Below are positions 1-64,000 of a stretch of DNA of 64,000 bases, piece by piece. Below the pieces are notes generated by a model that had not been told where the DNA came from, did not search any database, and saw only the letters and a program-made list of their open reading frames with translations. The stretch is from Paractinoplanes tereljensis (lineage in GTDB: Bacteria > Actinomycetota > Actinomycetes > Mycobacteriales > Micromonosporaceae). The position numbers and the translations under genes are program-made. The stretch covers positions 62,001 through 126,000 of the forward strand of contig NZ_BOMY01000050.1 in assembly GCF_016862435.1 (NCBI RefSeq). The letters are read 5' to 3'. Every line of letters begins with the position of its first letter. The stretch's first letter is position 1.

Positions 1-2
1 CG

Positions 3-698
3 TGCTCCGACCAGACGTGCTGCCCCGCCGAGGGCACACCGTGCCGGGCCGACCTCGCCGCGGAGGCGGTCTATCGCGGGATGGTGGCGCTGCCCGACCG
101 CAAGGCGCTGGTGGCTCAGGTGGCGCCGGCCACCGGCCCGATCCGGCGGGAGATGGCGGCGGCCACCGAGCGTGCGCGGGCCCGGTTCGCCGATCTGACC
201 GGTGAGGACCTTGAGGCCGGCCGGGGCGGGCAACTGATCCGCAAGGCCGGCCGGCAGGCAGTCCGGGAGGCGGAACGGGCCACGCGGGCCGGCGGCATGC
301 CGTCGCACGGCGGCATCGCCTGGCTCGGGGTCCTGCTGGTGCGACCGGTGGTGCTCGACTACGCGCTGGACCGATGCGGCCCGGATGACTGGCGGGAGCG
401 GCTGTGGGGTGAGGTGATGCGCCTCGTCGAGCCGGAATTCGTGCCGGGGCCGGCCTGCCTGCTCGCCTTCGCGGCGTGGCAGTCGGGCAACGGAGCACTG
501 GCTCGGGTGGCCATCGACCGAGCACTCAAACAGGAGCCGGCGCATCGCATGGCCGGCATGCTCGACCGCCTGCTGGGCCTGGGCATCGCGCCACATGCCC
601 TGGTGGAACTGCGATCACCGGTGCGGGCGAGCCAAGGGCGGAGGAGACCCGGCAGCGATCGGCAGGCCCGCCGCAGCACCCGCCGCCGGTCGGTGTGA
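3..698 (+). CDS. DUF4192 domain protein, C-terminal part (5' end outside window)
   Basis: The last 231 residues of a protein whose start lies upstream of the window. The open frame runs from base 3 without a stop, and its first residues contain the Cys-rich motif CSDQTCCPAEG, characteristic of actinobacterial DUF4192 proteins. An internal Met at base 81 should not be taken as the start, because the frame and family motif continue before it. The middle part is helical, with an Ala/Trp-rich segment (LLAFAAWQSGNGALARVAIDRAL) that resembles the end of DUF4192, followed by a basic Arg-rich tail. Function is unknown; the family is common in Streptomyces and Micromonosporaceae. Confidence 0.8.
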   Translation, partial: CSDQTCCPAEGTPCRADLAAEAVYRGMVALPDRKALVAQVAPATGPIRREMAAATERARARFADLTGEDLEAGRGGQLIRKAGRQAVREAERATRAGGMPSHGGIAWLGVLLVRPVVLDYALDRCGPDDWRERLWGEVMRLVEPEFVPGPACLLAFAAWQSGNGALARVAIDRALKQEPAHRMAGMLDRLLGLGIAPHALVELRSPVRASQGRRRPGSDRQARRSTRRRSV

Positions 699-731
699 TC
701 GGGGCATCCGGCCGGGCGCGACCAGGGGCGT

Positions 732-1559
732 TCAGATGGTTACGCGCTGGGGCGAGGCGTAGACGTTCATGGTCGATCCGCGAAGGAAGCCGACGAGCGT
801 CATGCCGGCCTTGTCGGCCAGCTCCGCAGCCAGCGTGCTGGGTGCCGACACGGCCGCGAGAAGCGGAATGCCGGCCATCCACGCCTTCTGGGTGAGCTCG
901 AAACTGGCCCGGCCGGACACCAGCAGGACGTGCCCGGTGAGCGGCAACCGGCCCTCCCGCAGTGCCCAGCCGATCACCTTGTCGACCGCGTTGTGCCGGC
1001 CCACGTCCTCGCGCAGCACCAGGAGTTCGCCGTCCGCGGTGAACAGGCCGGCCGCGTGCAGGCCGCCGGTGCGGTCGAAGGTGCGCTGCGCGGCGCGAAG
1101 CCGGTCGGGCAGCGCGGCCAGCGTGCGGGCCGGCACCGTCCCGAGGTCGGTGGACACGTCGAACCGCGACCTGGTCCGCACGGCATCGATGCTGGCTTTC
1201 CCGCACACCCCGCAGGAACTGGTTGTGTAGAAGTTCCGGGTCGGGTCGGTGACCGGCGGCGGCACGTCGGCGCCGAGCACCACGTCGACCACGTTGTACG
1301 TGTTCGGGGTGTCGGTGCCCGCACACAGCTGGGCGGTGACCACGTCGCCGGCCGAGCCGATGATGCCCTCGGTGAGGAGGAACCCCATGGCGAGATCGAT
1401 GTCCTGCCCGGGGGTGCGCATGGTGACCGCGAGCGGCCGCTTGCGCACCCGGATCTCCAGCGGTTCCTCGGCTGCGAGCTCGTCGGGGCCGCGGCGGGGA
1501 GCGCCCGTCGCGTCCAAGTTGATCTTCAGAACCGGTCGCCGGACCGACGTACGCGCCAT
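732..1559 (-). CDS. fdhD: FdhD, formate dehydrogenase sulfurtransferase
   Basis: Protein of 275 residues, normal for FdhD, which passes sulfur from a cysteine desulfurase to the Mo-bisMGD cofactor so that formate dehydrogenase becomes active in the cytoplasm. The sulfur-carrying motif CGVCG is present with Cys116 and Cys119. The downstream GGLHAAGLF and [12 protein letters not shown] segments are FdhD signatures. It is divergent from mobA, which makes the guanine dinucleotide form of the cofactor, so the two form a small Mo-cofactor maturation locus. The ATG at 1559 lies 6 nt after a TAGGCT -10 hexamer, pointing to a leaderless mRNA. No formate dehydrogenase subunit is visible in the window. 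Confidence 0.95.
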
Positions 1560-1565
1560 CCGCCG

Positions 1566-1571
1566 AGCCTA
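1566..1571 (-). promoter_or_regulatory. -10 element of fdhD (leaderless)
   Basis: TAGGCT on the minus strand, followed by 6 nt and then the ATG of fdhD. This spacing would place transcription start on the first base of the start codon. Confidence 0.6.
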
Positions 1572-1656
1572 TGCCGGAAACGCTGGAAGGCCCGAGACCG
1601 ATAGTGATCCACGTCCGCGAAGTGAGCGCGCGGTCACGCTCGACACGCGCTCGGGA

Positions 1657-1662
1657 TACGGT
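1657..1662 (+). promoter_or_regulatory. -10 element of mobA (leaderless)
   Basis: TACGGT, then 6 nt, then the GTG at 1669. This supports the GTG as the true start and suggests a leaderless transcript. Confidence 0.55.
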
Positions 1663-1668
1663 ACGTAC

Positions 1669-2268
1669 GTGGGAGGGTTTGCGGCGGTGGTGCTGGCCGG
1701 TGGTGCGGCTCGGCGGATGGGTGGCGCGGACAAGCCGACGCTTCCCGTCGGTGGTCAGTCCATGCTGACCCGTGTCCTGGCTGCGGTGCACGACGCCGAT
1801 CCGAGGATCGTGGTCGGCCCGGTGCCGCCCGACCTGCCCGTGCCCGTGCATTCCACCCGGGAGCAACCGCTCGGCGGCGGCCCGGTCGCGGCCACCGCGG
1901 CCGGTCTCGCGCTGGTGCCCGACGACATCACATACACCGCGTTGCTCGCCGCCGACCTGCCGCTGCTGACCGGCGAGGCGATCGACGTCCTGCGGCTGAC
2001 CGTCGAGTCGTCGCCGATGCAGGGTGCTGTCTACCGCGACGCGGAGGGGCGCCGGCAGATGCTGTGCGGGGTGTGGCGCACCGCGGCGCTGCGTGGGGCG
2101 GTGACGCGGCTGCTGGAAGAGCGCGGTGACCTGCACGGCGCGTCCGTCCGCGAGTTGATGGAATTCCTGCGGGTGGCCGAAGTTTCCTGGCGCCGCCCCG
2201 GACCGCCCCCGTGGTTCGACTGCGACACCGACGACGACCTGCGCACGGCCGAGGAATGGGCGCGATGA
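1669..2268 (+). CDS. mobA: MobA-like molybdenum cofactor guanylyltransferase
   Basis: Protein of 199 residues that should transfer GMP from GTP to molybdopterin to make MGD. The N-terminal nucleotide-binding loop reads VVLAGGAARRMGGADK, followed by a conserved AADLPLL metal-binding segment and a C-terminal WFDCDTDDDL motif that resembles the MobA end. The frame is open further upstream, but the GTG at 1669 starts directly before the GFAAVVLAGG strand and follows a -10 hexamer by 6 nt. Its stop overlaps the start of the DUF6457 gene (ATGA), so the two are translationally coupled. Other MobA-like NTP transferases are possible, but the fdhD neighbour favours this role. Confidence 0.85.
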   Translation: MGGFAAVVLAGGAARRMGGADKPTLPVGGQSMLTRVLAAVHDADPRIVVGPVPPDLPVPVHSTREQPLGGGPVAATAAGLALVPDDITYTALLAADLPLLTGEAIDVLRLTVESSPMQGAVYRDAEGRRQMLCGVWRTAALRGAVTRLLEERGDLHGASVRELMEFLRVAEVSWRRPGPPPWFDCDTDDDLRTAEEWAR

Positions 2269-2504
2269 GCGACCTCGACGCGTGGATCGTGGCGGCCGGT
2301 GCGGAGCTGGGGGTCGAGCCGGCCGACGTGCCGGTCACGACGGTGCTCGACCTGGCCAGAGACACGGCGCACGGGGTCGTCCGACCGGCGGCGCCGGTCA
2401 CGGCGTACCTCATGGGGCTGGCGGTGGGTCGCGGAGCGGACCCCGCGGACGCCGCCGAACGTCTCAGTCAGCTCGCGCTTTCCTGGCCGAAACCCACCCC
2501 CTGA
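2265..2504 (+). CDS. DUF6457 small protein
   Basis: Protein of 79 residues starting with ATG inside the mobA stop (ATGA overlap). It is acidic and helical (MSDLDAWIVAAGAELGV...), the usual form of DUF6457 proteins, which are often found immediately after mobA in actinobacteria. The coupling suggests a helper in molybdopterin guanine dinucleotide synthesis or a partner of MobA, but no activity is known and no catalytic motif is visible. Confidence 0.75.
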   Translation: MSDLDAWIVAAGAELGVEPADVPVTTVLDLARDTAHGVVRPAAPVTAYLMGLAVGRGADPADAAERLSQLALSWPKPTP

Positions 2505-2541
2505 AGTCTCTCGATAGGGTGGCGGAGACGGAGGTGCGATC

Positions 2542-3627
2542 ATGACGGCAGACAACGCCGCAGGCGGGTCGAACGACAACATCCTGCTCGACGAGCCGAC
2601 CACGGCCGACCTGCGGGCCAAGGTGACCGAGGCCTGGCGGGAGTTCGCCGGTGCGCTGGCGGCGCTGCTGCCCACGCTGGCGGCGGGTGGGCACATCGAC
2701 GTCACCCTCGACCCGACCGCGTCGGGCACCGGCACCGCGGTCTACTCGGTGAGCATCCGGGTGCTGCCCGACGCCGTGGTCGAGGCGCTCGCGGTCGGCA
2801 ACGCCGAATTGCCCGAGGGCTACCGGATGGATCGTGCCGCGGTCGCCGACATGGTCGCGCTCGGCTGGTCGCCGCCGGGAGTGCTGCCCGACTCGGGCGA
2901 CTCGTTCGGCATTCGGTCGTCCTTGGAGAAGGCCGGCGCCCTGGCCACGAGCGTCACCCGCACGCTGCGTGACGTCTATGGCGCGCCGCACCCCGCCTTC
3001 CTGGTCTACCTCGTGCACGACGAGGAGGACGAGCCGATCGAGACGGCTCCGCTGGGCACGGCCCGGCACGAGCCCAGCATCGGCCAGGTGCTCCACCTCG
3101 ACGATCTCAACGGCGACGGCGCGCTGACGGCCGCTTTGGCCGGCGCGGCCGAGGAGGTGGTTCCGCTAGAGGAGCGGGTGCGCACCGTGGTCGCCACGAT
3201 GTCGAAGACGCCGGTGGACCAGCTGCAGGTCGACACGGACGGTGACATCGGCATCCGGGCCGGCTCGGCCATGGTGTTTGTCCGGGTCCGAGACAATCCG
3301 CCGCTGGTGGACGTCTTCTCGCCGATCCTTACCGAGGTCGAGCCGACCGAGGAGCTGTACGTCAAGCTGTCCGAGCTGACCAACCGCATGCCGATCGGCC
3401 GGCTGTACTGCGCGCAGGACACGGTGTGGGCGTCGATCCCGGTCTTCGGCCGCAACTTCCAGGCCACCCACCTCATGCTCGCCGTGCAGGTGATGACCGG
3501 CCTGGCCGACGAGCTGGACGACCGGCTGCACGGCGAGTTCGGCGGCAAGCGCTTCTTCGGCGAGGGTGACAAGCCCACGCCGGCGAAGCAGCCCACCGAC
3601 GACCACCGCACGGGGATGTACCTCTAG
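2542..3627 (+). CDS. TY-Chap/YbjN-type peptide-binding chaperone
   Basis: Protein of 361 residues with no signal peptide or membrane segment, so cytoplasmic. It appears to have two alpha/beta modules: residues about 20-130 and a second YbjN-like one at about 205-325 (RVRTVVATMSK...VDQLQVDTDGDIGIRAGSAMVFVRV). The second resembles the TY-Chap (T3SS/YbjN-like) domains of actinobacteria, thought to hold secretion substrates, for example of type VII systems. The ATG follows a GGAGG ribosome site, with a TAGGGT hexamer upstream. Its stop interlocks with that of the convergent lipoprotein gene in the tetranucleotide CTAG. The substrate is unknown. Confidence 0.7.
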   Translation: MTADNAAGGSNDNILLDEPTTADLRAKVTEAWREFAGALAALLPTLAAGGHIDVTLDPTASGTGTAVYSVSIRVLPDAVVEALAVGNAELPEGYRMDRAAVADMVALGWSPPGVLPDSGDSFGIRSSLEKAGALATSVTRTLRDVYGAPHPAFLVYLVHDEEDEPIETAPLGTARHEPSIGQVLHLDDLNGDGALTAALAGAAEEVVPLEERVRTVVATMSKTPVDQLQVDTDGDIGIRAGSAMVFVRVRDNPPLVDVFSPILTEVEPTEELYVKLSELTNRMPIGRLYCAQDTVWASIPVFGRNFQATHLMLAVQVMTGLADELDDRLHGEFGGKRFFGEGDKPTPAKQPTDDHRTGMYL

Positions 3628-5369
3628 AAGTTCAGCGCCTTGATCCGGTCCAGGGTGGACAGATCGTAAGCGGTCATCTCGTTGTCGCCGAGGGTCCAGA
3701 GGTCGTTGCCGATCACCAGGGAGCGGTTGACGTACCCGCTGATCTTGCCGGCGAGTTGCAGGCCGCCGGCGTCGACCCGGTATGCAAGGGCGCCCTCGGA
3801 GGCGCCCTTGACCGGCACGACCAGCAGCGAGGTCGCCGGCCACCACAGCAGGGCGTGCGGATCGAACTCGGCATCCGACACGCTCTGCGGCACCACGTGC
3901 TGACCGACGCGGCGGGGCGAGGCGCTCACATCGAAGAGCGAGACCTGCATACCTTGGCGTACGCCTGACGTGCTGGCCTCCTGGCCGACGCCGACCAGCA
4001 GGTCGTCCCCGACCTGCTGCAGGTGGGCCGAATAGCCGGTGATCTTGAGTTCGCCGGTGACCCGCGGGGCGGCCGGATCGCTGAGGTCGAGGCTGTAGAG
4101 CGGATCGGTCTGCCGGAAGGTCACCACGTAACCGCGCGGACCGATGAACCGTACGGCGTAGATCTGCTCGTTCTTGCCGAGCCCGTCGACCACCCCGGTC
4201 TGCACCAGCTTGCCGCCGCTGTCGGTGAGCACCCGGACGGCCGACGCCGACCCGGCGGTGGTGGCGACCCGCAGCCGACCGTCCCATTCGGACATCGAGT
4301 ACTGGTTGAGCAGCGACCCGGGAACCCGGCCCGAGGCGGCCAGCTCCGGCTTGCCCACATCCGGGAGCGCGAACTTGAAGATCTCGGTATCCGCCGAGTC
4401 ACCGCCCTGCCAGTCCTGGTTGGCCACGTAGAGGCTGGTCGGCGTGCCGTAGACGAGGTCGCCGTCGCTGACCACGCCGACCGGGCTGCCGTCGGTGAGC
4501 GCATCGGCGGCCAGGTCGAAGGTCAGCAGGGTGAGCATCCCGGCCCCGGAGTACGTCTTGGGCCGGCTCACCGCTGAGCAGTCGACCCGCCCCGAGCTGA
4601 TCGCCGTACCCGTAATGACCTGCCACGACGGCAGCCAGGCGTCGAGCGGCGCCGCGGTGATCGCCTGCCGGTTGTCGCGCAGCAGGTCGTCGGTGTTGTC
4701 TGTCGCGTACGGGAAATCGATCCGCGGGGTGGAACTGAGGACCACGCGGGCGACGCTGCCGGTCTGCCGGGCGTCGACGACCCGGCCCACGCCGCGGTAT
4801 CGGCTGATGATGCGCGGCGGCCCGCTGAGATCCACCAGGATCACCTCGGCGTCGCCGGACGCCATCTCGTAGGCGCGGCCGTCGATGGAGGAGGAGTACC
4901 GGGCGGAGAGCACGAGGGCGTGGTCGCCGGACAACAGCACCTGTGCCGCCGCGCCCGTGCCGAGGTCGAGTCGTCCGGTCAGCGCGCGGGTGGCCGGGTC
5001 GATGACCCGGAGGGTGCCGCGGCTGACGGCGACGATCCGGCGGCCGTCGGTCTTGACGACGTCCGGCTCGTCGGCGCCGGCCTCGTGCACGTTGGTCCCG
5101 GAGTAGGCCTGGGTCTTGGCGGCGGGCATCGCCGAGTCGGCCCGGGCGCCGAAGACCGCGGCGTTCTCCGGGAAGGAGCCACTCCCGGGCAGTCCATAGG
5201 GTCCGACGCTGAGCCGGGTGGCCGCTCGCAGGTCGGTGAGGAGTCGGTCGCAGGTGTCGAAGGCAACCAGGTTGAGCACCGGGGCCTTCCGAGGTGGCGG
5301 GCTGGGCGGCGCTTCCGAGCAGCCGGCCAGCACGAGGATCGTGGCGCAGAGCAGAATTCGACGGCGCAT
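3624..5369 (-). CDS. Secreted beta-propeller lipoprotein
   Basis: Protein of 581 residues with a lipoprotein signal (VLAGC, lipidated Cys17) and a short Pro-rich spacer. The rest matches the actinobacterial/archaeal beta-propeller domain family (Pfam Beta_propel type): an NVHEAGADEPDVVKTDG segment near residue 95, followed by repeated blades with RVVDARQTGSVARVVLS, VRFIGPRGYVVTF and PQSVSDAEFDPHALLWWP. It is expected to sit on the outer face of the membrane as a binding or scaffold protein; no catalytic residues can be named. The gene is convergent with the TY-Chap gene and shares a 4-nt stop overlap with it. Confidence 0.85.
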   Translation of the reverse strand: MRRRILLCATILVLAGCSEAPPSPPPRKAPVLNLVAFDTCDRLLTDLRAATRLSVGPYGLPGSGSFPENAAVFGARADSAMPAAKTQAYSGTNVHEAGADEPDVVKTDGRRIVAVSRGTLRVIDPATRALTGRLDLGTGAAAQVLLSGDHALVLSARYSSSIDGRAYEMASGDAEVILVDLSGPPRIISRYRGVGRVVDARQTGSVARVVLSSTPRIDFPYATDNTDDLLRDNRQAITAAPLDAWLPSWQVITGTAISSGRVDCSAVSRPKTYSGAGMLTLLTFDLAADALTDGSPVGVVSDGDLVYGTPTSLYVANQDWQGGDSADTEIFKFALPDVGKPELAASGRVPGSLLNQYSMSEWDGRLRVATTAGSASAVRVLTDSGGKLVQTGVVDGLGKNEQIYAVRFIGPRGYVVTFRQTDPLYSLDLSDPAAPRVTGELKITGYSAHLQQVGDDLLVGVGQEASTSGVRQGMQVSLFDVSASPRRVGQHVVPQSVSDAEFDPHALLWWPATSLLVVPVKGASEGALAYRVDAGGLQLAGKISGYVNRSLVIGNDLWTLGDNEMTAYDLSTLDRIKALNF

Positions 5370-5403
5370 GGGCGCTTGGACGCGGGCGGAAACCGAAAGG
5401 TTC

Positions 5404-5862
5404 CTACTCCGGAGCGGGCACCACCGTCGGTGTCTCCACCAGCCGGGACAGCACGATCATGCTGCGGGTCGAGGTGACGAACGGTTCGGCCCGCAGTCGT
5501 TCGAGGGCCTGTTCGAGATGCCCGATGTCGGCGGCCCGCAGGTGGACGAGCGCGTCGGCCTGCCCGGACACCGTGTAGGCGCCGATCACCTCGGGATGCC
5601 GGCGGGTGGCCACGGTGATCTGGGCCGGGGTGGTGCGGCCGGTGCAGAACAGCTCGACGAAGGCCTCGGTGGTCCAGCCGACGGCGGCCGGGTCGATGAC
5701 CGCGGTGAATCCCTTGATCACCCCGCTGGCGCGGAGCCGATCCACCCGCCGTTTCACGGCCGGGGCGGAAAGAGCGACCTTGGACCCTATCTCCGCGTAC
5801 GACGCTCGTGCATCAGCAACCAGCAACGCAATGATTCGCTGGTCGACCGGGTCCATCTGCAA
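5404..5862 (-). CDS. Lrp/AsnC family transcriptional regulator
   Basis: Protein of about 152 residues: an N-terminal winged helix (DPVDQRIIALLVADARASYAEIG, recognition helix around SAPAVKRRVDRL) and a C-terminal RAM ligand domain. I place the start at the TTG at 5862, because GGAGG lies 7 nt before it; the ATG at 5856 is 13 nt away from that site and the in-frame TGT-containing extension upstream has none. The gene is divergent from the DDAH-type gene with only about 67 bp between starts, so it probably senses arginine or a related amino acid and controls that gene and itself. Confidence 0.85.
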   Translation of the reverse strand: MQMDPVDQRIIALLVADARASYAEIGSKVALSAPAVKRRVDRLRASGVIKGFTAVIDPAAVGWTTEAFVELFCTGRTTPAQITVATRRHPEVIGAYTVSGQADALVHLRAADIGHLEQALERLRAEPFVTSTRSMIVLSRLVETPTVVPAPE

Positions 5863-5929
5863 CGATTCGCCTCCAGAACACAAGATTTCGCGCTGTTTCG
5901 TGCACCCGAGCGTACCTACGCTTTACCTC

Positions 5930-6757
5930 ATGAGCCAGACGGAGCGCTTGCCGCGAACCCGGACATATCTCATGTGTCCCCCGGAGCATTTCACGGTCGA
6001 GTACGCCATCAACCCGTGGATGGACATCACCGTCCCGGTCGATGCCGCGCTGGCCGTCAAACAGTGGGACCTGCTGCGTAACACCCTCGTCGACCTCGGC
6101 CACACCGTGCACGTGCTCGAGCCGGTGGCCGGCCTGCCCGACATGGTCTACGCGGCCAACGGCGCCTTCTCGGTCGACGGCACCGTCTACGGCGCACGCT
6201 TCCGCTACCCGCAGCGTGCCGACGAGGCCGGCGCCCACCGCGCCTTCTACACGCGGTCCGCCTGGACGTACAAAACACCCGAGCACGTCAACGAGGGCGA
6301 AGGCGACTTCACCTACCTCCCGGGAGCGCACGGCGGCGTGATCCTGGCCGGCTACGGATTCCGCACCGAGCCGGCCGCGCACGCCGAGGCCCAGGAGATG
6401 CTCGGCCGTCCGGTTGTCTCGCTCCGCCTGGTCGATCCCGCCTATTACCACCTGGACACGGCGCTGGCCGCGCTCGACGACCACAACGTCACCTACTACC
6501 CGGACGCGTTCTCGCCCGCCTCGCAGCGGGTGCTCGCCCAGCTCTTCCCGGACGCGGTACTGGCCGACCGGGTCGACGCCGAGGCGTTCGGGCTCAACCT
6601 GGTCAGCGACGGCCGGCATGTGATCCTCAACACCGAGGCGACCGCGATGGGCGCCAAGGTGCGGGCGGCCGGATATCACCCGGTTCACGTCGAGTTGACC
6701 GAGCTGAAGCGGGGCGGCGGCAGCGTCAAATGCGCGGTGGCCGAGCTACGCCGGTGA
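5930..6757 (+). CDS. ddaH: Dimethylarginine dimethylaminohydrolase-like amidinohydrolase
   Basis: Protein of 275 residues in the guanidine-modifying (pentein) superfamily. It probably hydrolyses an N-methylated or free arginine side chain to citrulline plus an amine. Visible catalytic elements are the acidic segment NEGEGDF (residues 121-127), His174 in YYHLDTAL and the nucleophile Cys268 in GGGSVKCAVAEL. The ATG at 5930 begins MSQTERLPRTRTYLMCPPEHF; the frame is open upstream but that part overlaps the divergent regulator. The Lrp regulator next door is the usual partner in actinobacteria, where an ornithine aminotransferase often follows; none follows here. Strict substrate identity cannot be told from sequence. 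Confidence 0.85.
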   Translation: MSQTERLPRTRTYLMCPPEHFTVEYAINPWMDITVPVDAALAVKQWDLLRNTLVDLGHTVHVLEPVAGLPDMVYAANGAFSVDGTVYGARFRYPQRADEAGAHRAFYTRSAWTYKTPEHVNEGEGDFTYLPGAHGGVILAGYGFRTEPAAHAEAQEMLGRPVVSLRLVDPAYYHLDTALAALDDHNVTYYPDAFSPASQRVLAQLFPDAVLADRVDAEAFGLNLVSDGRHVILNTEATAMGAKVRAAGYHPVHVELTELKRGGGSVKCAVAELRR

Positions 6758-6791
6758 CGAGTACTCAAACCGGTGCGGGAAGATGGAACGC

Positions 6792-7358
6792 ATGACCGAT
6801 GACAATCGCACCGCGGAGAAGCAGGAAGACGGCTCCGTCATCGTGGTCGGACCCGATGGGCGTCCGATGGGCACGATCGAGTCCGACGGCACCCTGAGCC
6901 CCGAGGAGCCCGGCAACCTGATCGAGCAGCCGGCGAAGGTCATGCGGATCGGCAGCATGATCAAGCAGCTGCTCGAGGAGGTGCGGGCCGCTCCGCTCGA
7001 CGAGGCGAGCCGTGGCCGGCTGCGCGAGATCCACCAGCGGTCGATCATCGAGCTCGAGGACGGTCTCGCTCCGGAGCTGCGCGAGGAGCTGGAGCGGCTG
7101 TCGCTGCCGTTCGAGGGCGACACCCCGCCGAGCGAGTCCGAGCTGCGCATCGCCCAAGCCCAGCTGGTCGGCTGGCTCGAGGGCCTCTTCCACGGCATTC
7201 AGGCCGCGCTGGTCGCCCAGCAGATGGCGGCCCGGCTCCAGCTCGAGCAGATGCGTGGCGGCGCCGGTGGCCGGCCGGCGTTACCGATGGGTCGCCTCCC
7301 GGCCATGCCGGGGCAGCCGCAGAACCCCGGCGAAGCCCCCACCGGGCAATATCTCTAG
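6792..7358 (+). CDS. bpa: Bacterial proteasome activator Bpa/PafE
   Basis: Protein of 188 residues. Bpa forms an ATP-independent dodecameric ring that opens the 20S proteasome gate for partly unfolded proteins. The C-terminus ends in GQYL, the motif that docks into the alpha-ring pockets and opens the gate. Before it is a flexible Pro/Met/Gly tail, and residues about 45-150 form the helical bundle (QPAKVMRIGSMIKQLLEEVR, AQAQLVGWLEGLFHGIQAAL). I chose the ATG at 6792: GGGAAG lies 9 nt upstream, whereas it abuts an alternative ATG at 6783. The gene converges on the HAD gene with a 4-nt CTAG stop overlap. No proteasome subunits are in the window. Confidence 0.92.
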   Translation: MTDDNRTAEKQEDGSVIVVGPDGRPMGTIESDGTLSPEEPGNLIEQPAKVMRIGSMIKQLLEEVRAAPLDEASRGRLREIHQRSIIELEDGLAPELREELERLSLPFEGDTPPSESELRIAQAQLVGWLEGLFHGIQAALVAQQMAARLQLEQMRGGAGGRPALPMGRLPAMPGQPQNPGEAPTGQYL

Positions 7359-8152
7359 AGGTCGAAGGCGTCGCGCAGATAACGCGCGACCCCGTCCTCG
7401 TCGTTCGTGAGTCCCACCTCGTCGGCCACCGCGCGGACGGCGGGGTGGGCGTTGGCCATCGCCACCGAGCGGCCGGCCCAGGACAGCAGCGGGATGTCGT
7501 TCGGCATGTCGCCGAAGGCCAGCACCTCGCTCGCGTCGATCCCCTCGCGCTCGCACAGCCAGGCCAGCCCGGCCGCCTTGGTCACCCCGGCCGCCGAGAT
7601 CTCCACCAGCGCGCTGCGGGACGAGTGGGTGACCGTGGCGAGCTCCCCCAGCACGCCGCTGACCAGCTCGTGGAACTCGTCGGCACCGTGGTTGGCCGAG
7701 CGGACCAGCAGCTTGACGGCCGGCACCGAGGTCAGTTCGTCCGGGGCCGCGATGGCCCGGAGCGAGTGATCCTTACCGGCCCAGTTCAGCGGCCAGGCCT
7801 CCTCGTACCAGAAAGATCTGCCTTCTTCGACCTCCACCGCCAGCGTGATGTCGGGGATGGCATCACGAAGGCGCTTGATGACGTCGGTCAGCAGCTCGGT
7901 ATCGAGCGGGTCGGCGCGCAGAACTGTGTCAGTGGTGGGGTCGTAGACGACCGCGCCGTTGGCGCAGATCGCCGGAACCGGCTCCGGCATCTGGTCGTAG
8001 AGCTGCCGAAGCCAGCGGACCGGACGGCCGGTCACCAGCACGAAGGGGACGGGGAGAGCGTGGATCACGTCGAGGGTGCCCTTGCTCAGCGTGCCGTCGC
8101 TGTGGATCAGGGTGCCGTCGATGTCGGAGGCGACAAGCCGAAAGGGGTGCAT
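7355..8152 (-). CDS. HAD-superfamily (Cof-type) phosphatase
   Basis: Protein of 265 residues of the Cof/YidA subfamily. Motif I is SDIDGTL near residue 10, the Thr motif is VTGRP, the catalytic Lys lies in the GVTKAAGLAWL region, and motif IV is FGDMPNDIPLL. It should dephosphorylate a small phosphorylated metabolite in the cytoplasm. The ATG at 8152 overlaps the stop of the preceding HAD gene by one base (TGATG), so the two are coupled and very likely paralogues from a duplication: both carry the GDMPNDxPxxxWAG and TxSNDEDGVAxYL-like blocks. The longer upstream frame belongs to the neighbour and is not coding. Confidence 0.88.
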   Translation of the reverse strand: MHPFRLVASDIDGTLIHSDGTLSKGTLDVIHALPVPFVLVTGRPVRWLRQLYDQMPEPVPAICANGAVVYDPTTDTVLRADPLDTELLTDVIKRLRDAIPDITLAVEVEEGRSFWYEEAWPLNWAGKDHSLRAIAAPDELTSVPAVKLLVRSANHGADEFHELVSGVLGELATVTHSSRSALVEISAAGVTKAAGLAWLCEREGIDASEVLAFGDMPNDIPLLSWAGRSVAMANAHPAVRAVADEVGLTNDEDGVARYLRDAFDL

Positions 8153-8964
8153 CACCTCGACAGTAACTTGTCGAGATAGACGGCCACCCCATCCTCGTCG
8201 TTCGACAGGGTCACCTCGTCGGCCACCGCCATCAGGGCTGGATGGGCATTGGCGACCGCCACTCGGCTCCACCCGGCCCACGCGAACATCGGCAGGTCAT
8301 TGGGCATGTCGCCGAAGACGAGGACGTCCCGCGGATCGACGCCGACGGCCTGGGCCACGACCGAGAGACCGGTGCCTTTGTCCACGTTCGCCGGGCAGAT
8401 CTCCACGTAGTTGAGGCCCGCCTGGGTGACCGAGGCCACGTGCGGCGGCACGATCCGCCGGGCCACCTCGAGCAGGTCGTCCACGTGGTAGTCGAAGGAC
8501 CGGGCGAACGCCTTGATCACGTCGCCGGTGAGGCAGTCGGCGCGCTCGCGCCGCTCGACCACCACCGGGTAGCGCCAGGTCGGGTCGTAGTCGCCCCACA
8601 GCGGCGAATCGTCGTGCTCGAGCGCCTCGACCATCACCGACAGCGCACCGACCTCGGCCTCGAGATCGGCCAGCACGGTCGACAGCACCGGGCCGGCGAG
8701 CCGGGACCGCAGCAGGTAGGCCGATTCGGCCTGGTCGAGCACCCAGCCACCCTGGGCCAGCACCAGGAAGTCGGCCACCCGGATGTCGTTACGGGTGAGC
8801 GAGGTGAGACGCGGCCCGCGGCCGGTGGCACCCACGATCCGGATGCCGGCGGCCCGGACCCGTTCGAGAACCTCATGGGTGTAGGCGGACACGGTGTCGT
8901 CACTGCGCACCAGCGTGCCGTCGAGATCCGTCGCGATCAGCTTGGGGAGTCCAGGCTTGACCAT
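8152..8964 (-). CDS. HAD-superfamily (Cof-type) phosphatase, paralogue
   Basis: Protein of 270 residues, first gene of the HAD pair. Motif I is ATDLDGTLVRSDD, motif II lies in GATGRGP, and motif IV in FGDMPNDLPMFAWAG; the last 30 residues (TLSNDEDGVAVYLDKLL) match the end of the following gene's product. The ATG has GGAGG 6 nt upstream. It follows serS on the same strand, but a strong hairpin lies between them, so read-through is probably limited. Substrate unknown. Confidence 0.88.
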   Translation of the reverse strand: MVKPGLPKLIATDLDGTLVRSDDTVSAYTHEVLERVRAAGIRIVGATGRGPRLTSLTRNDIRVADFLVLAQGGWVLDQAESAYLLRSRLAGPVLSTVLADLEAEVGALSVMVEALEHDDSPLWGDYDPTWRYPVVVERRERADCLTGDVIKAFARSFDYHVDDLLEVARRIVPPHVASVTQAGLNYVEICPANVDKGTGLSVVAQAVGVDPRDVLVFGDMPNDLPMFAWAGWSRVAVANAHPALMAVADEVTLSNDEDGVAVYLDKLLSR

Positions 8965-9013
8965 CGGTCACCTCCGAGGGTGTGAACCCCCGCGGAGGGC
9001 GGAAGGAAAACGT

Positions 9014-9064
9014 TACACCCGCCCAACTACCTGCTGCTATTACTTCCGGTAGCGGGCGGGTGTA
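9014..9064 (-). terminator. Rho-independent terminator after serS
   Basis: A perfect 11-bp inverted repeat (TACACCCGCCC at 9014-9024, GGGCGGGTGTA at 9054-9064) with an inner CTACC/GGTAG pair, 8 nt after the serS stop. On the minus strand it is followed within a few bases by TTTT. It lies between serS and the HAD pair. Confidence 0.75.
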
Positions 9065-9071
9065 TTAACCG

Positions 9072-10334
9072 TTAGCGAACGGGTTCGAGGATGTCGCGGC
9101 CGCCGAGGTAGGGCTGCAGCGCCTTCGGCACCCGCACCGAACCGTCCGGCTGCTGGTGGTTCTCCAGGATCGGAATCAGCCAGCGGGTGGTGGCGAGCGT
9201 CCCGTTCAGGGTCGCCGCGGTCTGCGGCTTGCCGTCCGCGTCGCGGTAGCGGATGTTGAGCCGCCGCGCCTGGAACGTCGTGCAGTTCGACGTCGAGGTG
9301 ACCTCGCGGTAGAGGCCCTGCGACGGCACCCACGCCTCACAGTCGAACTTGCGCGAGGCACTCGACCCGAGGTCGCCGCCGGCCACGTCGATCACCCGGT
9401 ACGGAATCTCGACCTTGGCCAGCATCTCCTCCTCCATGGCCAGGAGTTTCAGGTGCTCGTCGGCGGCCTGCTCCGGCTTGCAGAAGGAGAACATCTCCAC
9501 CTTGTCGAACTGATGCACCCGGAGGATGCCGCGCACGTCCTTGCCGTAGGACCCCGCCTCCCGGCGGTAACACGACGACCATCCGGCGAAGCGGCTCGGT
9601 CCGGCTTCGAGATCCAAGATCTCATTCGAGTGGTACGCCGCCAGGGCTACCTCCGACGTACCGACCAGGTAGAGATCGTCGGCCTCGAGCCGGTAGATCT
9701 CGCTGGCGTGCGCGCCGAGGAAGCCGGTGCCCTCCATCGACTCCGGCTTGACCAGCGACGGGGTGATCGACGGAGTGAAGCCGTACTCCACCGCCTGGGC
9801 GATCGCCATCTGCAGGAGGCCGAGCTGGAGCAGCGCGCCCACCCCGGTGAGGAAGTAGAACCGCGAGCCGGACACCTTGGCGCCACGCTCGGTGTCGATG
9901 GCCTTGAGGGCCTCGCCGATCTCGAGGTGGTCCTTCGGGTTGTCGATGGCCGGCCGGTCGCCGACTTCGCGCAGCACGACGAAGTCGTCTTCGCCACCGG
10001 GCGGCGTGCCGTCCTGCACGATGTTGGGCACGGCCAGGTGGGCCAGGCGCAGCGTCTCAGCAGCGGCCGATGCGGCGGCCTCGGTCGTCTTGACCTCGGC
10101 GGCCAGCTCCTTGGTGCGGGCCAGCAGCGCCACCTTCTCGTCGCCGGAGGCCTTCGGCACCTGCTTACTCAGCGATTTCTGCTCGGCCCGGATCGTCTCG
10201 AACCGCTGGGTGGCGGCTCGGCGCTCCTCGTCGGCGCGCAGCAGGGAATCCACCAGCTCGGTGGACTCGCCGCGCACTCGCTGGCTGGCACGGATCAGCT
10301 CGGGGTCCTCGCGGAGCAGACGCAGGTCAATCAC
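9072..10334 (-). CDS. serS: Seryl-tRNA synthetase
   Basis: Protein of 420 residues, the usual bacterial SerRS length. It charges tRNA-Ser with serine using ATP. The N-terminal 110 residues form the long antiparallel coiled-coil arm that grips the tRNA extra arm ([23 protein letters not shown]). The class II core follows: motif 2 in [24 protein letters not shown] and motif 3 near the end in [18 protein letters not shown]. The GTG at 10334 lies 8 nt after TAGGCT, so leaderless initiation is likely. It is a single-copy housekeeping gene; a tRNA-Ser lies at 62.9 kb. Confidence 0.97.
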
Positions 10335-10342
10335 GATTGCCG

Positions 10343-10348
10343 AGCCTA
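10343..10348 (-). promoter_or_regulatory. -10 element of serS
   Basis: TAGGCT on the minus strand, 8 nt before the GTG start of serS. Confidence 0.5.
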
Positions 10349-10389
10349 CCGGCGACCCGTCCCGGTCAGCACCCGAGTATCCCCTCTCG

Positions 10390-11184
10390 TCACGATCCGC
10401 TGGGCTTGTCGCGGTCGTCGCGGAGCAGGGTGAACGGCTTGGCCGGTCCGACCGTCAGCTCCAGTGGAGCATCGGGGACCACCTGCTCGTCTGCGCCGGA
10501 CGGCCGGCGCCACGACCACACGGCCGGCGGTTCTTCCGCGGCCGGCTCATCGGCGACCGGGGCCGGGGTGTGCCGATCGGCCAGGTAGAGCGCGAGCACC
10601 GCGAAGCCGACGCCGGCGAACGCGCACCACAGGCCACGCCCGTACCCGATCTGCATCTGGTCGGGGTTCATCGACATGGAATAGAGGTAGGGCACCACCC
10701 GGCTCTGGCCGCCCAGCGAGACGGCCAGCGCGAAGAGCAGGCCGAGCAGGGTGCCGCCCACGCTGAGCCCGGCGAGTCGCGCCCAGCGGCGCCCGGCCGG
10801 TGGCCCGAACATGGTCAGCACCACGCTGACCACCAGCGGGAACAGGCCGACCAGGATGGCGGCCCCGAAGGCGCCGAGGTCGGTGAGGTCGGTCGGCACC
10901 AGCCTGTCGCCGACGTCGTTCTCGGAGCCGAACACCGCCGCGTCGACCGTGGTGACCTGCCACTCGGAGACCAGCGAGGCGAGCAGGGCGACCGCGCCGA
11001 GCGCCGCGGCCACCGGGACCAGCCGCCGGTCACCGGCCAGGTGCTGGCCGATGCCGGTCGCGTTCCAGCGACGTCGGCGAGGTGTCGTCTCCGCGCCGAA
11101 CTCAACAACATCGTCGGTAGGAGATCCAGTGGGCGGCGATGGGTCTAAGTCGATCGGACCGCGCTCCGGTGGCATGTGAACCAT
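10390..11184 (-). CDS. Four-TM-like membrane protein, unknown function
   Basis: Protein of about 264 residues. After a Pro/Asp-rich cytoplasmic head there are four likely membrane helices, for example [57 protein letters not shown] and [16 protein letters not shown], then an acidic Pro-rich tail. I know of no functional family. The start is the ATG at 11184 or 11175; longer upstream frames would run through the divergent OsmC gene. The head-to-head start with OsmC leaves 57 bp for promoters. Confidence 0.7.
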
Positions 11185-11228
11185 GATGGCCCGTACCCGG
11201 TCGAGCGGCCACCGGCCGTCCGATGGAC

Positions 11229-11234
11229 TAGCGT
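11229..11234 (+). promoter_or_regulatory. -10 element of the OsmC gene (leaderless)
   Basis: TAGCGT followed by 7 nt and the ATG at 11242. Confidence 0.55.
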
Positions 11235-11241
11235 TTCGGAT

Positions 11242-11670
11242 ATGCCTATTCGCACTGCTACGGCCCACTGGGATGGGAACCTCACCGAAGGTTCCGGCAC
11301 GATCAAGACCGGTAAGGGCGGTTACCAGGGGAACTACTCGTTCAAGTCGCGCTTCGAGGAGGGCGAGGGGACGAACCCCGAGGAGCTGATCGCCGCCGCG
11401 CACTCCGGCTGCTTCTCGATGGCGTTCTCGAAGGCGCTCGCCGACGCGGGCTACACCGGCACCTCGGTGGAGACCGTCGCCAAGCTCCACTTCGACAAGA
11501 CCGACGCCGGCTTCAGCGTCACCCGGATCGACCTGGAGACCGTCGGCACCGTGGCCGGCATCGACGACTCCGAGTTCCAGAAGATCGCCCAGGCCGCCAA
11601 GGAGGGCTGCCCGATCTCCCGGCTGCTCGCCCCGGGCACCGAGATCACGCTCTCCGCGAAGCTGGCCTGA
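11242..11670 (+). CDS. OsmC/Ohr-family peroxiredoxin
   Basis: Protein of 142 residues of the OsmC subfamily, which reduces organic hydroperoxides through two cysteines. The peroxidatic Cys57 (AAHSGCFSMAFS) and resolving Cys123 (EGCPIS) are both present, with the conserved NPEELIAAAH helix and Glu48. The start is the ATG at 11242, giving MPIRTATAHWDGNL, the normal OsmC beginning, with a -10 hexamer 7 nt upstream. It is monocistronic by spacing and cytoplasmic. An adjacent OhrR-type regulator is not seen. Confidence 0.92.
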   Translation: MPIRTATAHWDGNLTEGSGTIKTGKGGYQGNYSFKSRFEEGEGTNPEELIAAAHSGCFSMAFSKALADAGYTGTSVETVAKLHFDKTDAGFSVTRIDLETVGTVAGIDDSEFQKIAQAAKEGCPISRLLAPGTEITLSAKLA

Positions 11671-11771
11671 CCGGCCGGACACACCCGCCGGTGCGGGCAG
11701 GGCTTGCTGTCGGATCCCTGACCGCATCGGCAGCACCGGCGTGCCCGCCGATCTGGCGCACAATGGGTCCT

Positions 11772-12125
11772 GTGCCGGTCGAGATGAGTCGCGAACGCTT
11801 CGAGGAACTCGTCGGTGAGGCGCTCGACGAGGTGCCCGTCGAGTTACTGACGATGATGAACAACGTGGTCTTCATGGTCGAGGACGCACCGGCCGACGGC
11901 AGCGATGACCTGCTCGGCCTCTATGAGGGAACGGCGCTGACCGATCGAGGTTGGGATTACGCGGGCGTGCTGCCCGACCGCATCACCATCTACCGCCTGC
12001 CCACGTTGAAGGTCTGCGACACCGAGACGGACGTCATCGACGAGGTCGCGATCACCGTGGTGCACGAGATCGCCCACCACTTCGGCATCGACGATCACCG
12101 TCTGCACGAGCTCGGATGGGGATGA
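11772..12125 (+). CDS. Minimal zincin metallopeptidase-family protein
   Basis: Protein of about 117 residues of the short actinobacterial metallopeptidase family (PF06262 type). The zinc motif is complete: HEIAHHFGIDDHRLHELG, giving His, Glu, His and a third His in the HExxHxxGxxDxxH pattern. Residues 1-70 contain the typical MSRERFEELVGEALDEVP start. The GTG at 11772 is preferred because CACAAT ends 7 nt upstream; ATG at 11763 and ATG at 11784 are alternatives, and none has a clear ribosome site. Substrate unknown. Confidence 0.82.
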   Translation: MPVEMSRERFEELVGEALDEVPVELLTMMNNVVFMVEDAPADGSDDLLGLYEGTALTDRGWDYAGVLPDRITIYRLPTLKVCDTETDVIDEVAITVVHEIAHHFGIDDHRLHELGWG

Positions 12126-12201
12126 AATCCGGCTGAAAGGCCGGTCACCGACTTGGTGGGGGGTCCTACCCTGGTGCCACATCGCACACAGGAGGACGTT
12201 C

Positions 12202-12939
12202 ATGCGCAGCGAGCTCTTTTCGGCCGAGAACCTCGAGAAGGAGTCGGCCCAGCCCGGTTTGCGTCTGCAGAATTCCAAGCTGCTCAAGGCGGAACTGAAC
12301 GGCGAGTTCATGGCCCGTCAGGGCTCGATGGTCGCTTACCAGGGCAATGTCCAGTTCGAGGCGCTCGGGTCCGGCGGCATCGGCAAGTTCATCAAGTCCA
12401 AGCTCACCGGCGAAGGTGTGCCGCTGATGAAGGTCCGCGGCACCGGCGATGTCTTCCTCGCCAACGCGGCCGCCGACGTCCACCTGATCGACCTGGAGCC
12501 GGGCGACGCCCTCTCCATCAACGGGACGAACGTGCTGGCATTCGACTCGACCCTCAACTACGACATCAAGATGGTCGGCGGCGCCGGCATGATGTCCAAC
12601 GCCGGCCTGTTCAACTGCGTCTTCAGTGGCCACGGCCGGATCGCGGTCACCACCAAGGGCACCCCGGTGGTGCTCAGCGTCGACCAGCCCACCTACGTCG
12701 ACCCGCAGGCCGCGATCTGCTGGTCGGCCAACCTGCAGACCGGTTACCACCGCGCCGAGCAGCTCGGCCTCGGCACCCTGCTGGGCCGCAGCACCGGCGA
12801 GCGCTTCACGATGAGCTTCGCCGGTCAGGGCTTCGTCGTCGTCCAGCCCTCCGAGGAGCCCCCGGCCGGCCTGGCCGGCACCGGCAGCGGCGGCCAGCAG
12901 CAGCAGGGCGGTCTGCTGGGCAACCTGCTGGGGAATTAG
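12202..12939 (+). CDS. AIM24 family protein
   Basis: Protein of 245 residues of the AIM24/TRAP-like beta-helix family. It starts with an ATG behind a strong AGGAGG site; a TACCCT hexamer lies upstream at about 12168. The repeated short strands with Gly turns (VRGTGDVFLANAAADVHLIDLEPGDAL) and the VQPSEEP ending are typical. Yeast Aim24 affects mitochondrial membrane organisation; the bacterial role is unknown. The last 25 residues are Gln/Gly-rich and end GLLGNLLGN. Its stop interlocks with that of pheA (TTAG). Confidence 0.85.
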   Translation: MRSELFSAENLEKESAQPGLRLQNSKLLKAELNGEFMARQGSMVAYQGNVQFEALGSGGIGKFIKSKLTGEGVPLMKVRGTGDVFLANAAADVHLIDLEPGDALSINGTNVLAFDSTLNYDIKMVGGAGMMSNAGLFNCVFSGHGRIAVTTKGTPVVLSVDQPTYVDPQAAICWSANLQTGYHRAEQLGLGTLLGRSTGERFTMSFAGQGFVVVQPSEEPPAGLAGTGSGGQQQQGGLLGNLLGN

Positions 12940-13883
12940 TGGATCTCGCCGGCTCGGAGGCGGGAAAGCCACGCGGCCGAGTCGGCGAAATCGCTGTCGG
13001 ACAGGCCCGGCGGTGACGGGACCGGGTCCTCGCGGGTGAGCCGGTGCCGCGGGTAACTGCCGAGGAAACGCACCTCGGCGCAGATGCGACGCAGGCCCTG
13101 CAGGGCCTCGCCCATCCGGGTCTCGGCCACGTGCCCGGTGCAGTCGAGGAAGAAGACGTACGTGCCGAGCTGCTCGCCGGTCGGCCGGGACTCGATGCGG
13201 GAGAGGTTGATCCCGCGTACCGAAAGCTCGGTCAGCACCGCGAGCAGCGCGCCCACCTGGTCATGCCGGATCGAGACGGCCAGCGACGTGACGTCGTCGC
13301 CGGTCGGCTCGCCGACCGGGCCGGGCCGGGTGAGCAGGGCGAAGCGGGTGACCGCGTCGGCGTGGTCGGCGACCTTGTCGGCCAGCACGGTCAGCCGGTT
13401 GCGGGGCACCCCGATCGGCGCGCACAGCGCCGCGTCGTACTCCCCGGCGGCCGCGGCGATCGCGGCGGCCGCGTTGGACAGCACGTCCACCACGGTGGCG
13501 TCGGGCAGGTGGGCGAGCAGCCAGTTGCGGCACTGGGCCGAGGCCTGCGGGTGGGCCGCCACCGTACGGATCCGGGCGAGCGGGATCAGTTCCCGGGCCG
13601 CGAGCCGGAACTCGACCGGGATCACGACCTCTCGGGTGATCACCAGCGGGCTGCCGGTGGCCAACTCGTCCAGGGTGACCGGGATGGCCCCGCCCACCGA
13701 GTTCTCCAGCGGGACCAGGGCCGCGTCGGCATCGCCGGAGCGCACCGCCTCCAACGCCTCGGGCACGCTACGGGCCGGAGTGCGCATCCCGCGCTCGGCG
13801 GCGGGCAGGGTGCGCAGGGCGGCCTCGGTGAAGGTGCCCTCCGGACCGAGGTAAACGAAGCGAGTCGGCGGCGTTCCGGGCAT
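12936..13883 (-). CDS. pheA: Prephenate dehydratase
   Basis: Protein of 315 residues, a monofunctional PheA. It converts prephenate to phenylpyruvate in phenylalanine synthesis. Residues 1-190 form the two-lobed catalytic domain beginning FVYLGPEGTFTEAAL; the catalytic Thr-Arg-Phe is in DAVTRFALL. Residues about 200-280 form the ACT domain with the ESRPT phenylalanine-binding motif, so feedback inhibition is expected. The ATG lies 6 nt after TAGAAT, a near-consensus -10, so the mRNA is probably leaderless. No chorismate mutase is fused. Confidence 0.96.
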   Translation of the reverse strand: MPGTPPTRFVYLGPEGTFTEAALRTLPAAERGMRTPARSVPEALEAVRSGDADAALVPLENSVGGAIPVTLDELATGSPLVITREVVIPVEFRLAARELIPLARIRTVAAHPQASAQCRNWLLAHLPDATVVDVLSNAAAAIAAAAGEYDAALCAPIGVPRNRLTVLADKVADHADAVTRFALLTRPGPVGEPTGDDVTSLAVSIRHDQVGALLAVLTELSVRGINLSRIESRPTGEQLGTYVFFLDCTGHVAETRMGEALQGLRRICAEVRFLGSYPRHRLTREDPVPSPPGLSDSDFADSAAWLSRLRAGEIH

Positions 13884-13889
13884 GCCGGA

Positions 13890-13895
13890 ATTCTA
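13890..13895 (-). promoter_or_regulatory. -10 element of pheA (leaderless)
   Basis: TAGAAT on the minus strand with 6 nt to the pheA ATG. Confidence 0.65.
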
Positions 13896-13896
13896 G

Positions 13897-14475
13897 TCAG
13901 GACCCGCAGGCCAGCACCCGGATGCCCGGTGGTGCCGTGGTGAAGACCCGGTTGGTGCACACCTCGGAGCCGGCCGCGACCAGTGCCAGCGCGGCGTCCT
14001 GGCCGGTGGTCACCACCTGGAGCGGATCCTGATCGGCGGTCGTGCCGCTGCTCTCGACCTGGCTGAACGACCAGTCGCCGGAGCAGTACGGCCCGTCGCT
14101 GACCCGCAGCGTGGTGTTGGTGGGGATGGCGGACTTCTCCTTGACCAGGGTGAGGATCTGGTCACCGGTGGGCGAGCCGGTGCAGCGGGACGCGTGTGAG
14201 GGCGTCGGGGTGGCCGGAACGGTCTCCGGCGCGGCCGTGGTCCTCGTCGCCGTCGGGTAGGTATAGGTCGGATACGTCGGTCCGGGCGCGGCGAAGGTGG
14301 GCGTCGGGAAGGTCACGCCGGGGATGCCGACCGCCGACGGATTCAGCGAAATGGGAGCCGCACTCGGGCTCACGTAGAGCGGCGGCGACTTCAGCGGCGG
14401 CTTGGGCGGCGTGCCGCAGGCGCTCAGCAGCAGCAGAGCGCCGATGGGGATCAACCGGAGTGTGCGGGGGGACAC
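13897..14475 (-). CDS. Putative lipoprotein, unknown function
   Basis: Protein of 192 residues with a lipobox (LLLSAC, Cys20). A long Pro/Thr/Tyr-rich linker (residues about 25-95, with PTPTFAAPGPTYPTYTYPT) spans the wall zone, followed by a compact C-terminal domain with four cysteines (RCTGSP, PYCSGDW, EVCTNRV, VLACGS) that could form two disulfides. It is expected to be membrane-anchored and extracellular. The GTG start lies 6 nt after TACCAT. I recognise no family. Confidence 0.75.
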   Translation of the reverse strand: MSPRTLRLIPIGALLLLSACGTPPKPPLKSPPLYVSPSAAPISLNPSAVGIPGVTFPTPTFAAPGPTYPTYTYPTATRTTAAPETVPATPTPSHASRCTGSPTGDQILTLVKEKSAIPTNTTLRVSDGPYCSGDWSFSQVESSGTTADQDPLQVVTTGQDAALALVAAGSEVCTNRVFTTAPPGIRVLACGS

Positions 14476-14481
14476 GCGGAC

Positions 14482-14487
14482 ATGGTA
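14482..14487 (-). promoter_or_regulatory. -10 element of the 14.4 kb lipoprotein gene (leaderless)
   Basis: TACCAT on the minus strand with 6 nt to the GTG at 14475. Confidence 0.5.
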
Positions 14488-14500
14488 GGGCTCGAATGTC

Positions 14501-14890
14501 TCAGGAGGCGATGCGGTGCCCCGCTGCCGTGAGGGTGTCCACTGCCTCGGTCAGCCGGACGGTCGGCACGAGCAGGTAGTCCGTGGTGTACGTCGAGAAC
14601 GTCACGATGTTGACCCGGGCCGCCGCCAGCGGCCCGATCAGCGAGGCCAGCACCCCGGTCAGCGCCAGGTCGAGCGGCCCGACCACGCGCAGACATCGCC
14701 AGGCCGTGTCGGCCGTCGCGCCCTCCGGCACCCGGTCGGCCGGGCAGATGATCGACAACTCGTCGGGCGCCCAACTGAGCGAGATGACGCTCTTGTCGTC
14801 CGGACCCGCGGCCAGCGAAGCCGGGATCGGCGAGCCGGCCGGCAGCCGACACACCGCGTACTCCTCTGGTAGCAGATCTAGATCGAGCAT
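14501..14890 (-). CDS. ACT domain-containing protein
   Basis: Protein of 129 residues consisting of two ACT-like halves, of the stand-alone type often annotated as ACT domain protein (CASTOR-like). The first half ends in WAPDELSIICP, and the second starts WRCLRVVGPLDLALTGVLASLIGPLAAARVNIVTFSTYTTDYLLV, a clear ACT fold. It probably binds an amino acid and acts on a partner protein. The ATG follows TAGTCT by 6 nt. It lies close to pheA, but no enzyme domain is present. Confidence 0.82.
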   Translation of the reverse strand: MLDLDLLPEEYAVCRLPAGSPIPASLAAGPDDKSVISLSWAPDELSIICPADRVPEGATADTAWRCLRVVGPLDLALTGVLASLIGPLAAARVNIVTFSTYTTDYLLVPTVRLTEAVDTLTAAGHRIAS

Positions 14891-14896
14891 GTTGGC

Positions 14897-14902
14897 AGAC
14901 TA
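14897..14902 (-). promoter_or_regulatory. -10 element of the ACT gene (leaderless)
   Basis: TAGTCT on the minus strand with 6 nt to the ATG at 14890. Confidence 0.55.
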
Positions 14903-14963
14903 CGTTTCCGCATCGTGCCTTGCCCAACCCCCACCGGTGCGGCAAACGCCACACCAGCGGATT

Positions 14964-15422
14964 TCAGCGCACCGGAGAGAAGAACGTCAACGAACCGGCG
15001 ACCCGGTCGTTGTGCAGAAGCGGCGTCGTGATCGCGTCGACGGTCAGCGGCGGCTCACCCGGGCTCGGCACCACGCGCAACAGACCGCGCGCCAGGCGCT
15101 CGCTGCGGATGGCCAGCAGAGGCGGGATTTTTTCCACGTCCGACTCGTCCAGCCGGCTGGCGACGGCCGTGAAGTCGATCAGGCGAAGTGCCTCACCGAG
15201 CGTCTGGCCGACCACCTCGGCCGGCTTGCCCAGCCCGAACAGCTCGCTGCACGAGGCCGACATCGCCAGGATCTTGGCGGCGGAGTCGATCACCAGACAC
15301 GGCTCGGGAGCCGTGGCCACCGTCGACGTCCACCGCTCGACGCTCGGGACGAACTCGGCCTCGGCGGGCGTGCGTGCCTGGGGCACGAACCCTCCCGAGA
15401 GCGAGAGCTCGATGTGTCCCAC
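14964..15422 (-). CDS. Single PAS domain protein
   Basis: Protein of 152 residues. Residues about 35-120 form a PAS domain: PEPCLVIDSAAKILAMSASCSELFGLGKPAEVVGQTLGEAL. No output domain is attached, so it probably works through protein contact with another regulator. I chose the GTG at 15422 because a GAGGAGG ribosome site lies about 6 nt upstream; the frame extends to 15488 but that part is Pro/Arg-rich and unlike the family. No ligand can be predicted. Confidence 0.75.
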   Translation of the reverse strand: MGHIELSLSGGFVPQARTPAEAEFVPSVERWTSTVATAPEPCLVIDSAAKILAMSASCSELFGLGKPAEVVGQTLGEALRLIDFTAVASRLDESDVEKIPPLLAIRSERLARGLLRVVPSPGEPPLTVDAITTPLLHNDRVAGSLTFFSPVR

Positions 15423-15512
15423 CCCGTCCTCCTCGCTCCTTCGCGGGGGCGGACGCCACGGCCGTGAATCACGGGGCCGCGGCGTCAACCCGCCGACTGC
15501 ACTGAAGGAACG

Positions 15513-16247
15513 TTACCGGCGTGCCGGACGCTTGTCAGCGGCCGTTTGTCCGTCGGGGTGCCACCGGTAGTCACCGGCCGGGCGATAGGGCGCATTTGCC
15601 CAGGTCCCGGGGTGATGTGCGACGGCTGAAAGCTTGCTGGCGGTGGCCGGCGAGATGCGCGCGCCACCCGCGATGAGTAGCCGGTCGAGTTCCTTGTCCG
15701 TCGAGACGAGGACCTCCTTCGGCAGGCCATGCACGCTGATCACGCCGTTGCCGACGAAGGTCAGCACAGGGGTGACCGGCACGGACAGGCCGACCGCGGC
15801 GGAGAGTGCCTTGCTGGCGCGGCGAGCCTCGCGGCGGGCCTCGGCGATGTAGGCCGGGCGCTTGCCGTTGATCTGCACGACGTCACCGGCGATGAGCACC
15901 CGGGAACGGCCGTGATCGGCAACGGTTACCGCGTAGATGCCGCCCGGCCCGATGGCCAGGAAGCCGGCGCGGTCGTCGGCGAGGTCGGGTTCGTAGAAGC
16001 CCTGCGCATCAGTGCGCGGCCAGTCCACGATGTGCCAGTTGGGTCCGAGGCGGTCGAGACGGGTCAAGGCCCGGTTCCCGGCAGCTTCGAGGCGGCGGGC
16101 GTCGCGGTCGGCTCGACGGCGACGGGCCCACTCGGCGGGAGACGGGCGAGCCGTTCCGTCAAGTGGTGAGGTTGGGACGACGGGGCGATCGAGGGTAGGT
16201 AGCGCCTTCGTCGACACTGGTAGGGCTGGGCGCGGGAAGACAGTCAC
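15513..16247 (-). CDS. NERD-like nuclease-related protein
   Basis: Protein of 244 residues. A basic helical segment (residues 35-65, rich in Arg) precedes a NERD-like domain: NWHIVDWPRTDAQGFYEPDLADDRAGFLAIGPGGIYAVTVADH. The strand order suggests a restriction-endonuclease-like fold, but the typical catalytic D...ExK set is not intact to my eye, so activity is doubtful. The GTG at 16247 follows GGAGG by 6 nt. Later residues (GNGVISVHGLPKEVLVSTDKELDRLL) match many actinobacterial NERD-domain proteins. Confidence 0.65.
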   Translation of the reverse strand: MTVFPRPALPVSTKALPTLDRPVVPTSPLDGTARPSPAEWARRRRADRDARRLEAAGNRALTRLDRLGPNWHIVDWPRTDAQGFYEPDLADDRAGFLAIGPGGIYAVTVADHGRSRVLIAGDVVQINGKRPAYIAEARREARRASKALSAAVGLSVPVTPVLTFVGNGVISVHGLPKEVLVSTDKELDRLLIAGGARISPATASKLSAVAHHPGTWANAPYRPAGDYRWHPDGQTAADKRPARR

Positions 16248-16435
16248 TGCGACCTCCGGCAAAAGGTCTCTTCGGGCTCTCTTTTCACTACCGTACGTGT
16301 ACGACCCCACACGGAGGCAAGACATCGGGGCGAAAGAGAGACGAGTGAGTGGGGATGAATGCCGCATTCACGCGCAAATTTTTCTTGCGGATAGTGCATA
16401 GCGGCGTTCTCTCCCCGGTTCGGCAGCTTCAAGCA

Positions 16436-16454
16436 CAAAGTTAGCCTCACCTAC
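16436..16454. promoter_or_regulatory. DmdR/IdeR-like iron box upstream of arcA
   Basis: A 19-bp site with core GTTAGCCTCACCTA. It matches the known actinobacterial iron-box sequence (TTAGGTTAGGCTCACCTAA) at 14 of 19 positions by eye. It lies about 67 bp before the arcA start and 190 bp before the divergent NERD gene start. Confidence 0.5.
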
Positions 16455-16520
16455 GCTCGCGCGCACCGATGTCTCATGATCTAGTCAGAACGTCATCAGA
16501 CGAACGCGAGGAGTACCGGG

Positions 16521-17717
16521 GTGAACTACGTCGACAGTGAAGTCAGCCCGCTGCGTACCGTCCTGCTCCACCGGCCCGGCGCGGAGCTCGCCCGGCTCAC
16601 TCCGCGGAACAACGACTCGCTGCTCTTCGACGGGATCCCGTGGGTCGGCCGGGCCCAGGAGGAGCACGACCGGTTCGCCGACGCGCTGCGCGAACGCGGC
16701 GTCGAGGTGCTCTATCTCGCCGATCTGCTGACCGAGACCCTGGCGGTCGCGGACGCCCGGCAGGAGCTCACCGCGGCCGTGCTCGACGACCGCCGGCTCG
16801 GCGACACCCTGCGCTCTTCGGTCGGCCGCTACCTGGCCGACCAGGACCCCCGCCGGCTGGCTGAGGTGCTGATGGCCGGCCTGGCGCACCAGGAGCTGAA
16901 GCCGGGGCCGGGCGGCCTGGTCTACGAGCTGATGGACGACCACGACTTCATCATCGATCCGCTGCCCAACCTGCTGTTCACCCGGGACTCGTCGGTGTGG
17001 GTGCGCGACCGGGTGGCGGTGACCAGCCTGGCCATGCCGGCCCGGCAGCGGGAGACCACGCTGACCCGGGCCATCTACCGCTACCACCCACGGTTCGCCG
17101 GGGTGGAACTGCTCTACGACCCGGCGCTCGAGCACGTCGAGGGCGGGGACGTGCTGGTGCTGGCGCCGGACGTGCTGGCCATCGGGGTCGGCGAGCGCAC
17201 CACGCCGGCCGGTGCCGAGCGGCTGGCCCGGCGAGTCTTCGCGGCCGGGCTCGCGCACACCATCCTGGTGGTGCCGATCGCCCAGGAGCGGGCCACCATG
17301 CACCTCGACACCGTCTGCACGATGGTCGACATCGACGCGGTGGTGATGTACCCGAACATCGCCGACACGCTCCGGGCGTACACCGTGCAGCCGGACGCCG
17401 GCGGCGAACCGCGGGCCCTGGCCCCGCGCCCGTTCCTGGAGGCCGCCGCCGAGGCGATGGGGATCGAGCGGTTGCGGATAATCGATACCGGTCTGGACCC
17501 GGTGACCGCCGAGCGCGAGCAGTGGGACGACGGCAACAACACCCTGGCCATCGCGCCGCGGCTGTGTGTGGCCTACGAGCGCAACATCGAGACCAACGCC
17601 CAGCTGGAACGGGCCGGCATCGAAGTGGTCCGGATCAGCGGCTCGGAACTCGGCAGCGGCCGCGGCGGCCCACGCTGCATGAGCTGCCCGGTCGAGCGGG
17701 CCCCGCTGGTCAGCTGA
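16521..17717 (+). CDS. arcA: Arginine deiminase
   Basis: Protein of 398 residues, standard for ADI, which hydrolyses arginine to citrulline and ammonia. The catalytic set is complete: FTRD (153-156), Glu207 in HVEGGD, His261 in MHLDTVC and the nucleophile Cys386 in [11 protein letters not shown]. The start is the GTG at 16521 behind GCGAGGAG. No carbamoyl-transferase (arcB), carbamate kinase (arcC) or antiporter gene follows, so a full energy-yielding ADI pathway is not encoded here. The 3' end overlaps the convergent GH16 gene by 8 bp in the palindrome TCAGCTGA, which contains both stops. Confidence 0.95.
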
Positions 17718-18429
17718 CCGAGACCTCGGACACGATCAACTCGGGAACCTCGAACGGGCCCGGCTTGTCCGGAAAATCAAAGACCGCGATCTCGAGCTGT
17801 ACGGGGTACGAAGGCGCCTGGTCGACGCGTTTGACCAGCTCGCCGTCGACGGTGAACTCCAAGGATCCCGGCCGCCACCTGACCCCGTACGTATGGAAGG
17901 CGGAAACGTCGATCGGAAGATCGACCACCGACCAGTCCTCGGTCAGGTTCGGGTCGCGGAAGCGGTGCAGCCCCATCCCGATGCCCTGCGGGCGGCTGCC
18001 GAAGACCTCCATCACGCAGATCTCGCCCGAGTGTTCGGGCACGTCCTCGACGCCGGAGAGCCAGAACGCGACCATCGTGCGCGGCGAGATCACGCCGCGC
18101 ATCCGGATCGAGATGTCGCCGTAGAGCGGCGTGCAGCCCCAGAACTCCGGCTGCTCCTCGCGCACCTGCTGGTGGTCGAGGAACGGCTGCCCGCCGAGCG
18201 TGCTGCCGACCGGCCCGGAGAAGTTGGCGCTCTGGATGCCGGACACCCGCAGCGGTGTCGGATGCACCTCCGGAGCCCACAACGGCTGGTCCGCAGGAAT
18301 ACTCAGGCGCAGCGAGCCGCCGCCGACCGAGTAGGTGGCGGCGGACTGCGCGCGTGAACTCCAATGTGGCAGGTACCAGGGCACCCAGACGGAACGGTCC
18401 AGCTCGTCGCCGTCGAACCGGAAGGTCAT
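17710..18429 (-). CDS. GH16-like family protein with altered catalytic motif
   Basis: Protein of 239 residues with a GH16/laminarinase-type jelly roll and no signal peptide. The catalytic stretch reads [11 protein letters not shown]: Glu136 and Glu141 occupy the nucleophile and acid positions of ExDxxE, but the central Asp is Cys138. Other GH16 features are present: [22 protein letters not shown]. It may be a glycan-binding or altered-activity member rather than a normal beta-glucanase. The ATG at 18429 overlaps the DUF5926 stop by 4 nt, so the two are coupled. Confidence 0.75.
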
Positions 18430-19295
18430 CGCAGGGTGAGCTGGCGACCGATCAGGCCCTGCTTGGCGCGCCGGGCGTCGGCGTCGAGCGGGCCGGTCTC
18501 GGCCAGGATGTCGGCGTACCGCTTGGCGAAATCGGCCAGCGGGGCCTCCCAGTCGGCCGCCTCCGGCTCGCCCGGGATGTCCCAGACCGGCACCAGCAGA
18601 CCGTGCGCCCGGAACATGCCGGCGAACTTGGTCTTCTCGCCCAGCAGCAGGTCGCCGGCCGCGGACAGCCGGGCCAGGGCGTCCAGCGCCTGGTCCTCCG
18701 CCTCGGGCAGCACCCAGCGCACGTGACCCTTGTCCGGCGCCACCCGGCACCAGTACGCGGCGCGGCCGGCGGCCAGCCGGACGGTCGGGTAGATCGACGC
18801 GTTGGCCCGTTCCAGGGACGCCTTGACGTTCGGGTCCTCGGCCTGGTCGGCGTCCAGCCAGTACTCGAAGCCGTCGTGCATGGTGATCTCGAGCGGGCCG
18901 TCGACCAGGATGTCCTGCAGGCGCGGGCCCTGACCGGGCAGTGCCGGCACCGACACCGTGCCGCCGGGCTCGGTGCCCAGCGCGGCCAGGATCGCCACCG
19001 TCAGGTCGCGGGAGACATCGCCGGACTGCACGTGCCGCTGGAGGCCGATGAACACCCGGCCGTCGCTGCGGGTCATCGCCGGCCAGGCCATCGGCAGCAC
19101 GGTCGACAGGGTGACCGGGCGGTCGCCGTACTCCTCGATGATCTCGGGTTTGAGGGTCAGCGGCGCCGAGGCGGCCGGGACCAGCTCACGCAGGGCGATC
19201 CACTCCGGCTCGTCGGCTAGGCCTTCGAACGGACGGGCCACGAAGATGTCGCGGACCTTTTCACGTTTGGGTGCCGTTTGGCGACGCTTGCTCAC
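18426..19295 (-). CDS. DUF5926 family protein
   Basis: Protein of 289 residues of a conserved actinobacterial family sometimes mislabelled as topoisomerase II. The basic N-terminus (MSKRRQTAPKREKVRDIFVARPFEGL) and the C-terminal [34 protein letters not shown] are the family hallmarks. The rest is acidic and lacks membrane segments. Role unknown. The GTG follows TAGGCT by 8 nt. It leads a two-gene operon with the GH16-like gene. Confidence 0.8.
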   Translation of the reverse strand: MSKRRQTAPKREKVRDIFVARPFEGLADEPEWIALRELVPAASAPLTLKPEIIEEYGDRPVTLSTVLPMAWPAMTRSDGRVFIGLQRHVQSGDVSRDLTVAILAALGTEPGGTVSVPALPGQGPRLQDILVDGPLEITMHDGFEYWLDADQAEDPNVKASLERANASIYPTVRLAAGRAAYWCRVAPDKGHVRWVLPEAEDQALDALARLSAAGDLLLGEKTKFAGMFRAHGLLVPVWDIPGEPEAADWEAPLADFAKRYADILAETGPLDADARRAKQGLIGRQLTLR

Positions 19296-19303
19296 GGCGA
19301 GAC

Positions 19304-19309
19304 AGCCTA
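19304..19309 (-). promoter_or_regulatory. -10 element of the DUF5926 gene
   Basis: TAGGCT on the minus strand, 8 nt before the GTG at 19295. Confidence 0.5.
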
Positions 19310-19333
19310 GGCGTTACGCCCGCAAAGAGAAAT

Positions 19334-20470
19334 TCAGGCGCGCGGCAGGCGGACCTCGGCGGTGGTGCCGCCGCCCTCGCGCGGGCGCAGCGAAACCCAG
19401 CCCTGCTGCCGTTCCACCAGCCGTCGCACCAGGTAGAGGCCCAGGCCCGCGCCCGGATGACGGCGTCGCTCGCCGCCCTCGGCCTGCCAGTAGCGTTCGA
19501 AGGCCCGCTCGACGTGTTCCGGGCGGATGCCGATGCCCCGATCGGCGATCCGGAAGCGCAGGGTTTCCCCGTCGACGGCCGCGCACAGCTCGATCAGGGT
19601 GTCCGGCGCCGAGTTCTTCTCGGCGTTGGTGGCCAGCTCGGTGAGGATGGTGGCGATCGAGTCGCGATCCCCGTACGCCTTGGGCAGCTCGGCCGGCAGA
19701 TCGCCCAGCTTGATCCGCCGGCGCAGATCGGCGGGCAGTTCGTCGACGGCCCCGCGCAGCGTCTCGGGCAGGTCGAACGGCCCGGCCTCGGTCCCGCCGA
19801 TCTCGCCGTCCTCGCTGGTGGCCGAGAGCAGCCGGTCGACCAGCCGGGCCAACTCGCCGGCCCGGGTGCCGATGACCCGGACGGCCTCCTGACGGCCGGC
19901 CTCGCCGAGGGTCTCCCAGTGGTTGGTGAGGGTGTCCGCGTAGCCCTTGATAACCGTCACCGGGGTGCGCAGCTCGTGGCTGGTCACCGCCACCCACAGG
20001 TCGCGGTTCTCCTGCCGGCGGGCCTGGTCGCCACCGGCCGCGAGTTCGCGCTGCGCGGCGTAGAGCCGGCCGAGGAGGGCGGCCAGCAGCTCGAGCACTC
20101 CGCGATGCTCCGGGCCGGGTTTGTCGTTCTGTTCGCCGAAATAGACGTGCAGGGAGCCGACGGCGGTGCTGCCGGCCTGGCAGCGGACGCCGATCACCCG
20201 GCTCGGGTCGCCGAAGACCTCGTTGAGCTCGTCGACCGACGTGGGTGCGACGCGGCGGCCGACCGCCGGGACGCAGGTGCCGCTGGCGGCCACCACGCGG
20301 CCGTGGCCGGGCGAATATTCCACGAAGCCGGCCCCGAGGCCGCCCAGCACCTCTTCGGCGAGACGAACGATGCGCTGCACCACGGGCAGGCCCGTCTCGC
20401 CGGCGTTGAGCCGATCGAGGACCGCGATCTGACCCCGGGTCAGCGCGGTGTAGTCGGGACGGTCCGGCAT
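19334..20470 (-). CDS. GAF-domain sensor histidine kinase, orphan
   Basis: Protein of 378 residues with no membrane segment, so a cytoplasmic sensor. Residues about 15-135 look like a GAF domain. The H-box VTSHELRTPVTVIKGY near residue 163 carries the phosphorylated His. The N-box (TELATNAEKNS), G1 (IADRGIGI) and G2 (HPGAGLGLYLV) boxes of the ATPase domain follow. No response regulator adjoins it, so its partner is elsewhere or it acts within a branched network. The signal is unknown. Confidence 0.9.
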   Translation of the reverse strand: MPDRPDYTALTRGQIAVLDRLNAGETGLPVVQRIVRLAEEVLGGLGAGFVEYSPGHGRVVAASGTCVPAVGRRVAPTSVDELNEVFGDPSRVIGVRCQAGSTAVGSLHVYFGEQNDKPGPEHRGVLELLAALLGRLYAAQRELAAGGDQARRQENRDLWVAVTSHELRTPVTVIKGYADTLTNHWETLGEAGRQEAVRVIGTRAGELARLVDRLLSATSEDGEIGGTEAGPFDLPETLRGAVDELPADLRRRIKLGDLPAELPKAYGDRDSIATILTELATNAEKNSAPDTLIELCAAVDGETLRFRIADRGIGIRPEHVERAFERYWQAEGGERRRHPGAGLGLYLVRRLVERQQGWVSLRPREGGGTTAEVRLPRA

Positions 20471-20554
20471 GTCTGCGAGTCTGCCTCGCTTCCTTCGTTT
20501 TCGGCAGATGGGGAGACGCGGATCTTGCTCGGATTCACCGTACCGTGGCGGACG

Positions 20555-21337
20555 TCACACCTGGGCCAGCCGGTCCAGCACGAACTTCGGGCGGTCGCTG
20601 ATCACACCGTCGACCTCGTGTTCCAGCACCAGTTCCAGCTCGTCGGGCTCGTTGACGGTCCACACGTACACCCGATGGCCGGCCTGTTTGAGGGCCGGCA
20701 CCAGGCCGGGTTTGGACCGCACCAGGCCGACGCCCGGCCCGGCGACGCGGGCACCGAACGGCAGCCGTCCACGGCCCACCCCGGGCGGCAGGATCTCCAG
20801 CAGGTAGACCGTGGGGATGGCCGGCGCCAGCGCCCGGATGCGCCGCAGCGCCAGGGCCGCGAACGACATCACGGTGACCTGGACCAGGTTGTCCGGGCGG
20901 TTGTCGGCGAGGCCGTGCCGGCGCAGCATCGCGACCAGTTTGCGCTCCACGTCGGCGCCGTAGCGTGACGGGTGTTTGGTCTCGATGAGTAGGTGCACCG
21001 GCCGGCCGCAGTCACGCACCGCCGTCAGCAGCCGGTCGAGGGTGAGCAGCCGGCCGAGGTCGGGCAGATCCTCGTTCTCCGGGTAGGCGGGGTGCCAGGA
21101 GCCGAAGTTCAGCGATTCGAGCTCGGCCAGCGTCTTCGCGCTGACCAGGCCACGGCCGTTGCTGGTGCGCTTGAGGTTGCGGTCGTGCACGCAGACCAGG
21201 TGACCGTCGCGGGTGAGCCGGACGTCGCACTCCAGCCCGTCGGCACCCTCTTCGATGGCGCGCATGTACGCCCCGAGTGTGTGCTCGGGCAGAGCATCCG
21301 CGCCCCCACGGTGCGCGAAGACGAACGGTCTGTTCAT
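20555..21337 (-). CDS. Glycerophosphodiester phosphodiesterase
   Basis: Protein of 260 residues with the GDPD TIM-barrel motifs: FAHRGG (His9, Arg10), LECDVRLTRDGHLVCVHD (Glu37, Asp39, His51) and the C-terminal YVWTVNEPDELELVLEHEVDGVISDRP. The normal PENT turn reads PEHT here. It should cleave glycerophosphodiesters to glycerol-3-phosphate plus alcohol; without a signal peptide it is probably cytoplasmic. Its ATG overlaps the rhodanese stop (ATGA), making a coupled pair. Confidence 0.92.
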   Translation of the reverse strand: MNRPFVFAHRGGADALPEHTLGAYMRAIEEGADGLECDVRLTRDGHLVCVHDRNLKRTSNGRGLVSAKTLAELESLNFGSWHPAYPENEDLPDLGRLLTLDRLLTAVRDCGRPVHLLIETKHPSRYGADVERKLVAMLRRHGLADNRPDNLVQVTVMSFAALALRRIRALAPAIPTVYLLEILPPGVGRGRLPFGARVAGPGVGLVRSKPGLVPALKQAGHRVYVWTVNEPDELELVLEHEVDGVISDRPKFVLDRLAQV

Positions 21338-21669
21338 AGCACCCGGGCCGGTTGCCCGTTCTCGCTGACCACCTCGCGGCCGACCGCGGCCCACGACTGC
21401 ATCCCGCCGTCGAGGTTGCGGACGTTGTCCCAGCCGTTGTTCATCAGGTACGAGACGACCTGGCCGGAGCGGCCGCCGGAACGGCACACCACCACGACCT
21501 CGACATCGTTGGGCACCTCGGCCATCCGCGGCGGGATCTCCATCATCGGCAGGTGGTGAGCGCCGGGCGCGTGGCCGGCCGCCCACTCGTCGGGCTCACG
21601 CACGTCGAGCAGGTAGGCATCGGCCGAAACCTCGGGAGCGGTCACGCTGGGTACTTGTGGTCCGAACAC
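21334..21669 (-). CDS. Rhodanese-like domain protein
   Basis: Protein of 111 residues, a single rhodanese domain. The active loop is CRSGGRS with Cys62, and DVREPDEWAAGHAPGAHHLP is the standard N-terminal block. It may carry sulfane sulfur in the cytoplasm. The GTG start lies 6 nt after TAAGCT. It is the first gene of a pair with the phosphodiesterase. Confidence 0.9.
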   Translation of the reverse strand: MFGPQVPSVTAPEVSADAYLLDVREPDEWAAGHAPGAHHLPMMEIPPRMAEVPNDVEVVVVCRSGGRSGQVVSYLMNNGWDNVRNLDGGMQSWAAVGREVVSENGQPARVL

Positions 21670-21675
21670 GCTTTC

Positions 21676-21681
21676 AGCTTA
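21676..21681 (-). promoter_or_regulatory. -10 element of the rhodanese gene (leaderless)
   Basis: TAAGCT on the minus strand with 6 nt to the GTG at 21669. Confidence 0.55.
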
Positions 21682-21690
21682 GGGGTTCGG

Positions 21691-22767
21691 TTACTTGGTC
21701 GGGTTCGAGGCCATCCAGTCACTCATCTTGTCGGCCGCCACCGCCTTGTAGAGGGCGAGCGCCTTGTCCCGGTCGGACACCACCACCGACTGGCCGGAGA
21801 TGGTCTCGCTGCCCTTGTTGGGGCTGGTGATGAAGGTGAGGTTGTTGCCCCGGAGGTCGCGGAACTGGGTCGCGGCGTCGGTGAGCGAGAAGTCGTTGTC
21901 GACCGTGACGGCCGCGGTGATCGCCTTGAGGAAGTCGTTGAGCTTGCCCGGGTTGGTGATCGTGCCGCTGGTCGTGGCCTTCTCCATCAGGGCCTTCAGG
22001 AACTCCTGCTGGTGCCGCTGGCGGTCGAAGTCACCACGGGGGAACTGGTAGCGCTGACGCACCCAGTCCAGCGCCTGCTCGCCGTTCATGTGCATCATGC
22101 CCTTGGTGAACACCCGGTGCGGCTTGTGGATCGACGTGATGGTCTTGTCCACCTTGAGGTCGACGCCGCCGAGCGCGTCGGTGACCTCCTTGAAGCCGCC
22201 GAAGTCGATCGCCATGACGTGATCGATCTTCACGTCGGTGAGGCACTCGACGGTGTGCACCGCCCGGGGCAGGCCACCGAACGCGAACGAGGCGTTGATC
22301 TTGGCGCGGCTGCCGTCGCTGCACGCGGCGCCGTTGCTCTTGGGCACGACCACCCACAGGTCCCGGGGGATCGAGATGAGCTGGGCCGACTTATGGTCGG
22401 CCGGGACGTGCATGAGGATCAGCGTGTCGGCGCGCCAGGCGTTCGCCGTGTCCTCCTTGGCGTCCGGATCACGCGAGTCGCTGCCGACCAGCAGGATGTT
22501 CTGCGCGCCCTCGACGGACTTGCCCGGCCGGTCGCCGGTGATCCCGTTGAACGCGTCGGTGCGCTTGAGGTCGCCGTCGAGGTTGGCCGCGTATCCGTAC
22601 AGCGAGATGCCGACGATGGTCGCGATGATCAGAACCGCGAGGCCGGCCAGCAGCGCGATGCGGCCCCACTTGGGCCGAAGCTTCTTCTTGCCGCTGTAGG
22701 GGTTGCCGCGGGGCGGGATTTGCTGAGAGCCACCGGGAACGGCAGCTCTTCCGGTGGTCGTCGACAT
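21691..22767 (-). CDS. LytR-CpsA-Psr (LCP) family cell-wall ligase
   Basis: Protein of 358 residues. LCP enzymes attach lipid-linked polymers to peptidoglycan outside the membrane. A cytoplasmic head (residues 1-35) is followed by one membrane helix (about 36-58) and the LCP domain: LLVGSDSRD (residues 93-100), WRADTLILMHVP, SIPRDLWV and a later VRQRYQFPRGDFDRQRHQQEFL, with the conserved Arg/Asp residues for the pyrophosphate lipid. The ATG at 22767 is 7 nt after TAACCT. The sugar transferase and glycosyltransferase at 40-43 kb may feed the same surface polymers, but this is a guess. Confidence 0.92.
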   Translation of the reverse strand: MSTTTGRAAVPGGSQQIPPRGNPYSGKKKLRPKWGRIALLAGLAVLIIATIVGISLYGYAANLDGDLKRTDAFNGITGDRPGKSVEGAQNILLVGSDSRDPDAKEDTANAWRADTLILMHVPADHKSAQLISIPRDLWVVVPKSNGAACSDGSRAKINASFAFGGLPRAVHTVECLTDVKIDHVMAIDFGGFKEVTDALGGVDLKVDKTITSIHKPHRVFTKGMMHMNGEQALDWVRQRYQFPRGDFDRQRHQQEFLKALMEKATTSGTITNPGKLNDFLKAITAAVTVDNDFSLTDAATQFRDLRGNNLTFITSPNKGSETISGQSVVVSDRDKALALYKAVAADKMSDWMASNPTK

Positions 22768-22774
22768 GGTCCCA

Positions 22775-22780
22775 AGGTTA
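22775..22780 (-). promoter_or_regulatory. -10 element of the LCP gene (leaderless)
   Basis: TAACCT on the minus strand with 7 nt to the ATG at 22767. Confidence 0.55.
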
Positions 22781-22826
22781 CGTACCGCGCGCCGGTTCGC
22801 CCGTTGATCGACACTCCAACGGCACA

Positions 22827-22857
22827 AAGGGGGGAGTCACCCAGTGACTCCCCCCTT
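22827..22857 (-). terminator. Rho-independent terminator after actP
   Basis: A perfect 14-bp inverted repeat (AAGGGGGGAGTCAC and its complement) with a 3-nt loop, 11 nt after the actP stop and followed on the minus strand by TTTG. It separates actP from the LCP gene. Confidence 0.85.
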
Positions 22858-22868
22858 CTTCAAGAACG

Positions 22869-24551
22869 TCAGTGCGCTCCGTGCCCGGTCAGGGACCGGA
22901 CCTCGAGCTCGGCGTACTTGTCGGTGTCGTCCTCCTTCGAGATCACCGTGCCGATCCAGCCGCACAGGAACCCGATCGGGATCGAGATGATGCCCGGGTT
23001 GTTCAGCGGGAACCAGTGCCAGTCGTCGTGCGGGAACATGGCCGTCGGCGTGCCGGAGACCACCGGCGAGAAGAAGACCAGCACCACGGCGCTGATCAGG
23101 CCGCCGTAGATCGCCCACAGCGCCCCGGAGGTGTTGAACTTCTTCCAGAACAGGCTGTAGAGGATCGCCGGCAGGTTGCCGGACGCCGCTACCGCGAACG
23201 CCAGCGCCACCAGGAACGCCACGTTCAGGCTCTGCGCGAAGATCGACAGCAGGATCGCGACCGCGCCGATGACCAGGGCGGAGATTCGGGCGACCCGGAC
23301 CTCGTCCCGCTCGGAAGCGGCACCCCGCTTGATCACACTGGCGTAGAAGTCGTGCGCCACGCTCGACGACGACGCCAGCGTGAGGCCGGCCACCACCGCG
23401 AGGATCGTGGCGAACGCGACCGCCGCGATGATCGCCAGCAGGATCGAGCCGCCGGTGTTGCCACCCAGGTAGTCGATGCCGAGCGCCTGGGCCAGCTGCG
23501 GCGCGGCGGTGTTGCCGGCCTTGTCCTGCGCGGTGATGTTCTTGCCGCCCACCAGAGCCGCCGCGCCGAAGCCGAGGGCCAGGGTGAACAGGTAGAACGT
23601 GCCGATGATGCCGATCGCCCAGAGCACGCTCTTACGGGCGATCCGGCTGGTCGGCACCGTGTAGAAGCGGGTCAGGATGTGCGGCAGACCGGCCGTGCCG
23701 AGCACCAGCGCGATGCCCAGCGAGATCAGGTCCATCTTGCTGTAGAAGGTCTTGGTCGCGTCGCCGGCCGTCTCCACGCCGTATCTCAGGCCTGGTTCGA
23801 GGAAGGCGGCTCCCTTGCCGGACTGTTCGGCGGCGTCACCGAGCAGGGCGGACAGGTTGAACTTGTAGTGCGCCAGCACCAGGATGACCATCACGAAGGC
23901 GCCGATCATCAGCATGAACGCCTTCACGATCTGCACGTACGTGGTGCCCTTCATGCCACCGACGACCACGTAGACGATCATCAGGGCGCCGACCAGGATG
24001 ATCGTGGCGACCTTGGCGGTGTCGGCGTCCATGCCCAGGAACGTCTGGCCGGGCTTGATGCCGAGCAGCAGCGAGACCAGTGCGCCCGCGCCGACCATCT
24101 GGGCGATCAGGTAGAAGATCGACACCACGATGGTGGAGACGCTGGCCGCGGTGCGTACCGGGCGCTGGCGCATCCGGAAGGCCAGCACGTCGGCCATCGT
24201 GTAGCGGCCCGAGTTCCGCAGGAACTCGGCGACCAGCAGCAACGCCACCAGCCAGGCCACCAGGAAGCCGATCGAGTAGAGGAAGCCGTCGTAGCCGTAC
24301 AGCGCGATCAGGCCGGCGATGCCCAGGAAGGACGCCGCCGACATGTAGTCGCCGCCGATCGCCATGCCGTTCTGGAAGCCGGTGAACTGCCGGCCGCCGG
24401 CGTAGAAGTCGGTGGCGGTCTTGGTCTGCCGGCTGGCCCAGATGGTGATCGCCAGGGTGATCGCCACGAAGATCAGGAACAGCGTGATGGTGAGTCCGCG
24501 GGAGCCGGAGGCGGTGGCCTCGGCAGCCAGGAGAGAGGTGTGGCTCTGCAT
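22869..24551 (-). CDS. actP: Cation/acetate symporter ActP
   Basis: Protein of 560 residues in the solute:sodium symporter family with about 13 membrane helices. The acetate-permease pattern is clear: TDFYAGGRQFTGFQNGMAIGGDYMSAASFLGIAGLIALYGYDG at residues 45-90 and GTAGLPHILTRFYTVP later. It probably imports acetate or a related short carboxylate with Na+. The ATG at 24551 overlaps the DUF485 stop by one base (TGATG); a GTG just before it is an alternative. It forms a two-gene operon with DUF485. Confidence 0.93.
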   Translation of the reverse strand: MQSHTSLLAAEATASGSRGLTITLFLIFVAITLAITIWASRQTKTATDFYAGGRQFTGFQNGMAIGGDYMSAASFLGIAGLIALYGYDGFLYSIGFLVAWLVALLLVAEFLRNSGRYTMADVLAFRMRQRPVRTAASVSTIVVSIFYLIAQMVGAGALVSLLLGIKPGQTFLGMDADTAKVATIILVGALMIVYVVVGGMKGTTYVQIVKAFMLMIGAFVMVILVLAHYKFNLSALLGDAAEQSGKGAAFLEPGLRYGVETAGDATKTFYSKMDLISLGIALVLGTAGLPHILTRFYTVPTSRIARKSVLWAIGIIGTFYLFTLALGFGAAALVGGKNITAQDKAGNTAAPQLAQALGIDYLGGNTGGSILLAIIAAVAFATILAVVAGLTLASSSSVAHDFYASVIKRGAASERDEVRVARISALVIGAVAILLSIFAQSLNVAFLVALAFAVAASGNLPAILYSLFWKKFNTSGALWAIYGGLISAVVLVFFSPVVSGTPTAMFPHDDWHWFPLNNPGIISIPIGFLCGWIGTVISKEDDTDKYAELEVRSLTGHGAH

Positions 24552-24913
24552 CACTCGGCGCTCCCGGTGCCGGACTCGGCGTCTTCGCGGGCCAACCTGG
24601 CCTTGATCTCATCGGCGATCGGGTCGAGCTCGCGGTTGGCGTAGCGCGAGTAGTACCAGGCGATCAGGAACGTCGAAACGAACTGCAACAGGCCGAAGAC
24701 CAGGGCAATGTTGATGTTGCCGACGATCTTCACGCTCATGAAACCGCGGGCGTATGCGGAGAGCAGGACGTACAGCAGGTACCAGAGGAAGAACGCGACG
24801 GTCATCGGGAAGATGAAGTTGCGCAGCTTGCGCCGCAGGCGCTGGAATTCCTCGGACTGCTGAACGGCCCGGTATCTCTCGGTGGAAGACGAGGCAGGAA
24901 CTTCTGTCGTCAC
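24551..24913 (-). CDS. DUF485 small membrane protein, ActP partner
   Basis: Protein of 120 residues with two membrane helices (FPMTVAFFLWYLLYVLLSAY and IALVFGLLQFVSTFLIAWYY), the YjcH/DUF485 type that almost always precedes an acetate symporter. It probably forms a complex with or stabilises ActP. The GTG at 24913 has AAGGTGG 9 nt upstream. The operon promoter region contains a 13-bp direct repeat. Confidence 0.9.
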   Translation of the reverse strand: MTTEVPASSSTERYRAVQQSEEFQRLRRKLRNFIFPMTVAFFLWYLLYVLLSAYARGFMSVKIVGNINIALVFGLLQFVSTFLIAWYYSRYANRELDPIADEIKARLAREDAESGTGSAE

Positions 24914-24995
24914 CGGGATTCACCACCTTCGTGGGGGCGGACTTTTCCGGGAACGTACGAAGACCTGCGGCATCACGGCAGAGCCCGGTCGGACC

Positions 24996-25029
24996 CTGCG
25001 CCGAGTGGTGGTCTGACTGCGCCGAGTGG
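24996..25029 (-). repeat. 13-bp direct repeat, 21-bp phase, upstream of DUF485-actP
   Basis: CTGCGCCGAGTGG occurs exactly at 24996-25008 and 25017-25029 (minus strand CCACTCGGCGCAG). The 21-bp phase puts both copies on the same face of the helix, 83-116 bp before the DUF485 start. Paired direct repeats with such phase are the usual target of LytTR response regulators; one is encoded at 36.4 kb. Confidence 0.65.
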
Positions 25030-25033
25030 GCAC

Positions 25034-25519
25034 TCAGCCCAGCTCGCGGTACCGCCCCCGGTAGTGGATCAGCGGCGCGGTCGGCGCATCGGCGGAGATC
25101 GTTTCGATCACCCCCTCGACCAGCAGCGCCCACCCGCAGGGCCGGCTGCTGACCAGGCGACAACCGGCCCACAGCCCGGCGCGCACCGGCCCGTAGTCGG
25201 TCTGTTGCCAGGTCTGGCCGACGAAGAGCCCACCCGGCGAGGGCATCAGGCCGGCAAATCGGTCAGCCAGCTGCCGATCGGCCGGCGCGAGAGGCGCTAC
25301 CGCGAATTTTCCGGACATTTCGACGGCATCCCAGAGCTCGCTCTCCTCGTCGATCAGCCCGAGAACGCGCCCCGGGTCGCCGTCCGCAACGAGCATCGAC
25401 GACACGGTGAGTCCGGCCGGCCCCGGCGCCGTCCACAGCGTGACCGGCGAGGCGAGCCGCCCACGCAGCCGCCGAACCGCCGACTTCTCCTCCTCCGGCG
25501 TGGCGAAGGGGTCGCTCAT
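25034..25519 (-). CDS. Flavin reductase-like domain protein
   Basis: Protein of 161 residues with the split-barrel FMN-binding fold of flavin reductases: SPVTLWTAPGPAGLTVSSMLVADGDPGRVLGLIDEESELWDAV and a later SGKFAVAPLAPADRQLADRFAG. It probably supplies reduced flavin or reduces a small substrate. The ATG at 25519 begins MSDPFATPEEEK. Transcription starts in the 141-bp region shared with the small gene at 25661. The partner oxygenase, if any, is not nearby. Confidence 0.82.
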   Translation of the reverse strand: MSDPFATPEEEKSAVRRLRGRLASPVTLWTAPGPAGLTVSSMLVADGDPGRVLGLIDEESELWDAVEMSGKFAVAPLAPADRQLADRFAGLMPSPGGLFVGQTWQQTDYGPVRAGLWAGCRLVSSRPCGWALLVEGVIETISADAPTAPLIHYRGRYRELG

Positions 25520-25590
25520 ATGAATCCGGCCGCCCGGCCCGTCACTGGTCACCAGGCCATTCTGGTACGGCCACTTTCGGTTACAACTTT

Positions 25591-25607
25591 TTACACTCTT
25601 TGTGTAA
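25591..25607. promoter_or_regulatory. Dyad TTACAC-N5-GTGTAA, candidate operator
   Basis: A perfect 6-5-6 dyad in the AT-rich part of the divergent region between the flavin reductase gene and the small gene at 25661. A larger imperfect GGTTACA/TGTGTAACC frame surrounds it. No cognate regulator is identified. Confidence 0.55.
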
Positions 25608-25660
25608 CCTAATCCCCTCCATGCACACGTACGTACAGGCCAACATGGGGAGTCACCGGG

Positions 25661-25888
25661 ATGACTGAGGCGTTGCCGCAGCCGGGCGACGTCCTTTACG
25701 TAGGCGGTGCCGCCAGCGTCCAGTTCCAGGGCGAACGCTCCCTGACCTTCCGCGTGATCCGGGTAGACCCCCGCATCACCTACGACGGCTGGCTGTGGAT
25801 AGACGGCTACGTCCTGGGCCCATCCGGCGACGCGATAGAGCGAAGAGTCATCTTCGTCCGCCGAGAAGGCTTGAGAAAACGCCCATAA
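25661..25888 (+). CDS. Small conserved-type protein, unknown function
   Basis: Protein of 75 residues, beginning MTEALPQPGDVLYVGGAASVQF and containing FRVIRVDPRITYDGWLWIDGYVLG, a compact beta-rich fold of about one SH3-like barrel. It resembles small orphan proteins that I associate with Micromonosporaceae, often found near helix-turn-helix regulators. It has no signal or membrane segment. The dyad at 25591-25607 lies 53 bp upstream and may control it. Function unknown. Confidence 0.7.
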   Translation: MTEALPQPGDVLYVGGAASVQFQGERSLTFRVIRVDPRITYDGWLWIDGYVLGPSGDAIERRVIFVRREGLRKRP

Positions 25889-25991
25889 AGGTACGGGCAT
25901 CCCAGCCCTCAACCGCAGGAACACCGTCCCGCCCAGGGGACAAGCCTCCTGCAACACCGGACCGTCCCCCGCCATCCGGCCACGCGGCCCC

Positions 25992-26000
25992 CTGTGGATA
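25992..26000. promoter_or_regulatory. Single DnaA-box match
   Basis: TGTGGATAA is the exact complement of TTATCCACA, 41 bp before the DUF433 gene. A nearby GGATTTAGCG string also occurs at the 36.36 kb cluster. A single box may be chance. Confidence 0.3.
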
Positions 26001-26040
26001 ACCGAACCCAGGATTTAGCGAGTGATGCAAGGATGCTTCC

Positions 26041-26712
26041 GTGGCGAGCGTTCTGGACCGCGAGATGTACTCGGAAGCGATGGCAGCAAGGCTGCTGGCG
26101 GTTCCGCAGTCGACGCTGCACTACTGGCTTGAGGGCGGCACTCGTCGTGGCGTGGCCTACAAGCCGATCATCCGGCCGGAACCGCGGGGCCAGCGTGTCG
26201 TTACGTGGGCCGAGTTTGTCGAAGCTGGTTGGCTCAGCGAATATCGCAACCGCAACGTACCCATGGCGGAACTCCGCAAGTTCATCGACGAGCTTCGCGA
26301 GCAATTCGGCGTGCCCTACCCGCTCGCCGACCGGCGCCCGCTCGTCTCGGGTCGCAGTCTCGTCTACGACGCACAGACCTCCGCCCAACTCGGCGCTGAG
26401 TTCTATCTCGTCTCCGTGATCAACGGTCAAGCCATGCTGACTCTGCCCGGCGAGGCGTTCATCCAGCGCGTCGAGTGGGATGGTGACGTGGCAGTCGCTT
26501 ACCGGCCCGACCCCAACCCGCGGTCCCCGGTGCGGATCGATCCGGATGTCAGATTCGGCAAGCCGGCGATCAAGGGCATCAGCACCGAGGTGATCTGGGA
26601 GCACGACGACGCAGGCGAAGACGTCGAGTCGATCGCTGATGACTACCGGCTCGAGGTCGCCGACGTGCGCTGGGCACTGTCGTACGAGAACGCGCAGCGA
26701 GCCGCGGCGTGA
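26041..26712 (+). CDS. DUF433 antitoxin-like protein with N-terminal HTH
   Basis: Protein of 223 residues. Residues 1-60 look like a MerR-type DNA-binding head (YSEAMAARLLAVPQSTLHYWLEGG), and residues about 155-220 are a DUF433 domain (RIDPDVRFGKPAIKGISTEVIWEHDDAGEDVESIADDYRLEVADVRWALSYE). DUF433 proteins are typical antitoxins of PIN-like toxins. The start is the GTG at 26041. The stop overlaps the next start (GTGA), so antitoxin-first coupled order is seen. It probably represses its own operon through the HTH. Confidence 0.82.
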   Translation: MASVLDREMYSEAMAARLLAVPQSTLHYWLEGGTRRGVAYKPIIRPEPRGQRVVTWAEFVEAGWLSEYRNRNVPMAELRKFIDELREQFGVPYPLADRRPLVSGRSLVYDAQTSAQLGAEFYLVSVINGQAMLTLPGEAFIQRVEWDGDVAVAYRPDPNPRSPVRIDPDVRFGKPAIKGISTEVIWEHDDAGEDVESIADDYRLEVADVRWALSYENAQRAAA

Positions 26713-27149
26713 GTCGGGTCAAGCCGGCCGAGGTCACCTATTACCTGGACGCTGACGTTCTCGGCCTCGCGCACCTTCTCGCGACTCTTCGCGCGGACCT
26801 GACCTATCCCGGCGATCCCGGACGATTGATCCACAAGCGTGAGCGGCCGCCATGTCCAATCGCGTCACCGCACGCCAAAGACACCGAGTGGATCCCGGTC
26901 GTTGCCCGGAACCGGTGGCTGATCATCTCCCGAGACCGGCATATCCAAGAGAACCGCCGCGAGATCGTCGCTGTACGTGACAACGGCGCGCGCATGGTCG
27001 CGCTGTCCGGCCGGGATGCCCGAGGAACGTTCGAACAGCTCGAAATCGTCATGTCGCAGTGGCGGTCATTCACCGATCTACTGACGAAGCCGGGCCCGTT
27101 CATCTACACCGCCACCAGGACAAGCCTCAAAGCCGTCAGCCTCGATTAG
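26709..27149 (+). CDS. PIN-like (VapC45/DUF5615-type) toxin candidate
   Basis: Protein of 146 residues starting with GTG inside the DUF433 stop. The N-terminal TYYLDADVLGLAHLLATL carries the acidic cluster Asp14/Asp16 of the PIN-like fold, and KDTEWIPVVARNRWLIISRDRHI carries further acidic residues in the pattern of DUF433 partners. It would be an RNase toxin held inactive by the preceding protein. Residues 105-125 (RGTFEQLEIVMSQW) form the usual C-terminal helix. Toxicity is not shown. Confidence 0.75.
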   Translation: MSRVKPAEVTYYLDADVLGLAHLLATLRADLTYPGDPGRLIHKRERPPCPIASPHAKDTEWIPVVARNRWLIISRDRHIQENRREIVAVRDNGARMVALSGRDARGTFEQLEIVMSQWRSFTDLLTKPGPFIYTATRTSLKAVSLD

Positions 27150-27168
27150 TCCGGCATAAGGAGGACAC

Positions 27169-27540
27169 GTGCTCCGAAAGATCGACTGCGTAATGCTCCG
27201 AGTGCCAGACCTGAACGCCGGCGTGGCCTTCTATGTCGACTCGATGGGCCTGCAGGAGCTGTGGCGAGACGAGACCTCGGTGGGCCTGGGCTTCCCGGAG
27301 ACAGACGCCGAGTTGGTCCTGCACACCCTGCACCTCCCACCCGACTGCCCCGTCCACTACCTGGTGGACGACGCCCGAGAGGCCGCAGCCACCTGGCCAG
27401 GCAGAGTCCGAACCCCGCCGTTCGAGATAGAGGTGGGTTGGTGCGCCATCCTCGAGGACCCTTTCACCAACCCCATAGCCATCCTCGACCTGACCAAGGG
27501 CAGTCGCCCGGGCCAAGTCGACGTCAGCGGTTTGGGGTGA
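27169..27540 (+). CDS. VOC (glyoxalase/bleomycin-resistance) family protein
   Basis: Protein of 123 residues with the paired beta-alpha-beta3 units of the VOC fold: DCVMLRVPDLNAGVAFYVDSMGLQELWRDETSVGLGF and later WCAILEDPFTNPIAILD. It may bind a metal and a small molecule; substrate unknown. The GTG at 27169 follows AAGGAGG. Its last 17 bases overlap the end of the convergent ABC permease gene, encoded on the other strand. Confidence 0.85.
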   Translation: MLRKIDCVMLRVPDLNAGVAFYVDSMGLQELWRDETSVGLGFPETDAELVLHTLHLPPDCPVHYLVDDAREAAATWPGRVRTPPFEIEVGWCAILEDPFTNPIAILDLTKGSRPGQVDVSGLG

Positions 27541-29122
27541 TGGCGGTCAGGAGCTCGGGCATTCGTTTGTCTAGCTGGGTGGCGGCCACGTTGGAGCCGA
27601 TCAAGTAGGCGGCTGTGCCGTAGGCGATGCCTACCGGGAGGCCTATCCACAGCCAGATCGGGGCTATGAACAGGGATATCACCTGCAGCGGGAGGCTGAT
27701 CAGCACGCCGGCCAGCAGGACGCCCAGGGCCAGGAAACCCTTGGTGGCGCCGCCGCCCGAGGACATCGCGAACGGGTTCGGGGTGTCGGGTAGGGCGTAC
27801 GCGGCTCGGATGGAAAGCGGGAGAACCAGGCCCAGGCCTACGCCGTAGGCCGCCAGCAGCAGGCCCAGCGTGCCGGGCAGCCGGGCCGGGTTGCCGGACA
27901 GCAGCGTGATCAGCACGGCCGTCGCCAGCAGCATCGGGATCGTGTAGATCGCGTGGGCCAGCGCGCGGGAGTTGATCTCCAGCCGGCCGGGGACGCCGGT
28001 GGTGATGTTGGCGGCGTAGGCCGTGCCGTCGAAGCCGAACTGGTTGGCCAGGGCCAGGGCAGCCAGGACTCCGACGAAGATGGTCATGCCGCCCGGCGCG
28101 CTTGCGCTCACGGCCAGGGAGATCGGCAGGAACAGGGCCGCCACCGAGAAGGTGATCAGGTTGGCCCGGCGTTTGGCGTCGCGCCACCAGTAACGGATCT
28201 CGCGGGACACCAGGGCGCCGAAGCGGGTGCGTGGGGCCCGGCGGAACAGCAGCAGGTCGACCGGGGAACGGGTGCTGGTCGAGGTGCGGCGGCTGCTGGC
28301 GCCGGCGATGCCGACCATCGCGCTCTCCACCGTCCGGCTCCACCACCACAGCAGGGCGGCGATTGCCGCCAGGCTGATCAGCAGCTTCAGCGGGACCTGC
28401 CAGGCCCGGCCGGCGGCCACATCAAGACCGAGGGAGTACGGCGCTCCCAGTGGCGTCCAGGCGACCACTCGGGACACCGCCGCGACCGTGTCCCAGTCGG
28501 CGCGCTGGGCTCCGGCCAGAGCCGCCAGCTGCAGGGGACCGATCGCGGCGGCCAGCAGGGCCAGTGAGATCGCGGCCAGGTCGCGGGACCGGCGCGAGCG
28601 CAACGCGGTGGCGAATGCGCTGGTCACCGCGCGGCTCACGGCCACGCACAGGAGCAGGCCGAGCAGGATGCCGACGGCCTGCGCGGCCGCCGCGGCGGGG
28701 CCGCCCAGCCGGGCCACGGTGTCGACCATGCCGGCGCTGGCGGCCAGGGTGGCCAGCGCCGGGAGGCCGGCCAGGGCCGCGGCGAACAGGCCGGTGATCA
28801 GGGTGCGGCGGGGCAGCGGGAGCAGGGCGAAGCGGGCCGGGTCGAGGGACTCGTCCACGCCGAAGAAGACCAGCGGGAGGAACAGCCAGCCCAGGATCAG
28901 GGTGGCGCCGCCCAGCGGAAGTGCGGACTCGGCGGCGAAGAGGCTGTCGAGCACGCCGGGAATGGCGAACGACGAGTAGCCGGCGATCGCGAAGAAACCG
29001 GCGAACACCACACCCAGCACGAACAGGGCGATCCGAGTGGAACGGCCGCGCAGGCCGTTGGCGGTCAGGCGCAGCTTGAGGCGTACGAACGGCCACGCGC
29101 CGACCTTCCCGGTCACAGCCAC
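27524..29122 (-). CDS. ABC-2 type exporter permease
   Basis: Protein of 532 residues with about 12 hydrophobic helices in two halves, separated by a basic loop near residue 290 (SRRTSTSTRSPVDLLLFRRAPRTRFGALVSREIRYWWRD). Long duplicated ABC-2 permeases of this size pair with one ATPase. The ATG overlaps the upstream ATPase stop by 10 nt. The substrate is unknown; no resistance or biosynthesis gene is adjacent. Confidence 0.85.
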   Translation of the reverse strand: MAVTGKVGAWPFVRLKLRLTANGLRGRSTRIALFVLGVVFAGFFAIAGYSSFAIPGVLDSLFAAESALPLGGATLILGWLFLPLVFFGVDESLDPARFALLPLPRRTLITGLFAAALAGLPALATLAASAGMVDTVARLGGPAAAAAQAVGILLGLLLCVAVSRAVTSAFATALRSRRSRDLAAISLALLAAAIGPLQLAALAGAQRADWDTVAAVSRVVAWTPLGAPYSLGLDVAAGRAWQVPLKLLISLAAIAALLWWWSRTVESAMVGIAGASSRRTSTSTRSPVDLLLFRRAPRTRFGALVSREIRYWWRDAKRRANLITFSVAALFLPISLAVSASAPGGMTIFVGVLAALALANQFGFDGTAYAANITTGVPGRLEINSRALAHAIYTIPMLLATAVLITLLSGNPARLPGTLGLLLAAYGVGLGLVLPLSIRAAYALPDTPNPFAMSSGGGATKGFLALGVLLAGVLISLPLQVISLFIAPIWLWIGLPVGIAYGTAAYLIGSNVAATQLDKRMPELLTAITPNR

Positions 29123-29892
29123 GCCAGCTCGGAACCGGTGGCCACCCGGCCGCCGACCACCTGGACGAACACCTCCTCCAGCGACTTGTCGCCGCGCACC
29201 TCGGCCAGGGTGCCGTGCAGGCGCAGGACGCCGGACGACATGATCGCGACGTGGTCGCAGAGGCGTTCGACGATCTCCATCACGTGGCTGGAGAAGACCA
29301 CCGTGCCGCCGCCGGCCACGTACCGCTGGAGGATGTCGCGGATCAGGGCGGCCGACACCGGGTCGACCGCCTCGAACGGCTCGTCCAGGACCAGCAGCCG
29401 CGGGGCGTGCAGCAGGGCGCAGGCCAGGCCGATCTTCTTCTTCATGCCGGCCGAGTAGTCGACCACCAGGGTGCGGTTGCCGGCCCCGAGCTCGAGGACT
29501 TCGAGCAGCTCACGAGCCCGCTGGTCGACGGTGGCGGCGTCCATGCCGCGCAGCAGACCGTGGTAGGCGAGCAGCTCCGGACCGGTGAGCCGGTCGAAAA
29601 GGCGTACGCCGTCGGGCAGCACGCCGAGCCGGGATTTCGCCGCCACCGGGTCGGTCCAAACGTCGTACCCCAGCAGGAAAGCCCGGCCCTCATCCGGGCG
29701 CAGGAGGCCGACGGCCATGGACAGCGTGGTGGTTTTGCCGGCCCCGTTGGGGCCGAGTAGGCCGTAGAAGGACCCGGCGGGGACTTCGAGGCTGACCCCG
29801 GCGACGGCGAGCTTGGTCTCGAACCGCTTGACCAGGCCGCGCAGCGACATGGCCGCGACCTGGTCATCCGCGCGTTGCCTCGGCACCGTCAT
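29113..29892 (-). CDS. ABC transporter ATP-binding protein
   Basis: Protein of 259 residues. The Walker A is GPNGAGKT (about residues 47-54), the Q-loop region is LGVLPDGVRLF, the signature loop is YSAGMKKKIGLA (variant of LSGGQ, common in ABC-2 exporters), the Walker B is LLVLDEPFEAVD and the H-loop is VVFSSHVME. It energises the permease encoded next. First gene of a two-gene operon; translation of the permease is coupled by a 10-nt overlap. Confidence 0.93.
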   Translation of the reverse strand: MTVPRQRADDQVAAMSLRGLVKRFETKLAVAGVSLEVPAGSFYGLLGPNGAGKTTTLSMAVGLLRPDEGRAFLLGYDVWTDPVAAKSRLGVLPDGVRLFDRLTGPELLAYHGLLRGMDAATVDQRARELLEVLELGAGNRTLVVDYSAGMKKKIGLACALLHAPRLLVLDEPFEAVDPVSAALIRDILQRYVAGGGTVVFSSHVMEIVERLCDHVAIMSSGVLRLHGTLAEVRGDKSLEEVFVQVVGGRVATGSELAWL

Positions 29893-29925
29893 GAGCCGAA
29901 GGTAGCGGTACGCGGCCAGCCCGGA

Positions 29926-30585
29926 CTACCCCACTCGTTCGATGACGGCCCGCCGGATAAGGAACTTGCCGGGCTCGCGGACCTGCTCGAATGCGGCGTT
30001 GTTGAGCAGGACGCAACTGCCGGACGGGGTCGCGACCTTGACCGTGATGCTCTTGTTGTTGTCCAGGTTGGTGACCTTGAGCGTGGTGCCGATCGGGAAG
30101 GTGCCGCTGGACGCGAAGGGCGCGCCGGCCTCACCGGACAGCGTGACGGTCGAGCCCTTGCAGACGACCTCGCCGGCAGCGTTTCCGGCAGCCGGTGGCG
30201 CGGCCGGCGCGGTTGTTGCCGCCGTCGGGGGCTTGGTCGTCGGCCGCTTGGTGGGCTTTTTAGTAGCGGGCGCCGCGGCACCGGGCACCTCGGCCGCCAC
30301 ATTCGCGGTACAGCCGGCCACCGCCCGACGCTGGTTGATCAGGTCGACCACCGCTTGGCGGTTGGCGATCCGGGCATCGGAGAGCGCGTCGGGCGCGGAC
30401 CGCTGCCCGGCGATGAACTGCAGGTTCTGCCGAAGCGCCTGGTCGAGCCCGACACAGTTCTCCCCGGCACTGCTCACTCCGGTGCTGATCGCGAACGCCC
30501 CACCGGCGATCGCCACGGCGATTCCGCCGATCATCAGCTTCCGGGTACGTCCGCTCATCTGCCCGCTGCGCCGGTAACGCTTCAT
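29926..30585 (-). CDS. Secreted or membrane-anchored protein, unknown function
   Basis: Protein of 219 residues. A basic start and one hydrophobic segment (KLMIGGIAVAIAGGAFAISTGVSSAG) act as signal or anchor. A helical region with two Cys follows (GENCVGLDQALRQN and GCTANVAAE), then a Thr/Pro/Lys-rich linker (about 105-135), and a C-terminal beta domain with Cys pairs (VVCKGS, GSCVLLNN). I recognise no family. The ATG at 30585 has AGGAG 7 nt upstream. Confidence 0.72.
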   Translation of the reverse strand: MKRYRRSGQMSGRTRKLMIGGIAVAIAGGAFAISTGVSSAGENCVGLDQALRQNLQFIAGQRSAPDALSDARIANRQAVVDLINQRRAVAGCTANVAAEVPGAAAPATKKPTKRPTTKPPTAATTAPAAPPAAGNAAGEVVCKGSTVTLSGEAGAPFASSGTFPIGTTLKVTNLDNNKSITVKVATPSGSCVLLNNAAFEQVREPGKFLIRRAVIERVG

Positions 30586-30666
30586 CAACCCGCTCCTCGT
30601 TTCGGTGGCTGCCGTGAACTACGGAGCTACCTCGACCGGGGGATGGGGGTCGTACCTTAAACATCC

Positions 30667-32289
30667 TTAAATGCGGAGCGACTCGGGCGCGTGCAGCCGG
30701 AGCATCGTCGCGCCGACGTCGGCCGGCACTCGTCGGCTGGTCAGCAGCGATCCGATGATCATGACGAGGAACGCGAGCGGCACGGTCCACGCCGCCGGTT
30801 GGCCGATCAGTTGGGCCGGCCATCCGCTCAGCGGCGGCCCGAGCACGGTGATCAGCACGGCCGCGACCGCCGAACCGCCGCCGACCAGCAGGCCGGCCGC
30901 CGCGCCGTAGTCGGTCAGCCCACGCCACCAGATGCCCAGCACGAGCAGCGGACAGAAACTAGAGGCGGCGACCGCAAAGGCCAACCCCACCACCCGGGAA
31001 ACATCCATATTAGAGACATAGAGCGACAAAGCGATGGGTACGGACGCCGCCAGCACCGTCGCCACCCGGAAATCCCGCACCGATCCGGTACGCCCGGCGT
31101 GCAGCACATCGGTGAAGACCACCCCGGCCACGCTGGTGAGCAGCCCCGATGAGGTGGACAGGAACGCGGCCAGCGCACCCGCCGTGACCAGCGCCCCGAG
31201 CAGTTTTCCGGCATGCCCGCCGCCCAGCGCAGCCTCCGGCAGGGTCAGCACGACGGCATCGGTGTGCCCGGTCATCAGCAGTTGCGGCGTGTAGATCCGC
31301 CCGAGCACCCCGTACAGCGTCGGCAGCAGATAGAACAGCCCGACCAGCGCGAGCACCACCAGCGTCGTGCGCCGGGCCGAGGCCCCGTCGGGATTGGTGT
31401 AGAACCGCACGAGCACATGCGGCAGCCCCATCGTGCCGAGGAACGTCGCCAATATCAGCGAATAGGTGGCGAAGAGCGTCATGTCGCCGCCGGGCAGCAG
31501 CCAGTCCGCCCCGAAGGTCGCGTCGACCGTGCTCACCCGCGGCACCGGATCGCCGGCGTCGAAGTGCAGCTCGTCTCCCTTGTGGACCTCGCGGCCGTCG
31601 ATCACCGCGTCCTGCTCGATCACCACCGCCGTCGCGACCGGAAAGGTGGCCCCGGCCGGCGGGGTGACCGGCGGGCGGCCATCCGACTGCCACTGCAGGG
31701 CCAGGAAGATCACCGGTACGGCTAGCGCGGTCAACTTCAACCAGTACTGAAACGCCTGCACGAAGGTGATCGCCCGCATCCCGCCGAGCGCCACGTTCGC
31801 GGTCACCACCGCCCCCACCAGCAGCGCACCCCAGGCGTACGAGCCGCCGGTCACCGTGGTGAAGGTCAGCCCCGCCCCCTGCAGTTGCGGCACCAGGTAG
31901 AGGCAGCCGATGAACAGCACGAACACGCTGGCCAGCCGCCGCAACAGCCGGGACCGCAACCGCACCTGGCAGAAGTCGGGCAGGGTGAAGGCCCCCGACC
32001 GGCGCAGCGGTGCCGCCACGAACAGCAGCAACGCGAGATAGCCGGCCGCGAACCCGACCGGGTACCAGAGCACGTCCACCCCGTACCGCAGCACCAGCCC
32101 GGCCACCCCGAGGAACGACGCGGCCGACAGGTATTCACCGCTGATCGCGGCCGCGTTCCAGGACGGGCTCACCGAACGGGAGGCGACCAGGAAGTCCGAG
32201 GTGGTGCGGGCGAACCGCAGCCCGTACGCGCCGATGCCGACGGTCACCAGGACCACCGCGATCAAACCCGGGACGAGGTACGGGTTCAC
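30667..32289 (-). CDS. Solute:sodium symporter, second ActP-like paralogue
   Basis: Protein of 540 residues with about 13 membrane helices. The SSS block is ARTTSDFLVASRSVSPSWNAAAISGEYLSAASFLGVAGLVLRYG near residue 30, and GTMGLPHVLVRFYTNPDGASARRT matches the acetate-permease family. Compared with the 22.9 kb ActP it has an extra hydrophilic loop (residues about 205-255, GDELHFDAGDPVPRVSTVDATFGADW). The start is the GTG at 32289, overlapping the stop of the small partner gene (GTGA). Probable substrates are short carboxylates. Confidence 0.9.
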   Translation of the reverse strand: MNPYLVPGLIAVVLVTVGIGAYGLRFARTTSDFLVASRSVSPSWNAAAISGEYLSAASFLGVAGLVLRYGVDVLWYPVGFAAGYLALLLFVAAPLRRSGAFTLPDFCQVRLRSRLLRRLASVFVLFIGCLYLVPQLQGAGLTFTTVTGGSYAWGALLVGAVVTANVALGGMRAITFVQAFQYWLKLTALAVPVIFLALQWQSDGRPPVTPPAGATFPVATAVVIEQDAVIDGREVHKGDELHFDAGDPVPRVSTVDATFGADWLLPGGDMTLFATYSLILATFLGTMGLPHVLVRFYTNPDGASARRTTLVVLALVGLFYLLPTLYGVLGRIYTPQLLMTGHTDAVVLTLPEAALGGGHAGKLLGALVTAGALAAFLSTSSGLLTSVAGVVFTDVLHAGRTGSVRDFRVATVLAASVPIALSLYVSNMDVSRVVGLAFAVAASSFCPLLVLGIWWRGLTDYGAAAGLLVGGGSAVAAVLITVLGPPLSGWPAQLIGQPAAWTVPLAFLVMIIGSLLTSRRVPADVGATMLRLHAPESLRI

Positions 32290-32669
32290 TGCTCGGGCTT
32301 CCGGATCAGCGCGATGAAGTCCTGCTCGTTGCGTTCCGCCCAGCGCACGTAGGCCCACCCGACCCCGACCAGGAACGGGAACGACAGCACCCCGAGCAGC
32401 ATCCACGGCAGGTTGATCCCGAGCACCTTCATCGACCCGACCCCGGGCGCGGCCACGAACAGCAGTGGCAGCGCGCCCAGCCCGGTCACCACCACCAGCG
32501 CTAGTCGCAGGGCCAGCGCGAGCTGGGCCCGGACCAGGCCTTTCACCAGCGCCTCACCCACCGGGGTCTGCTCCGCGAGGTCGGCGTGGGTGCGGTCGGT
32601 GGGGCGGCGCCGGGCGGCGACCTCCCCGAGCACCACCCGGGTACGCCGTTGCGCCTGGTCGCCGTCCAT
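32286..32669 (-). CDS. Small membrane partner of the SSS symporter
   Basis: Protein of 127 residues: a charged head (residues 1-40), two membrane helices (LALRLALVVVTGLGALPLLFVA and LPWMLLGVLSFPFLVGVGWAYVRW) and a short tail. The topology and position mirror DUF485/ActP, but the sequence is divergent. It likely assembles with the symporter that starts inside its stop codon (4-nt overlap). Confidence 0.78.
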   Translation of the reverse strand: MDGDQAQRRTRVVLGEVAARRRPTDRTHADLAEQTPVGEALVKGLVRAQLALALRLALVVVTGLGALPLLFVAAPGVGSMKVLGINLPWMLLGVLSFPFLVGVGWAYVRWAERNEQDFIALIRKPEQ

Positions 32670-32699
32670 GACCGGAGTCTCGCGATCCTGACTCCGATG

Positions 32700-34361
32700 T
32701 CAAGCACAACTCCAGTTCGAACCGGATAGATCGCGGGCAATGATCTTGCGAGCCTGCTCGCGGCCGAGGTTCCAGCCCCGCCAGTCGTCCGGGCTGTCCC
32801 GCAGCGCCAGGTCGAGGTGGCCGAGCACGCAGCCGCGCCGGGCCGGGTCGAGACCGGCCAGCCCCGGCACCGCGTCCGGCGACAGCTCGCCCAGGTAGAC
32901 GAGGTCGAGGTTGTGGTCCTGGCGGATGTTGTGCTCGGCGATCAGCCGGTCCGGGTTGGCGGCGGCCAGGCCGAGCAGGGCGAGAACCCCGGCCGCGATC
33001 GCCACCCGGGGCAGCCAGGGCGCCCGGATCCGCAGACCGGCCCCGAGCACGAGCAGCAGAACCAGCCCGAACCAGGCCTCGCAGCAGGCGACCAGCAGCC
33101 GCAGCCGAGTGAGGCCGTACGTGTCGGCGTACAGGTTCATCCGATGTAGCGCCGAACCGACGATGATCAGGGTGAGCCCGGCCAGGGTGCCCAGCACGAT
33201 CCGCAGCAGGAGCCGGTCGGCCGGCTTCTCCCGGGGTGCCCAGCGGGCCGCCCCGGCCAGCACCACCAGGGTGAGGCCGGTGACGAAGGAGAGCTGCCAG
33301 AAGCCGCCCCGGGCGTACTGGGCGTAGGTGAGCCCGTCGGTCTCCAGCACGTGCCGATTGCCGCCGAACAGGACCGCGAGCTGCACCGCGACAAAACCGG
33401 CGAAGAGCAGAACCAGCAGACCGAGGGGTACGGCCCACTCGAACCGGGCGACCTTGCGACCCTCGGTGCCGTCGAGGCTGGTCAGGTCGGGCGGCGCGGC
33501 CCGCAGGAAGGCGGCCCCGCCGAGCGCGAGTCCGGCCACCACGAAGACGAAGATCCAGCGGACCACGGTGGGCGCGCTGACCGCCGGGGCAAGGTGCGAG
33601 ATCGCGTCCGAGAACGCGGCATCGGCCGAGGCGAACAGCGCCCCGAACACGACGAGCAGCGCGACCGAGACGGCGATGGTGGCCGCGACCCGGACGTTGG
33701 CGGCCGCCTCGGCCCGCCCGCGCAGCCGGGCCGCGCCGCCGCCCAGCCACCGCACCGACCGGAAAGCGGCGAGCGACGGCATCGTGTAGCCGGCCGCGAT
33801 GGCCCGCATCGAGCCGCCGCCGGCCAGCGCGAGCGCGCCGGTCAGGGTGGCGACAACCAGGCACAGCGCGAACAGCCAGCCGGCCGACCGGAACGTGCCG
33901 ACGGCGAGCAGGGCCACGGTCGCGGCGGCCCAGCCGTAGCGGTCCGGGCGAAGCCTGGGCCCGGGCCGCTTGACCAGCGGTTCCGGGGTGTTCGGCAGCG
34001 GCCGGGCCGGGACCGTGGTGCTCACGATCAGCGCCACGGTCCCGGCGACGGCGGTGACCAGCCAGCCGACGCCGGCCCGGTCGAGCGGCAGGCTGATCGC
34101 CGCGATGACGGCGGCCGCGACGACGGCGGCGAGGGTGGCGGCGCCGGCCGGTCGCCCGGCCCCGGGCCACTGCCGAGCCCACGGCGAGATGGACTGCCAA
34201 GGGCCCTGCACCGCGCTGCGCGGCCAGCCCGGCGGCGGTGGCGTGCGCGGAGGCGCGGCCAGGACACCGGCCTTCGCCGGACCGGCCGCGGCCGGAGTCG
34301 GAGCCTGGAACCAGGTCGGATCGGCGGGTCGCTTTTCCGGCGATCGAGGATTTTCGGGCAC
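32700..34361 (-). CDS. DUF4153/DUF4173-like polytopic membrane protein
   Basis: Protein of 553 residues. A Pro-rich cytoplasmic head (residues 1-60) precedes about 12-13 hydrophobic helices, and the C-terminal 90 residues are soluble, including NPDRLIAEHNIRQDHNLDLVYLGELSPDAVPGL, the mark of the DUF4153/DUF4173 family. I chose the GTG at 34361 because a CCGGAGG site lies about 7 nt upstream; an ATG at 34385 has none. It lies just downstream of the two-component pair and may be its target or a co-sensor. Function unknown. Confidence 0.8.
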   Translation of the reverse strand: MPENPRSPEKRPADPTWFQAPTPAAAGPAKAGVLAAPPRTPPPPGWPRSAVQGPWQSISPWARQWPGAGRPAGAATLAAVVAAAVIAAISLPLDRAGVGWLVTAVAGTVALIVSTTVPARPLPNTPEPLVKRPGPRLRPDRYGWAAATVALLAVGTFRSAGWLFALCLVVATLTGALALAGGGSMRAIAAGYTMPSLAAFRSVRWLGGGAARLRGRAEAAANVRVAATIAVSVALLVVFGALFASADAAFSDAISHLAPAVSAPTVVRWIFVFVVAGLALGGAAFLRAAPPDLTSLDGTEGRKVARFEWAVPLGLLVLLFAGFVAVQLAVLFGGNRHVLETDGLTYAQYARGGFWQLSFVTGLTLVVLAGAARWAPREKPADRLLLRIVLGTLAGLTLIIVGSALHRMNLYADTYGLTRLRLLVACCEAWFGLVLLLVLGAGLRIRAPWLPRVAIAAGVLALLGLAAANPDRLIAEHNIRQDHNLDLVYLGELSPDAVPGLAGLDPARRGCVLGHLDLALRDSPDDWRGWNLGREQARKIIARDLSGSNWSCA

Positions 34362-34427
34362 GGTGAAACCTCCGGTGGGCAGCATTGGATGGCCCGGGGA
34401 GTCCGGGCCGGTGCAAGAAGAGCTAGG

Positions 34428-35438
34428 TCAGGCGGCTTGCAGGGGAAGCGTCACGTGGATGTGGCAGCCGCCGCGGTCCGGTTCCGGGTCGACCACGGCG
34501 ATGGTGCCGCGGTGCAGCTGGACGACCCAGCGGGCGATCGCCAGGCCCAACCCCGTACCGCCGCCGGTCGGTCGCTCGCCGCGGGTGAAGCGTTCGAAGA
34601 CCCGGTCGCGTTCGCCCGCCGGGATGCCGGCGCCCTGGTCGGCCACCGCGATCAGCAGGTGGTCGTCGTGGCGTTCGGCCCGGACCAGCACCACCCCGCC
34701 GGGCGGGCTGTGCCGGACCGCGTTGTCGAGCAGATTGGCGAAAACTTGGTGCAGCCGCTCCCGGTCGCCCGGCACCACCACGTGCGGGGCGGCGATCTGG
34801 AAGCGGACGTCGCGGCCGGCGCCGGCCGCGTTGACCCGGGCTTCGGCGACCACGTCGTCGAGGAAGTCGGGCACGTTGATCGGGGCGCGGGCCAGCGCCA
34901 CCACCCCGGCATCCACCCGGGAGAGGTCGAGCAGCTCGGTGACCAGGCGGCCGAGCCGTTCGGTCTGGGCCAGGGCGGTCTGCATCATCGCCGGTTCGGC
35001 CTCGGCCACGCCGTCGACGATGTTCTCCAGGAGTCCGTGCAGCGCGGTGATCGGCGTACGCAATTCGTGCGAGACGTTGGCGATCAGCTCGCGCCGCTGC
35101 CGGTCTGCCGCCGCCAGGTCGGCGGCCATCTGGTTGAACGCCTCGGCCAGCTGGCCGACCTCGTCGCGGGAGGAGGCCCGGACCCGCCAGCTGTAGTCGC
35201 CCTGGGCCATCCGCCGGGCCGCGGTGGTCATCTCGCGCAGCGGCGACGTCATGCCGTGGGCCAGGAACTGCAGCGTGGTCAGCGCGACGATGATCGCGGT
35301 GACCGAGGTCCAGAGCGGAAACCAGCCGAGCCAAAGCGAGAACCAGGTCATCCCGGCCGCCCCGGCGCCGATCAGGATCAACCCAATCTTGATCTTGATA
35401 GACCGGACCGGGTCGAGCGGCCGGGGCAGGCTCCTCAT
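34428..35438 (-). CDS. HAMP-containing sensor histidine kinase
   Basis: Protein of 336 residues with two close membrane helices (residues about 16-60, almost no periplasmic loop), a HAMP linker (SPLREMTTAARRMAQGDYSWRV), the H-box NVSHELRTPITALHGLLE, N-box (NLLDNAVRHS), G1 (VADQGAGIP) and G2 (GGTGLGLAIARWV). The tiny external part suggests it senses the membrane itself. Its start overlaps the response regulator stop by 4 nt. Some of the same sequence is open in a second frame but that is not coding. Confidence 0.92.
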   Translation of the reverse strand: MRSLPRPLDPVRSIKIKIGLILIGAGAAGMTWFSLWLGWFPLWTSVTAIIVALTTLQFLAHGMTSPLREMTTAARRMAQGDYSWRVRASSRDEVGQLAEAFNQMAADLAAADRQRRELIANVSHELRTPITALHGLLENIVDGVAEAEPAMMQTALAQTERLGRLVTELLDLSRVDAGVVALARAPINVPDFLDDVVAEARVNAAGAGRDVRFQIAAPHVVVPGDRERLHQVFANLLDNAVRHSPPGGVVLVRAERHDDHLLIAVADQGAGIPAGERDRVFERFTRGERPTGGGTGLGLAIARWVVQLHRGTIAVVDPEPDRGGCHIHVTLPLQAA

Positions 35439-36115
35439 CGTTCGACCTCAAGGGCATAACCGACCCCATGCACGGTACGGATGAGATCCGAACCCAGCTT
35501 CCGGCGCAGCCCCTTGATGTGGCTGTCGACCGTGCGGGTGCCGGAGGCGTCGGCCCAGCCCCACACGTCGGCGAGCAGCCGCTCACGAGGCAGCACCGTG
35601 CGCGGATGCGCCGCCAGGTGCACCAGCAGGTCGAACTCGGTCGGGGTGAGGTGCGCCTCGACGCCGCTGCGCAGCACCCGCCGCTCGGCCTGGTTGATCT
35701 CCAGGTCGCCGAACCGCAGCGTCGGCGGCCCGACCGGCACCGGCACGCCCTTGGCGGCCCGGCGCAGCAGCGCGTGCACCCGGGCGGCCAGCTCGCGCAT
35801 CGAGAATGGCTTGACCATGTAGTCGTCGGCGCCCACGGCCAGGCCCACCAGCAGGTCGGTCTCGTCGTCGCGGGCGGTGAGCATCAGGATCGGCACCGGC
35901 CGCTCGGCCTGGATGCGCCGGCACACCTCGAGGCCGTCGAAGCCGGGCAGCATCACGTCGAGCACGATCGCGTCGGGCGGGGTGCGCCGGGCCGCGGCCA
36001 CCGCCCCCGGCCCGTCCCCGGCGACCTCAACGGTGAAGCCCTCGGCCCGCAGCCGCGCCGCGACAGCCTCGGCGATGGTCCGCTCGTCCTCCACGACGAG
36101 CACCCGCTTCTCCAC
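35435..36115 (-). CDS. OmpR-family response regulator
   Basis: Protein of about 226 residues: receiver domain with the DVMLPGFDG phosphorylation site, and a winged-helix DNA-binding domain (RRVLRSGVEAHLTPTEFDLLVHLAAHPRTVLPRERLLADVWG...TVDSHIKGLRRKLG). Two starts are possible: GTG at 36124, whose GGAG is too close, and GTG at 36115, with GAGAGG 8 nt away; I use the latter. It pairs with the following histidine kinase. Three 21-bp tandem repeats directly precede the gene and may be its own operator. Confidence 0.93.
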   Translation of the reverse strand: MEKRVLVVEDERTIAEAVAARLRAEGFTVEVAGDGPGAVAAARRTPPDAIVLDVMLPGFDGLEVCRRIQAERPVPILMLTARDDETDLLVGLAVGADDYMVKPFSMRELAARVHALLRRAAKGVPVPVGPPTLRFGDLEINQAERRVLRSGVEAHLTPTEFDLLVHLAAHPRTVLPRERLLADVWGWADASGTRTVDSHIKGLRRKLGSDLIRTVHGVGYALEVER

Positions 36116-36130
36116 CGATGCCACCTCTCC

Positions 36131-36190
36131 GCCCGCGATCCAACCGAGCCCGCCCGCGATCCAACCGAGCCCGCCCGCGATCTAACCGAG
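36131..36190. repeat. Three 21-bp tandem repeats before the OmpR-type regulator
   Basis: Units start at 36131, 36152 and 36173 (each begins GCCCGCGATC or GCCCGCGATCT and contains AACCGAG). Copies 1 and 2 are identical; copy 3 has one C-to-T change and is 3 bp short. The 21-bp period equals two helical turns. The array ends 6 bp before the GTG at 36124. Confidence 0.85.
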
Positions 36191-36195
36191 TATGC

Positions 36196-36240
36196 GCAAG
36201 CCCGGCCGGTCAGCCCCCCTGCCTGACCGGCCGAGCTTGC
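36196..36240. repeat. 18-bp near-perfect inverted repeat (hairpin)
   Basis: Arms 36196-36213 and 36223-36240 match at 17 of 18 positions, with a C-rich 9-nt loop. No T-run follows in either direction. It may act as a transcription barrier or attenuator between the LytTR and OmpR operons. Confidence 0.6.
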
Positions 36241-36295
36241 GAAGGGGAGCTTATTGATCACCCGTGCAGACCCGGCGCGGAGCTTGTGAACAAAC

Positions 36296-36365
36296 TGTGG
36301 AGATGGGCTGCCTGTGGATAACTCTGTGGAGAACCCGGTGAAGCTGTGGACAAGGGTGTGGATTT
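36296..36365 (-). promoter_or_regulatory. Cluster of five DnaA-box-like motifs
   Basis: TGTGGA occurs five times in the same orientation: TGTGGAGAT (36296), TGTGGATAA (36313, exact DnaA box), TGTGGAGAA (36325), TGTGGACAA (36345, the TTGTCCACA form favoured in actinobacteria) and TGTGGATTT (36357). Spacing is 17, 12, 20 and 12 bp. The region is intergenic, between the LytTR gene stop and the OmpR operon. Confidence 0.6.
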
Positions 36366-37107
36366 AGCGGGTCCAGTCGTGTTTTGCCGACCTGATCAGG
36401 CGGTCTTTCAGTTCTCGGGTGTGCCGGCGGCTTACCGGGAGCTCGACGCCGTCGACCGCTACCACGTAGCCGGAGTTGGTCAGGCGCAGCTCGGAGATCA
36501 GGCGGATCTGCACCAGGTAGGACCGGTGGATGCGGACGAAACCGGCGTCCGCCCAGCGCTCGGCCAGCGTGGCCAGCGACACCCGGACCAGGTGGGAGGC
36601 GTCCGAGGTGTGCAGCCGGGCGTAGTCGCCCTGGGCCTCCACCCAGCGCACCGACGAGCGGGGCAGCATCCGGGTGGTGCCGGCCAGCTCGACCGGGATG
36701 GCCGGTTCGTCCCCGGGAGCGGTTGGCGCGGGGGTCGCGGTCAGGCGGGAGCCGGCCACCCGGCGTAGTGACTCGCCCAGCCGTTCGGCGCGCACCGGCT
36801 TGCGGACGTAGTCGGTCACCCCGAGGTCGAAGGCGTCCACCGCGCCGTCGTCGTACGCCGTCACGAAGACGATGGCCGGCGGGCGGGCGAACCGGCGCAG
36901 GATGCGGGCCAACTCCATGCCGTCCAGGCCGGGCATCCGGATGTCCAGGAAGACCGCGTCGACCTCGGTGTCGCGCAGCACCCGCAGCGCCTCGGTGGCG
37001 TCGCCGGCCCGGTGCACGTGCGCGACCCGCCCGTCCGCGTTGAGCAGATAGGCCAGCTCGTCCAGGGCGGGTGGCTCGTCGTCCACGGCCAGCACGACAA
37101 GCGTCAC
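36364..37107 (-). CDS. LytTR-family response regulator
   Basis: Protein of 247 residues: receiver domain with VDAVFLDIRMPGLDG, then a LytTR DNA-binding domain (residues about 145-245: VRWVEAQGDYARLHTSDASHLVRVSLATLAERWADAGFVRIHRSYLVQ). LytTR proteins bind paired direct repeats about 21 bp apart. The GTG at 37107 overlaps the kinase stop (GTGA). A likely target is the DUF485-actP operon, whose promoter has exact 13-bp repeats at this phase. Confidence 0.92.
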   Translation of the reverse strand: MTLVVLAVDDEPPALDELAYLLNADGRVAHVHRAGDATEALRVLRDTEVDAVFLDIRMPGLDGMELARILRRFARPPAIVFVTAYDDGAVDAFDLGVTDYVRKPVRAERLGESLRRVAGSRLTATPAPTAPGDEPAIPVELAGTTRMLPRSSVRWVEAQGDYARLHTSDASHLVRVSLATLAERWADAGFVRIHRSYLVQIRLISELRLTNSGYVVAVDGVELPVSRRHTRELKDRLIRSAKHDWTR

Positions 37108-38294
37108 GCGCGTACCCCCGGATGGAATTTCGGCACTCGCATGCTCACCTTCGTTCCCGCGCCGGGCGCGGTCTCCACCACCAGGCCGAAGCGATCGCCG
37201 AAGACCGACCGCAGACGCTCGTCCACATTGGTCAGGCCGACGTGCTGGCCGTCGTCGTTCTCCGCGAGGCCGGGGGCGAACACCGCCGGATCCATCCCGA
37301 CACCGTCGTCCTCGACCGTGATGTGGCACTCGGCGCCCGCATCACGAGCTTCGATGCTCACCATACCGACGCCGGGCTTTCGGGACAGGCCGTGCCGGAC
37401 CGCGTTCTCCACCAGCGGTTGCAGGCACAGGAAGGGCAGGCCGACCGGCAGCACCTCGGGGGCGATCTGCAGGCGTACCTGCAGGCGGTCGCCGAACCGG
37501 GCCCGCTCGATGGTGAGGTAGCGGTCGATCGAGCGCAGTTCCTCGGCGAGCGTGGTGAAGTCGCCGTGCGCCCGGAACGAGTACCGGGTGAACTCGGCGA
37601 ACTCGAGGATCAGTTCGCGGGCGCGTTCCGGGTCGGTGCGCACGAACGAGGCGATCGCGGTCAGCGCGTTGTAGATGAAGTGCGGGCTGATCTGCGCCCG
37701 CAGCGCCCGCACCTCGGCCCGGGCCAGCCGTTCCCGGGACGAATCGAGCTCGGCCAGCGCGATCTGCGAGCCGGCCCAGCGCGCCGCCTCGCCGGTGGCC
37801 TGCACCAGCCCGGGGGCGGGCTGGGCGTCGGCCACCGCGACCAGGGCGGCGGTGGCCCGGCCGTCCGGACCGGACAGGGGCGCCACCACGGCCCCGCGGA
37901 CCACGCAGTCGACCCGGTCGCAGGGCAGGTCGGCGGGGGCCAGCACGACCGAGCGGTGGGTGGTCAGGGCGCGCTGGGCGGCGGCCGTGAACTGTTCCCG
38001 GTGGTGGCTGCCGCGCCCGTCGAAGGCCAGGCAGTGTTCGCCGTCGTCGACGGCCAGGCCGACCGCGCCGACCAGGGCCCGCAGGTGCCGGGCCGCCTTG
38101 CCGGCGCTGGCCGGGGTGAGGCCGCCGCGCAGTGGCTCGGCCGCGAGGGCGGCGGTGTGCAGCACGTCGTAGGTCGCTCGCTGCATGGCGGTGGCGATGC
38201 CGCGGCGTGCCCGCAACCGCACCACGGCGACCACCGCGGCGGCCAGCGCGGCGATCACCGCAACCACCGCGAGAGCGCTCCCCACCTGTCCCAT
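37104..38294 (-). CDS. LytS-type sensor histidine kinase
   Basis: Protein of 396 residues. One N-terminal hydrophobic helix, then a GAF-like region (about residues 60-190), and the His_kinase domain ALRAQISPHFIYNALTAIASFVRTDPERARELILEFAEF with His in ISPHF; N-box PLVENAVRHGL and G-box DDGVGM. The ATG at 38294 is preferred; the frame extends to 38351 without evidence of use. It is coupled to the LytTR regulator by a 4-nt overlap. Such pairs in bacteria often sense extracellular carboxylates and control symporter genes. Confidence 0.9.
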   Translation of the reverse strand: MGQVGSALAVVAVIAALAAAVVAVVRLRARRGIATAMQRATYDVLHTAALAAEPLRGGLTPASAGKAARHLRALVGAVGLAVDDGEHCLAFDGRGSHHREQFTAAAQRALTTHRSVVLAPADLPCDRVDCVVRGAVVAPLSGPDGRATAALVAVADAQPAPGLVQATGEAARWAGSQIALAELDSSRERLARAEVRALRAQISPHFIYNALTAIASFVRTDPERARELILEFAEFTRYSFRAHGDFTTLAEELRSIDRYLTIERARFGDRLQVRLQIAPEVLPVGLPFLCLQPLVENAVRHGLSRKPGVGMVSIEARDAGAECHITVEDDGVGMDPAVFAPGLAENDDGQHVGLTNVDERLRSVFGDRFGLVVETAPGAGTKVSMRVPKFHPGVRA

Positions 38295-38306
38295 CACGCG
38301 ACAGAT

Positions 38307-38333
38307 GTTATGGCCCGGAAACACGGCCATAAC
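38307..38333. promoter_or_regulatory. 9-9-9 dyad GTTATGGCC-N9-GGCCATAAC
   Basis: A perfect 9-bp inverted repeat with a 9-bp spacer, 13 bp before the LytS kinase start and 111 bp before the polyesterase start. Its half-sites are about two turns apart, as for a dimeric repressor. Confidence 0.65.
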
Positions 38334-38336
38334 TTG

Positions 38337-38351
38337 TTGGCAGGGAGCCAA
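38337..38351. promoter_or_regulatory. Dyad TTGGC-N5-GCCAA
   Basis: A perfect 5-5-5 dyad just after the previous one, in the divergent region before the polyesterase gene. Confidence 0.4.
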
Positions 38352-38394
38352 TTGGGATTACCAGGCGGTAACAATTTTTAACAGCATAGAGATG

Positions 38395-38410
38395 CCTCGA
38401 TACAACGAGG
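38395..38410. promoter_or_regulatory. Dyad CCTCG-N6-CGAGG
   Basis: A perfect 5-6-5 dyad 34 bp before the polyesterase ATG. It may overlap the transcription start or leader. Confidence 0.4.
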
Positions 38411-38443
38411 TCACAGCAACACCCACACCCTGGGGAGAGCTAG

Positions 38444-39322
38444 ATGTCCACACCCGTCCGGCGAAGCAGGACTAACGCCCTGATCGCCATGTTCGCCATG
38501 ATCCTCGCGTTCGTGGCGGCACCCACCGCTCCCGCTCTGGCCGCGAACCCGTACGAGCGTGGCCCCGCCCCGACGACCGCCAGCATCGAAGCCACCACCG
38601 GCTACTTTGCGACCACCAAGCTCACCGTGGCCAAGTCCAGCGTCACCGGCTTCGGCGGGGGCACCATCTACTACCCGACCAGCACCACGGCCGGCACGTT
38701 CGGCGCGATCGCCATCGTGCCGGGCTTCACCAACGTGCAGTCGGCGGTCGCCTGGCTCGGCCCGCGCATCGCGTCACAGGGCTTCGTCGTGTTCATCATC
38801 GACACGAACAGCACCCTCGACCAGCCCGACTCGCGCGGCACGCAGCTGCTGGCCGCGCTCGACTACCTCACCAAGACCAGCACGGTGAAGAGCCGCATCG
38901 ACGCGGCCCGGCTCGGCGTCATGGGTTACTCGATGGGTGGCGGTGGCGCTCTCTCGGCCACCCGGACCCGGACGACCCTGAAGGCCAGCGTGCCGATGGC
39001 GCCGTACCACGGCACCAAGTCCTGGTCGACGGTGAAGACGCCGACCCTGATCATCGCCGGCGAGAACGACACCACCGCGCCGCCGTCGTCGCACGCGTCG
39101 CCGTTCTACAACAGCCTGCCCACCACCACCGACCGGGCGTACCTGCTGCTCAACAACGCCACCCACAGCGCGCCGACCTCGGCCAACGTGACCATCGCCA
39201 AGTACAGCATCTCCTGGCTCAAGCGGTTCATCGACGACGACACCCGCTACGACCAGTTCCTCTGCCCCAACCCGTCCGGCACCGCGATCCAGGAGTGGCG
39301 CAGCAACTGCCCTTACTCCTGA
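38444..39322 (+). CDS. Secreted polyester hydrolase / cutinase (PET hydrolase-like)
   Basis: Protein of 292 residues with a signal peptide (cleaved after ALA, residues 31-33; mature start ANPYERGP). It closely follows the actinobacterial cutinase/PET hydrolase family (Thermobifida TfCut2 type): FGGGTIYYP, IASQGFVVFIIDTNSTLDQPDSR and WLKRFIDDDTRYDQFLCP. The alpha/beta hydrolase triad is Ser163 (GYSMGGGG), Asp209 (AGENDTTAP) and His241 (NATHSAP); Cys274-Cys289 can form the C-terminal disulfide. Unusual substrate-cleft residues: Tyr162 before the nucleophile, Tyr188 in place of the conserved Trp, and Ser242, as in Ideonella PETase. The ATG follows GGGGAG. Confidence 0.93.
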   Translation: MSTPVRRSRTNALIAMFAMILAFVAAPTAPALAANPYERGPAPTTASIEATTGYFATTKLTVAKSSVTGFGGGTIYYPTSTTAGTFGAIAIVPGFTNVQSAVAWLGPRIASQGFVVFIIDTNSTLDQPDSRGTQLLAALDYLTKTSTVKSRIDAARLGVMGYSMGGGGALSATRTRTTLKASVPMAPYHGTKSWSTVKTPTLIIAGENDTTAPPSSHASPFYNSLPTTTDRAYLLLNNATHSAPTSANVTIAKYSISWLKRFIDDDTRYDQFLCPNPSGTAIQEWRSNCPYS

Positions 39323-39513
39323 CCTCGCAACCCCTCGGTAAGCAGATCCAGCAGGCGTGAGGCAAGTTCTCGCTGACGTTCCTCGGCGGCGATCAACGCG
39401 ATCCCGCCGAGGGACATCAAAAGATCATCAGGAGCAATTCCCGGCCGTACGGCCTGATCGCTCGCCAGCAGCAAGGCCTCCCGGGTGGGAAAGCGGATTG
39501 CTTCTGTGCACAC
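39313..39513 (-). pseudogene. C-terminal remnant of a TetR-family regulator
   Basis: About 58 residues (REALLLASDQAVRPGIAPDDLLMSLGGIALIAAEERQRELASRLLDLLTEGLRGQE) match the last helices of a TetR ligand domain, where a DDLLMLLGGIALA-like segment is typical. The N-terminal DNA-binding half is missing and the sugar-transferase gene lies only 64 bp upstream, so it cannot be a full regulator. The 3' end overlaps the polyesterase stop by 10 bp. It is probably the decayed end of a former neighbour; expression is unlikely to give a functional protein. Confidence 0.6.
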
Positions 39514-39558
39514 GCCAGGCGTACGCCGTGGGGTGGCTTCCTATGCTCTTGATCCGGT

Positions 39559-39576
39559 CAAAGCCGCCAGGCTTTG
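39559..39576 (-). terminator. Weak hairpin after the sugar transferase gene
   Basis: CAAAGCC-GCCA-GGCTTTG, a perfect 7-bp stem just beyond the stop at 39578. There is no strong T-run, so the terminator call is tentative. Confidence 0.4.
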
Positions 39577-39577
39577 G

Positions 39578-41167
39578 TCAGTAAGCGCCCTTGCGCTTGA
39601 GGACCACCCAGATCGTGCGCCAGAGGATGCCCAGGTCGTAGGTGAGTGACCAGTTGTCTACGTAGTAGAGGTCTAGCCGGACCGCCTCGTCCCAGGACAG
39701 GTCGGAGCGGCCGGACACCTGCCAGAGGCCGGTCATGCCGGGTCGCACCAGCAGCCGGCGTCGCACGTCGCCCAGGTAGTCGCCGTCGTCGGCCGGCAGC
39801 GGCCGCGGGCCGACCAGCGACATCTCGCCCTTCAGCACGTTGATCAGCTGGGGCAGCTCGTCCATCGAGCTGGCCCGCAGCTTCTGCCCGAAGGAGAAGA
39901 TCCGCGGATCCACCTTCATCTTGAACATCATGCCGTCGGACTCGTTGAGCTCCTCGAGGGTGGCCTTGCGCTCCTCGGCGTCCACGTACATGGTCCGGAA
40001 CTTCCACACCCGGAAGGTGCGGCCCTCATGGCCGACCCGGGGCTGCCGGAAGAAGACCGGGCCGCGGTCGGAGAGCTTGATGCCGAGCGCGATGAACGCC
40101 AGGAACGGGCTGAGCACCAGCAGGCCGAGGCCGGCCGCTACCCGGTCGAGCAGGTTCTTGGCCAGCCAGCCGGGGCCGGAGAGGGTGGGTTCCTCGACGT
40201 GCAGCAGCGGCAGGCCCTCGATCGGGCGGATGTGCACCCGGGGGCCGGCGATGTCGGTGAGCTGCGGCGCGACCACCAGGTCGACGCCGGTGCCCTCGAG
40301 CTGCCAGGCCAGCCGGCGCAGCTCGCCCGGCTCGGCGCTGGCCGAGCCGCAGACCGCGATGGTGTCCGCGCCCACCTCGCGCACCAGCGACAACAGGTCG
40401 CGGGTGGCGTAGACCGGGACCGGGGTCTCGATGCCGCGGGCGGCCGCGTAGCCGTCGGTCAGGTGGATCGCGACCGGGATCAGCCCGGCCGCCGGTGAGC
40501 GGGTGACCGCCGTGTAGACCTCGAGCGCCTCGGGCAGCGTGCCGACCAGGATCATCCGGTGCGCGCCGTGGCCGGTGCGCCGGCGGGTCACGTGCAGCAC
40601 CTGCCGGGCGGCGACCCGGTCGAACAGCAGGAACGCGAGAGCGCTCACCGACACCATGGCGACCGTGCCGCGGGACAGCCCGGTCTTGGTGGCGAACGCG
40701 AGCAGCGAGACGGCGGCCACCACGGTGACCGACGTGCGCACGATCCGCTTGTATTCCTCGCTGCCCAGGCCCAGGTAACGGCGGTCGTAGGTGCCGTTGG
40801 CCCAGAGCAGGATCAGCCAGCCGAGCGGCAGCACGACGTAGGCGAAGACCGAGAACAGGTCGGCGTCGTGCAGGAACCACAGGCTCTTCCCGGTGAAGCC
40901 GGACTTGGACTTCTCCAGCAGGGTCGACGCCAGGAAACTGGCCAGCAACACGGCCAGAAGATCAAGAATGACCAGGGCCAACGTGTACGGCCGGTGCCAG
41001 CGGGACAGGCGCTTGTGCGTCCGGTTCCAGGCCGATCGGGGTACGCCGTTGCTCGGCGGCTGATCCTGCTGCCACTCGAAGCTGTCGTACGGCACGGGTT
41101 TGCTCCGGCTGCTGTCGGTAACCGGGCGACGCAGGCTGGTAGTCACGTCGCCTACGTCCTCCCGCAT
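39578..41167 (-). CDS. Polyprenyl-phosphate sugar-1-phosphate transferase
   Basis: Protein of about 529 residues of the WbaP/ExoY type. Membrane helices fill residues about 60-200, a Rossmann-like CoA-binding-type domain follows (MILVGTLPEALEVYTAV), and the C-terminal bacterial sugar transferase domain carries VFFRQPRVGHEGRTFRVWKFRTMYVDAE, the DELPQLINVLKGEMSLVGPRPLP and RPGMTGLWQVSGRSDL signatures. It starts exopolysaccharide or glycolipid assembly by loading a sugar phosphate onto undecaprenyl phosphate. The start may be ATG 41167, GTG 41191 or GTG 41146. Confidence 0.9.
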   Translation of the reverse strand: MREDVGDVTTSLRRPVTDSSRSKPVPYDSFEWQQDQPPSNGVPRSAWNRTHKRLSRWHRPYTLALVILDLLAVLLASFLASTLLEKSKSGFTGKSLWFLHDADLFSVFAYVVLPLGWLILLWANGTYDRRYLGLGSEEYKRIVRTSVTVVAAVSLLAFATKTGLSRGTVAMVSVSALAFLLFDRVAARQVLHVTRRRTGHGAHRMILVGTLPEALEVYTAVTRSPAAGLIPVAIHLTDGYAAARGIETPVPVYATRDLLSLVREVGADTIAVCGSASAEPGELRRLAWQLEGTGVDLVVAPQLTDIAGPRVHIRPIEGLPLLHVEEPTLSGPGWLAKNLLDRVAAGLGLLVLSPFLAFIALGIKLSDRGPVFFRQPRVGHEGRTFRVWKFRTMYVDAEERKATLEELNESDGMMFKMKVDPRIFSFGQKLRASSMDELPQLINVLKGEMSLVGPRPLPADDGDYLGDVRRRLLVRPGMTGLWQVSGRSDLSWDEAVRLDLYYVDNWSLTYDLGILWRTIWVVLKRKGAY

Positions 41168-41326
41168 CCGGAAAAGATTACGCACCGCCACGAGATCTCG
41201 GGTCTCGACCCCGCGCGGCTTGCCTGGGACCGGGCCACTATACCGATGGAACGCGTGGAAGGGAGTGGACGTTGCGCACCCTGTACCGGGCCGAGTGGCT
41301 TGTGCACGCAGCGTAACGAGAGAGCG

Positions 41327-42187
41327 CTATCGAATCAGCTTGGAAAGGCGCCGGTCGGCCAGCGGTTTGCCACCGGTCTGGCACGTAGCGCAATACTGCA
41401 GACTCTTGTCGGCGAACGAAACTTCACGGACCGTATCCCCGCAGATCGGGCAGGGCAGACCGGTACGAGCGTGCACCCGCATCCCGGCCCGCTTCTCCCC
41501 CTTGAGCGTGGCGGCCTTCTGTCCGACCGAACGGGCCACCGCGTCGGTCTCCACCTCGCGCATCGCCCGGTAGAGCTCGCCCATCTGTTCGTCGGTGAGT
41601 TTCCCGGTGAGCGCGAACGGCGACATCTTGGCCACGTGCAGGATCTCGTCCGAGTACGCGTTGCCGATGCCGGCCAACACCTCCTGGTCGACCAGCACGC
41701 CCTTGATCTGCCCGTTGCGCGACCGGATGCGCTCGGCGAACTCGTTTTCCGAGACGGCCAGCGCGTCCGGCCCGAGCCGGGCCACGCCGGGCACCTCGGC
41801 CGGGTCCCGCACCAGGTAGGCGGCCAGCGACTTCTGGGTGCCGGCCTCGGTCAGGTCGAAGCCGGAGCCGTCGTCGAGCCGCATCCGCAGCGCGATCGGC
41901 CCACTGCCCGGCTTGAGCGGCGCCGGCGACTTGAACGCGTCGCGGTAGTGCAGCCAGCCGGCGCGGGCCAGGTGCACGACCAGGTGCAGGTCGTCGCCGA
42001 GCCCTAGATCGAGGAATTTGCCGTGCCGCCCGGCGTCGCGGATCTTCATCCCGGCGACGGCCGAGGCCGGCGGATCGTAGGTCTTCAGCGCGCTGAACGA
42101 GGACACCTCGAGGCGCTCCACGGTGTGGCCGACGGCCCGCTCGCGAAGGTAGGCCGCGAGCGCCTCGACCTCAGGAAGTTCGGGCAC
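41327..42187 (-). CDS. Fpg/Nei-family DNA glycosylase
   Basis: Protein of 286 residues with Pro2-Glu3 catalytic residues right after the start (VPELPEVEAL; the Pro2 amine is the nucleophile), a helix-two-turn-helix (QEVLAGIGNAYSDEIL) and a C-terminal zinc finger (CPICGDTVREVSFADKSLQYCATCQ). It removes oxidised bases from DNA. Start is the GTG at 42187, needed to expose Pro2. It is divergent from the glycosyltransferase gene by only 25 bp, and its -10 TACCGT lies 7 nt upstream. It may be Fpg or an actinobacterial Nei-like variant. Confidence 0.92.
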   Translation of the reverse strand: MPELPEVEALAAYLRERAVGHTVERLEVSSFSALKTYDPPASAVAGMKIRDAGRHGKFLDLGLGDDLHLVVHLARAGWLHYRDAFKSPAPLKPGSGPIALRMRLDDGSGFDLTEAGTQKSLAAYLVRDPAEVPGVARLGPDALAVSENEFAERIRSRNGQIKGVLVDQEVLAGIGNAYSDEILHVAKMSPFALTGKLTDEQMGELYRAMREVETDAVARSVGQKAATLKGEKRAGMRVHARTGLPCPICGDTVREVSFADKSLQYCATCQTGGKPLADRRLSKLIR

Positions 42188-42194
42188 GGTGTCA

Positions 42195-42204
42195 ACGGTA
42201 GCGT
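42195..42204. promoter_or_regulatory. Overlapping divergent -10 elements of fpg/GT4
   Basis: The 10-bp ACGGTAGCGT contains minus-strand TACCGT (42195-42200), 7 nt before the fpg GTG, and plus-strand TAGCGT (42199-42204), 8 nt before the glycosyltransferase ATG. Both genes would have leaderless transcripts from one shared opening site. Confidence 0.55.
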
Positions 42205-42212
42205 TTCTCGGC

Positions 42213-43379
42213 ATGAAGGTCGTGGTTGCGCACAACCGGTACCGGGAGGCGATCCCCTCCGGGGAGAACGTCATCGTGGACACCGAGATCGCCCAGCTGC
42301 GGGCGGCCGGGGTCGAGGTGCTGCCGTTCCAGCGCAGCTCCGACTCGATCGGCGAGCTCCCGGCCGTGCAGAAGGCGCTGCTGCCGATCTCCCCGATCTA
42401 CGGCGGCCCGGCCCAGCGTGACCTGGCCAGACTGCTGGCCGACGAGCGCCCGGACGTGCTGCACCTGCACAACCCGTACCCCCTGTTGTCGCCCTGGGTT
42501 ATTCGCACCGCGCACGCCCACGGCGTGCCGGTGATGCAGACCGTGCACAACTACCGCCAGGTCTGCTCCTCCGGGCTGTATTTCCGGGACGGCCACAACT
42601 GCCAGGACTGTCGCGGCAAGGTCGTCGGCTGGCCGGCGGTGAAGCACAGGTGCTACCGCGGTTCGGCCGCGCAGAGCGCTCTGATGGCCACCACCCTGGC
42701 CGTGCACCGGCCCACCTGGCGGTCGGTGGAGACGTATGTTGCGCTCACCGACCAGATCGCCGCCCACCTGCGCGACTACGGCATCCCCGCCGACCGCATC
42801 GTGGTGAAGCCGAACGCTTATCCCGATCCGGGTGCGCCGGACCCGATCGGCGAGGGTTTCCTCTACGGCGGCCGGCTCTCCCCCGAGAAGGGCCTGGAGC
42901 TCCTGCTGGACGCCTGGCTGCGGCACCCCGACGGCTCGCTGGGCCCGCTGCGGATCGCCGGCGACGGCGAGCTACGCCCGCTCGCCGAGAAGGCCGCGGC
43001 GTCCCGCTCCGACGTCACCTACCTGGGCATCCTCGATCGCGCCCAGATGGCGGCGGAGCGGCGCGCGGCGGCGGTCGTGGTGGCCGTGCCGACCTGGAAC
43101 GACGTGCTGCCCACGGTGATCCTGGAGGCGATGGCCGACGGCCGCCCGGTCCTGGGCACTGCGGTCGGCGGCCTGCCGTACCTGATCGGGGAAGAGGCCG
43201 GCTGGCTGGTCCAGCCCGACCCGGCGGCTCTGGCCGCCGCCCTGCCGGTGGCCCGCGACGAGGCCCCCGGCCTGGCCAAGCCGGCCCGAGCCCGCTACCT
43301 GCGGGAATTCCATCCCGACGTGCTGACGGCTCGCTTGGTCGACATCTACCGCGAAATAGCCAGCCGTACGCCGAGGTAG
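42213..43379 (+). CDS. GT4-family glycosyltransferase
   Basis: Protein of 388 residues with the GT-B fold. The N-terminal half starts MKVVVAHNRYREAIPSGENV, and the C-terminal half carries FLYGGRLSPEKGLELLLDAW, the donor-binding DYGIPADRIVVKPN strand and PTWNDVLPTVILEAMADGRPVLGTAVGGLPYLI (the E-x7-E region). A Cys cluster (CSSG...CQDCRGK) lies near residue 120-140. It transfers a sugar from a nucleotide donor to a lipid or polymer acceptor; the sugar is unknown. An upstream in-frame start at 42189 overlaps fpg and is rejected. Confidence 0.9.
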   Translation: MKVVVAHNRYREAIPSGENVIVDTEIAQLRAAGVEVLPFQRSSDSIGELPAVQKALLPISPIYGGPAQRDLARLLADERPDVLHLHNPYPLLSPWVIRTAHAHGVPVMQTVHNYRQVCSSGLYFRDGHNCQDCRGKVVGWPAVKHRCYRGSAAQSALMATTLAVHRPTWRSVETYVALTDQIAAHLRDYGIPADRIVVKPNAYPDPGAPDPIGEGFLYGGRLSPEKGLELLLDAWLRHPDGSLGPLRIAGDGELRPLAEKAAASRSDVTYLGILDRAQMAAERRAAAVVVAVPTWNDVLPTVILEAMADGRPVLGTAVGGLPYLIGEEAGWLVQPDPAALAAALPVARDEAPGLAKPARARYLREFHPDVLTARLVDIYREIASRTPR

Positions 43380-43517
43380 CCCGATCATCGATGGCTCCAG
43401 GCCGTCCGGGTGACTGCGGTCACCCACCGGTGGTCGTTGGGTTCGTGTCGCGGTCGGTCCTTCCAGGGCTGGTGGCTGTCCGCACACCAGCTCTGTACCG
43501 GCCCGCATGGAGTACCC

Positions 43518-44090
43518 ATGTCGTACGACCCCTATCGGCCGCCGCACAAGCGCGCCAGTAACCAACCGCCGTTCGTCAGCGGTCAGCTGTACGGAAACGT
43601 GCGAACACCGCAGGTCCCGATCATTCCGGGTACCCAGCACCTGCCCGAACCCACTCCGGTGCCGCCACCGCCGGCCGCCACCCGTCCGCGCTGGCCGTAC
43701 GTGCTGCTCGCGGCGGCCGTCCTCTTCCTGGCCGGCGGAGTCTGGACCGGGTACAGCAAGAATCTGATCCTCAAGGATTCGGGGATCAAGGCGTGTGAGG
43801 CGTTCCGGGACGGCACGAAGGTCGACGGGGCGCCCATCGACACCAAGGCCGACGGCAAGATGACAAGTGCGCAATATCTGCAACTGCGGAAGATCTTCAA
43901 AGGCTCGCGGTACGACGATATCGAGCAGGCCGGGACCAGGTTGATGGACGTGCTGTGGCAGGTCACGCAGCTGGGCGAGAACCCCGGCCTGGAGGCGCTG
44001 CCGTTCGTCGGTCAGATGACGGACGCCCTGACGAGCATGCAGGGAGCCTGCGCCAACCACGACATCGTCATCAAAATCGCGAAGCACTGA
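43518..44090 (+). CDS. Membrane-anchored protein, unknown function
   Basis: Protein of 190 residues. A Pro-rich cytoplasmic part (residues 1-55, TPVPPPPAATRPRW) leads to one membrane helix (about 57-75, WPYVLLAAAVLFLAGGVW), then an external helical domain (DSGIKACEAFRDGTKVDGAP...). It resembles the next lipoprotein in its Cys-containing small helical tail (KACEAF and GACANHD). The ATG has GGAG 5 nt upstream. No named family is recognised. Confidence 0.7.
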   Translation: MSYDPYRPPHKRASNQPPFVSGQLYGNVRTPQVPIIPGTQHLPEPTPVPPPPAATRPRWPYVLLAAAVLFLAGGVWTGYSKNLILKDSGIKACEAFRDGTKVDGAPIDTKADGKMTSAQYLQLRKIFKGSRYDDIEQAGTRLMDVLWQVTQLGENPGLEALPFVGQMTDALTSMQGACANHDIVIKIAKH

Positions 44091-44217
44091 ACAATGCTCG
44101 GGCCCGGGACGGGCGGATCGCGCGTGGGCGACGCTGCCGTGGTGGCCGCGGTTGCGGTCCGGAGAGTGGGCCGGCGGCCAGCAGGACGGCGCCGAGTTCG
44201 CGCAACTGCGACTTCAT
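44071..44217 (-). CDS. Possible small protein with strong ribosome site
   Basis: An ATG at 44217 opens a 48-residue frame (MKSQLRELGAVLLAAGPL..., then very Arg/Pro-rich) with GGGGGAG 7 nt upstream. It overlaps the end of the 43518 gene by 20 bp on the other strand. The composition resembles random high-GC reading in its second half. It is a candidate only; a conserved homologue would be needed. Confidence 0.25.
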   Translation of the reverse strand: MKSQLRELGAVLLAAGPLSGPQPRPPRQRRPRAIRPSRARALFSASRF

Positions 44218-44359
44218 GAAAAATCTCCCCCGTAGAAGATCAACGGGGCCACGATAGCCGTACTCGGTGAAGTGCAATGCCCCAAACGGGATGATCGCCC
44301 GGCCGGTGTGGACGCGTACGGTGCCTCCAGCACGTCCACATGGGAGTTCGGAGGCGTTG

Positions 44360-44758
44360 GTGCGGGCACGGAAATTCGTCATCGTGGGGGCCGCGCTCGT
44401 TGCGCTGGCCGGTTGCAGCAGCACCAGTACCAGTAGCAGCGGAAACGGCGCCGTCCCCATCGCGGCGACGCCGCAGGCGCCCGATCCGATCGAGGCGTCG
44501 GTGGCCGCGTCGAAGCGGGCCGAGGCAGCGGGGGACGTCGATTCCTATGTCGCCGCGATCAAGGCGATCGACCCGAAGCTGGTCAAGGATCAGGTCTCCG
44601 CGGTCGACATGGGCAAGGGCATCTGCCAGGAGGCGGCCCAGGGCAAGACCGACGCCCAGGTCGCGACGGATGTCGCCCTGAATTTCAGTGTCGACCAGGC
44701 GGCGGCGCTCAAGGTCGTGACCGCCACCAAGACGGCCCTGTGCCCGGGTAAGCGGTAG
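44360..44758 (+). CDS. DUF732-like lipoprotein
   Basis: Protein of 132 residues with a lipobox (LAGC, Cys19), a Ser/Thr-rich spacer (SSTSTSSSGNG) and a helical DUF732-like domain (VDSYVAAIKAIDPKLVKDQVSAVDMGKGICQEAAQGKTDAQVATDVALNFSVDQAAALKVVTATKTALCPG) with the typical two Cys. It is expected at the outer membrane face. The GTG at 44360 follows GGAGG by 5 nt. Role unknown; DUF732 proteins are frequent in mycobacteria. Confidence 0.8.
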   Translation: MRARKFVIVGAALVALAGCSSTSTSSSGNGAVPIAATPQAPDPIEASVAASKRAEAAGDVDSYVAAIKAIDPKLVKDQVSAVDMGKGICQEAAQGKTDAQVATDVALNFSVDQAAALKVVTATKTALCPGKR

Positions 44759-44759
44759 C

Positions 44760-45485
44760 TCAGGGCCGCAGCGCCGCCCGGGCCGAGAAGATCACGCTGG
44801 CCGCCAGGAAGGCCGCGTTGACCAGCGTGAACAGGCCGATGAACCAGATCGTCCACTGAGGGGCCACGATCAGCACCAGGCCGGCCAGGGCGATCACGGC
44901 GCCGTAGTCGCGGACCAGCTTGACCAGCCGGATCGGCATCGACCGGCTGGTCACCATGCTGGCGGCCTGCTCACCGCCCTGCATCACCGAGGTGACCAGG
45001 TTGACCATCCAGGTGCCGGCGAACGCGGCCAGCAACCAGGCCGGGGTGTCGCTCACCTGCGCCTGGGCGGTGGCGGCCAGGGCCGAGACCAGGGAGATCT
45101 GCACGGCCACGTCGCAGAGCACGTCGAGGCGGCCGCCGGCCAGCGAGGTCTGCCCGGTCACCCGGGCCAACTGACCGTCGGCGCAGTCGAACGCGTACGC
45201 CAACTGCCAACCGATCAGCGCCAGCAGGCCGATCGGCCAGGCCCACACCCGGCCCTCGGCCACCGGGGTGGCCGCCGCGATCACCACGAACGAGACCAGG
45301 CAGCCCAGGCCGAGGTTGAAGACGGTCAGGACGGTCGGCGCGATGCCGCGCTTCCGCGCGATGACCGCGATCCGGGCGCCGACGTGCTGGCTCACGGCCT
45401 CGCTGAAGAGGCCACCGCCCCGGTTGACCGCGTAGTACTCGGCGGCACCGGGGACGGAATCAGCGGTCTGCGACGGCTTCGACAT
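44760..45485 (-). CDS. CDP-alcohol phosphatidyltransferase
   Basis: Protein of 241 residues with about six membrane helices. The catalytic signature is complete: Asp100, Asp103-Gly104, Ala107-Arg108, Gly117, Asp121 and Asp125 (pattern D-x2-DG-x2-AR-x8-G-x3-D-x3-D). It joins a CDP-activated headgroup or diacylglycerol to an alcohol phosphate in the membrane. It is the last gene of an operon with a G1P-dehydrogenase-like enzyme and a nucleotidyltransferase, and overlaps the former by 26 bp. The operon context suggests a CDP-glycerol type substrate, unlike ordinary PgsA/PssA. Confidence 0.9.
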   Translation of the reverse strand: MSKPSQTADSVPGAAEYYAVNRGGGLFSEAVSQHVGARIAVIARKRGIAPTVLTVFNLGLGCLVSFVVIAAATPVAEGRVWAWPIGLLALIGWQLAYAFDCADGQLARVTGQTSLAGGRLDVLCDVAVQISLVSALAATAQAQVSDTPAWLLAAFAGTWMVNLVTSVMQGGEQAASMVTSRSMPIRLVKLVRDYGAVIALAGLVLIVAPQWTIWFIGLFTLVNAAFLAASVIFSARAALRP

Positions 45486-46521
45486 ATTCGGCCAGCTTTC
45501 GGCGTATCTCGTCCGGGCTCATGGCCAGGTGCTCCAGGATGGTGTAGCGGTCGGGGCGGGTGCGCGGAGCGAACTCGACCGCCTCGACGAACTGGTCGGC
45601 GTCCAGGTCGACGTCGGCGGGCACCCGCGGCAGCTGGTGCCGGGCCAGGCAATCGGCCATCTGCGCGAAGCGACGTTCGTCGCCGCGCAGGAACGTGCAG
45701 AACAGCGCGCCCAGCCCGGCCAGCTCGCCGTGCGAGGCGGTGCCGGGGAAGAGCGAGTCGACGGCGTGCATGATCTCGTGACAGCCGCCCGAGGACGGGC
45801 GGCTGCTGCCGCAGACCGCCATGGCCAGGCCGCTGGAGATCAAAGCCTCGGCGAGTACGGTGACGAAGGCGTCATCGGACATATCGCCCGGCATGGTGAG
45901 CACCGCCTCGGCGCCCATCCGGGACAGCGAGGCGGCCAGGCCGTCGACCGGCTCGCCGCGCACCTCGCGGGCCAGCTCCCAGTCGGCCAGCGCGCTGATG
46001 TTGCTGATCACATCGCCGATGCCGCCGCGGTTGACCCGCTCCGGGCCGTTCTCGACGAAGTCCAGGTCGACGATCACGCCGAACGGGATGTGCACCCCGT
46101 ACGAGCCCTTGATGCCGTCGTGGATGAGGCTCGCCACCGGGGAGGCGATGCCGTCGTTGCCGAGGCTGGTGGCCACCGAGATCATCGGCAGGCCCCAGCG
46201 GTTGGCCGCGTACTTCGCGGTGTCGACCGTGGTGCCGCCGCCGATGCCGACGACCGCGTCGTACCGGCGGGCCCGGAGCTTGCCGGAGAGCTCCAGCGCG
46301 GCGTCCAGGGTGCCGCCGGTGGTGGTGTAGACGTCGGCCGAGCCGAGCGTCGGGCGGATCAGGTTAACCACGCGTTCACCCAGACCAGGTCCGACCACAA
46401 CCGCGACGTCCCCGCCGGCCGAGATCCGGCCGTCGGCCAGGATGCGGCCCAGATCGGCCACCGCACCCCGGCGTACGTCGATGTGCAGCGGCGTCTGGAT
46501 GCTGCGGGCTAGTAGTGGCAT
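45460..46521 (-). CDS. sn-Glycerol-1-phosphate dehydrogenase-like enzyme
   Basis: Protein of 353 residues of the iron-alcohol-dehydrogenase/dehydroquinate-synthase fold. The features match the G1P dehydrogenase branch: NAD(P) loop GGGTTVDTAKYAA (residues 94-106), the LGNDGIASP motif (120-128), and metal ligands Asp170, His248 and His264 (GGCHEIMHA, TASHGELAGLG). It should reduce dihydroxyacetone phosphate to sn-glycerol-1-phosphate, normally an archaeal lipid precursor and rare in bacteria. It overlaps the nucleotidyltransferase upstream and the CDP-alcohol transferase downstream. Confidence 0.85.
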   Translation of the reverse strand: MPLLARSIQTPLHIDVRRGAVADLGRILADGRISAGGDVAVVVGPGLGERVVNLIRPTLGSADVYTTTGGTLDAALELSGKLRARRYDAVVGIGGGTTVDTAKYAANRWGLPMISVATSLGNDGIASPVASLIHDGIKGSYGVHIPFGVIVDLDFVENGPERVNRGGIGDVISNISALADWELAREVRGEPVDGLAASLSRMGAEAVLTMPGDMSDDAFVTVLAEALISSGLAMAVCGSSRPSSGGCHEIMHAVDSLFPGTASHGELAGLGALFCTFLRGDERRFAQMADCLARHQLPRVPADVDLDADQFVEAVEFAPRTRPDRYTILEHLAMSPDEIRRKLAEYVEAVADR

Positions 46522-47240
46522 GCGATGTCCCGAGCCTTGGCCAGATCTTCGTGGTTGTCGACCTCGACCCAGCTGACCTCGCCGATCGTGGCCGCACGCA
46601 CCTCGCCGCCGCGGTTCGCGTACTCCTGGAAGCCGTCCTCGTAGTAGAGGTTCGGGTCGCGCTCGAAGGTCGTCTTGAGCGCGTCGGCCAGCGCGGAGGC
46701 GGCCGAGGCCTCGATGATGTTGGCGCCGATGTACTCGCCGAACGCCTCGGCCGGATCCATCAGCTTCGTGATTTTGGCGAGCTGGCCATCTGCGCGGAAG
46801 ACGGTCTTCATCTCCTCGTCAGCCAACTTCTTCAGATTGTCGATGGCAAGCAGGATGCTCGGTCCACGATTCTCCAGGAGGGTCTGCTCGACGCTTACCG
46901 GATGCACGGTGTCGCCATTGACCATCAACGCGCCCTGCGCGAAGTGGTCACGGGCGAGCCAGAGGGAATAGGCGTTGTTCCACTCCTCGGCCTTGTCGTT
47001 GTGCACAAGGCTGATTTTGACGCCGTACTTCTCCTGGAACGCGGACACCCGCTCCTCGACGGCGCCGGCGCAGTAGCCGACCACGATCGTGACGTCCGTG
47101 AGTCCGGCCGCGGCCAGATTGCGCAGCGAGATATCCATGATCGTCGTGTCGCCGTCCACCGGGACGAGCGCCTTGGGCAGCGTGTCCGTGTACGGGCGAA
47201 GCCGACGGCCGGCTCCGGCCGCGAGTACGAGTCCGATCAT
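46509..47240 (-). CDS. Nucleotidyltransferase (CTP:phosphocholine/sugar-phosphate type)
   Basis: Protein of 243 residues with the NTP loop LVLAAGAGRRLRPYTDTLPKALVPVDG, a product-binding MVNGDTVHP segment and WVEVDNHEDLAKARDI near the end. Such enzymes form CDP-choline or a nucleotide-sugar. Here the operon suggests it activates G1P to a CDP-glycerol. It is the first gene and probably starts with ATG at 47240 behind AGGAG. The donor nucleotide is not decidable from sequence. Confidence 0.82.
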   Translation of the reverse strand: MIGLVLAAGAGRRLRPYTDTLPKALVPVDGDTTIMDISLRNLAAAGLTDVTIVVGYCAGAVEERVSAFQEKYGVKISLVHNDKAEEWNNAYSLWLARDHFAQGALMVNGDTVHPVSVEQTLLENRGPSILLAIDNLKKLADEEMKTVFRADGQLAKITKLMDPAEAFGEYIGANIIEASAASALADALKTTFERDPNLYYEDGFQEYANRGGEVRAATIGEVSWVEVDNHEDLAKARDIACHY

Positions 47241-47352
47241 GGGGTCTTGTCTCCTGTCGAGGGGCGTGCAGCACTAGCCCCGCGAGGATAACGGCCGCTG
47301 TCTCATTGGCCGGACCGCACGAGGCAAAAGAAAATCCTATAGAGGCTGCTCG

Positions 47353-47358
47353 TAAGCT
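47353..47358 (+). promoter_or_regulatory. -10 element of the aminotransferase gene (leaderless)
   Basis: TAAGCT followed by 7 nt and the ATG at 47366. Confidence 0.5.
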
Positions 47359-47365
47359 GGAAACC

Positions 47366-48460
47366 ATGACCGCTGAGCAGCTGATCTCTTTCGCCCGTGG
47401 CGCTCCGTCGCTGGACATCATCGACGTTGAGGGTCTCAAGGCCGCCGCCGCGCGCGCCTTCGACGCCGACCCGGCCGGCATTACCGCTTACGGCACGTCC
47501 GTCGGTTATGTCCCGCTCCGCAAGTGGATCGCGGAGAAGCACGGGGTCTCGGCCGACCAGGTCATCGTGACGAACGGGTCGCTTCAGGCCGACGCGTTCC
47601 TCTTCAACCACCTCGTGCAGCCGGGCGACACCGTGGTCGTGGAGAAGCCGACCTATGACCGCACCCTGCTCAGCCTGCAGAACCTCGGCGCCAAGGTGCA
47701 CCAGGTCACGCTGCAGGAGGACGGCATCGACGTGGCCGAGCTGCGCGCGCTGCTCGAATCGGGTGTCCGCCCCAAGCTCGCCCACATCATCCCGAACTAC
47801 CAGAACCCGGCCGGCATCACGCTGTCCGCGCAGAAGCGGCGTGACCTGCTCGCGCTCGCCGCCGAGTACGGCTTCACCATCTTCGAGGACGACCCGTACG
47901 TGGACATCCGGTTCCGCGGCGACGCCCTGCCCTCGATGCTGTCGCTGGACTCGGACAACGTCGTGGTGCACGCCTCCAGCTTCACCAAGACGGTGTGCCC
48001 GGGCGTCCGGGTGGGTTACCTGGTCGGGCCGGCCGCGCTGATCGACGCGATCGCCAAGAAGGCCACCAACCTGTACATCTCGCCCGGCATGGTGTCTGAG
48101 GCGATCGTGCACCAGTTCTGTGTTTCCGGCGACATCGACCGCTCGATCCAGACGGTCAGCGCCGCGCTCGCCGAGCGGGCCACGGTTCTCGCCGACTCGC
48201 TGCGTAAGCACATCCCCGGCGCGGTCTTCACCGAGCCGGACGGCGGTTACTTCCTCTGGGTCGACCTGCCCAGCGACGTCGACGTCGACAAGCTGTTCCC
48301 GGCCGCGATGAAGAAGGGTGTGGCTATCGTCAAGGGGACGGACTTCCTGCTCGACGGCGGGAAGAGTTCGGTTCGCCTGGCGTTCTCCGCGGTCACCGTC
48401 GACCAGATCGACGAGGGCGTCCGCCGTCTGGCCGAGGCGATCGAAGAGGTACGCGCCTAA
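47366..48460 (+). CDS. PLP-dependent aminotransferase (class I/II)
   Basis: Protein of 364 residues of the 2-aminoadipate/aromatic aminotransferase type. The PLP lysine is in HASSFTKTVCPGVRVGYL; the substrate Arg lies in SSVRLAFS near residue 335. The motif IIPNYQNPAGITLS is typical of the KAT/LysN group. Start is the ATG at 47366; the frame extends to 47306. It is divergent from the lipid operon. Probable substrates are aromatic or branched amino acids. Confidence 0.9.
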   Translation: MTAEQLISFARGAPSLDIIDVEGLKAAAARAFDADPAGITAYGTSVGYVPLRKWIAEKHGVSADQVIVTNGSLQADAFLFNHLVQPGDTVVVEKPTYDRTLLSLQNLGAKVHQVTLQEDGIDVAELRALLESGVRPKLAHIIPNYQNPAGITLSAQKRRDLLALAAEYGFTIFEDDPYVDIRFRGDALPSMLSLDSDNVVVHASSFTKTVCPGVRVGYLVGPAALIDAIAKKATNLYISPGMVSEAIVHQFCVSGDIDRSIQTVSAALAERATVLADSLRKHIPGAVFTEPDGGYFLWVDLPSDVDVDKLFPAAMKKGVAIVKGTDFLLDGGKSSVRLAFSAVTVDQIDEGVRRLAEAIEEVRA

Positions 48461-48557
48461 GGTTTTCGAGGCGCCGGGCGGGGCATCGATCCCGTCCGGC
48501 GCAAGCTTCGTGGTGAGCTAGCCTGCTCCCCGTCGTGCGGTGTGTGGGGAGGTCAGC

Positions 48558-49679
48558 ATGAGCGAGCGTGAAAACGGAACGTGGAGCCGGACCAGGCCGT
48601 TGTCGCGAGCCCTGGCCGCCCCGGTGCGGGCCATGAACCGCTTCCTCGGCACCACCGACGGCCACCCCGACGCCGGCCCGCGAGCGCACGGCAGCGCGGT
48701 GGTCGACTGCGGGGTGTACGCGGCGGGCGTGCGCCTGCCCGGCGATTTCAGCCCCGACGAGGCGTTGCAGCTCGCCTGCTCCCGCGACGACGCCTTCGTC
48801 TGGCTGGGCCTGCACGAGCCGGACGAGGACGAGATGGCCGCGATCGCCCGCACCTACGGCCTGCACGAGCTGGCGGTGGAGGACGCGGTCAAGGCCGAGC
48901 AGCGCCCCAAGCTGGAGAACTTCGGCTCGGTGCACTTCCTGGTCATGCGCACCGCGCGGTACGTGCCGCACGGCGAGCTGACCGAGAACTCGCAGGTCGT
49001 CGAGACCGGCCAGATGATGATCTTCGTGGGTGAGCAGTTCGTCATCACCGTGCGCCACGGCGACGCGTCCGAGCTGGGCTCGGTGCGCACCGACCTGCAG
49101 ACCGAGCGGGCCGCCCTGCTGGAGCAGGGTCCGTGGGCGGTGGCCTACGCGGTGACCGACCGGGTGGTCGACCAATACCTTCTGGTCGCCGACCAGGTCG
49201 AGGCCGACCTGGACATCATCGAGGAGGGCGTCTTCACCCGCGGTGCGGGCAGCCCGATTCAGGCGATCTACCAGATGAAGCGGGAACTCGTGGAGTTCCG
49301 CCGCGCGGTCGTGCCGTTGCAGCGGCCGCTGGCCACCATCGTGGCGATCGTGCCGAAGCGGATCGGCAAGTACTTCCGCGACGTGCAGGACCACCTGACC
49401 CGGACGGTCGAGCAGGTCTCCTCCTACGACGACCTGCTCAACTCGATCCTGCAGGCCCGGCTCGCGCAGGTCACGGTCGATCAGAACAACGACATGCGCA
49501 AGATCGCGGCGTGGGCGGCCATCGCCACGGTCTGGACCGCGGGCGCCGGCGTGTACGGCATGAACTTCAAGCACATGCCCGAATTGGACTGGTTGTACAG
49601 CTACCCGGCGTGGTGGGCGATCATCCTCGGCGTCTCGGTTCTGCTGTACCGCGCGCTGCGCCGCAACGGCTGGCTGTGA
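48558..49679 (+). CDS. corA: CorA-family Mg2+/divalent cation channel
   Basis: Protein of 373 residues. A large cytoplasmic domain (residues 1-300) is followed by two membrane helices at the end; the first ends with the selectivity motif YGMNF (GMN) and the second is WWAIILGVSVLLYRALRR. It forms a homopentameric Mg2+ channel. The ATG at 48558 has GGGGAGG 5 nt upstream; the longer frame to 48540 is not needed. A TAGCCT -10 lies upstream at about 48519. Monocistronic. Confidence 0.94.
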   Translation: MSERENGTWSRTRPLSRALAAPVRAMNRFLGTTDGHPDAGPRAHGSAVVDCGVYAAGVRLPGDFSPDEALQLACSRDDAFVWLGLHEPDEDEMAAIARTYGLHELAVEDAVKAEQRPKLENFGSVHFLVMRTARYVPHGELTENSQVVETGQMMIFVGEQFVITVRHGDASELGSVRTDLQTERAALLEQGPWAVAYAVTDRVVDQYLLVADQVEADLDIIEEGVFTRGAGSPIQAIYQMKRELVEFRRAVVPLQRPLATIVAIVPKRIGKYFRDVQDHLTRTVEQVSSYDDLLNSILQARLAQVTVDQNNDMRKIAAWAAIATVWTAGAGVYGMNFKHMPELDWLYSYPAWWAIILGVSVLLYRALRRNGWL

Positions 49680-49710
49680 GGGCTGCCCCCAGCACATCGA
49701 CGCGGACCCC

Positions 49711-49716
49711 TAAGGT
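49711..49716 (+). promoter_or_regulatory. -10 element of eccB (leaderless)
   Basis: TAAGGT followed by 6 nt and the GTG at 49723. Confidence 0.5.
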
Positions 49717-49722
49717 GACAGG

Positions 49723-51105
49723 GTGCCGTCGCGTCAGGACCAGCTGCATTCGTACCAGTACTCGCTTCAGCGGGTGGTGGCCGCGCTGGTCACGCACGAC
49801 CCCGATCCGTCCCGGTCGCCGCTGCGCCGGGCCGGCACAACCGCGCTGGTAAGCCTGCTGATCGCGAGTCTCGCGGTGGTCGGCGCCACGATCTACGGCG
49901 TCCTCACCGGACAGAGCAACGTGAACCCGAAAGACGCGAGCGTGGTGTTCCAGGAGAAGGGTTCCGGCGCCCGCTACGTCTACCTGAAGTCCGACGACAA
50001 GCTGCACCCGGTGCTCAACTACACGTCCGGCCTGCTGCTGGCCGAGGGGGAGACCCCCAAGCTGAAGAGCATCGCGGCCGACAAACTGGCCACCGTGGGG
50101 CTCGGTCCCACGCTCGGCATCCCGGAGGCCCCCGACTCGCTGCCGGACGCCGACGCGCTGCTCACCGAGCGCTGGTCGATCTGCACCGACAACAAGGGCG
50201 AGGAGGGCCGGCCGCGCAGCACCCTGCTGATCGGCGACAAGCTCACCGACGGCACGACCGGCACCGGCGAGGCGCTGCTCGTCCGCGACCCGGACGGCCA
50301 GAACTTCATGATCTACAACAACCGCCGGTTCTTCGTCCCGGCCGACCGGCTGACCGCGACCAAGCGCATCCTCAACTGGGGTGCGCAGGAGTCCTGGCAG
50401 GTCTCGACGGCCTGGCTCAACGCCGTGCCGCGCGGCGTCGACCTGCTTCCGCCGCCGATCCCCAACTCGGGTGACGATTCGGTGGTCGGCGACCTCAAGG
50501 TGGGCCGGCTGGTGACCGGGCCGGACAAGCAGGTCGCGATCATCCTGGCCGACGGCGCGGCCGACCTGACCCCGATGCAGGGCAAGTTGATGCAGGTCGC
50601 CGGGGCCGGGGCGCCGATCGACCTGGGCAACGACTTCCTCACCATGCCGGCCTCGAAGACCAGGCTCAGCGACACCAACGACCCGAACGGGCTGCCCGCC
50701 GAGGTGCCCAAGCTGCGCGACGCGAACCCCAGCCAGGTGTGCATAACGCTGCCGGCCGACCCCAAGTCGGGCGACGGCATCCGGATCGATCCGACCGTGC
50801 CGGCCGGGTTCGCGGTCGACTCCAACGGCGCCGCGCCGGGCACGGTGCTCGCCGACTTCGTGCACGTGGCCCGGGGCAAGGGCGTGGTGGCCGAGGGCGT
50901 CGCCTCGGCGACCGCACCGGCCGGCAGCGGGACGGTGAGCGTCGTCACCGACACCGGGCGCATCTACCCGCTGGCCAGCCGCGAACTGCTGACCAAGCTG
51001 GGGTACGCCGGGGTCAAGCCGCGGCAGGTCCCGTCCGAGCTGATCTCGCTGCTCCCGCAGGGCGCGTCCCTCGACCCGGCGAAGGCCGGCCAGAGCCAGT
51101 CTTAA
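49723..51105 (+). CDS. eccB: Type VII secretion core protein EccB
   Basis: Protein of 460 residues: MPSRQDQLHSYQYSLQRVVAALVTHDPDP is the EccB N-terminus, followed by one membrane helix (residues about 40-63) and an extracellular four-repeat domain (LLVRDPDGQNFMIYNNRRFFVP; GRIYPLASRELLTKLGYAGVKPRQVPSELISLLPQGASLDP). It is a subunit of the ESX/type VII membrane complex. No eccC, eccD, eccE or mycosin gene is in the window, so it lies outside, or at the edge of, a T7SS cluster. Start is the GTG at 49723. Confidence 0.94.
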   Translation: MPSRQDQLHSYQYSLQRVVAALVTHDPDPSRSPLRRAGTTALVSLLIASLAVVGATIYGVLTGQSNVNPKDASVVFQEKGSGARYVYLKSDDKLHPVLNYTSGLLLAEGETPKLKSIAADKLATVGLGPTLGIPEAPDSLPDADALLTERWSICTDNKGEEGRPRSTLLIGDKLTDGTTGTGEALLVRDPDGQNFMIYNNRRFFVPADRLTATKRILNWGAQESWQVSTAWLNAVPRGVDLLPPPIPNSGDDSVVGDLKVGRLVTGPDKQVAIILADGAADLTPMQGKLMQVAGAGAPIDLGNDFLTMPASKTRLSDTNDPNGLPAEVPKLRDANPSQVCITLPADPKSGDGIRIDPTVPAGFAVDSNGAAPGTVLADFVHVARGKGVVAEGVASATAPAGSGTVSVVTDTGRIYPLASRELLTKLGYAGVKPRQVPSELISLLPQGASLDPAKAGQSQS

Positions 51106-51127
51106 AACACGACGCCAGTCCTAGGAA

Positions 51128-51170
51128 CACGACGATGGGCGGGCCGCCTCGCGGCGCCCGCCCTGTCGTG
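51128..51170. terminator. Bidirectional terminator-like hairpin between eccB and the 51.2 kb gene
   Basis: CACGAC...GTCGTG outer arms enclose a GGGCGGGC...GCCCGCCC stem around a CGC-CTC-GCG tip. It sits between two convergent genes. A-run and T-run context is weak (CAAAAACC on the plus side), so the efficiency is unclear. Confidence 0.6.
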
Positions 51171-51182
51171 CAAAAACCTGTT

Positions 51183-51731
51183 TTACCGGGGGCTTTGCTG
51201 AGCCGGGTCCGTCACGGTGCCGTTCGGCGTGGTGTACGCCGAGGGCTCGCCCGGTTCGAACGCGGCGTCGTCGGCCCCGCCAACCTGCGAGGCCGGGTCG
51301 TATTCATCCCACTGGGCGGCCTTGCGGCGCTTCGCCGCGTACGCCGCGCCGACACCGACTGCGGTGCCGAGCAGCGCGAAGCCCAGCAGACGTGACTTGC
51401 TCCGGCCCTGCTTGCGGCCGATCGCCTTGTTGGCCCGCTTCTGCAGCTTCTGCGCGTTGCGCTTGTTCTGCTTGGCGGTCTTCTTGGCCTGCCGCTTGCT
51501 CACCTTGCCGGCCTGCCGGACGTTGTCCGTCGCGGCGCTGACCAGCGGTGTGAGCGTGGCGAGAGCGCTGTCCCAGCCGCTCGACGCCGCGCCCTTGGCC
51601 TTGGCGGCGGCCGGCTGAACCCGGTCGACCGCGGCGGCGAAGGTCGGGCCGACGGTCGCGCTGGTCTCCTGAGCCGCGATCGATGCCGCGCGCTTGAAGT
51701 GATCAACGCTCTGCCCGAGCTCGGTCTTCAT
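51183..51731 (-). CDS. Basic membrane-associated protein (DUF5324-like), unknown
   Basis: Protein of about 182 residues (MKTELGQSVDHFKRAASIAAQ...). A helical region (residues 1-80) is followed by a Lys/Arg-rich stretch (KVSKRQAKKTAKQNKRNAQKLQKRANKAIGRKQGRSKSR), one membrane helix (LLGFALLGTAVGVGAAYAA) and an acidic Pro-rich tail. It resembles actinobacterial small helical membrane proteins. Starts at 51770 (GTG) or 51806 (ATG) are also possible; the conserved body begins here. Confidence 0.65.
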   Translation of the reverse strand: MKTELGQSVDHFKRAASIAAQETSATVGPTFAAAVDRVQPAAAKAKGAASSGWDSALATLTPLVSAATDNVRQAGKVSKRQAKKTAKQNKRNAQKLQKRANKAIGRKQGRSKSRLLGFALLGTAVGVGAAYAAKRRKAAQWDEYDPASQVGGADDAAFEPGEPSAYTTPNGTVTDPAQQSPR

Positions 51732-51933
51732 CCGCCGGCTACGGCGCTTGCGGCGCATAGTTGCGAACACCAGTGCCCACCTCCCTGTGGTTCTCTCCCA
51801 CGTCATGGTGCCCTCTATCGGTACCCCGTCGCTGCCGGATCAGACACATGGGGGAGGATCCGAATTGCAAGAGAACTGTCCCATCGCCCCTTAGAGGTAC
51901 CGGGGGACGACCGCGACAACGACAGGAGTACCC

Positions 51934-52464
51934 GTGGCTGAGACTCTTTACGCCACCCTGCACACCAACCACGGCCCGATCCGGCTCCAGCTGTTCCCGG
52001 ACCACGCCCCGGCGACCGTGCGCAACTTCGTGGAGCTCGCGGACGGCAGCAAGGAGTACACCGACCCGCGCACCCGTCAGGCCGGCAGCGGCCCGTACTA
52101 CGACGGCACGATCTCGCACCGGGTCATCGCCGGCTTCATGATCCAGCTCGGTGACCCGACCGGCACCGGGACCGGCGGTCCGGGCTACAAGTTCGCCGAC
52201 GAGTTCCACCCGGGGCTGAGCTTCGACCGTCCGTACCTGCTGGCCATGGCGAACGCGGGCCCGGGCACCAACGGCTCGCAGTTCTTCATCACGGTCGCGC
52301 CGACCCCGCACCTCAACCGCCGGCACACCATCTTCGGCCAGGTTGCCGACGAGGCGTCCGCGAAGGTCGTGGACTCGATCGCGAACACCAAGACCGGCCC
52401 GGGCGACCGGCCGGTCGAGGACGTCGTGATCGAGCGCGTGGAAATCGAGCGCGTGCAGGACTGA
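51934..52464 (+). CDS. Cyclophilin-type peptidyl-prolyl isomerase
   Basis: Protein of 176 residues. The cyclophilin core includes FRVIAGF-like SHRVIAGFMIQLGDPTGTGTGGPGYKFADEF, LAMANAGPGTNGSQFFITVAPTPHLNRRHTIFGQV with the catalytic Arg-Phe-Met/Gln-Phe set in cyclophilins. No signal peptide is present, so it folds proteins in the cytoplasm. The GTG at 51934 follows CAGGAG. Followed by the rhomboid gene, which appears to have its own promoter. Confidence 0.94.
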   Translation: MAETLYATLHTNHGPIRLQLFPDHAPATVRNFVELADGSKEYTDPRTRQAGSGPYYDGTISHRVIAGFMIQLGDPTGTGTGGPGYKFADEFHPGLSFDRPYLLAMANAGPGTNGSQFFITVAPTPHLNRRHTIFGQVADEASAKVVDSIANTKTGPGDRPVEDVVIERVEIERVQD

Positions 52465-52466
52465 CG

Positions 52467-52472
52467 TACCTT
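52467..52472 (+). promoter_or_regulatory. -10 element of the rhomboid gene (leaderless)
   Basis: TACCTT followed by 7 nt and the ATG at 52480. Confidence 0.5.
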
Positions 52473-52479
52473 TGTACGC

Positions 52480-53391
52480 ATGAGTGAGGCTCCCTCGACG
52501 GCACCGGTCTGCTATCGCCATTCGTCGCGGGAGACCTACATCCAGTGCACCCGCTGTGACCGGCCGATCTGCCCCGAGTGCATGCACGAGGCGTCGGTCG
52601 GCCACCAGTGCCCGGAATGCGTGGCCGAGGGCCGGAAGACAACGCGGCCGGCGCGGACCGCCTTTGGTGGGACCCACGCCGGCCGAGCGGGCTATGCGAC
52701 ACGCACCCTGGTCGGCATCAACGTGGCCGTGATGGTCCTCTCGGCGCTCCTGGGCGGGGCCAAGGCGATCGCCGGCTCCGGCGGCTGGTTCGGCCTCGGT
52801 GGCGCCCAGACCTCGGTGACCCGGTGGGGTGAGGTTCTCGGTTACGCGCCCTATGTGATGAACGGCGAGGTCCACGGGGTCGCGGCCGGCGAGTGGTGGC
52901 GGCTGTTCACCGCGATGTTCCTGCACTACGGCGTGCTGCACCTGCTGCTCAACATGATGTTGCTGTGGCAGCTGGGCCGCTATCTCGAGGCGCAGCTGGG
53001 CCCGATCCGGTTCACCGCGCTCTACGTGCTGGCCGGTCTCGGCGGCAACGTCGCGGCGTACGTCTTCACCCCGCAGAACCAACCGGCGGCGGGCGCCTCC
53101 ACCGCGGTGTTCGGCCTGGTCGCGGCGATGTTCATCGTCAACAAGCGGCTCAAGCTGGACGTCACCGCGCTGATCCCGCTGCTGGTGATCAACCTGCTCT
53201 TCACCTTCACCGTGCCGAACATCTCGGTGGCCGGCCACCTCGGCGGGCTCATCGGGGGCGGTGCGGTGGCGGCGGTGCTGGCCTACGCTCCGGCCACCCG
53301 ACGGGCTCAGGTCCAGGCGATCGGCTGCGCGGTGATCTTCCTGGTGCTATTGATCGGGGCTGTGGTGCGTACTCAAGCGTTGCTCGCTTGA
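52480..53391 (+). CDS. Rhomboid protease with N-terminal zinc-binding domain
   Basis: Protein of 303 residues. Residues 10-50 carry a B-box-like zinc ribbon (VCYRHSSRETYIQCTRCDRPICPECMHEASVGHQCPEC). The rhomboid domain has about six helices with the HxxxN motif (His154, Asn158), the catalytic Ser207 in GASTAVFG and His253 in AGHLGG. It cleaves substrates within the membrane. This arrangement is known in actinobacteria, but its partner is not. The 3' end overlaps the convergent PH-domain gene by 45 bp. Confidence 0.93.
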   Translation: MSEAPSTAPVCYRHSSRETYIQCTRCDRPICPECMHEASVGHQCPECVAEGRKTTRPARTAFGGTHAGRAGYATRTLVGINVAVMVLSALLGGAKAIAGSGGWFGLGGAQTSVTRWGEVLGYAPYVMNGEVHGVAAGEWWRLFTAMFLHYGVLHLLLNMMLLWQLGRYLEAQLGPIRFTALYVLAGLGGNVAAYVFTPQNQPAAGASTAVFGLVAAMFIVNKRLKLDVTALIPLLVINLLFTFTVPNISVAGHLGGLIGGGAVAAVLAYAPATRRAQVQAIGCAVIFLVLLIGAVVRTQALLA

Positions 53392-53799
53392 GCCCGGGGC
53401 GATCCGCAGGTCGGCCAGGACGGCGGCCACGTCCTCCGGCAGGGCGCCCAGGTCGTTCGCGCTGAACAGGTAGATGGCGTCACCGGCGTCCAGCTCCAGG
53501 GTCTCGCTGCGCAGGCCTCGGTGGGTGCGGCGGTCCACCCGTACCCTCTCGATGGCCGACCAGGGCAGCTGCCGGCGGCGGGCAAAGCCCGCCACGACTG
53601 TCACTCCGTCGGGGTCCGCCGCGAGGCGGACCGGCGCCAAAAGATCTCGAGTCGCCCAGACGAGTACGCCGGTCGCCGCCACCCCGGCGATCGCCCACCG
53701 GATCGGGTCGTTGCCGCCGAAAGCGGCTGCCAGCACCACGATCGCGACCGCGACCATCAGCTTGGTGACCGGCAGGACCGGCCTGATACGCCACTGCAT
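53347..53799 (-). CDS. PH domain-containing membrane protein
   Basis: Protein of 150 residues with one or two N-terminal hydrophobic helices (LPVTKLMVAVAIVVLAAAFG and IRWAIAGVAATGVLVWATRDLL), then a short PH-like beta-rich domain (VRLAADPDGVTVVAGFARRRQLPWSAIERVRVDRRTHRGLRSETLELDAG), as in the actinobacterial PH6/DUF304 type. The ATG at 53799 is preferred. Its last 45 bp overlap the rhomboid gene. Function unknown. Confidence 0.8.
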   Translation of the reverse strand: MQWRIRPVLPVTKLMVAVAIVVLAAAFGGNDPIRWAIAGVAATGVLVWATRDLLAPVRLAADPDGVTVVAGFARRRQLPWSAIERVRVDRRTHRGLRSETLELDAGDAIYLFSANDLGALPEDVAAVLADLRIAPGSSEQRLSTHHSPDQ

Positions 53800-53888
53800 G
53801 CGACCACTATGCCGGTGAAACTTTTGTAATTCGACATTCATCTCGTAGTGGCCGATGCTTCCCGGCCCGGGCGCCCGTTGAACGCCAC

Positions 53889-54326
53889 ATGGACGTGTTC
53901 TCGCGTACGTTCCTCCCGGCCGCCGCCGAAGCCGGCGTGGGCATCCCGACTGTCAGCCGGCACATGCCGATTTTTCGCCGCTGCGTCGACCCGGACGACA
54001 AGACCGTGCTGGTCAGCCGCTGTTATCGGCCGGACGCGCCGATGTCCGGCGAATTCATGATGGTGCTGACCTACCGGCGGCTCGTCGTCACCCAGGAGAC
54101 GATGGTCTTCCATCGGTTGCGGCTGCATCTCAATGCCAACCTTCGACATCTGAGCAACGTCAGCTGGAACCCGGATGTCGCCCACTCCGCCGTCGAGATG
54201 GCGGCGACGGCGGTGGACGGGGTCCGCGAGCGTTTCCGGATGCGGCTCGCCGAGCCGGACGCGGTGTGGCACTGCAACTCGCTGCTGGAGCACGTGTTCC
54301 GGCCGACTCGCGCGATCGCTGCTTGA
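53889..54326 (+). CDS. Hypothetical protein
   Basis: Protein of 145 residues (MDVFSRTFLPAAAEAGVGIPTVSRHMP...), without signal or membrane segment. The middle (DPDDKTVLVSRCYRPDAPMSGEFMMVLTYRRLVVTQETMVFHRLRLHLNANLRHLSNVSWNPDVAHSAVEMAATAVDGVRERFRMRL) looks like a small PH-like barrel plus helix. I recognise no family. It ends 7 bp before the convergent transketolase-half gene. No clear ribosome site is seen. Confidence 0.6.
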   Translation: MDVFSRTFLPAAAEAGVGIPTVSRHMPIFRRCVDPDDKTVLVSRCYRPDAPMSGEFMMVLTYRRLVVTQETMVFHRLRLHLNANLRHLSNVSWNPDVAHSAVEMAATAVDGVRERFRMRLAEPDAVWHCNSLLEHVFRPTRAIAA

Positions 54327-54332
54327 AGTTCC

Positions 54333-55205
54333 TCACCAGAGGAACTCGGCGATCCGGGTGCGGAGGCCGGCCGCGTCCAGGCCGTGCGCCCGGGCGTGGT
54401 CCTGCCAGCTGCCGTACCGGCGGACCTCGGCGCGACCGACGCCCAGGTGCAGCACCCGGTGCGGGATGCCGTTGAGCGCCTCGGCGACCTGCCGGGCCGA
54501 CGTGCCGGCCAGGTAGGGCTCGACCAGGACGAGCTCGCCCTCGGCCATCAGGCGCAGTCCCTCGGCGTCCAGCGGCCGCGGCGTGTTGGTGTAGGCGACC
54601 GTGACGTCCAGGTCGCGGGTCGCCTCCAGCACCGGATCGAGCATCGGGCCGACCGCCACCACCAGCGGGCCGCCCTGGCGGATCACCCGCAGCCGGCCAC
54701 CGTCCGGGTAGGCCTGGCTGTTCTCCTGCTCGCTGAGCCGCACGTAGACCCGGTCGTCGTGCCCGGCCGCGGCCCGCAGCAGGGCGGCCACCTCACCGGC
54801 GTGCCCCGGCACGTGCACGGTCCAGCCGTCGAGCGTGTCCAGCAGCTCCACGTCGCCCGGCGACTGGTGGGTGTAGCCCTCGGCCGAGCCGTCGTAGGAG
54901 GCGCCGATGCTGACCAGCACCGCGCCCACGTCCTGGTGGCCCAGGTCCAGCTTGATCTGCTCGTACGCGCGGTCGACCAGGAACGGCGCGTAGGAGTGCA
55001 CGAACGGCCGTAGCCCGGTCAGCGCCAGCCCGCCGGCCACGCTGGTCATCAGCTGCTCGCGGATCCCGACGTTCAGCACCCGCTCGGGGTGTCGGCGCAT
55101 CGCCGGGGCGAACGCGTCGGCGGAGATATCGGCCAGCACCACCGCGGTCCGCGGGTCGGCGGCCAGCAGCTCGGTGGTGGTGTCGACGAAGGTCTGCCGC
55201 ATCAT
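54333..55205 (-). CDS. Transketolase-type enzyme, C-terminal half
   Basis: Protein of 290 residues with the Pyr-binding and C-terminal transketolase domains: RHPERVLNVGIREQLMTSVAGGLALTGLRPFVHSYAPFLVDRAYEQI, with the Glu that activates thiamine pyrophosphate, and VLVSIGASYDGSAEGYTHQSPGDVELL. It completes a split transketolase with the preceding gene; its ATG lies in the stop of that gene (ATGA). It would transfer two-carbon units or make a 1-deoxy-sugar in a dedicated pathway. Substrates are unknown. Confidence 0.88.
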   Translation of the reverse strand: MMRQTFVDTTTELLAADPRTAVVLADISADAFAPAMRRHPERVLNVGIREQLMTSVAGGLALTGLRPFVHSYAPFLVDRAYEQIKLDLGHQDVGAVLVSIGASYDGSAEGYTHQSPGDVELLDTLDGWTVHVPGHAGEVAALLRAAAGHDDRVYVRLSEQENSQAYPDGGRLRVIRQGGPLVVAVGPMLDPVLEATRDLDVTVAYTNTPRPLDAEGLRLMAEGELVLVEPYLAGTSARQVAEALNGIPHRVLHLGVGRAEVRRYGSWQDHARAHGLDAAGLRTRIAEFLW

Positions 55206-55888
55206 CGGTTGCTCCACTTCGGTTCGACCGCGGCCAGGACCAGGTTGGGCCGGTCGTGGTGGGGCTTGACCAGGGCGTACTCGATCTGCTCGCGATCCCG
55301 GCCGTCGACCAGCGCGGCGTCCCATCCGGGGAAGCGGGCGGCGATGCCGCCGGGCCAACCATGGGTGGCCGACTGGTTGTCGATCACGATGGCGGTGAGC
55401 GGAAGGCGGATCGCCGCGGCGTACGCGATGGCCTCGTGGTTTGATCCTTCGTCCAGCTCGGCGTCGCCGACCAGGACGAACGTGCGGGCCTGCTCGCCCT
55501 GGGCGCGCAGGCCGAGGGCTACGCCCACGGCGAGGCCCAGGCCATGGCCGAGAGATCCGGTGCCGACTTCCACCCCAGGGATGCGTACGCGGTCCGGGTG
55601 ATGACCGAGTGGGCTGTCCCAGCCGCCCAGGTCATCGAGCCACTCGGCCGGGAAGAAACCCTTGGCGGCGAGTACGGCGTAGTAGGCGGCCGGGCCGTGG
55701 CCCTTGGAGAGCAGGAAGCGGTCGCGGTCCGGGGCGTCGGCGGTCTCCGGGGTGATCCGCAGGACCCGGTCGTAGAGCACCCAGAGCACGTCGAGCGTCG
55801 AGTGCGAACTGGCGTCGTGCTTCTCGTCACCCGTCAGCCGGCGGATCAGCGGCCGGAGCGGGTCGGCAGGCGGTGCGGTGACTGTCAT
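55202..55888 (-). CDS. Transketolase-type enzyme, N-terminal (TPP) half
   Basis: Protein of 228 residues: RFLLSKGHGPAAYYAVLAAKGFFP, a GSLGHGLGLAVGVALG stretch, and the TPP/Mg motif written GDAELDEGSNHEAIAYAAAIRLPLTAIVIDNQ, where the usual GDG is GDA. First gene of the split pair, divergent from a SoxR-type regulator. Between them lies a palindrome with promoter-like elements. The split halves suggest a secondary-metabolite or stress-linked transketolase. Start is the ATG at 55888. Confidence 0.87.
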   Translation of the reverse strand: MTVTAPPADPLRPLIRRLTGDEKHDASSHSTLDVLWVLYDRVLRITPETADAPDRDRFLLSKGHGPAAYYAVLAAKGFFPAEWLDDLGGWDSPLGHHPDRVRIPGVEVGTGSLGHGLGLAVGVALGLRAQGEQARTFVLVGDAELDEGSNHEAIAYAAAIRLPLTAIVIDNQSATHGWPGGIAARFPGWDAALVDGRDREQIEYALVKPHHDRPNLVLAAVEPKWSNR

Positions 55889-55904
55889 GACGATAGGCTG
55901 CAAC

Positions 55905-55920
55905 TTGAAGTTCACTTCAA
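55905..55920. promoter_or_regulatory. SoxR/MerR-type operator TTGAAGT-N2-ACTTCAA
   Basis: A perfect 7-2-7 palindrome between soxR-like and transketolase starts. Read on the minus strand, TTGAAG (55920-55915) and TATCGT (55895-55890) are separated by 19 bp, the long spacing that MerR-family activators correct. The centre resembles the E. coli SoxR box at about 12 of 18 positions. Confidence 0.6.
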
Positions 55921-55934
55921 CTCAAGGGCTTGGC

Positions 55935-56375
55935 ATGGAGACGCTCCCGATCGGGGACTTCGCGGCGCGCAGCGGGGTGGCCCCGTCGGCCCTGCGCTAC
56001 TACGAGCGCGAGGGCCTGATCCGGTCCACCCGAACCGGCGGTAACCAGCGGCGATACCTGCGTTCGGAGCTGCGGCGGGTGGCCTTCATCAAGATCGCGC
56101 AGCAGGTCGGGGTGTCCCTTGAGGAGATTCGCGACGCACTCGCCGAACTGCCGGAGAACCGCACGCCGACCAAGGCCGATTGGGCGCGGTTGTCGGCGCA
56201 CTGGCGGCGCAAGCTGGAGGAGCGCATCTCCATCATGGAGCGACTGCGTGATCAGCTGACCGGTTGTATCGGATGCGGGTGCCTGTCGCTGCAGCGATGC
56301 AGCCTGATCAACCCGGCGGATCGGCTCGCGGCGCGGGGTTCGGGGCCGCAGATGATCATTAATCCGCCGTCGTGA
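55935..56375 (+). CDS. soxR: SoxR-type redox-sensing MerR regulator
   Basis: Protein of 146 residues: MerR winged helix (LPIGDFAARSGVAPSALRYYEREGLI), dimer helix, then the [2Fe-2S] motif CIGCGCLSLQRC with Cys111, Cys114, Cys116 and Cys122 in the C-x2-C-x-C-x5-C pattern. It senses redox-active compounds and activates nearby promoters. The ATG at 55935 is 15 bp after the palindrome. In actinobacteria, SoxR targets are usually oxidoreductases or exporters; here the divergent gene is a transketolase. Confidence 0.93.
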   Translation: METLPIGDFAARSGVAPSALRYYEREGLIRSTRTGGNQRRYLRSELRRVAFIKIAQQVGVSLEEIRDALAELPENRTPTKADWARLSAHWRRKLEERISIMERLRDQLTGCIGCGCLSLQRCSLINPADRLAARGSGPQMIINPPS

Positions 56376-56430
56376 CTTCTTCGTCGTGACTTCTCCGTAG
56401 CGACGATCCGGTGTCGGCTCGTCTGTTCGG

Positions 56431-58350
56431 ATGATCAACTTCGCCTTTTCCTCGCCGTACGCTGCGCGGGTGTTGAAAGCGTTTCTTGCCGTTGCCGTTG
56501 CTCTTGGTGGAACGGCCGCGGTTCTGCCCGCGCCGGCCGTCTCCGCCGCCACTCCGAAGGCCAGCTCCTCGAAGGTGCTGCCGATCGGGGCCTTCAACGA
56601 GATCGTCGCGGACGGTGCGCACAAGCACCTGTTCATCAGCGACCGGACCGACGGGAAACTGCTGGTCACCGACTATGCCGGGGCCACCGTGGCGCTGCTC
56701 GACGTGCCTTCCTCAGCGGGCTTGCTCGTCAACGGCGACCGGCTTTACGTGGCCGCGCCGGCCTCCTCGGCGATCATCGCCTACGACACCGCGACGCTGG
56801 CGCCGGTGACTTCGTATCTGCTGGACGGGAAGCCGGACCGGCTCGCCTATGCGGGCGGCAAGATCTGGTTCTCGTACGGCGCCGGGGACCTGGGATCTCT
56901 TAACCTGGCCGCCTCTGAAGCCGTGTACTTCACCAGCGAGAACGGGAACTGGTCGAGCATTTCCGACCTGTCCGGTAACAACAGCCGCCTGGTGATCGCC
57001 GGCTCCGGGGAGGTGGCGGTTGCTGACGTCACCGGCGAGACGCCCGACGTGCTTGTCGAGAAGGCGGTCGCCGGCCAGAAGGTCCGCACCGCGCTGACGC
57101 CGGACGGCACCGGCGTGTTGGTGCAGCCCTCCGGCTTCTCGGTGCTGCCGACCGTTCAGCTCCGCACCTCGGACCTGACCGAGACCGCCAGCTACGACGT
57201 CGGCTCGCTGCCCAAGGGAGTGGCGGCCACCGCCGACGGGACGGTCGTGATCGGCGACCCGTATGGCCCGGACCCGTCCGGCATCGACTACTTCCCGGTC
57301 GGCGGCACTGTGCGCCGGGTGGGTCTCTACAACGGCTTCTATGGTGGGGATCAGCTCGCCGGGTTCGCCCTCGAGCCGGGCGGCAGCCGGGCGTTCGGCG
57401 TCGTGGAGAACCTGGTCGGCACGCCGGTGATCTCGCTGCAGGTCTTCGACCAGCCGGCCAAGACGACCCTGACGGGCTCGATCACGATCGAGTCGAATCC
57501 GCTCCTGGTCAATGCCAGCTTCGTGGTGGAGGTCGGTTTCTCGACCGTGGCCGCTATCGGGCGCCCGGTGGAGATCATCCGCTCGGACGGCGTGCGGGTC
57601 GGACCGACGACGGTCCCGGACGGCGTCTTCTCCTTCACCGACAAGGCGCCGGCCACCGCCGGGACGCTGAGCTACCGGCTCACCATCCCCGCGGACGCCG
57701 ACATCAACGCCTTCACGGCGACCGCGACCTCCAGCGTGATCACCGGTTACCCGACGACGCTGACGCTGACCCCCAAGGGCACGACCTACAACTTCGGTAC
57801 GACGGTCACCTTCACGGCGCACCTGGGCAGCACCTACACCAACCGGACGGTCTCTCTTTACGCTGCCTCTTTTGACCAGGGCAAGCGCCTGCTGGTGACC
57901 AAGAAGGTCGACGCCAAGGGCAACGTGACCGCGCCGCTCCGGCTGACCCGCAACACCGTGGTGAGCGCCGTGTTCACCGGCGACACCTGGTTCAAGCCGG
58001 CCTCGGTCGCGGTCACCGTCTACACCCGGGCCAGCGTGTCCACCGCAGTGACGAAGTACTACAAGAAGAGCGGCTCGACGTACATCTTCCACAAGAAGAG
58101 CAACCCGGTGCTGACCACCACGATGACGTCTTCAGCTAAACGGAAGCAGTACCTGACGGTCGAGTACTACTCGGGCGGCAAGTGGCGGGTCGCCAAGGCC
58201 GGTTACTTCGGCATGTCGGTGACCTTCAACGGCACCCACAAGGTCGGCGTGAAGTACCGGGTGCGGGCCGCCTACATCTCCGGCAAGTCGGGCGACACGA
58301 TCAACGCCACGACGTACGGCGCCTACCGCTACTTCACCTTCACCAAGTAG
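56431..58350 (+). CDS. Large secreted beta-propeller/Ig-like protein
   Basis: Protein of 639 residues with a signal peptide (RVLKAFLAVAVALGGTAAVLPAPAVSA). Residues about 45-330 resemble a WD/YVTN-like beta-propeller (NEIVADGAHKHLFISDRTDGKLLVTD, DGKPDRLAYAGGKIWFSYG). Residues about 345-530 contain two Ig-like/bacterial surface domains (PAKTTLTGSITIESNPLLVN, TTLTLTPKGTTYNFGTTVTFTAHLG), and the end is a Tyr/Lys-rich beta domain. It is likely an exported surface or adhesion protein. The start may be ATG 56431 or GTG 56470. Confidence 0.8.
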   Translation: MINFAFSSPYAARVLKAFLAVAVALGGTAAVLPAPAVSAATPKASSSKVLPIGAFNEIVADGAHKHLFISDRTDGKLLVTDYAGATVALLDVPSSAGLLVNGDRLYVAAPASSAIIAYDTATLAPVTSYLLDGKPDRLAYAGGKIWFSYGAGDLGSLNLAASEAVYFTSENGNWSSISDLSGNNSRLVIAGSGEVAVADVTGETPDVLVEKAVAGQKVRTALTPDGTGVLVQPSGFSVLPTVQLRTSDLTETASYDVGSLPKGVAATADGTVVIGDPYGPDPSGIDYFPVGGTVRRVGLYNGFYGGDQLAGFALEPGGSRAFGVVENLVGTPVISLQVFDQPAKTTLTGSITIESNPLLVNASFVVEVGFSTVAAIGRPVEIIRSDGVRVGPTTVPDGVFSFTDKAPATAGTLSYRLTIPADADINAFTATATSSVITGYPTTLTLTPKGTTYNFGTTVTFTAHLGSTYTNRTVSLYAASFDQGKRLLVTKKVDAKGNVTAPLRLTRNTVVSAVFTGDTWFKPASVAVTVYTRASVSTAVTKYYKKSGSTYIFHKKSNPVLTTTMTSSAKRKQYLTVEYYSGGKWRVAKAGYFGMSVTFNGTHKVGVKYRVRAAYISGKSGDTINATTYGAYRYFTFTK

Positions 58351-58354
58351 CCAC

Positions 58355-59038
58355 TCACCAGGGCAGAACCCCGGCTTCGTCCTGGAAGGTCCCGGTCGGT
58401 CCGGTCGAATCAAGAGTCGCCAGGCGTACGACCTGGCGGGCGCTCTCCTCGACCGGCCGGCCGATCCCGAAGGCGGCGGTCATGTCGGTGGCGGTGGGGC
58501 CCGGCTCGAGGGCGTTGAACTTGATGCCCGGCTGAGCCTTGGCGTACTGCACGGTCAGCATGGTGGCCGCCGCCTTCGACGCCGAGTACAGGGCGAGCGG
58601 CAGACCGAACTCCACCCGCTCCGGGTTGTTCACCGCCCAGAACGAGCCGGCGCTGCTCGAAACGGTGACCACGTTGGGGTTGGCCGATTTGCGCAGCAAG
58701 GGCAGGGCCGCCTCGGTGACTCGCACGATGCCCACCGCGTTCGTGTCGAACGATCGCAGCGCGGCCGGGCCGTCCAGCCCGGTCTCCAGAATGCCGGCGT
58801 TGTGCACCAGCACGTCGAGCCGTCCCTCGGCGGCGTCGATCGTGGCCAGCGCGCCGCTGACCGAGTCGTCGTCGGTCACGTCGAGCTGTACGAACCGCAC
58901 CCCGAGCTCGGCGGCGGCCTTCTCGCCCCGCTCGGGGTCGCGCGCGCCGATGTAGACGTCGTGGCCCAGCTCGCGGAGCTGCCGGGCGGTCTCGAAACCG
59001 ATGCCCTTGTTGGCCCCGGTGATCAGCGTGACGGTCAT
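58355..59038 (-). CDS. Short-chain dehydrogenase/reductase
   Basis: Protein of 227 residues. NAD(P) loop TGANKGIGFETARQL, NAG at LVHNAGILET, catalytic Ser-Tyr-Lys in VTVSSSAGSF...YSASKAAAT. It reduces a carbonyl or oxidises an alcohol; the substrate is unknown. Its ATG lies in the stop of the frameshifted NAD(P)-binding gene (ATGA), so it is the last gene of a coupled XRE/MmyB-led cluster. Confidence 0.92.
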   Translation of the reverse strand: MTVTLITGANKGIGFETARQLRELGHDVYIGARDPERGEKAAAELGVRFVQLDVTDDDSVSGALATIDAAEGRLDVLVHNAGILETGLDGPAALRSFDTNAVGIVRVTEAALPLLRKSANPNVVTVSSSAGSFWAVNNPERVEFGLPLALYSASKAAATMLTVQYAKAQPGIKFNALEPGPTATDMTAAFGIGRPVEESARQVVRLATLDSTGPTGTFQDEAGVLPW

Positions 59039-59687
59039 TCCGATCCTCGTTTCGCTTGTTGCAGGTTGGCGACGAGCTGCTCGCGGCTCTGCCCGTAGAC
59101 GTGGTGCTGCCAGGTGGGGGTGCCGGGACCGCTCCGCCAGGATTCGTGCAGCGGGCTGTGGTCGACGGTGTCGAACCCGAACTGGTCGTAGAGCCGGGTG
59201 ACCAGCTCGACGGCCTCCGGGTAGTCACTCGACACTGCCAGCGCCAGGCGGTCGGGCGTGCCGGCCGGCCGAGCCAGCTGAAACAGCCGCGGAGCCTGGA
59301 TGTGGGTGAAGGCTTTGGCGATCTTCGACGTGGGGAGCTGCTCCTGCCGCAGCTCGTGCTCCGTTTTCCGGCCTTCGTCGATCACCGCAAAGTTGCCGTC
59401 GCGCCAGGCCATGTAGTTGTTGGTGTCCAGCACGACCTTGCCGGCGAGTTCCTGGACGGGCAGGTTGTCGCCGGGCTTGTACGGATAGGCGACGATCGCG
59501 AAGTCGCCGGCCGCCGCGGCCTCCGCCGGCCACCCGGCCCGGGCTTGCGGGCCCAGTTCCTCGACCAGTCCTTTGAGGGTCTCGGGTCCTCGTGAGTTGG
59601 CAATTACGACGTTGTACCCGTTCGCTATCGCCGCCCGAGCGATCTGGCTGCCGACCTCGCCGGCCCGATGATCCCGATGGTGGTCAT
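59035..59687 (-). pseudogene. Frameshifted NAD(P)-binding oxidoreductase (F420-reductase-like)
   Basis: Reading from the ATG at 59687 gives MTTIGIIG and then a shift: the next triplets read a different frame and hit TAG 12 codons later. Restoring one G in the GGGCC tract near 59664-59666 yields GAGEVGSQIARAAIANGYNVVIANSRGP, the Rossmann start of NADPH-dependent F420 reductases and their relatives, with a later VVLDTNNYMAWRDG. The frame continues to the stop at 59037, whose TGA overlaps the SDR start. The whole gene is thus broken by one base in the Gly codon of the dinucleotide loop, or by a sequencing error. Confidence 0.82.
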
Positions 59688-60586
59688 CGGGGCTGAGCCG
59701 GTTGTTGCGTCTCCCGGGCCTGTGTTTCGCGGCCTTGTGTTTCGCGGCCTTGTGTTTCGCGGGCTACGGGTAGGCCGGCCGAGGCGAGGAGAGCCAGTTT
59801 CTCGGCGTCGCTGGACCCGGCGTCGGCGTGGTAAACGACGAGCATCAGGCCGTCCGCGCCACCGATGCTCAGCCGCTCCCGGTTGAGCACCAGCTCCCCG
59901 ACCTGCGGGTGATCGAGCCGAATCGGTGTCCCGGTCTGCCCGCGTACCTCATGGCGACCCCACAGCCGCCGGAATCGGTCGCTGGCCAGCGAAAGCTCCC
60001 CGGTGAGCTCGATGAACCGCGGATCGTCGATGTCGGTACCCACCGCCTGCCGCAGGCTAGCGATGTAGCACTCGGTGATGTTCTCCCAATCCGGGTGAAG
60101 CGCTTGCTGAGCCGGATTCAGGAACAGATCGCGAAGCTGATTCCCGCCCTCACCAAAGCCGGACGAGAGGGCTTGGGCAAGGCTGTTAGAGGCCAGAATG
60201 TCGAAGTAACGCCCCTCGATGAAGGCGGGCTGCGCGAGCGAGTGCAGAAGCTTGAGCGCCCCGGCCGGCACAACCTCCTTGCGCGGCCGACGCCGCCGCT
60301 TCCGCGGAGTGGCCGCGGCCAGCGCGAGCAGGTAGGCGAGGTGTTCATCGTCAAGCTGCAGCACCCGCGCGATGGACTCGAGCACCTGCACGGACGGGTT
60401 GCGATCACGCCCCCGCTCCAACCGAAGGTAGTAGTCGGCGCTGAGCCCAGCGAGCATCGCCACTTCCTCCCGCCGCAGCCCAGGCACGCGCCGTACGCCA
60501 ACGTCCGGGATGCCAACCTGCTGCGGTGTAACCAGCGCCCGGCGGGCGCTAAGAAACTCACCGAGTTCGTTAGATTTCTCGCTCAC
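59684..60586 (-). CDS. XRE/MmyB-type transcriptional regulator with RETQ repeats
   Basis: Protein of 300 residues: N-terminal HTH (RRVPGLRREEVAMLAGLSADYYLRLERGRDRNPSVQVLESIARVLQL) and an MmyB-like ligand domain (residues about 105-260, FDILASNSLAQALSSGFGEGGNQLRDLFL). The C-terminus has four RETQ repeats (ARETQGRETQGRETQARETQ), encoded by 15-bp tandem repeats at 59716-59760. Regulators of this kind often control adjacent SDR genes, as seen here. The stop overlaps the ATG of the next gene. Confidence 0.88.
   Translation of the reverse strand: MSEKSNELGEFLSARRALVTPQQVGIPDVGVRRVPGLRREEVAMLAGLSADYYLRLERGRDRNPSVQVLESIARVLQLDDEHLAYLLALAAATPRKRRRRPRKEVVPAGALKLLHSLAQPAFIEGRYFDILASNSLAQALSSGFGEGGNQLRDLFLNPAQQALHPDWENITECYIASLRQAVGTDIDDPRFIELTGELSLASDRFRRLWGRHEVRGQTGTPIRLDHPQVGELVLNRERLSIGGADGLMLVVYHADAGSSDAEKLALLASAGLPVARETQGRETQGRETQARETQQPAQPR
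59716..59760. repeat. 15-bp tandem repeat (three units) in the regulator C-terminus
   Basis: Units begin at 59716, 59731 and 59746 (each GGCC(T)TGTGTTTCGC or a one-base variant). Read on the minus strand, each encodes Arg-Glu-Thr-Gln plus a spacer residue. The array is in phase with the protein. Confidence 0.85.
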
Positions 60587-60691
60587 AAATCCACGCTATC
60601 CCCAGGCCAGCCGAGGAGAGGGGGTCCTGCTGGACCCCCGGCTCCAGAGGGCTCTGGGGCGCCATCAAGGCCATGCTTAGCGTCAAATCTC

Positions 60692-61864
60692 GTGACCACT
60701 ACAACCACACCAGCCAAGGCACCGACAGCTTCCTGGCCCGCGGTCGTCTCCCTGAGCTTGGGCATCTTCGCCATAGTCATGTCGGAGTTCCTACCCGCCA
60801 GCCTGCTCCCAAGAATCGCCGACGACCTGGAGGTATCGGCCGGCGTAGCAGGCCAGGCCGTCAGCGTGACCGCCTTCGCGGCCGCTCTATCGGCCCTGCT
60901 CATCTCGGTGGTCCTGCCCCGAGCCGACCGACGGCGAGTGAAGATCGGCCTAACCCTGCTAGCGATCATCTCCAACCTGATCGTCGCCCTGGCCCCGAAC
61001 CTCTACGTGCTCCTGGCCGCGCGGCTCCTGCTCGGGGTAGCGCTGGGCGGTTTCTGGGCGATGGCAACGGCGATGGCCGCACATTTGGTGCCCGCTCATC
61101 ATCTAGGCCGAGCACTGACCGTGATCAACTCCGGCGTAGCGGTAGCCACGGTCGCGGCCGTCCCTCTGGGCGCCTGGCTGGGCGATGTCTGGGGTTGGCG
61201 CCCGGTGTTCTTGCTCGGCGCCGGGGTTGCGCTGCTCGCCTTGATCGCGCAGGCGACGACCCTGCCAAGCGTCACGCCCACCGGCGCAAGCGGCCTACGG
61301 GCGCTGGGTTCGGTGCTCCGCTCCGGGGTGGTCCTGGCCGGCTTGTTCGCGATCTTGTTGGTCTTCAGCGGCCACTTCAGCGGTTTCACCTACATCCGCC
61401 CGGCCGCCGAGAGCATGTCGGGGATCGACGCAGGCGGCTTCGCCGCCCTGCTCCTGGTATTCGGCGTAGCGAACTTCCTCGGCACGGCCTTGGCCGGCCC
61501 TTTGGCAGACCGCTCACCGCGTACGGGTGTCTTCCTGTTCCCCGCAGTGCTGGGCGTCGGAATGCTAGCCATGCACATCACCGGCGGTTCGATCGTCGGC
61601 CTGTTCACCGCCACCGCGGTATGGGGCTTCGGCTTCGGCGGAGTGCCGACGACAGTGCTGAGCTGGGGCGCCAGAGCCGAGCCAACCCGGCTGGAGCAGA
61701 TAGGCGGCGCCATCGTGACGGTTTGCAACATCGCAATAGCCATCGGCGCGATCACAGGCGGCGTCCTGGTCGACGAGGTCGCAGCCAACGTGCCGCTACT
61801 GGTCGGAGGCATAGCCGCGATCACCGGCGCCGCACTGCTCACGAGCCTGCGCCAACGTGTTTGA
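60692..61864 (+). CDS. MFS multidrug/sugar efflux transporter
   Basis: Protein of 390 residues with 12 membrane helices and a DHA1/arabinose-efflux-like pattern: LGIFAIVMSEFLPASLLPRIADDLEVSAGVAGQAVSVTAFAAALSALL, GFWAMATAMAAHLVPAHHLGRALTVINSG, and PLADRSPRTGVF. The GTG at 60692 begins MTTTTTPAKAPTASW; the frame upstream is open but runs through the divergent regulator. It is probably controlled by the neighbouring MmyB-type protein. Confidence 0.9.
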   Translation: MTTTTTPAKAPTASWPAVVSLSLGIFAIVMSEFLPASLLPRIADDLEVSAGVAGQAVSVTAFAAALSALLISVVLPRADRRRVKIGLTLLAIISNLIVALAPNLYVLLAARLLLGVALGGFWAMATAMAAHLVPAHHLGRALTVINSGVAVATVAAVPLGAWLGDVWGWRPVFLLGAGVALLALIAQATTLPSVTPTGASGLRALGSVLRSGVVLAGLFAILLVFSGHFSGFTYIRPAAESMSGIDAGGFAALLLVFGVANFLGTALAGPLADRSPRTGVFLFPAVLGVGMLAMHITGGSIVGLFTATAVWGFGFGGVPTTVLSWGARAEPTRLEQIGGAIVTVCNIAIAIGAITGGVLVDEVAANVPLLVGGIAAITGAALLTSLRQRV

Positions 61865-62217
61865 TGGTTTCTCGCGTCGGTGTCGGCTTCCCGCGGCTCT
61901 AGGGGCGGGACGATCGTGGCCCCGATCACCCGTTACAGCTGACGGACAAGCCGACGCCGGACATCCTGAGTTCCTTGACCAAGAGATGGGTCTGTTCGTA
62001 GCAGACGGCCAGGTCTCGGCGCGTCTGAGGATAGTCACTCGACGAGTTACCTCCTTTGCTCCGGGCTTCCGTCTCGACCACGGGTAGGCATCCTGCTCGA
62101 AGGCCTACCGCGCTACCTGGCGACCCAAGTGCCAACTGAGGTTGCCTAGTGCCAACCATCGTTGGGTAGTCAAGGGGTGGTTATTGGTGGTCTACTCGTG
62201 GTGCCAACTGAGGAGAT
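61865..62217. other. 353-bp region without a supported gene
   Basis: Between the MFS and GntR genes. Short open frames are present on the minus strand, none with family features or consistent start signals. The right third contains copies of GTGCCAACTGAGG or its 5' part; nothing else is recognised. It may be a remnant of a former insertion or a long promoter region. Confidence 0.5.
62129..62213. repeat. Direct repeats GTGCCAACTGAGG before the GntR gene
   Basis: The 13-bp sequence occurs exactly at 62129-62141 and 62201-62213, and a shorter GTGCCAAC at 62149-62156; GGTTG and CAACC also form a small dyad at 62140-62157. The last copy overlaps the ribosome site of the GntR gene, fitting autoregulation. 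Confidence 0.65.
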
Positions 62218-62451
62218 ATGGTGCCGCCGCGCTACCGATACGAAGAAATCGCCATAGATCTGCAGAAGCGGATCGATGGTGGAGAGTTTCCACCTGGCGC
62301 TCGCCTGCCGAGTCGACGTGAGTTGATCGAGCAGTACGAGGTCACCGAGCCAGTCATCGACCGCGCGATGTTGATCCTCCGGGTCAAGGGAATCACCGAG
62401 ACCCTCTCCGGCGTAGGCGTCTACGTCCGCGAGGCAGCCGAAGAGGAGTAG
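62218..62451 (+). CDS. Small GntR-family regulator (HTH only)
   Basis: Protein of 77 residues comprising just the GntR winged helix: YRYEEIAIDLQKRIDGGEFPPGARLPSRRELIEQYEVTEPVIDRAMLILRVKGITETLSGVGVYV. There is no ligand domain. ATG at 62218 is very close to AGGAG; GTG at 62221, 5 nt away, may be the true start. Single-domain GntR proteins occur in actinobacterial integrative elements (KorSA-like). Repeats upstream suggest that it binds its own promoter. Confidence 0.85.
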   Translation: MVPPRYRYEEIAIDLQKRIDGGEFPPGARLPSRRELIEQYEVTEPVIDRAMLILRVKGITETLSGVGVYVREAAEEE

Positions 62452-62527
62452 CGCTCGGCTGCCGGCGGTCCCAGTCGATCAGCCTTGCGCCGAGCGATTC
62501 CATCGAAAACGCGCTGAGGAGCAGACG

Positions 62528-62815
62528 ATGACACCCCGTCACATGCGCTGGGAGAGTGCTGGCGCTGACGAACACGCCGCCGCGTACGAAGAAGCCTGCG
62601 CGACGCTGCTGCTCGGCCAAATGGTCCACGACCGGCGCACCGAACTCGGACTGACTCAGGCCGAACTCGCAGAGGGCGCCTGCATGACGCAGCCGCAACT
62701 CTCCCGCCTGGAATCCGGCGGAGCTACCCCTACAGTGCCGCTGGCCCGCCTAGCGGTGGCACTGGATGCAGACCTCGAGATCGCGTTCCGCCCACACACC
62801 TCGGCCGTCGCCTGA
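62528..62815 (+). CDS. Small XRE-family HTH protein
   Basis: Protein of 95 residues with a Cro/C1 HTH: LLGQMVHDRRTELGLTQAELAEGACMTQPQLSRLESGGATPTVPLARLAVALDADLEIAF. The C-terminal helix and size resemble HigA/antitoxin-like XRE proteins, but no toxin gene adjoins it. GAGGAG lies 7 nt before the ATG. It forms a probable unit with the GntR gene 76 bp upstream and ends before a strong terminator. Confidence 0.82.
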   Translation: MTPRHMRWESAGADEHAAAYEEACATLLLGQMVHDRRTELGLTQAELAEGACMTQPQLSRLESGGATPTVPLARLAVALDADLEIAFRPHTSAVA

Positions 62816-62873
62816 CCGAGGTCCGGGCTAGTCCGGACTGAGATCGAGCGAGGCTCATCGATAGGAGGCCGAA

Positions 62874-62915
62874 GCCCTCGCCGCCCTGCGATCGCGCAGG
62901 CAGGCGGGGGCTTTT
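62874..62915 (+). terminator. Rho-independent terminator after the XRE gene
   Basis: A 17-bp stem (14 matching pairs plus wobble) at 62874-62890/62895-62911 with an ATCG loop, followed by TTTT. It ends the GntR-XRE unit before the tRNA. Confidence 0.8.
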
Positions 62916-62931
62916 GCTGTTCAGGGTTGTG

Positions 62932-63016
62932 CGGAGGGCGTGGGATTCGAACCCACGATGAGTTTCCCCATACCGGTTTTCAAGACCGGCGCCATCGGCC
63001 ACTAGGCGAGCCCTCC
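62932..63016 (-). tRNA. tRNA-Ser (UGA anticodon)
   Basis: An 85-nt class II tRNA. The acceptor arms are GGAGGGC/GCCCTCC, the anticodon loop reads CTTGAAA (anticodon TGA), the T-arm is GTGGGTTCGAATCCCAC, and a long variable arm, typical of tRNA-Ser, is present. The discriminator is G; the CCA tail is not encoded. Its 3' end faces the GntR-XRE unit. Confidence 0.95.
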
Positions 63017-63066
63017 CGGTGCTGCGCTCCCAGTTTGCCAGATCGGGTCACGGGGTCTGGCAGGAC

Positions 63067-63098
63067 CTCTTAACCGAAACTTGTATTAAGAGTCTTAA
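63067..63098. promoter_or_regulatory. Dyad CTCTTAA-N12-TTAAGAG with nested TTAAGA-G-TCTTAA palindrome
   Basis: A perfect 7-bp inverted repeat (63067-63073/63086-63092) shares its right arm with a 13-bp palindrome (63086-63098). It is AT-rich, 136-167 bp before the GH30 start, as expected for an operator of a secreted-polysaccharidase gene. Confidence 0.55.
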
Positions 63099-63146
63099 CA
63101 GGCATCTGAGCTGGGAAAACACTACCTAAAGCGGCTCACTTGCCGG

Positions 63147-63175
63147 TTGACAAGGCATCGACCCAGGTGTTTATT
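63147..63175 (+). promoter_or_regulatory. Candidate promoter of the GH30 gene
   Basis: Perfect -35 TTGACA (63147-63152), 17-bp spacer and TTTATT (63170-63175). It would give a leader of about 50 nt with a GGGAG site before the ATG. Confidence 0.5.
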
Positions 63176-63233
63176 GTTCACCGACCTTACCAATCCCGGC
63201 CACGGCCCCCACCACGGCAAGGGAGTCCCCAAC

Positions 63234-64000
63234 ATGTCCATCCCCCATCCCCGAAGAAGGACGCTGATCGTTGCCGCGTCCGCGACGGTTCTCGCGGCGG
63301 CCATTGTGGTCTCGGCGCCGCAGGCCTTCGCGGCCGGTGAGACGGTCAACGTCTTCCTGACCACTACCAGTGACAGCGGTGGCCGCACCGTCACCCGTGG
63401 GCTGCAGCAACAGACCCCCATTCTGTTCGCCGGCAGCAGCGGCAGTGCCAACCAGACCATCACCGTCAACGAGAACACCACCTACCAGCCGTTCGAGGGC
63501 GCCGGCGCGTCGATGACCGACACCGCTGCCTTCGACCTCAAAACATTGCCCGCGGCCACCCAGAGCGACGTCCTGACCAAGCTGTTCAGCAACAGCGCGG
63601 GCATCGGCGTCAGCGCGCTGCGTAACGTCATCGGGTCGTCCGACCTGGCGCAGAACAGCTACTCGTACGACACCACCTGCTGCGACGTGAACGACTTCTC
63701 GCTGTCGCGGGACGCCGACATCCTGGCGTTGACCAAGCAGGCGTACGCCCTGAATCCGAACATGTTCGTCATGGGGTCGCCCTGGTCGGCGCCGACGTGG
63801 ATGAAGGACAACAACGCGTACAGCCAGGGTTATCTGCAGTCGCAGTACTACGCGGCCTACGCGCAGTATTTCGTGAAGTACATCCAGGGGTATCAGGCCC
63901 AGGGCGTGCCGATCCGGTATGTGACCGAGCAGAACGAGCCCGGTTGCTGCGCCGGCTACCCGTCGATGCAGTGGACCACCTCCGGCCTGCAGTACTTCGC
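63234..64000 (+). CDS. Secreted GH30-family glycosidase (3' end outside window)
   Basis: The first 255 residues of a secreted glycosidase. A signal peptide (residues about 1-34, ending QAFAAGE) is followed by the GH30/glucosylceramidase-type fold: the FEGAGASMTDTAAF start of the barrel (residues about 86-100), a SPWSAPTWMKD stretch, and the catalytic acid Glu in VTEQNEPGCCAGYP. It would cleave a beta-glucan, beta-xylan or glycolipid outside the cell. The nucleophile and C-terminal domain lie outside the window. The ATG at 63234 has GGGAG 9 nt upstream. Confidence 0.92.
   Translation, partial: MSIPHPRRRTLIVAASATVLAAAIVVSAPQAFAAGETVNVFLTTTSDSGGRTVTRGLQQQTPILFAGSSGSANQTITVNENTTYQPFEGAGASMTDTAAFDLKTLPAATQSDVLTKLFSNSAGIGVSALRNVIGSSDLAQNSYSYDTTCCDVNDFSLSRDADILALTKQAYALNPNMFVMGSPWSAPTWMKDNNAYSQGYLQSQYYAAYAQYFVKYIQGYQAQGVPIRYVTEQNEPGCCAGYPSMQWTTSGLQYF

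What the first reader, a model, noticed from the sequence alone, without database searches (positions are those of the whole stretch)
44760..47240. Operon predicted to build an sn-glycerol-1-phosphate-based CDP-alcohol lipid
Three overlapping genes encode a nucleotidyltransferase, a G1P-dehydrogenase-like enzyme with a full metal set and the DGIASP motif, and a CDP-alcohol phosphatidyltransferase with a full D-x2-DG-x2-AR-x8-G-x3-D-x3-D motif. G1P is the archaeal glycerol phosphate stereoisomer, rare in bacteria (AraM of Bacillus is one case). A route from DHAP to G1P to CDP-glycerol to a polar lipid headgroup is the simplest joint reading. I cannot name a characterised bacterial pathway that uses this exact trio.
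Basis: partly seen in the sequence, partly recalled or inferred. Interest (0 to 1): 0.65.

Follow-up and report, generated by a model that had tools for sequence, protein, structure and literature searches.

The report
Inverted glycerol-phosphate supply for wall polymer
Three overlapping genes in an Actinoplanes-like bacterium probably make the 'archaeal' mirror form of glycerol phosphate, activate it with CTP and hand it to a membrane acceptor, most likely to build a teichoic-acid-like cell-wall polymer rather than an archaeal-type membrane lipid.

Summary
In detail: three minus-strand genes overlap by 13 and 26 bases and encode a nucleotidyltransferase (NT), a glycerol-1-phosphate-dehydrogenase-like protein (G1) with the metal ligands, and a CDP-alcohol phosphotransferase (PT) with the full motif. 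They stay together in 101 of 101 loci of the window's family that hold G1.
The lipid reading is only partly supported. Elsewhere the unit that travels is NT-G1, not the trio. In eight genomes taken to be Streptomyces, and in several others, it lies with TagG/TagH-type ABC exporters, a glycosyltransferase or a DUF5941-CDP-alcohol phosphotransferase. The window's genome has matching TagG, TagH and DUF5941 genes and a TagF-type gene on another contig, but no detected TagD or PcrB/GGGPS. In 296 sampled genomes of the phylum, 13 of 13 with DUF5941 have close G1; TagF-type genes occur in 12 of 14 with close G1 against 16 of 282 without.
Best reading: DHAP -> G1P -> CDP-sn-1-glycerol, feeding a teichoic-acid-like polymer, PT making a membrane-bound primer. 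Substrates, stereochemistry and PT's acceptor are inferred. The Streptomyces synteny is already in print; a G1P-fed wall pathway was not found in my searches.

The parts
46509..47240 (-). NT: PF00483-type nucleotidyltransferase (243 aa), proposed CTP:sn-glycerol-1-phosphate cytidylyltransferase
   Evidence: PF00483 4.3e-13; best PDB sequence match LicC CTP:phosphocholine cytidylyltransferase 7.4e-16 over residues 3-104; AF2 pLDDT 95.2; best structural match PntC-AEPT Z 29.8, other proteins from 27.4 down, among them IPCT 26.2 and LicC 26.1
45460..46521 (-). G1: sn-glycerol-1-phosphate-dehydrogenase-like protein (353 aa), Fe-ADH_2 family
   Evidence: PF13685 1e-31; PRK00843 243.8 bits, under its cut-off of 413; PDB 4rgq glycerol-1-phosphate dehydrogenase 7.8e-43; motifs seen in the alignment (its printout was cut in the middle)
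44760..45485 (-). PT: CDP-alcohol phosphotransferase (241 aa), full catalytic motif, many helices
   Evidence: PF01066 3.8e-8; motif; AF2 pLDDT 85.1; best structural matches AF2299 Z 19.4 and IPCT-DIPPS Z 17.9
46509..46521 (-). 13-base NT/G1 gene overlap (translational coupling inferred)
   Evidence: sequence
45460..45485 (-). 26-base G1/PT gene overlap (translational coupling inferred)
   Evidence: sequence

Best explanation
The operon is a supply-and-transfer module for sn-glycerol-1-phosphate. G1 reduces dihydroxyacetone phosphate to G1P; NT couples G1P to CTP, giving CDP-sn-1-glycerol; PT, a membrane protein, moves the phosphoglycerol from the CDP donor to a hydroxyl of a membrane-held acceptor (my choice: the polyprenyl- or glycolipid-linked primer of a wall or lipoteichoic-acid-like polymer). 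The genome's TagF-type enzymes use the same donor to extend the chain and a TagG/TagH-type ABC transporter exports it; these and a second CDP-alcohol phosphotransferase with DUF5941 lie at a separate locus. Shown here: gene content, overlap, conservation, predicted folds of NT and PT, co-occurrence, and no detected TagD or PcrB in this genome. Inferred: all substrates, the sn-1 stereochemistry, the wall destination (about 0.65 likely) and PT's acceptor (about 0.35 for a polymer primer).
For: G1 scores 243.8 bits to the G1P dehydrogenase model and 49.2 to glycerol dehydrogenase, with the metal ligands aligned. PT's best structural matches are AF2299 and IPCT-DIPPS. Of 20 fetched loci with close G1 (46% identity or more) and no window-type PT, 16 have a TagG-type ABC-2 permease: all 8 of genus g50 (unnamed; taken to be Streptomyces) read DUF5941-PT, NT, G1, a PT, GT2, TagG, TagH. 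In a genome of another family a more distant NT-G1 pair (G1 34%) is divergent from a PF04464 gene (L121). In the window's genome contig C16 holds a permease and an ATPase 46% and 65% identical to the g50 TagG and TagH, a GT2-PF04464 gene and a DUF5941-PT (38%). In 296 genomes DUF5941 occurs in 13, all with close G1; PF04464 in 12 of 14 with close G1 against 16 of 282. TIGR01518 (TagD) is over its cut-off in 0 of those 14 and 0 of 121 family genomes. In the family sample 67 of 84 genomes with strong G1 have strong DUF5941-PT against 7 of 37 without. PcrB not found in the window's genome.
Against: In the window's own architecture no wall gene of the set tested adjoins the operon: TagG in 1 of 80, and TagH, TagF, TagA, DUF5941-PT in 0 of 80 GTDB loci, and none in 7 further loci. 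The window PT has no tblastn match from the g50 PT at 1e-4 and falls in a separate clade, so a shared role for the third gene is unproven. G1 is below the NCBIfam equivalog cut-off. Two of 14 close-G1 genomes lack PF04464 (G206, G165); four of the 20 close-G1 loci lack TagG (L118, L119, L128, L132). Sub-cut-off TIGR01518 hits exist in three g50 genomes (63-66 bits), G228 (52 bits) and 18 of 121 family genomes. 17 of 84 family genomes have strong G1 without strong DUF5941-PT, 7 the reverse. Ten of 28 PF04464 genomes have neither close G1 nor TagD at 100 bits, so TagD absence alone means little. Fisher tests ignore phylogeny. NT's best structural match is a phosphonate cytidylyltransferase. PcrB was tested only in the window's genome, while PMC6431249 reports all three archaeal lipid genes in some Streptomyces.
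Confidence: 0.6

Rival explanations
1. A true phospholipid pathway: PT condenses CDP-sn-1-glycerol with diacylglycerol, giving a phosphatidylglycerol with the inverted headgroup.
For: PT resembles choline/ethanolamine phosphotransferases by sequence (CEPT1 3.9e-5) and in fold (Z 12.7-14.6); the window-type operon has no wall gene of the tested set beside it.
Against: Close NT-G1 pairs elsewhere keep company with TagG/TagH-type genes, several with no CDP-alcohol phosphotransferase motif in the stretch (L127, L129-L131, L133); G1 co-occurs with PF04464 and DUF5941.
Confidence: 0.2
2. A soluble phosphodiester solute: PT joins CDP-glycerol to glycerol phosphate or inositol phosphate, as IPCT-DIPPS does with inositol.
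For: Best structural matches of PT are AF2299 (Z 19.4) and IPCT-DIPPS (Z 17.9); NCBIfam hits of NT and PT include the IPCT-DIPPS fusion, far under its cut-off.
Against: ABC exporters and glycosyltransferases sit beside close NT-G1 pairs. Osmolyte genes were not searched for.
Confidence: 0.08
3. Archaeal-type ether lipid, as suggested in print for Streptomyces because its genomes hold homologues of the archaeal lipid genes.
For: G1P-dehydrogenase homology; the suggestion is in PMC6431249 (passages read).
Against: PcrB/GGGPS not found in the window's genome while the same search rang in 7 of 14 controls; that route has no need for CDP-glycerol (established pathway knowledge).
Confidence: 0.02
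4. Phosphonolipid: NT is PntC-like, G1 a phosphonoacetaldehyde reductase, and the neighbouring aminotransferase (47306-48460) an AEP transaminase.
For: NT's best structural match is PntC-AEPT (Z 29.8); an aminotransferase is adjacent.
Against: G1 hits the G1P dehydrogenase model and, among its 7 listed families, no phosphonate-type dehydrogenase (that such a model exists in NCBIfam is recalled); the aminotransferase is class I/II and MocR-like, on the other strand, and about 2 kb or more from NT in many Micromonospora loci. PEP mutase was not searched for.
Confidence: 0.04

Closest known systems
CDP-glycerol-dependent wall teichoic acid pathway (TagD, TagB/TagF, TagGH) of Bacillus
   Same: CDP-glycerol as proposed donor; PF04464 genes and TagGH-type ABC genes in the same genome
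   Different: TagD not detected; donor proposed to come from G1P through NT; extra CDP-alcohol phosphotransferases (window PT, DUF5941-PT)
AraM of Bacillus (G1P dehydrogenase feeding PcrB)
   Same: G1P-dehydrogenase homologue in a bacterium
   Different: No PcrB found; paired with a nucleotidyltransferase instead
Streptomyces syntenic region with araM, tagG, tagH, crtB, CDP-alcohol phosphatidyltransferase, GT2 and sugar-phosphate nucleotidyltransferase (PMC13118837)
   Same: Same gene set as the g50 loci; associated there with teichoic acid biosynthesis (passages read)
   Different: The passages read give no pathway or stereochemistry; in the window's group the NT-G1 pair is apart from the export genes and carries a different PT
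IPCT-DIPPS and AF2299 (CTP transferase plus CDP-alcohol phosphotransferase)
   Same: Same two folds
   Different: Inositol phosphate substrate in IPCT-DIPPS; no dehydrogenase in the fusion
CDP-2-glycerol pathway of pneumococcal capsule 23F (recalled, no call)
   Same: A reductase and a cytidylyltransferase dedicated to a non-standard activated glycerol
   Different: Glycerol-2-phosphate, capsule, other enzymes

Membership tests
sn-glycerol-1-phosphate dehydrogenase (EgsA/AraM) | Sequence homology and the metal ligands D, H, H | tested here: met
   PDB 4rgq 7.8e-43 over residues 84-346 and PRK00843 over residues 6-337; ligand positions aligned (their role is recalled)
sn-glycerol-1-phosphate dehydrogenase (EgsA/AraM) | NCBIfam equivalog PRK00843 score at or above the cut-off | tested here: not met
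   243.8 bits against 413; filed only as G1P-dehydrogenase-like
sn-glycerol-1-phosphate dehydrogenase (EgsA/AraM) | Forms G1P, not G3P, from DHAP | not testable with these tools
   needs an enzyme assay
CDP-alcohol phosphotransferase (PF01066) | Full D-x2-DG-x2-AR-x8-G-x3-D-x3-D motif, family cut-off and fold | tested here: met
   motif; cut-off met; predicted fold
PF00483-type CTP nucleotidyltransferase (LicC, IPCT, PntC) | Fold and family cut-off of PF00483 | tested here: met
   49.8 bits against 21.2; predicted fold
PF00483-type CTP nucleotidyltransferase (LicC, IPCT, PntC) | Uses CTP and a small phosphorylated alcohol | not testable with these tools
   a LicC-like NN-(A/F)-YSL stretch is present, which is suggestive only
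Canonical TagD-dependent wall teichoic acid pathway | TagF-type polymerase and TagGH-type exporter in the genome | tested here: met
   PF04464 twice; permease and ATPase on C16 matching the g50 pair, Pfam ABC2_membrane and ABC_tran; transport of teichoic acid itself is not tested
Canonical TagD-dependent wall teichoic acid pathway | TagD glycerol-3-phosphate cytidylyltransferase | tested here: not met
   no TIGR01518 match at 1e-10 in the window's genome, none over the cut-off in 121 family genomes
Archaeal-type G1P ether lipid pathway | GGGPS/PcrB (PF01884) | tested here: not met
   0 matches at 0.001 in the window's genome
Phosphonolipid pathway | PEP mutase | not tested
   not searched genome-wide

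The most novel reading that the evidence does not exclude
Streptomyces, Micromonosporaceae and some other actinobacteria build wall or lipoteichoic polymers from cytosolic CDP-sn-1-glycerol, the mirror image of the Bacillus donor, made by an archaeal-type dehydrogenase and a LicC/IPCT-type cytidylyltransferase that replace TagD; CDP-alcohol phosphotransferases prime the chain on a lipid. This would give actinobacteria lipoteichoic acid of the usual sn-1 configuration without LtaS, and would mean that their G1P dehydrogenases are wall enzymes and no sign of archaeal lipids.
Probability: 0.4. Interest if true: 0.85.

Novelty: new variant of a known kind. Interest (0 to 1): 0.66.

Why it matters
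Printed work argues that AraM-type G1P formation is not general in bacteria and takes free G1P to be absent in the capsule maker it studied (PMC8262930, passages), treats the CDP-glycerol of wall teichoic acid as sn-3 (PMC5974469, passages), lists Streptomyces among bacteria that may make archaea-like lipids because of these genes (PMC6431249, passages), and leaves open how actinobacteria without LtaS make polyglycerolphosphate lipoteichoic acid (PMC3196553, passages). One enzyme pair would bear on all four, and an enzyme assay plus NMR on a Streptomyces wall would decide it.

Tried and rejected
Archaeal-type lipid: set aside because PcrB/GGGPS was not found. Phosphonolipid: considered because PntC is NT's best structural match and an aminotransferase is adjacent; thought unlikely from the family hits of G1 and of the aminotransferase; PEP mutase was not searched for. 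Choline: the best PDB sequence match of NT is LicC, but only residues 3-104 align, so it does not fix the substrate. The idea that the trio is one conserved three-gene unit across the phylum was dropped: the PT differs by lineage, and the six g50-type PTs read have A or H where the last motif aspartate should be. Distant G1 homologues (33-41% identity; 13 of the 40 loci) were not counted as close G1. Promoter and terminator scans found nothing. Laying the whole genome was not possible. PMC3194905 (a TagF homologue of S. coelicolor) is not held. Paper searches: (DUF5941: no paper).
Full report
OBSERVATION. The window lies in an Actinoplanes-like genome (G000, 10.8 Mb; G1 is 97% identical to Paractinoplanes toevensis; family Micromonosporaceae). 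Three minus-strand genes overlap: NT 47240-46509, G1 46521-45460, PT 45485-44760. Families: NT PF00483, G1 PF13685, PT PF01066. G1's best NCBIfam model is NAD(P)-dependent glycerol-1-phosphate dehydrogenase, 243.8 bits, but under that model's equivalog cut-off of 413; glycerol dehydrogenase scores 49.2. D170, H248 and H264 of G1 align with chain residues 181, 259 and 280 of PDB 4rgq; that these are the metal ligands (148, 226, 247 of M. jannaschii, a 33-residue offset) is recalled. PT has the whole CDP-alcohol phosphotransferase motif.

CONSERVATION. Of 105 loci given to the script, 101 hold the G1 gene and all 101 carry NT, G1 and PT on one strand in this order; L002-L005 are more distant dehydrogenases of the window's genome. 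Of the 101, 2 are the window's own genome, 19 come from the family search and 80 from GTDB contigs (which confirmed 105 relatives and kept the best 80). In the family sample 84 of 121 genomes have a strong G1 match (E <= 1e-90, counted).

STRUCTURE. AlphaFold2 gives PT mean pLDDT 85.1 and NT 95.2. PT's best matches are AF2299 (Z 19.4, 218 residues, rmsd 2.8) and IPCT-DIPPS (Z 17.9), ahead of PIP synthases and choline phosphotransferases (Z 12.7-14.6); Foldseek also ranks AF2299 and IPCT-DIPPS first. NT's best match is PntC-AEPT (Z 29.8, 234 residues, rmsd 2.1); IPCT (26.2) and LicC (26.1) are tied with many UDP-glucose pyrophosphorylases, so the fold does not name the substrate.

OTHER LINEAGES. 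Close G1 genes (343 bits or more) occur in 14 of 296 sampled genomes of the phylum, the next best being 167 bits. I fetched 40 stretches and read them. All 8 g50 loci read DUF5941-CDP-alcohol phosphotransferase, NT, G1, a second PT, GT2, a TagG-type permease and a TagH-type ATPase (Pfam), and in L109 two squalene/phytoene synthases follow. Two loci of other families add TagG and TagH types (L117, L120; the L120 permease is just under the Pfam cut-off). Deep members of the window's own family have NT-G1-permease (L127, L129, L130, L131, L133), and L140 has NT, G1, permease, ATPase and DUF5941-PT. In all, the permease is present in 16 of 20 loci with close G1 (46% identity or more) and without the window-type PT; L118, L119, L128 and L132 lack it, and L119, L128 and L132 also show no NT in that search. 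It is present in 0 of 7 further loci of the window's architecture, 0 of 13 loci with distant G1, and 1 of 80 GTDB trio loci. In L121, a genome of another family, a distant NT-G1 pair (G1 34%) is divergent from a PF04464 gene (NT there was recognised by reading the ORF translation, it was not among the hits). In L122 a WecG/TagA-type glycosyltransferase follows a distant G1 and a PT.

THE THIRD GENE DIFFERS. The g50 PT has no hit to the window PT at 1e-4 and forms another clade; the six PTs of that clade read there have A or H in place of the last motif aspartate. The unit that travels is NT-G1; the phosphotransferases beside it change.

WALL GENES OF THIS GENOME. The genome has 11 PF01066 matches, two PF04464 matches and 24 ABC2_membrane matches. 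On contig C16 within about 14 kb (stretches) lie a permease 46% and an ATPase 65% identical to the g50 TagG and TagH, a GT2-PF04464 gene, and a 622-residue CDP-alcohol phosphotransferase with DUF5941, 38% identical to the g50 one over 383 residues. No TagD (TIGR01518) match at 1e-10 in this genome or its 7 sampled congeners; 18 of 121 family genomes have matches under the cut-off and none passes it. No PcrB/GGGPS.

CO-OCCURRENCE. In the 296-genome sample DUF5941 occurs in 13 genomes, all with close G1; only G165 has close G1 without it. PF04464 occurs in 28: 12 of 14 with close G1, 16 of 282 without. TIGR01518 matches 36 at 1e-10, 8 over the cut-off: none of the 8 has close G1, though four of the 14 have weak hits (63-66 bits in G227, G248, G291; 52 in G228). 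Among the 28 PF04464 genomes, 12 have close G1, 6 have TagD at 100 bits or more, none has both, and 10 have neither, G241 (L121) among them. Family sample: DUF5941-PT strong (E <= 1e-50) in 74 of 121, 67 of 84 with strong G1 and 7 of 37 without; by genus 22 of 28 and 3 of 16 (Fisher p 4e-10 and 3e-4). The thresholds were set after seeing the lists, and the tests ignore phylogeny; the 8 g50 genomes are not independent.

MECHANISM. From established family chemistry, G1 should reduce DHAP to G1P, NT should form CDP-sn-1-glycerol, and PT should move phosphoglycerol to a membrane-held hydroxyl. The company of NT-G1 points to teichoic-acid-like polymers as the end use. That PT makes a primer on a lipid is my commitment, about 0.35 likely; transfer to diacylglycerol is next. 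Nothing here measures stereochemistry.

LITERATURE. PMC13118837 (passages) already reports the Streptomyces synteny and associates it with teichoic acid biosynthesis and secondary metabolism. PMC10269677 (passages) reports that an S. roseosporus tagG mutant shows phenotypes expected of wall-teichoic-acid deficiency; I did not show that this tagG is the one of the cluster. PMC8262930 (passages) argues from A. pleuropneumoniae that free G1P is probably absent and that AraM is not ubiquitous in bacteria. PMC5974469 (passages) shows two TagF-like capsule polymerases consuming CDP-sn-1-glycerol from a racemic mixture in vitro. PMC6431249 (passages) names Streptomyces among bacteria with all three archaeal lipid genes. 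PMC3196553 (passages) describes Streptomyces lipoteichoic acid in a group without clear LtaS orthologues. PMC13274773 (passages) finds ribitol wall teichoic acid with a terminal glycerol phosphate in S. griseus. No paper on a G1P cytidylyltransferase or G1P-fed teichoic acid was seen in the listings; subscription papers are mostly not held, so this is a weak negative.

Noticed in passing
window 39578-43379: A polyprenyl glycosylphosphotransferase (TIGR03025), a formamidopyrimidine-DNA glycosylase and a GT4 glycosyltransferase flank the operon; in the 80 GTDB loci they are found within the held DNA in 57, 60 and 60. A link to the polymer is possible.
   Followed up: partly
L123, L125, L126, L146, L147: A distant G1P-dehydrogenase clade (36-41% identity) lies with an NT and a polyprenyl glycosylphosphotransferase-like gene, in some with type I phosphodiesterase and DUF4012 genes: perhaps a different G1P-decorated polymer.
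   Followed up: partly
L122:10585-13578: A 997-residue SpoIID/Golvesin_C protein sits between NT and G1.
   Followed up: no
L109:14323-16172: The g50 cluster runs into two squalene/phytoene synthase genes, named crtB in PMC13118837; shared regulation is untested.
   Followed up: no
window 44267-44758: DUF732 small protein, apparently a lipoprotein, convergent with PT.
   Followed up: no
L182:10094-12615: Two similar putative secreted proteins without a Pfam match lie in opposite directions right after the TagG/TagH pair on contig C16.
   Followed up: partly
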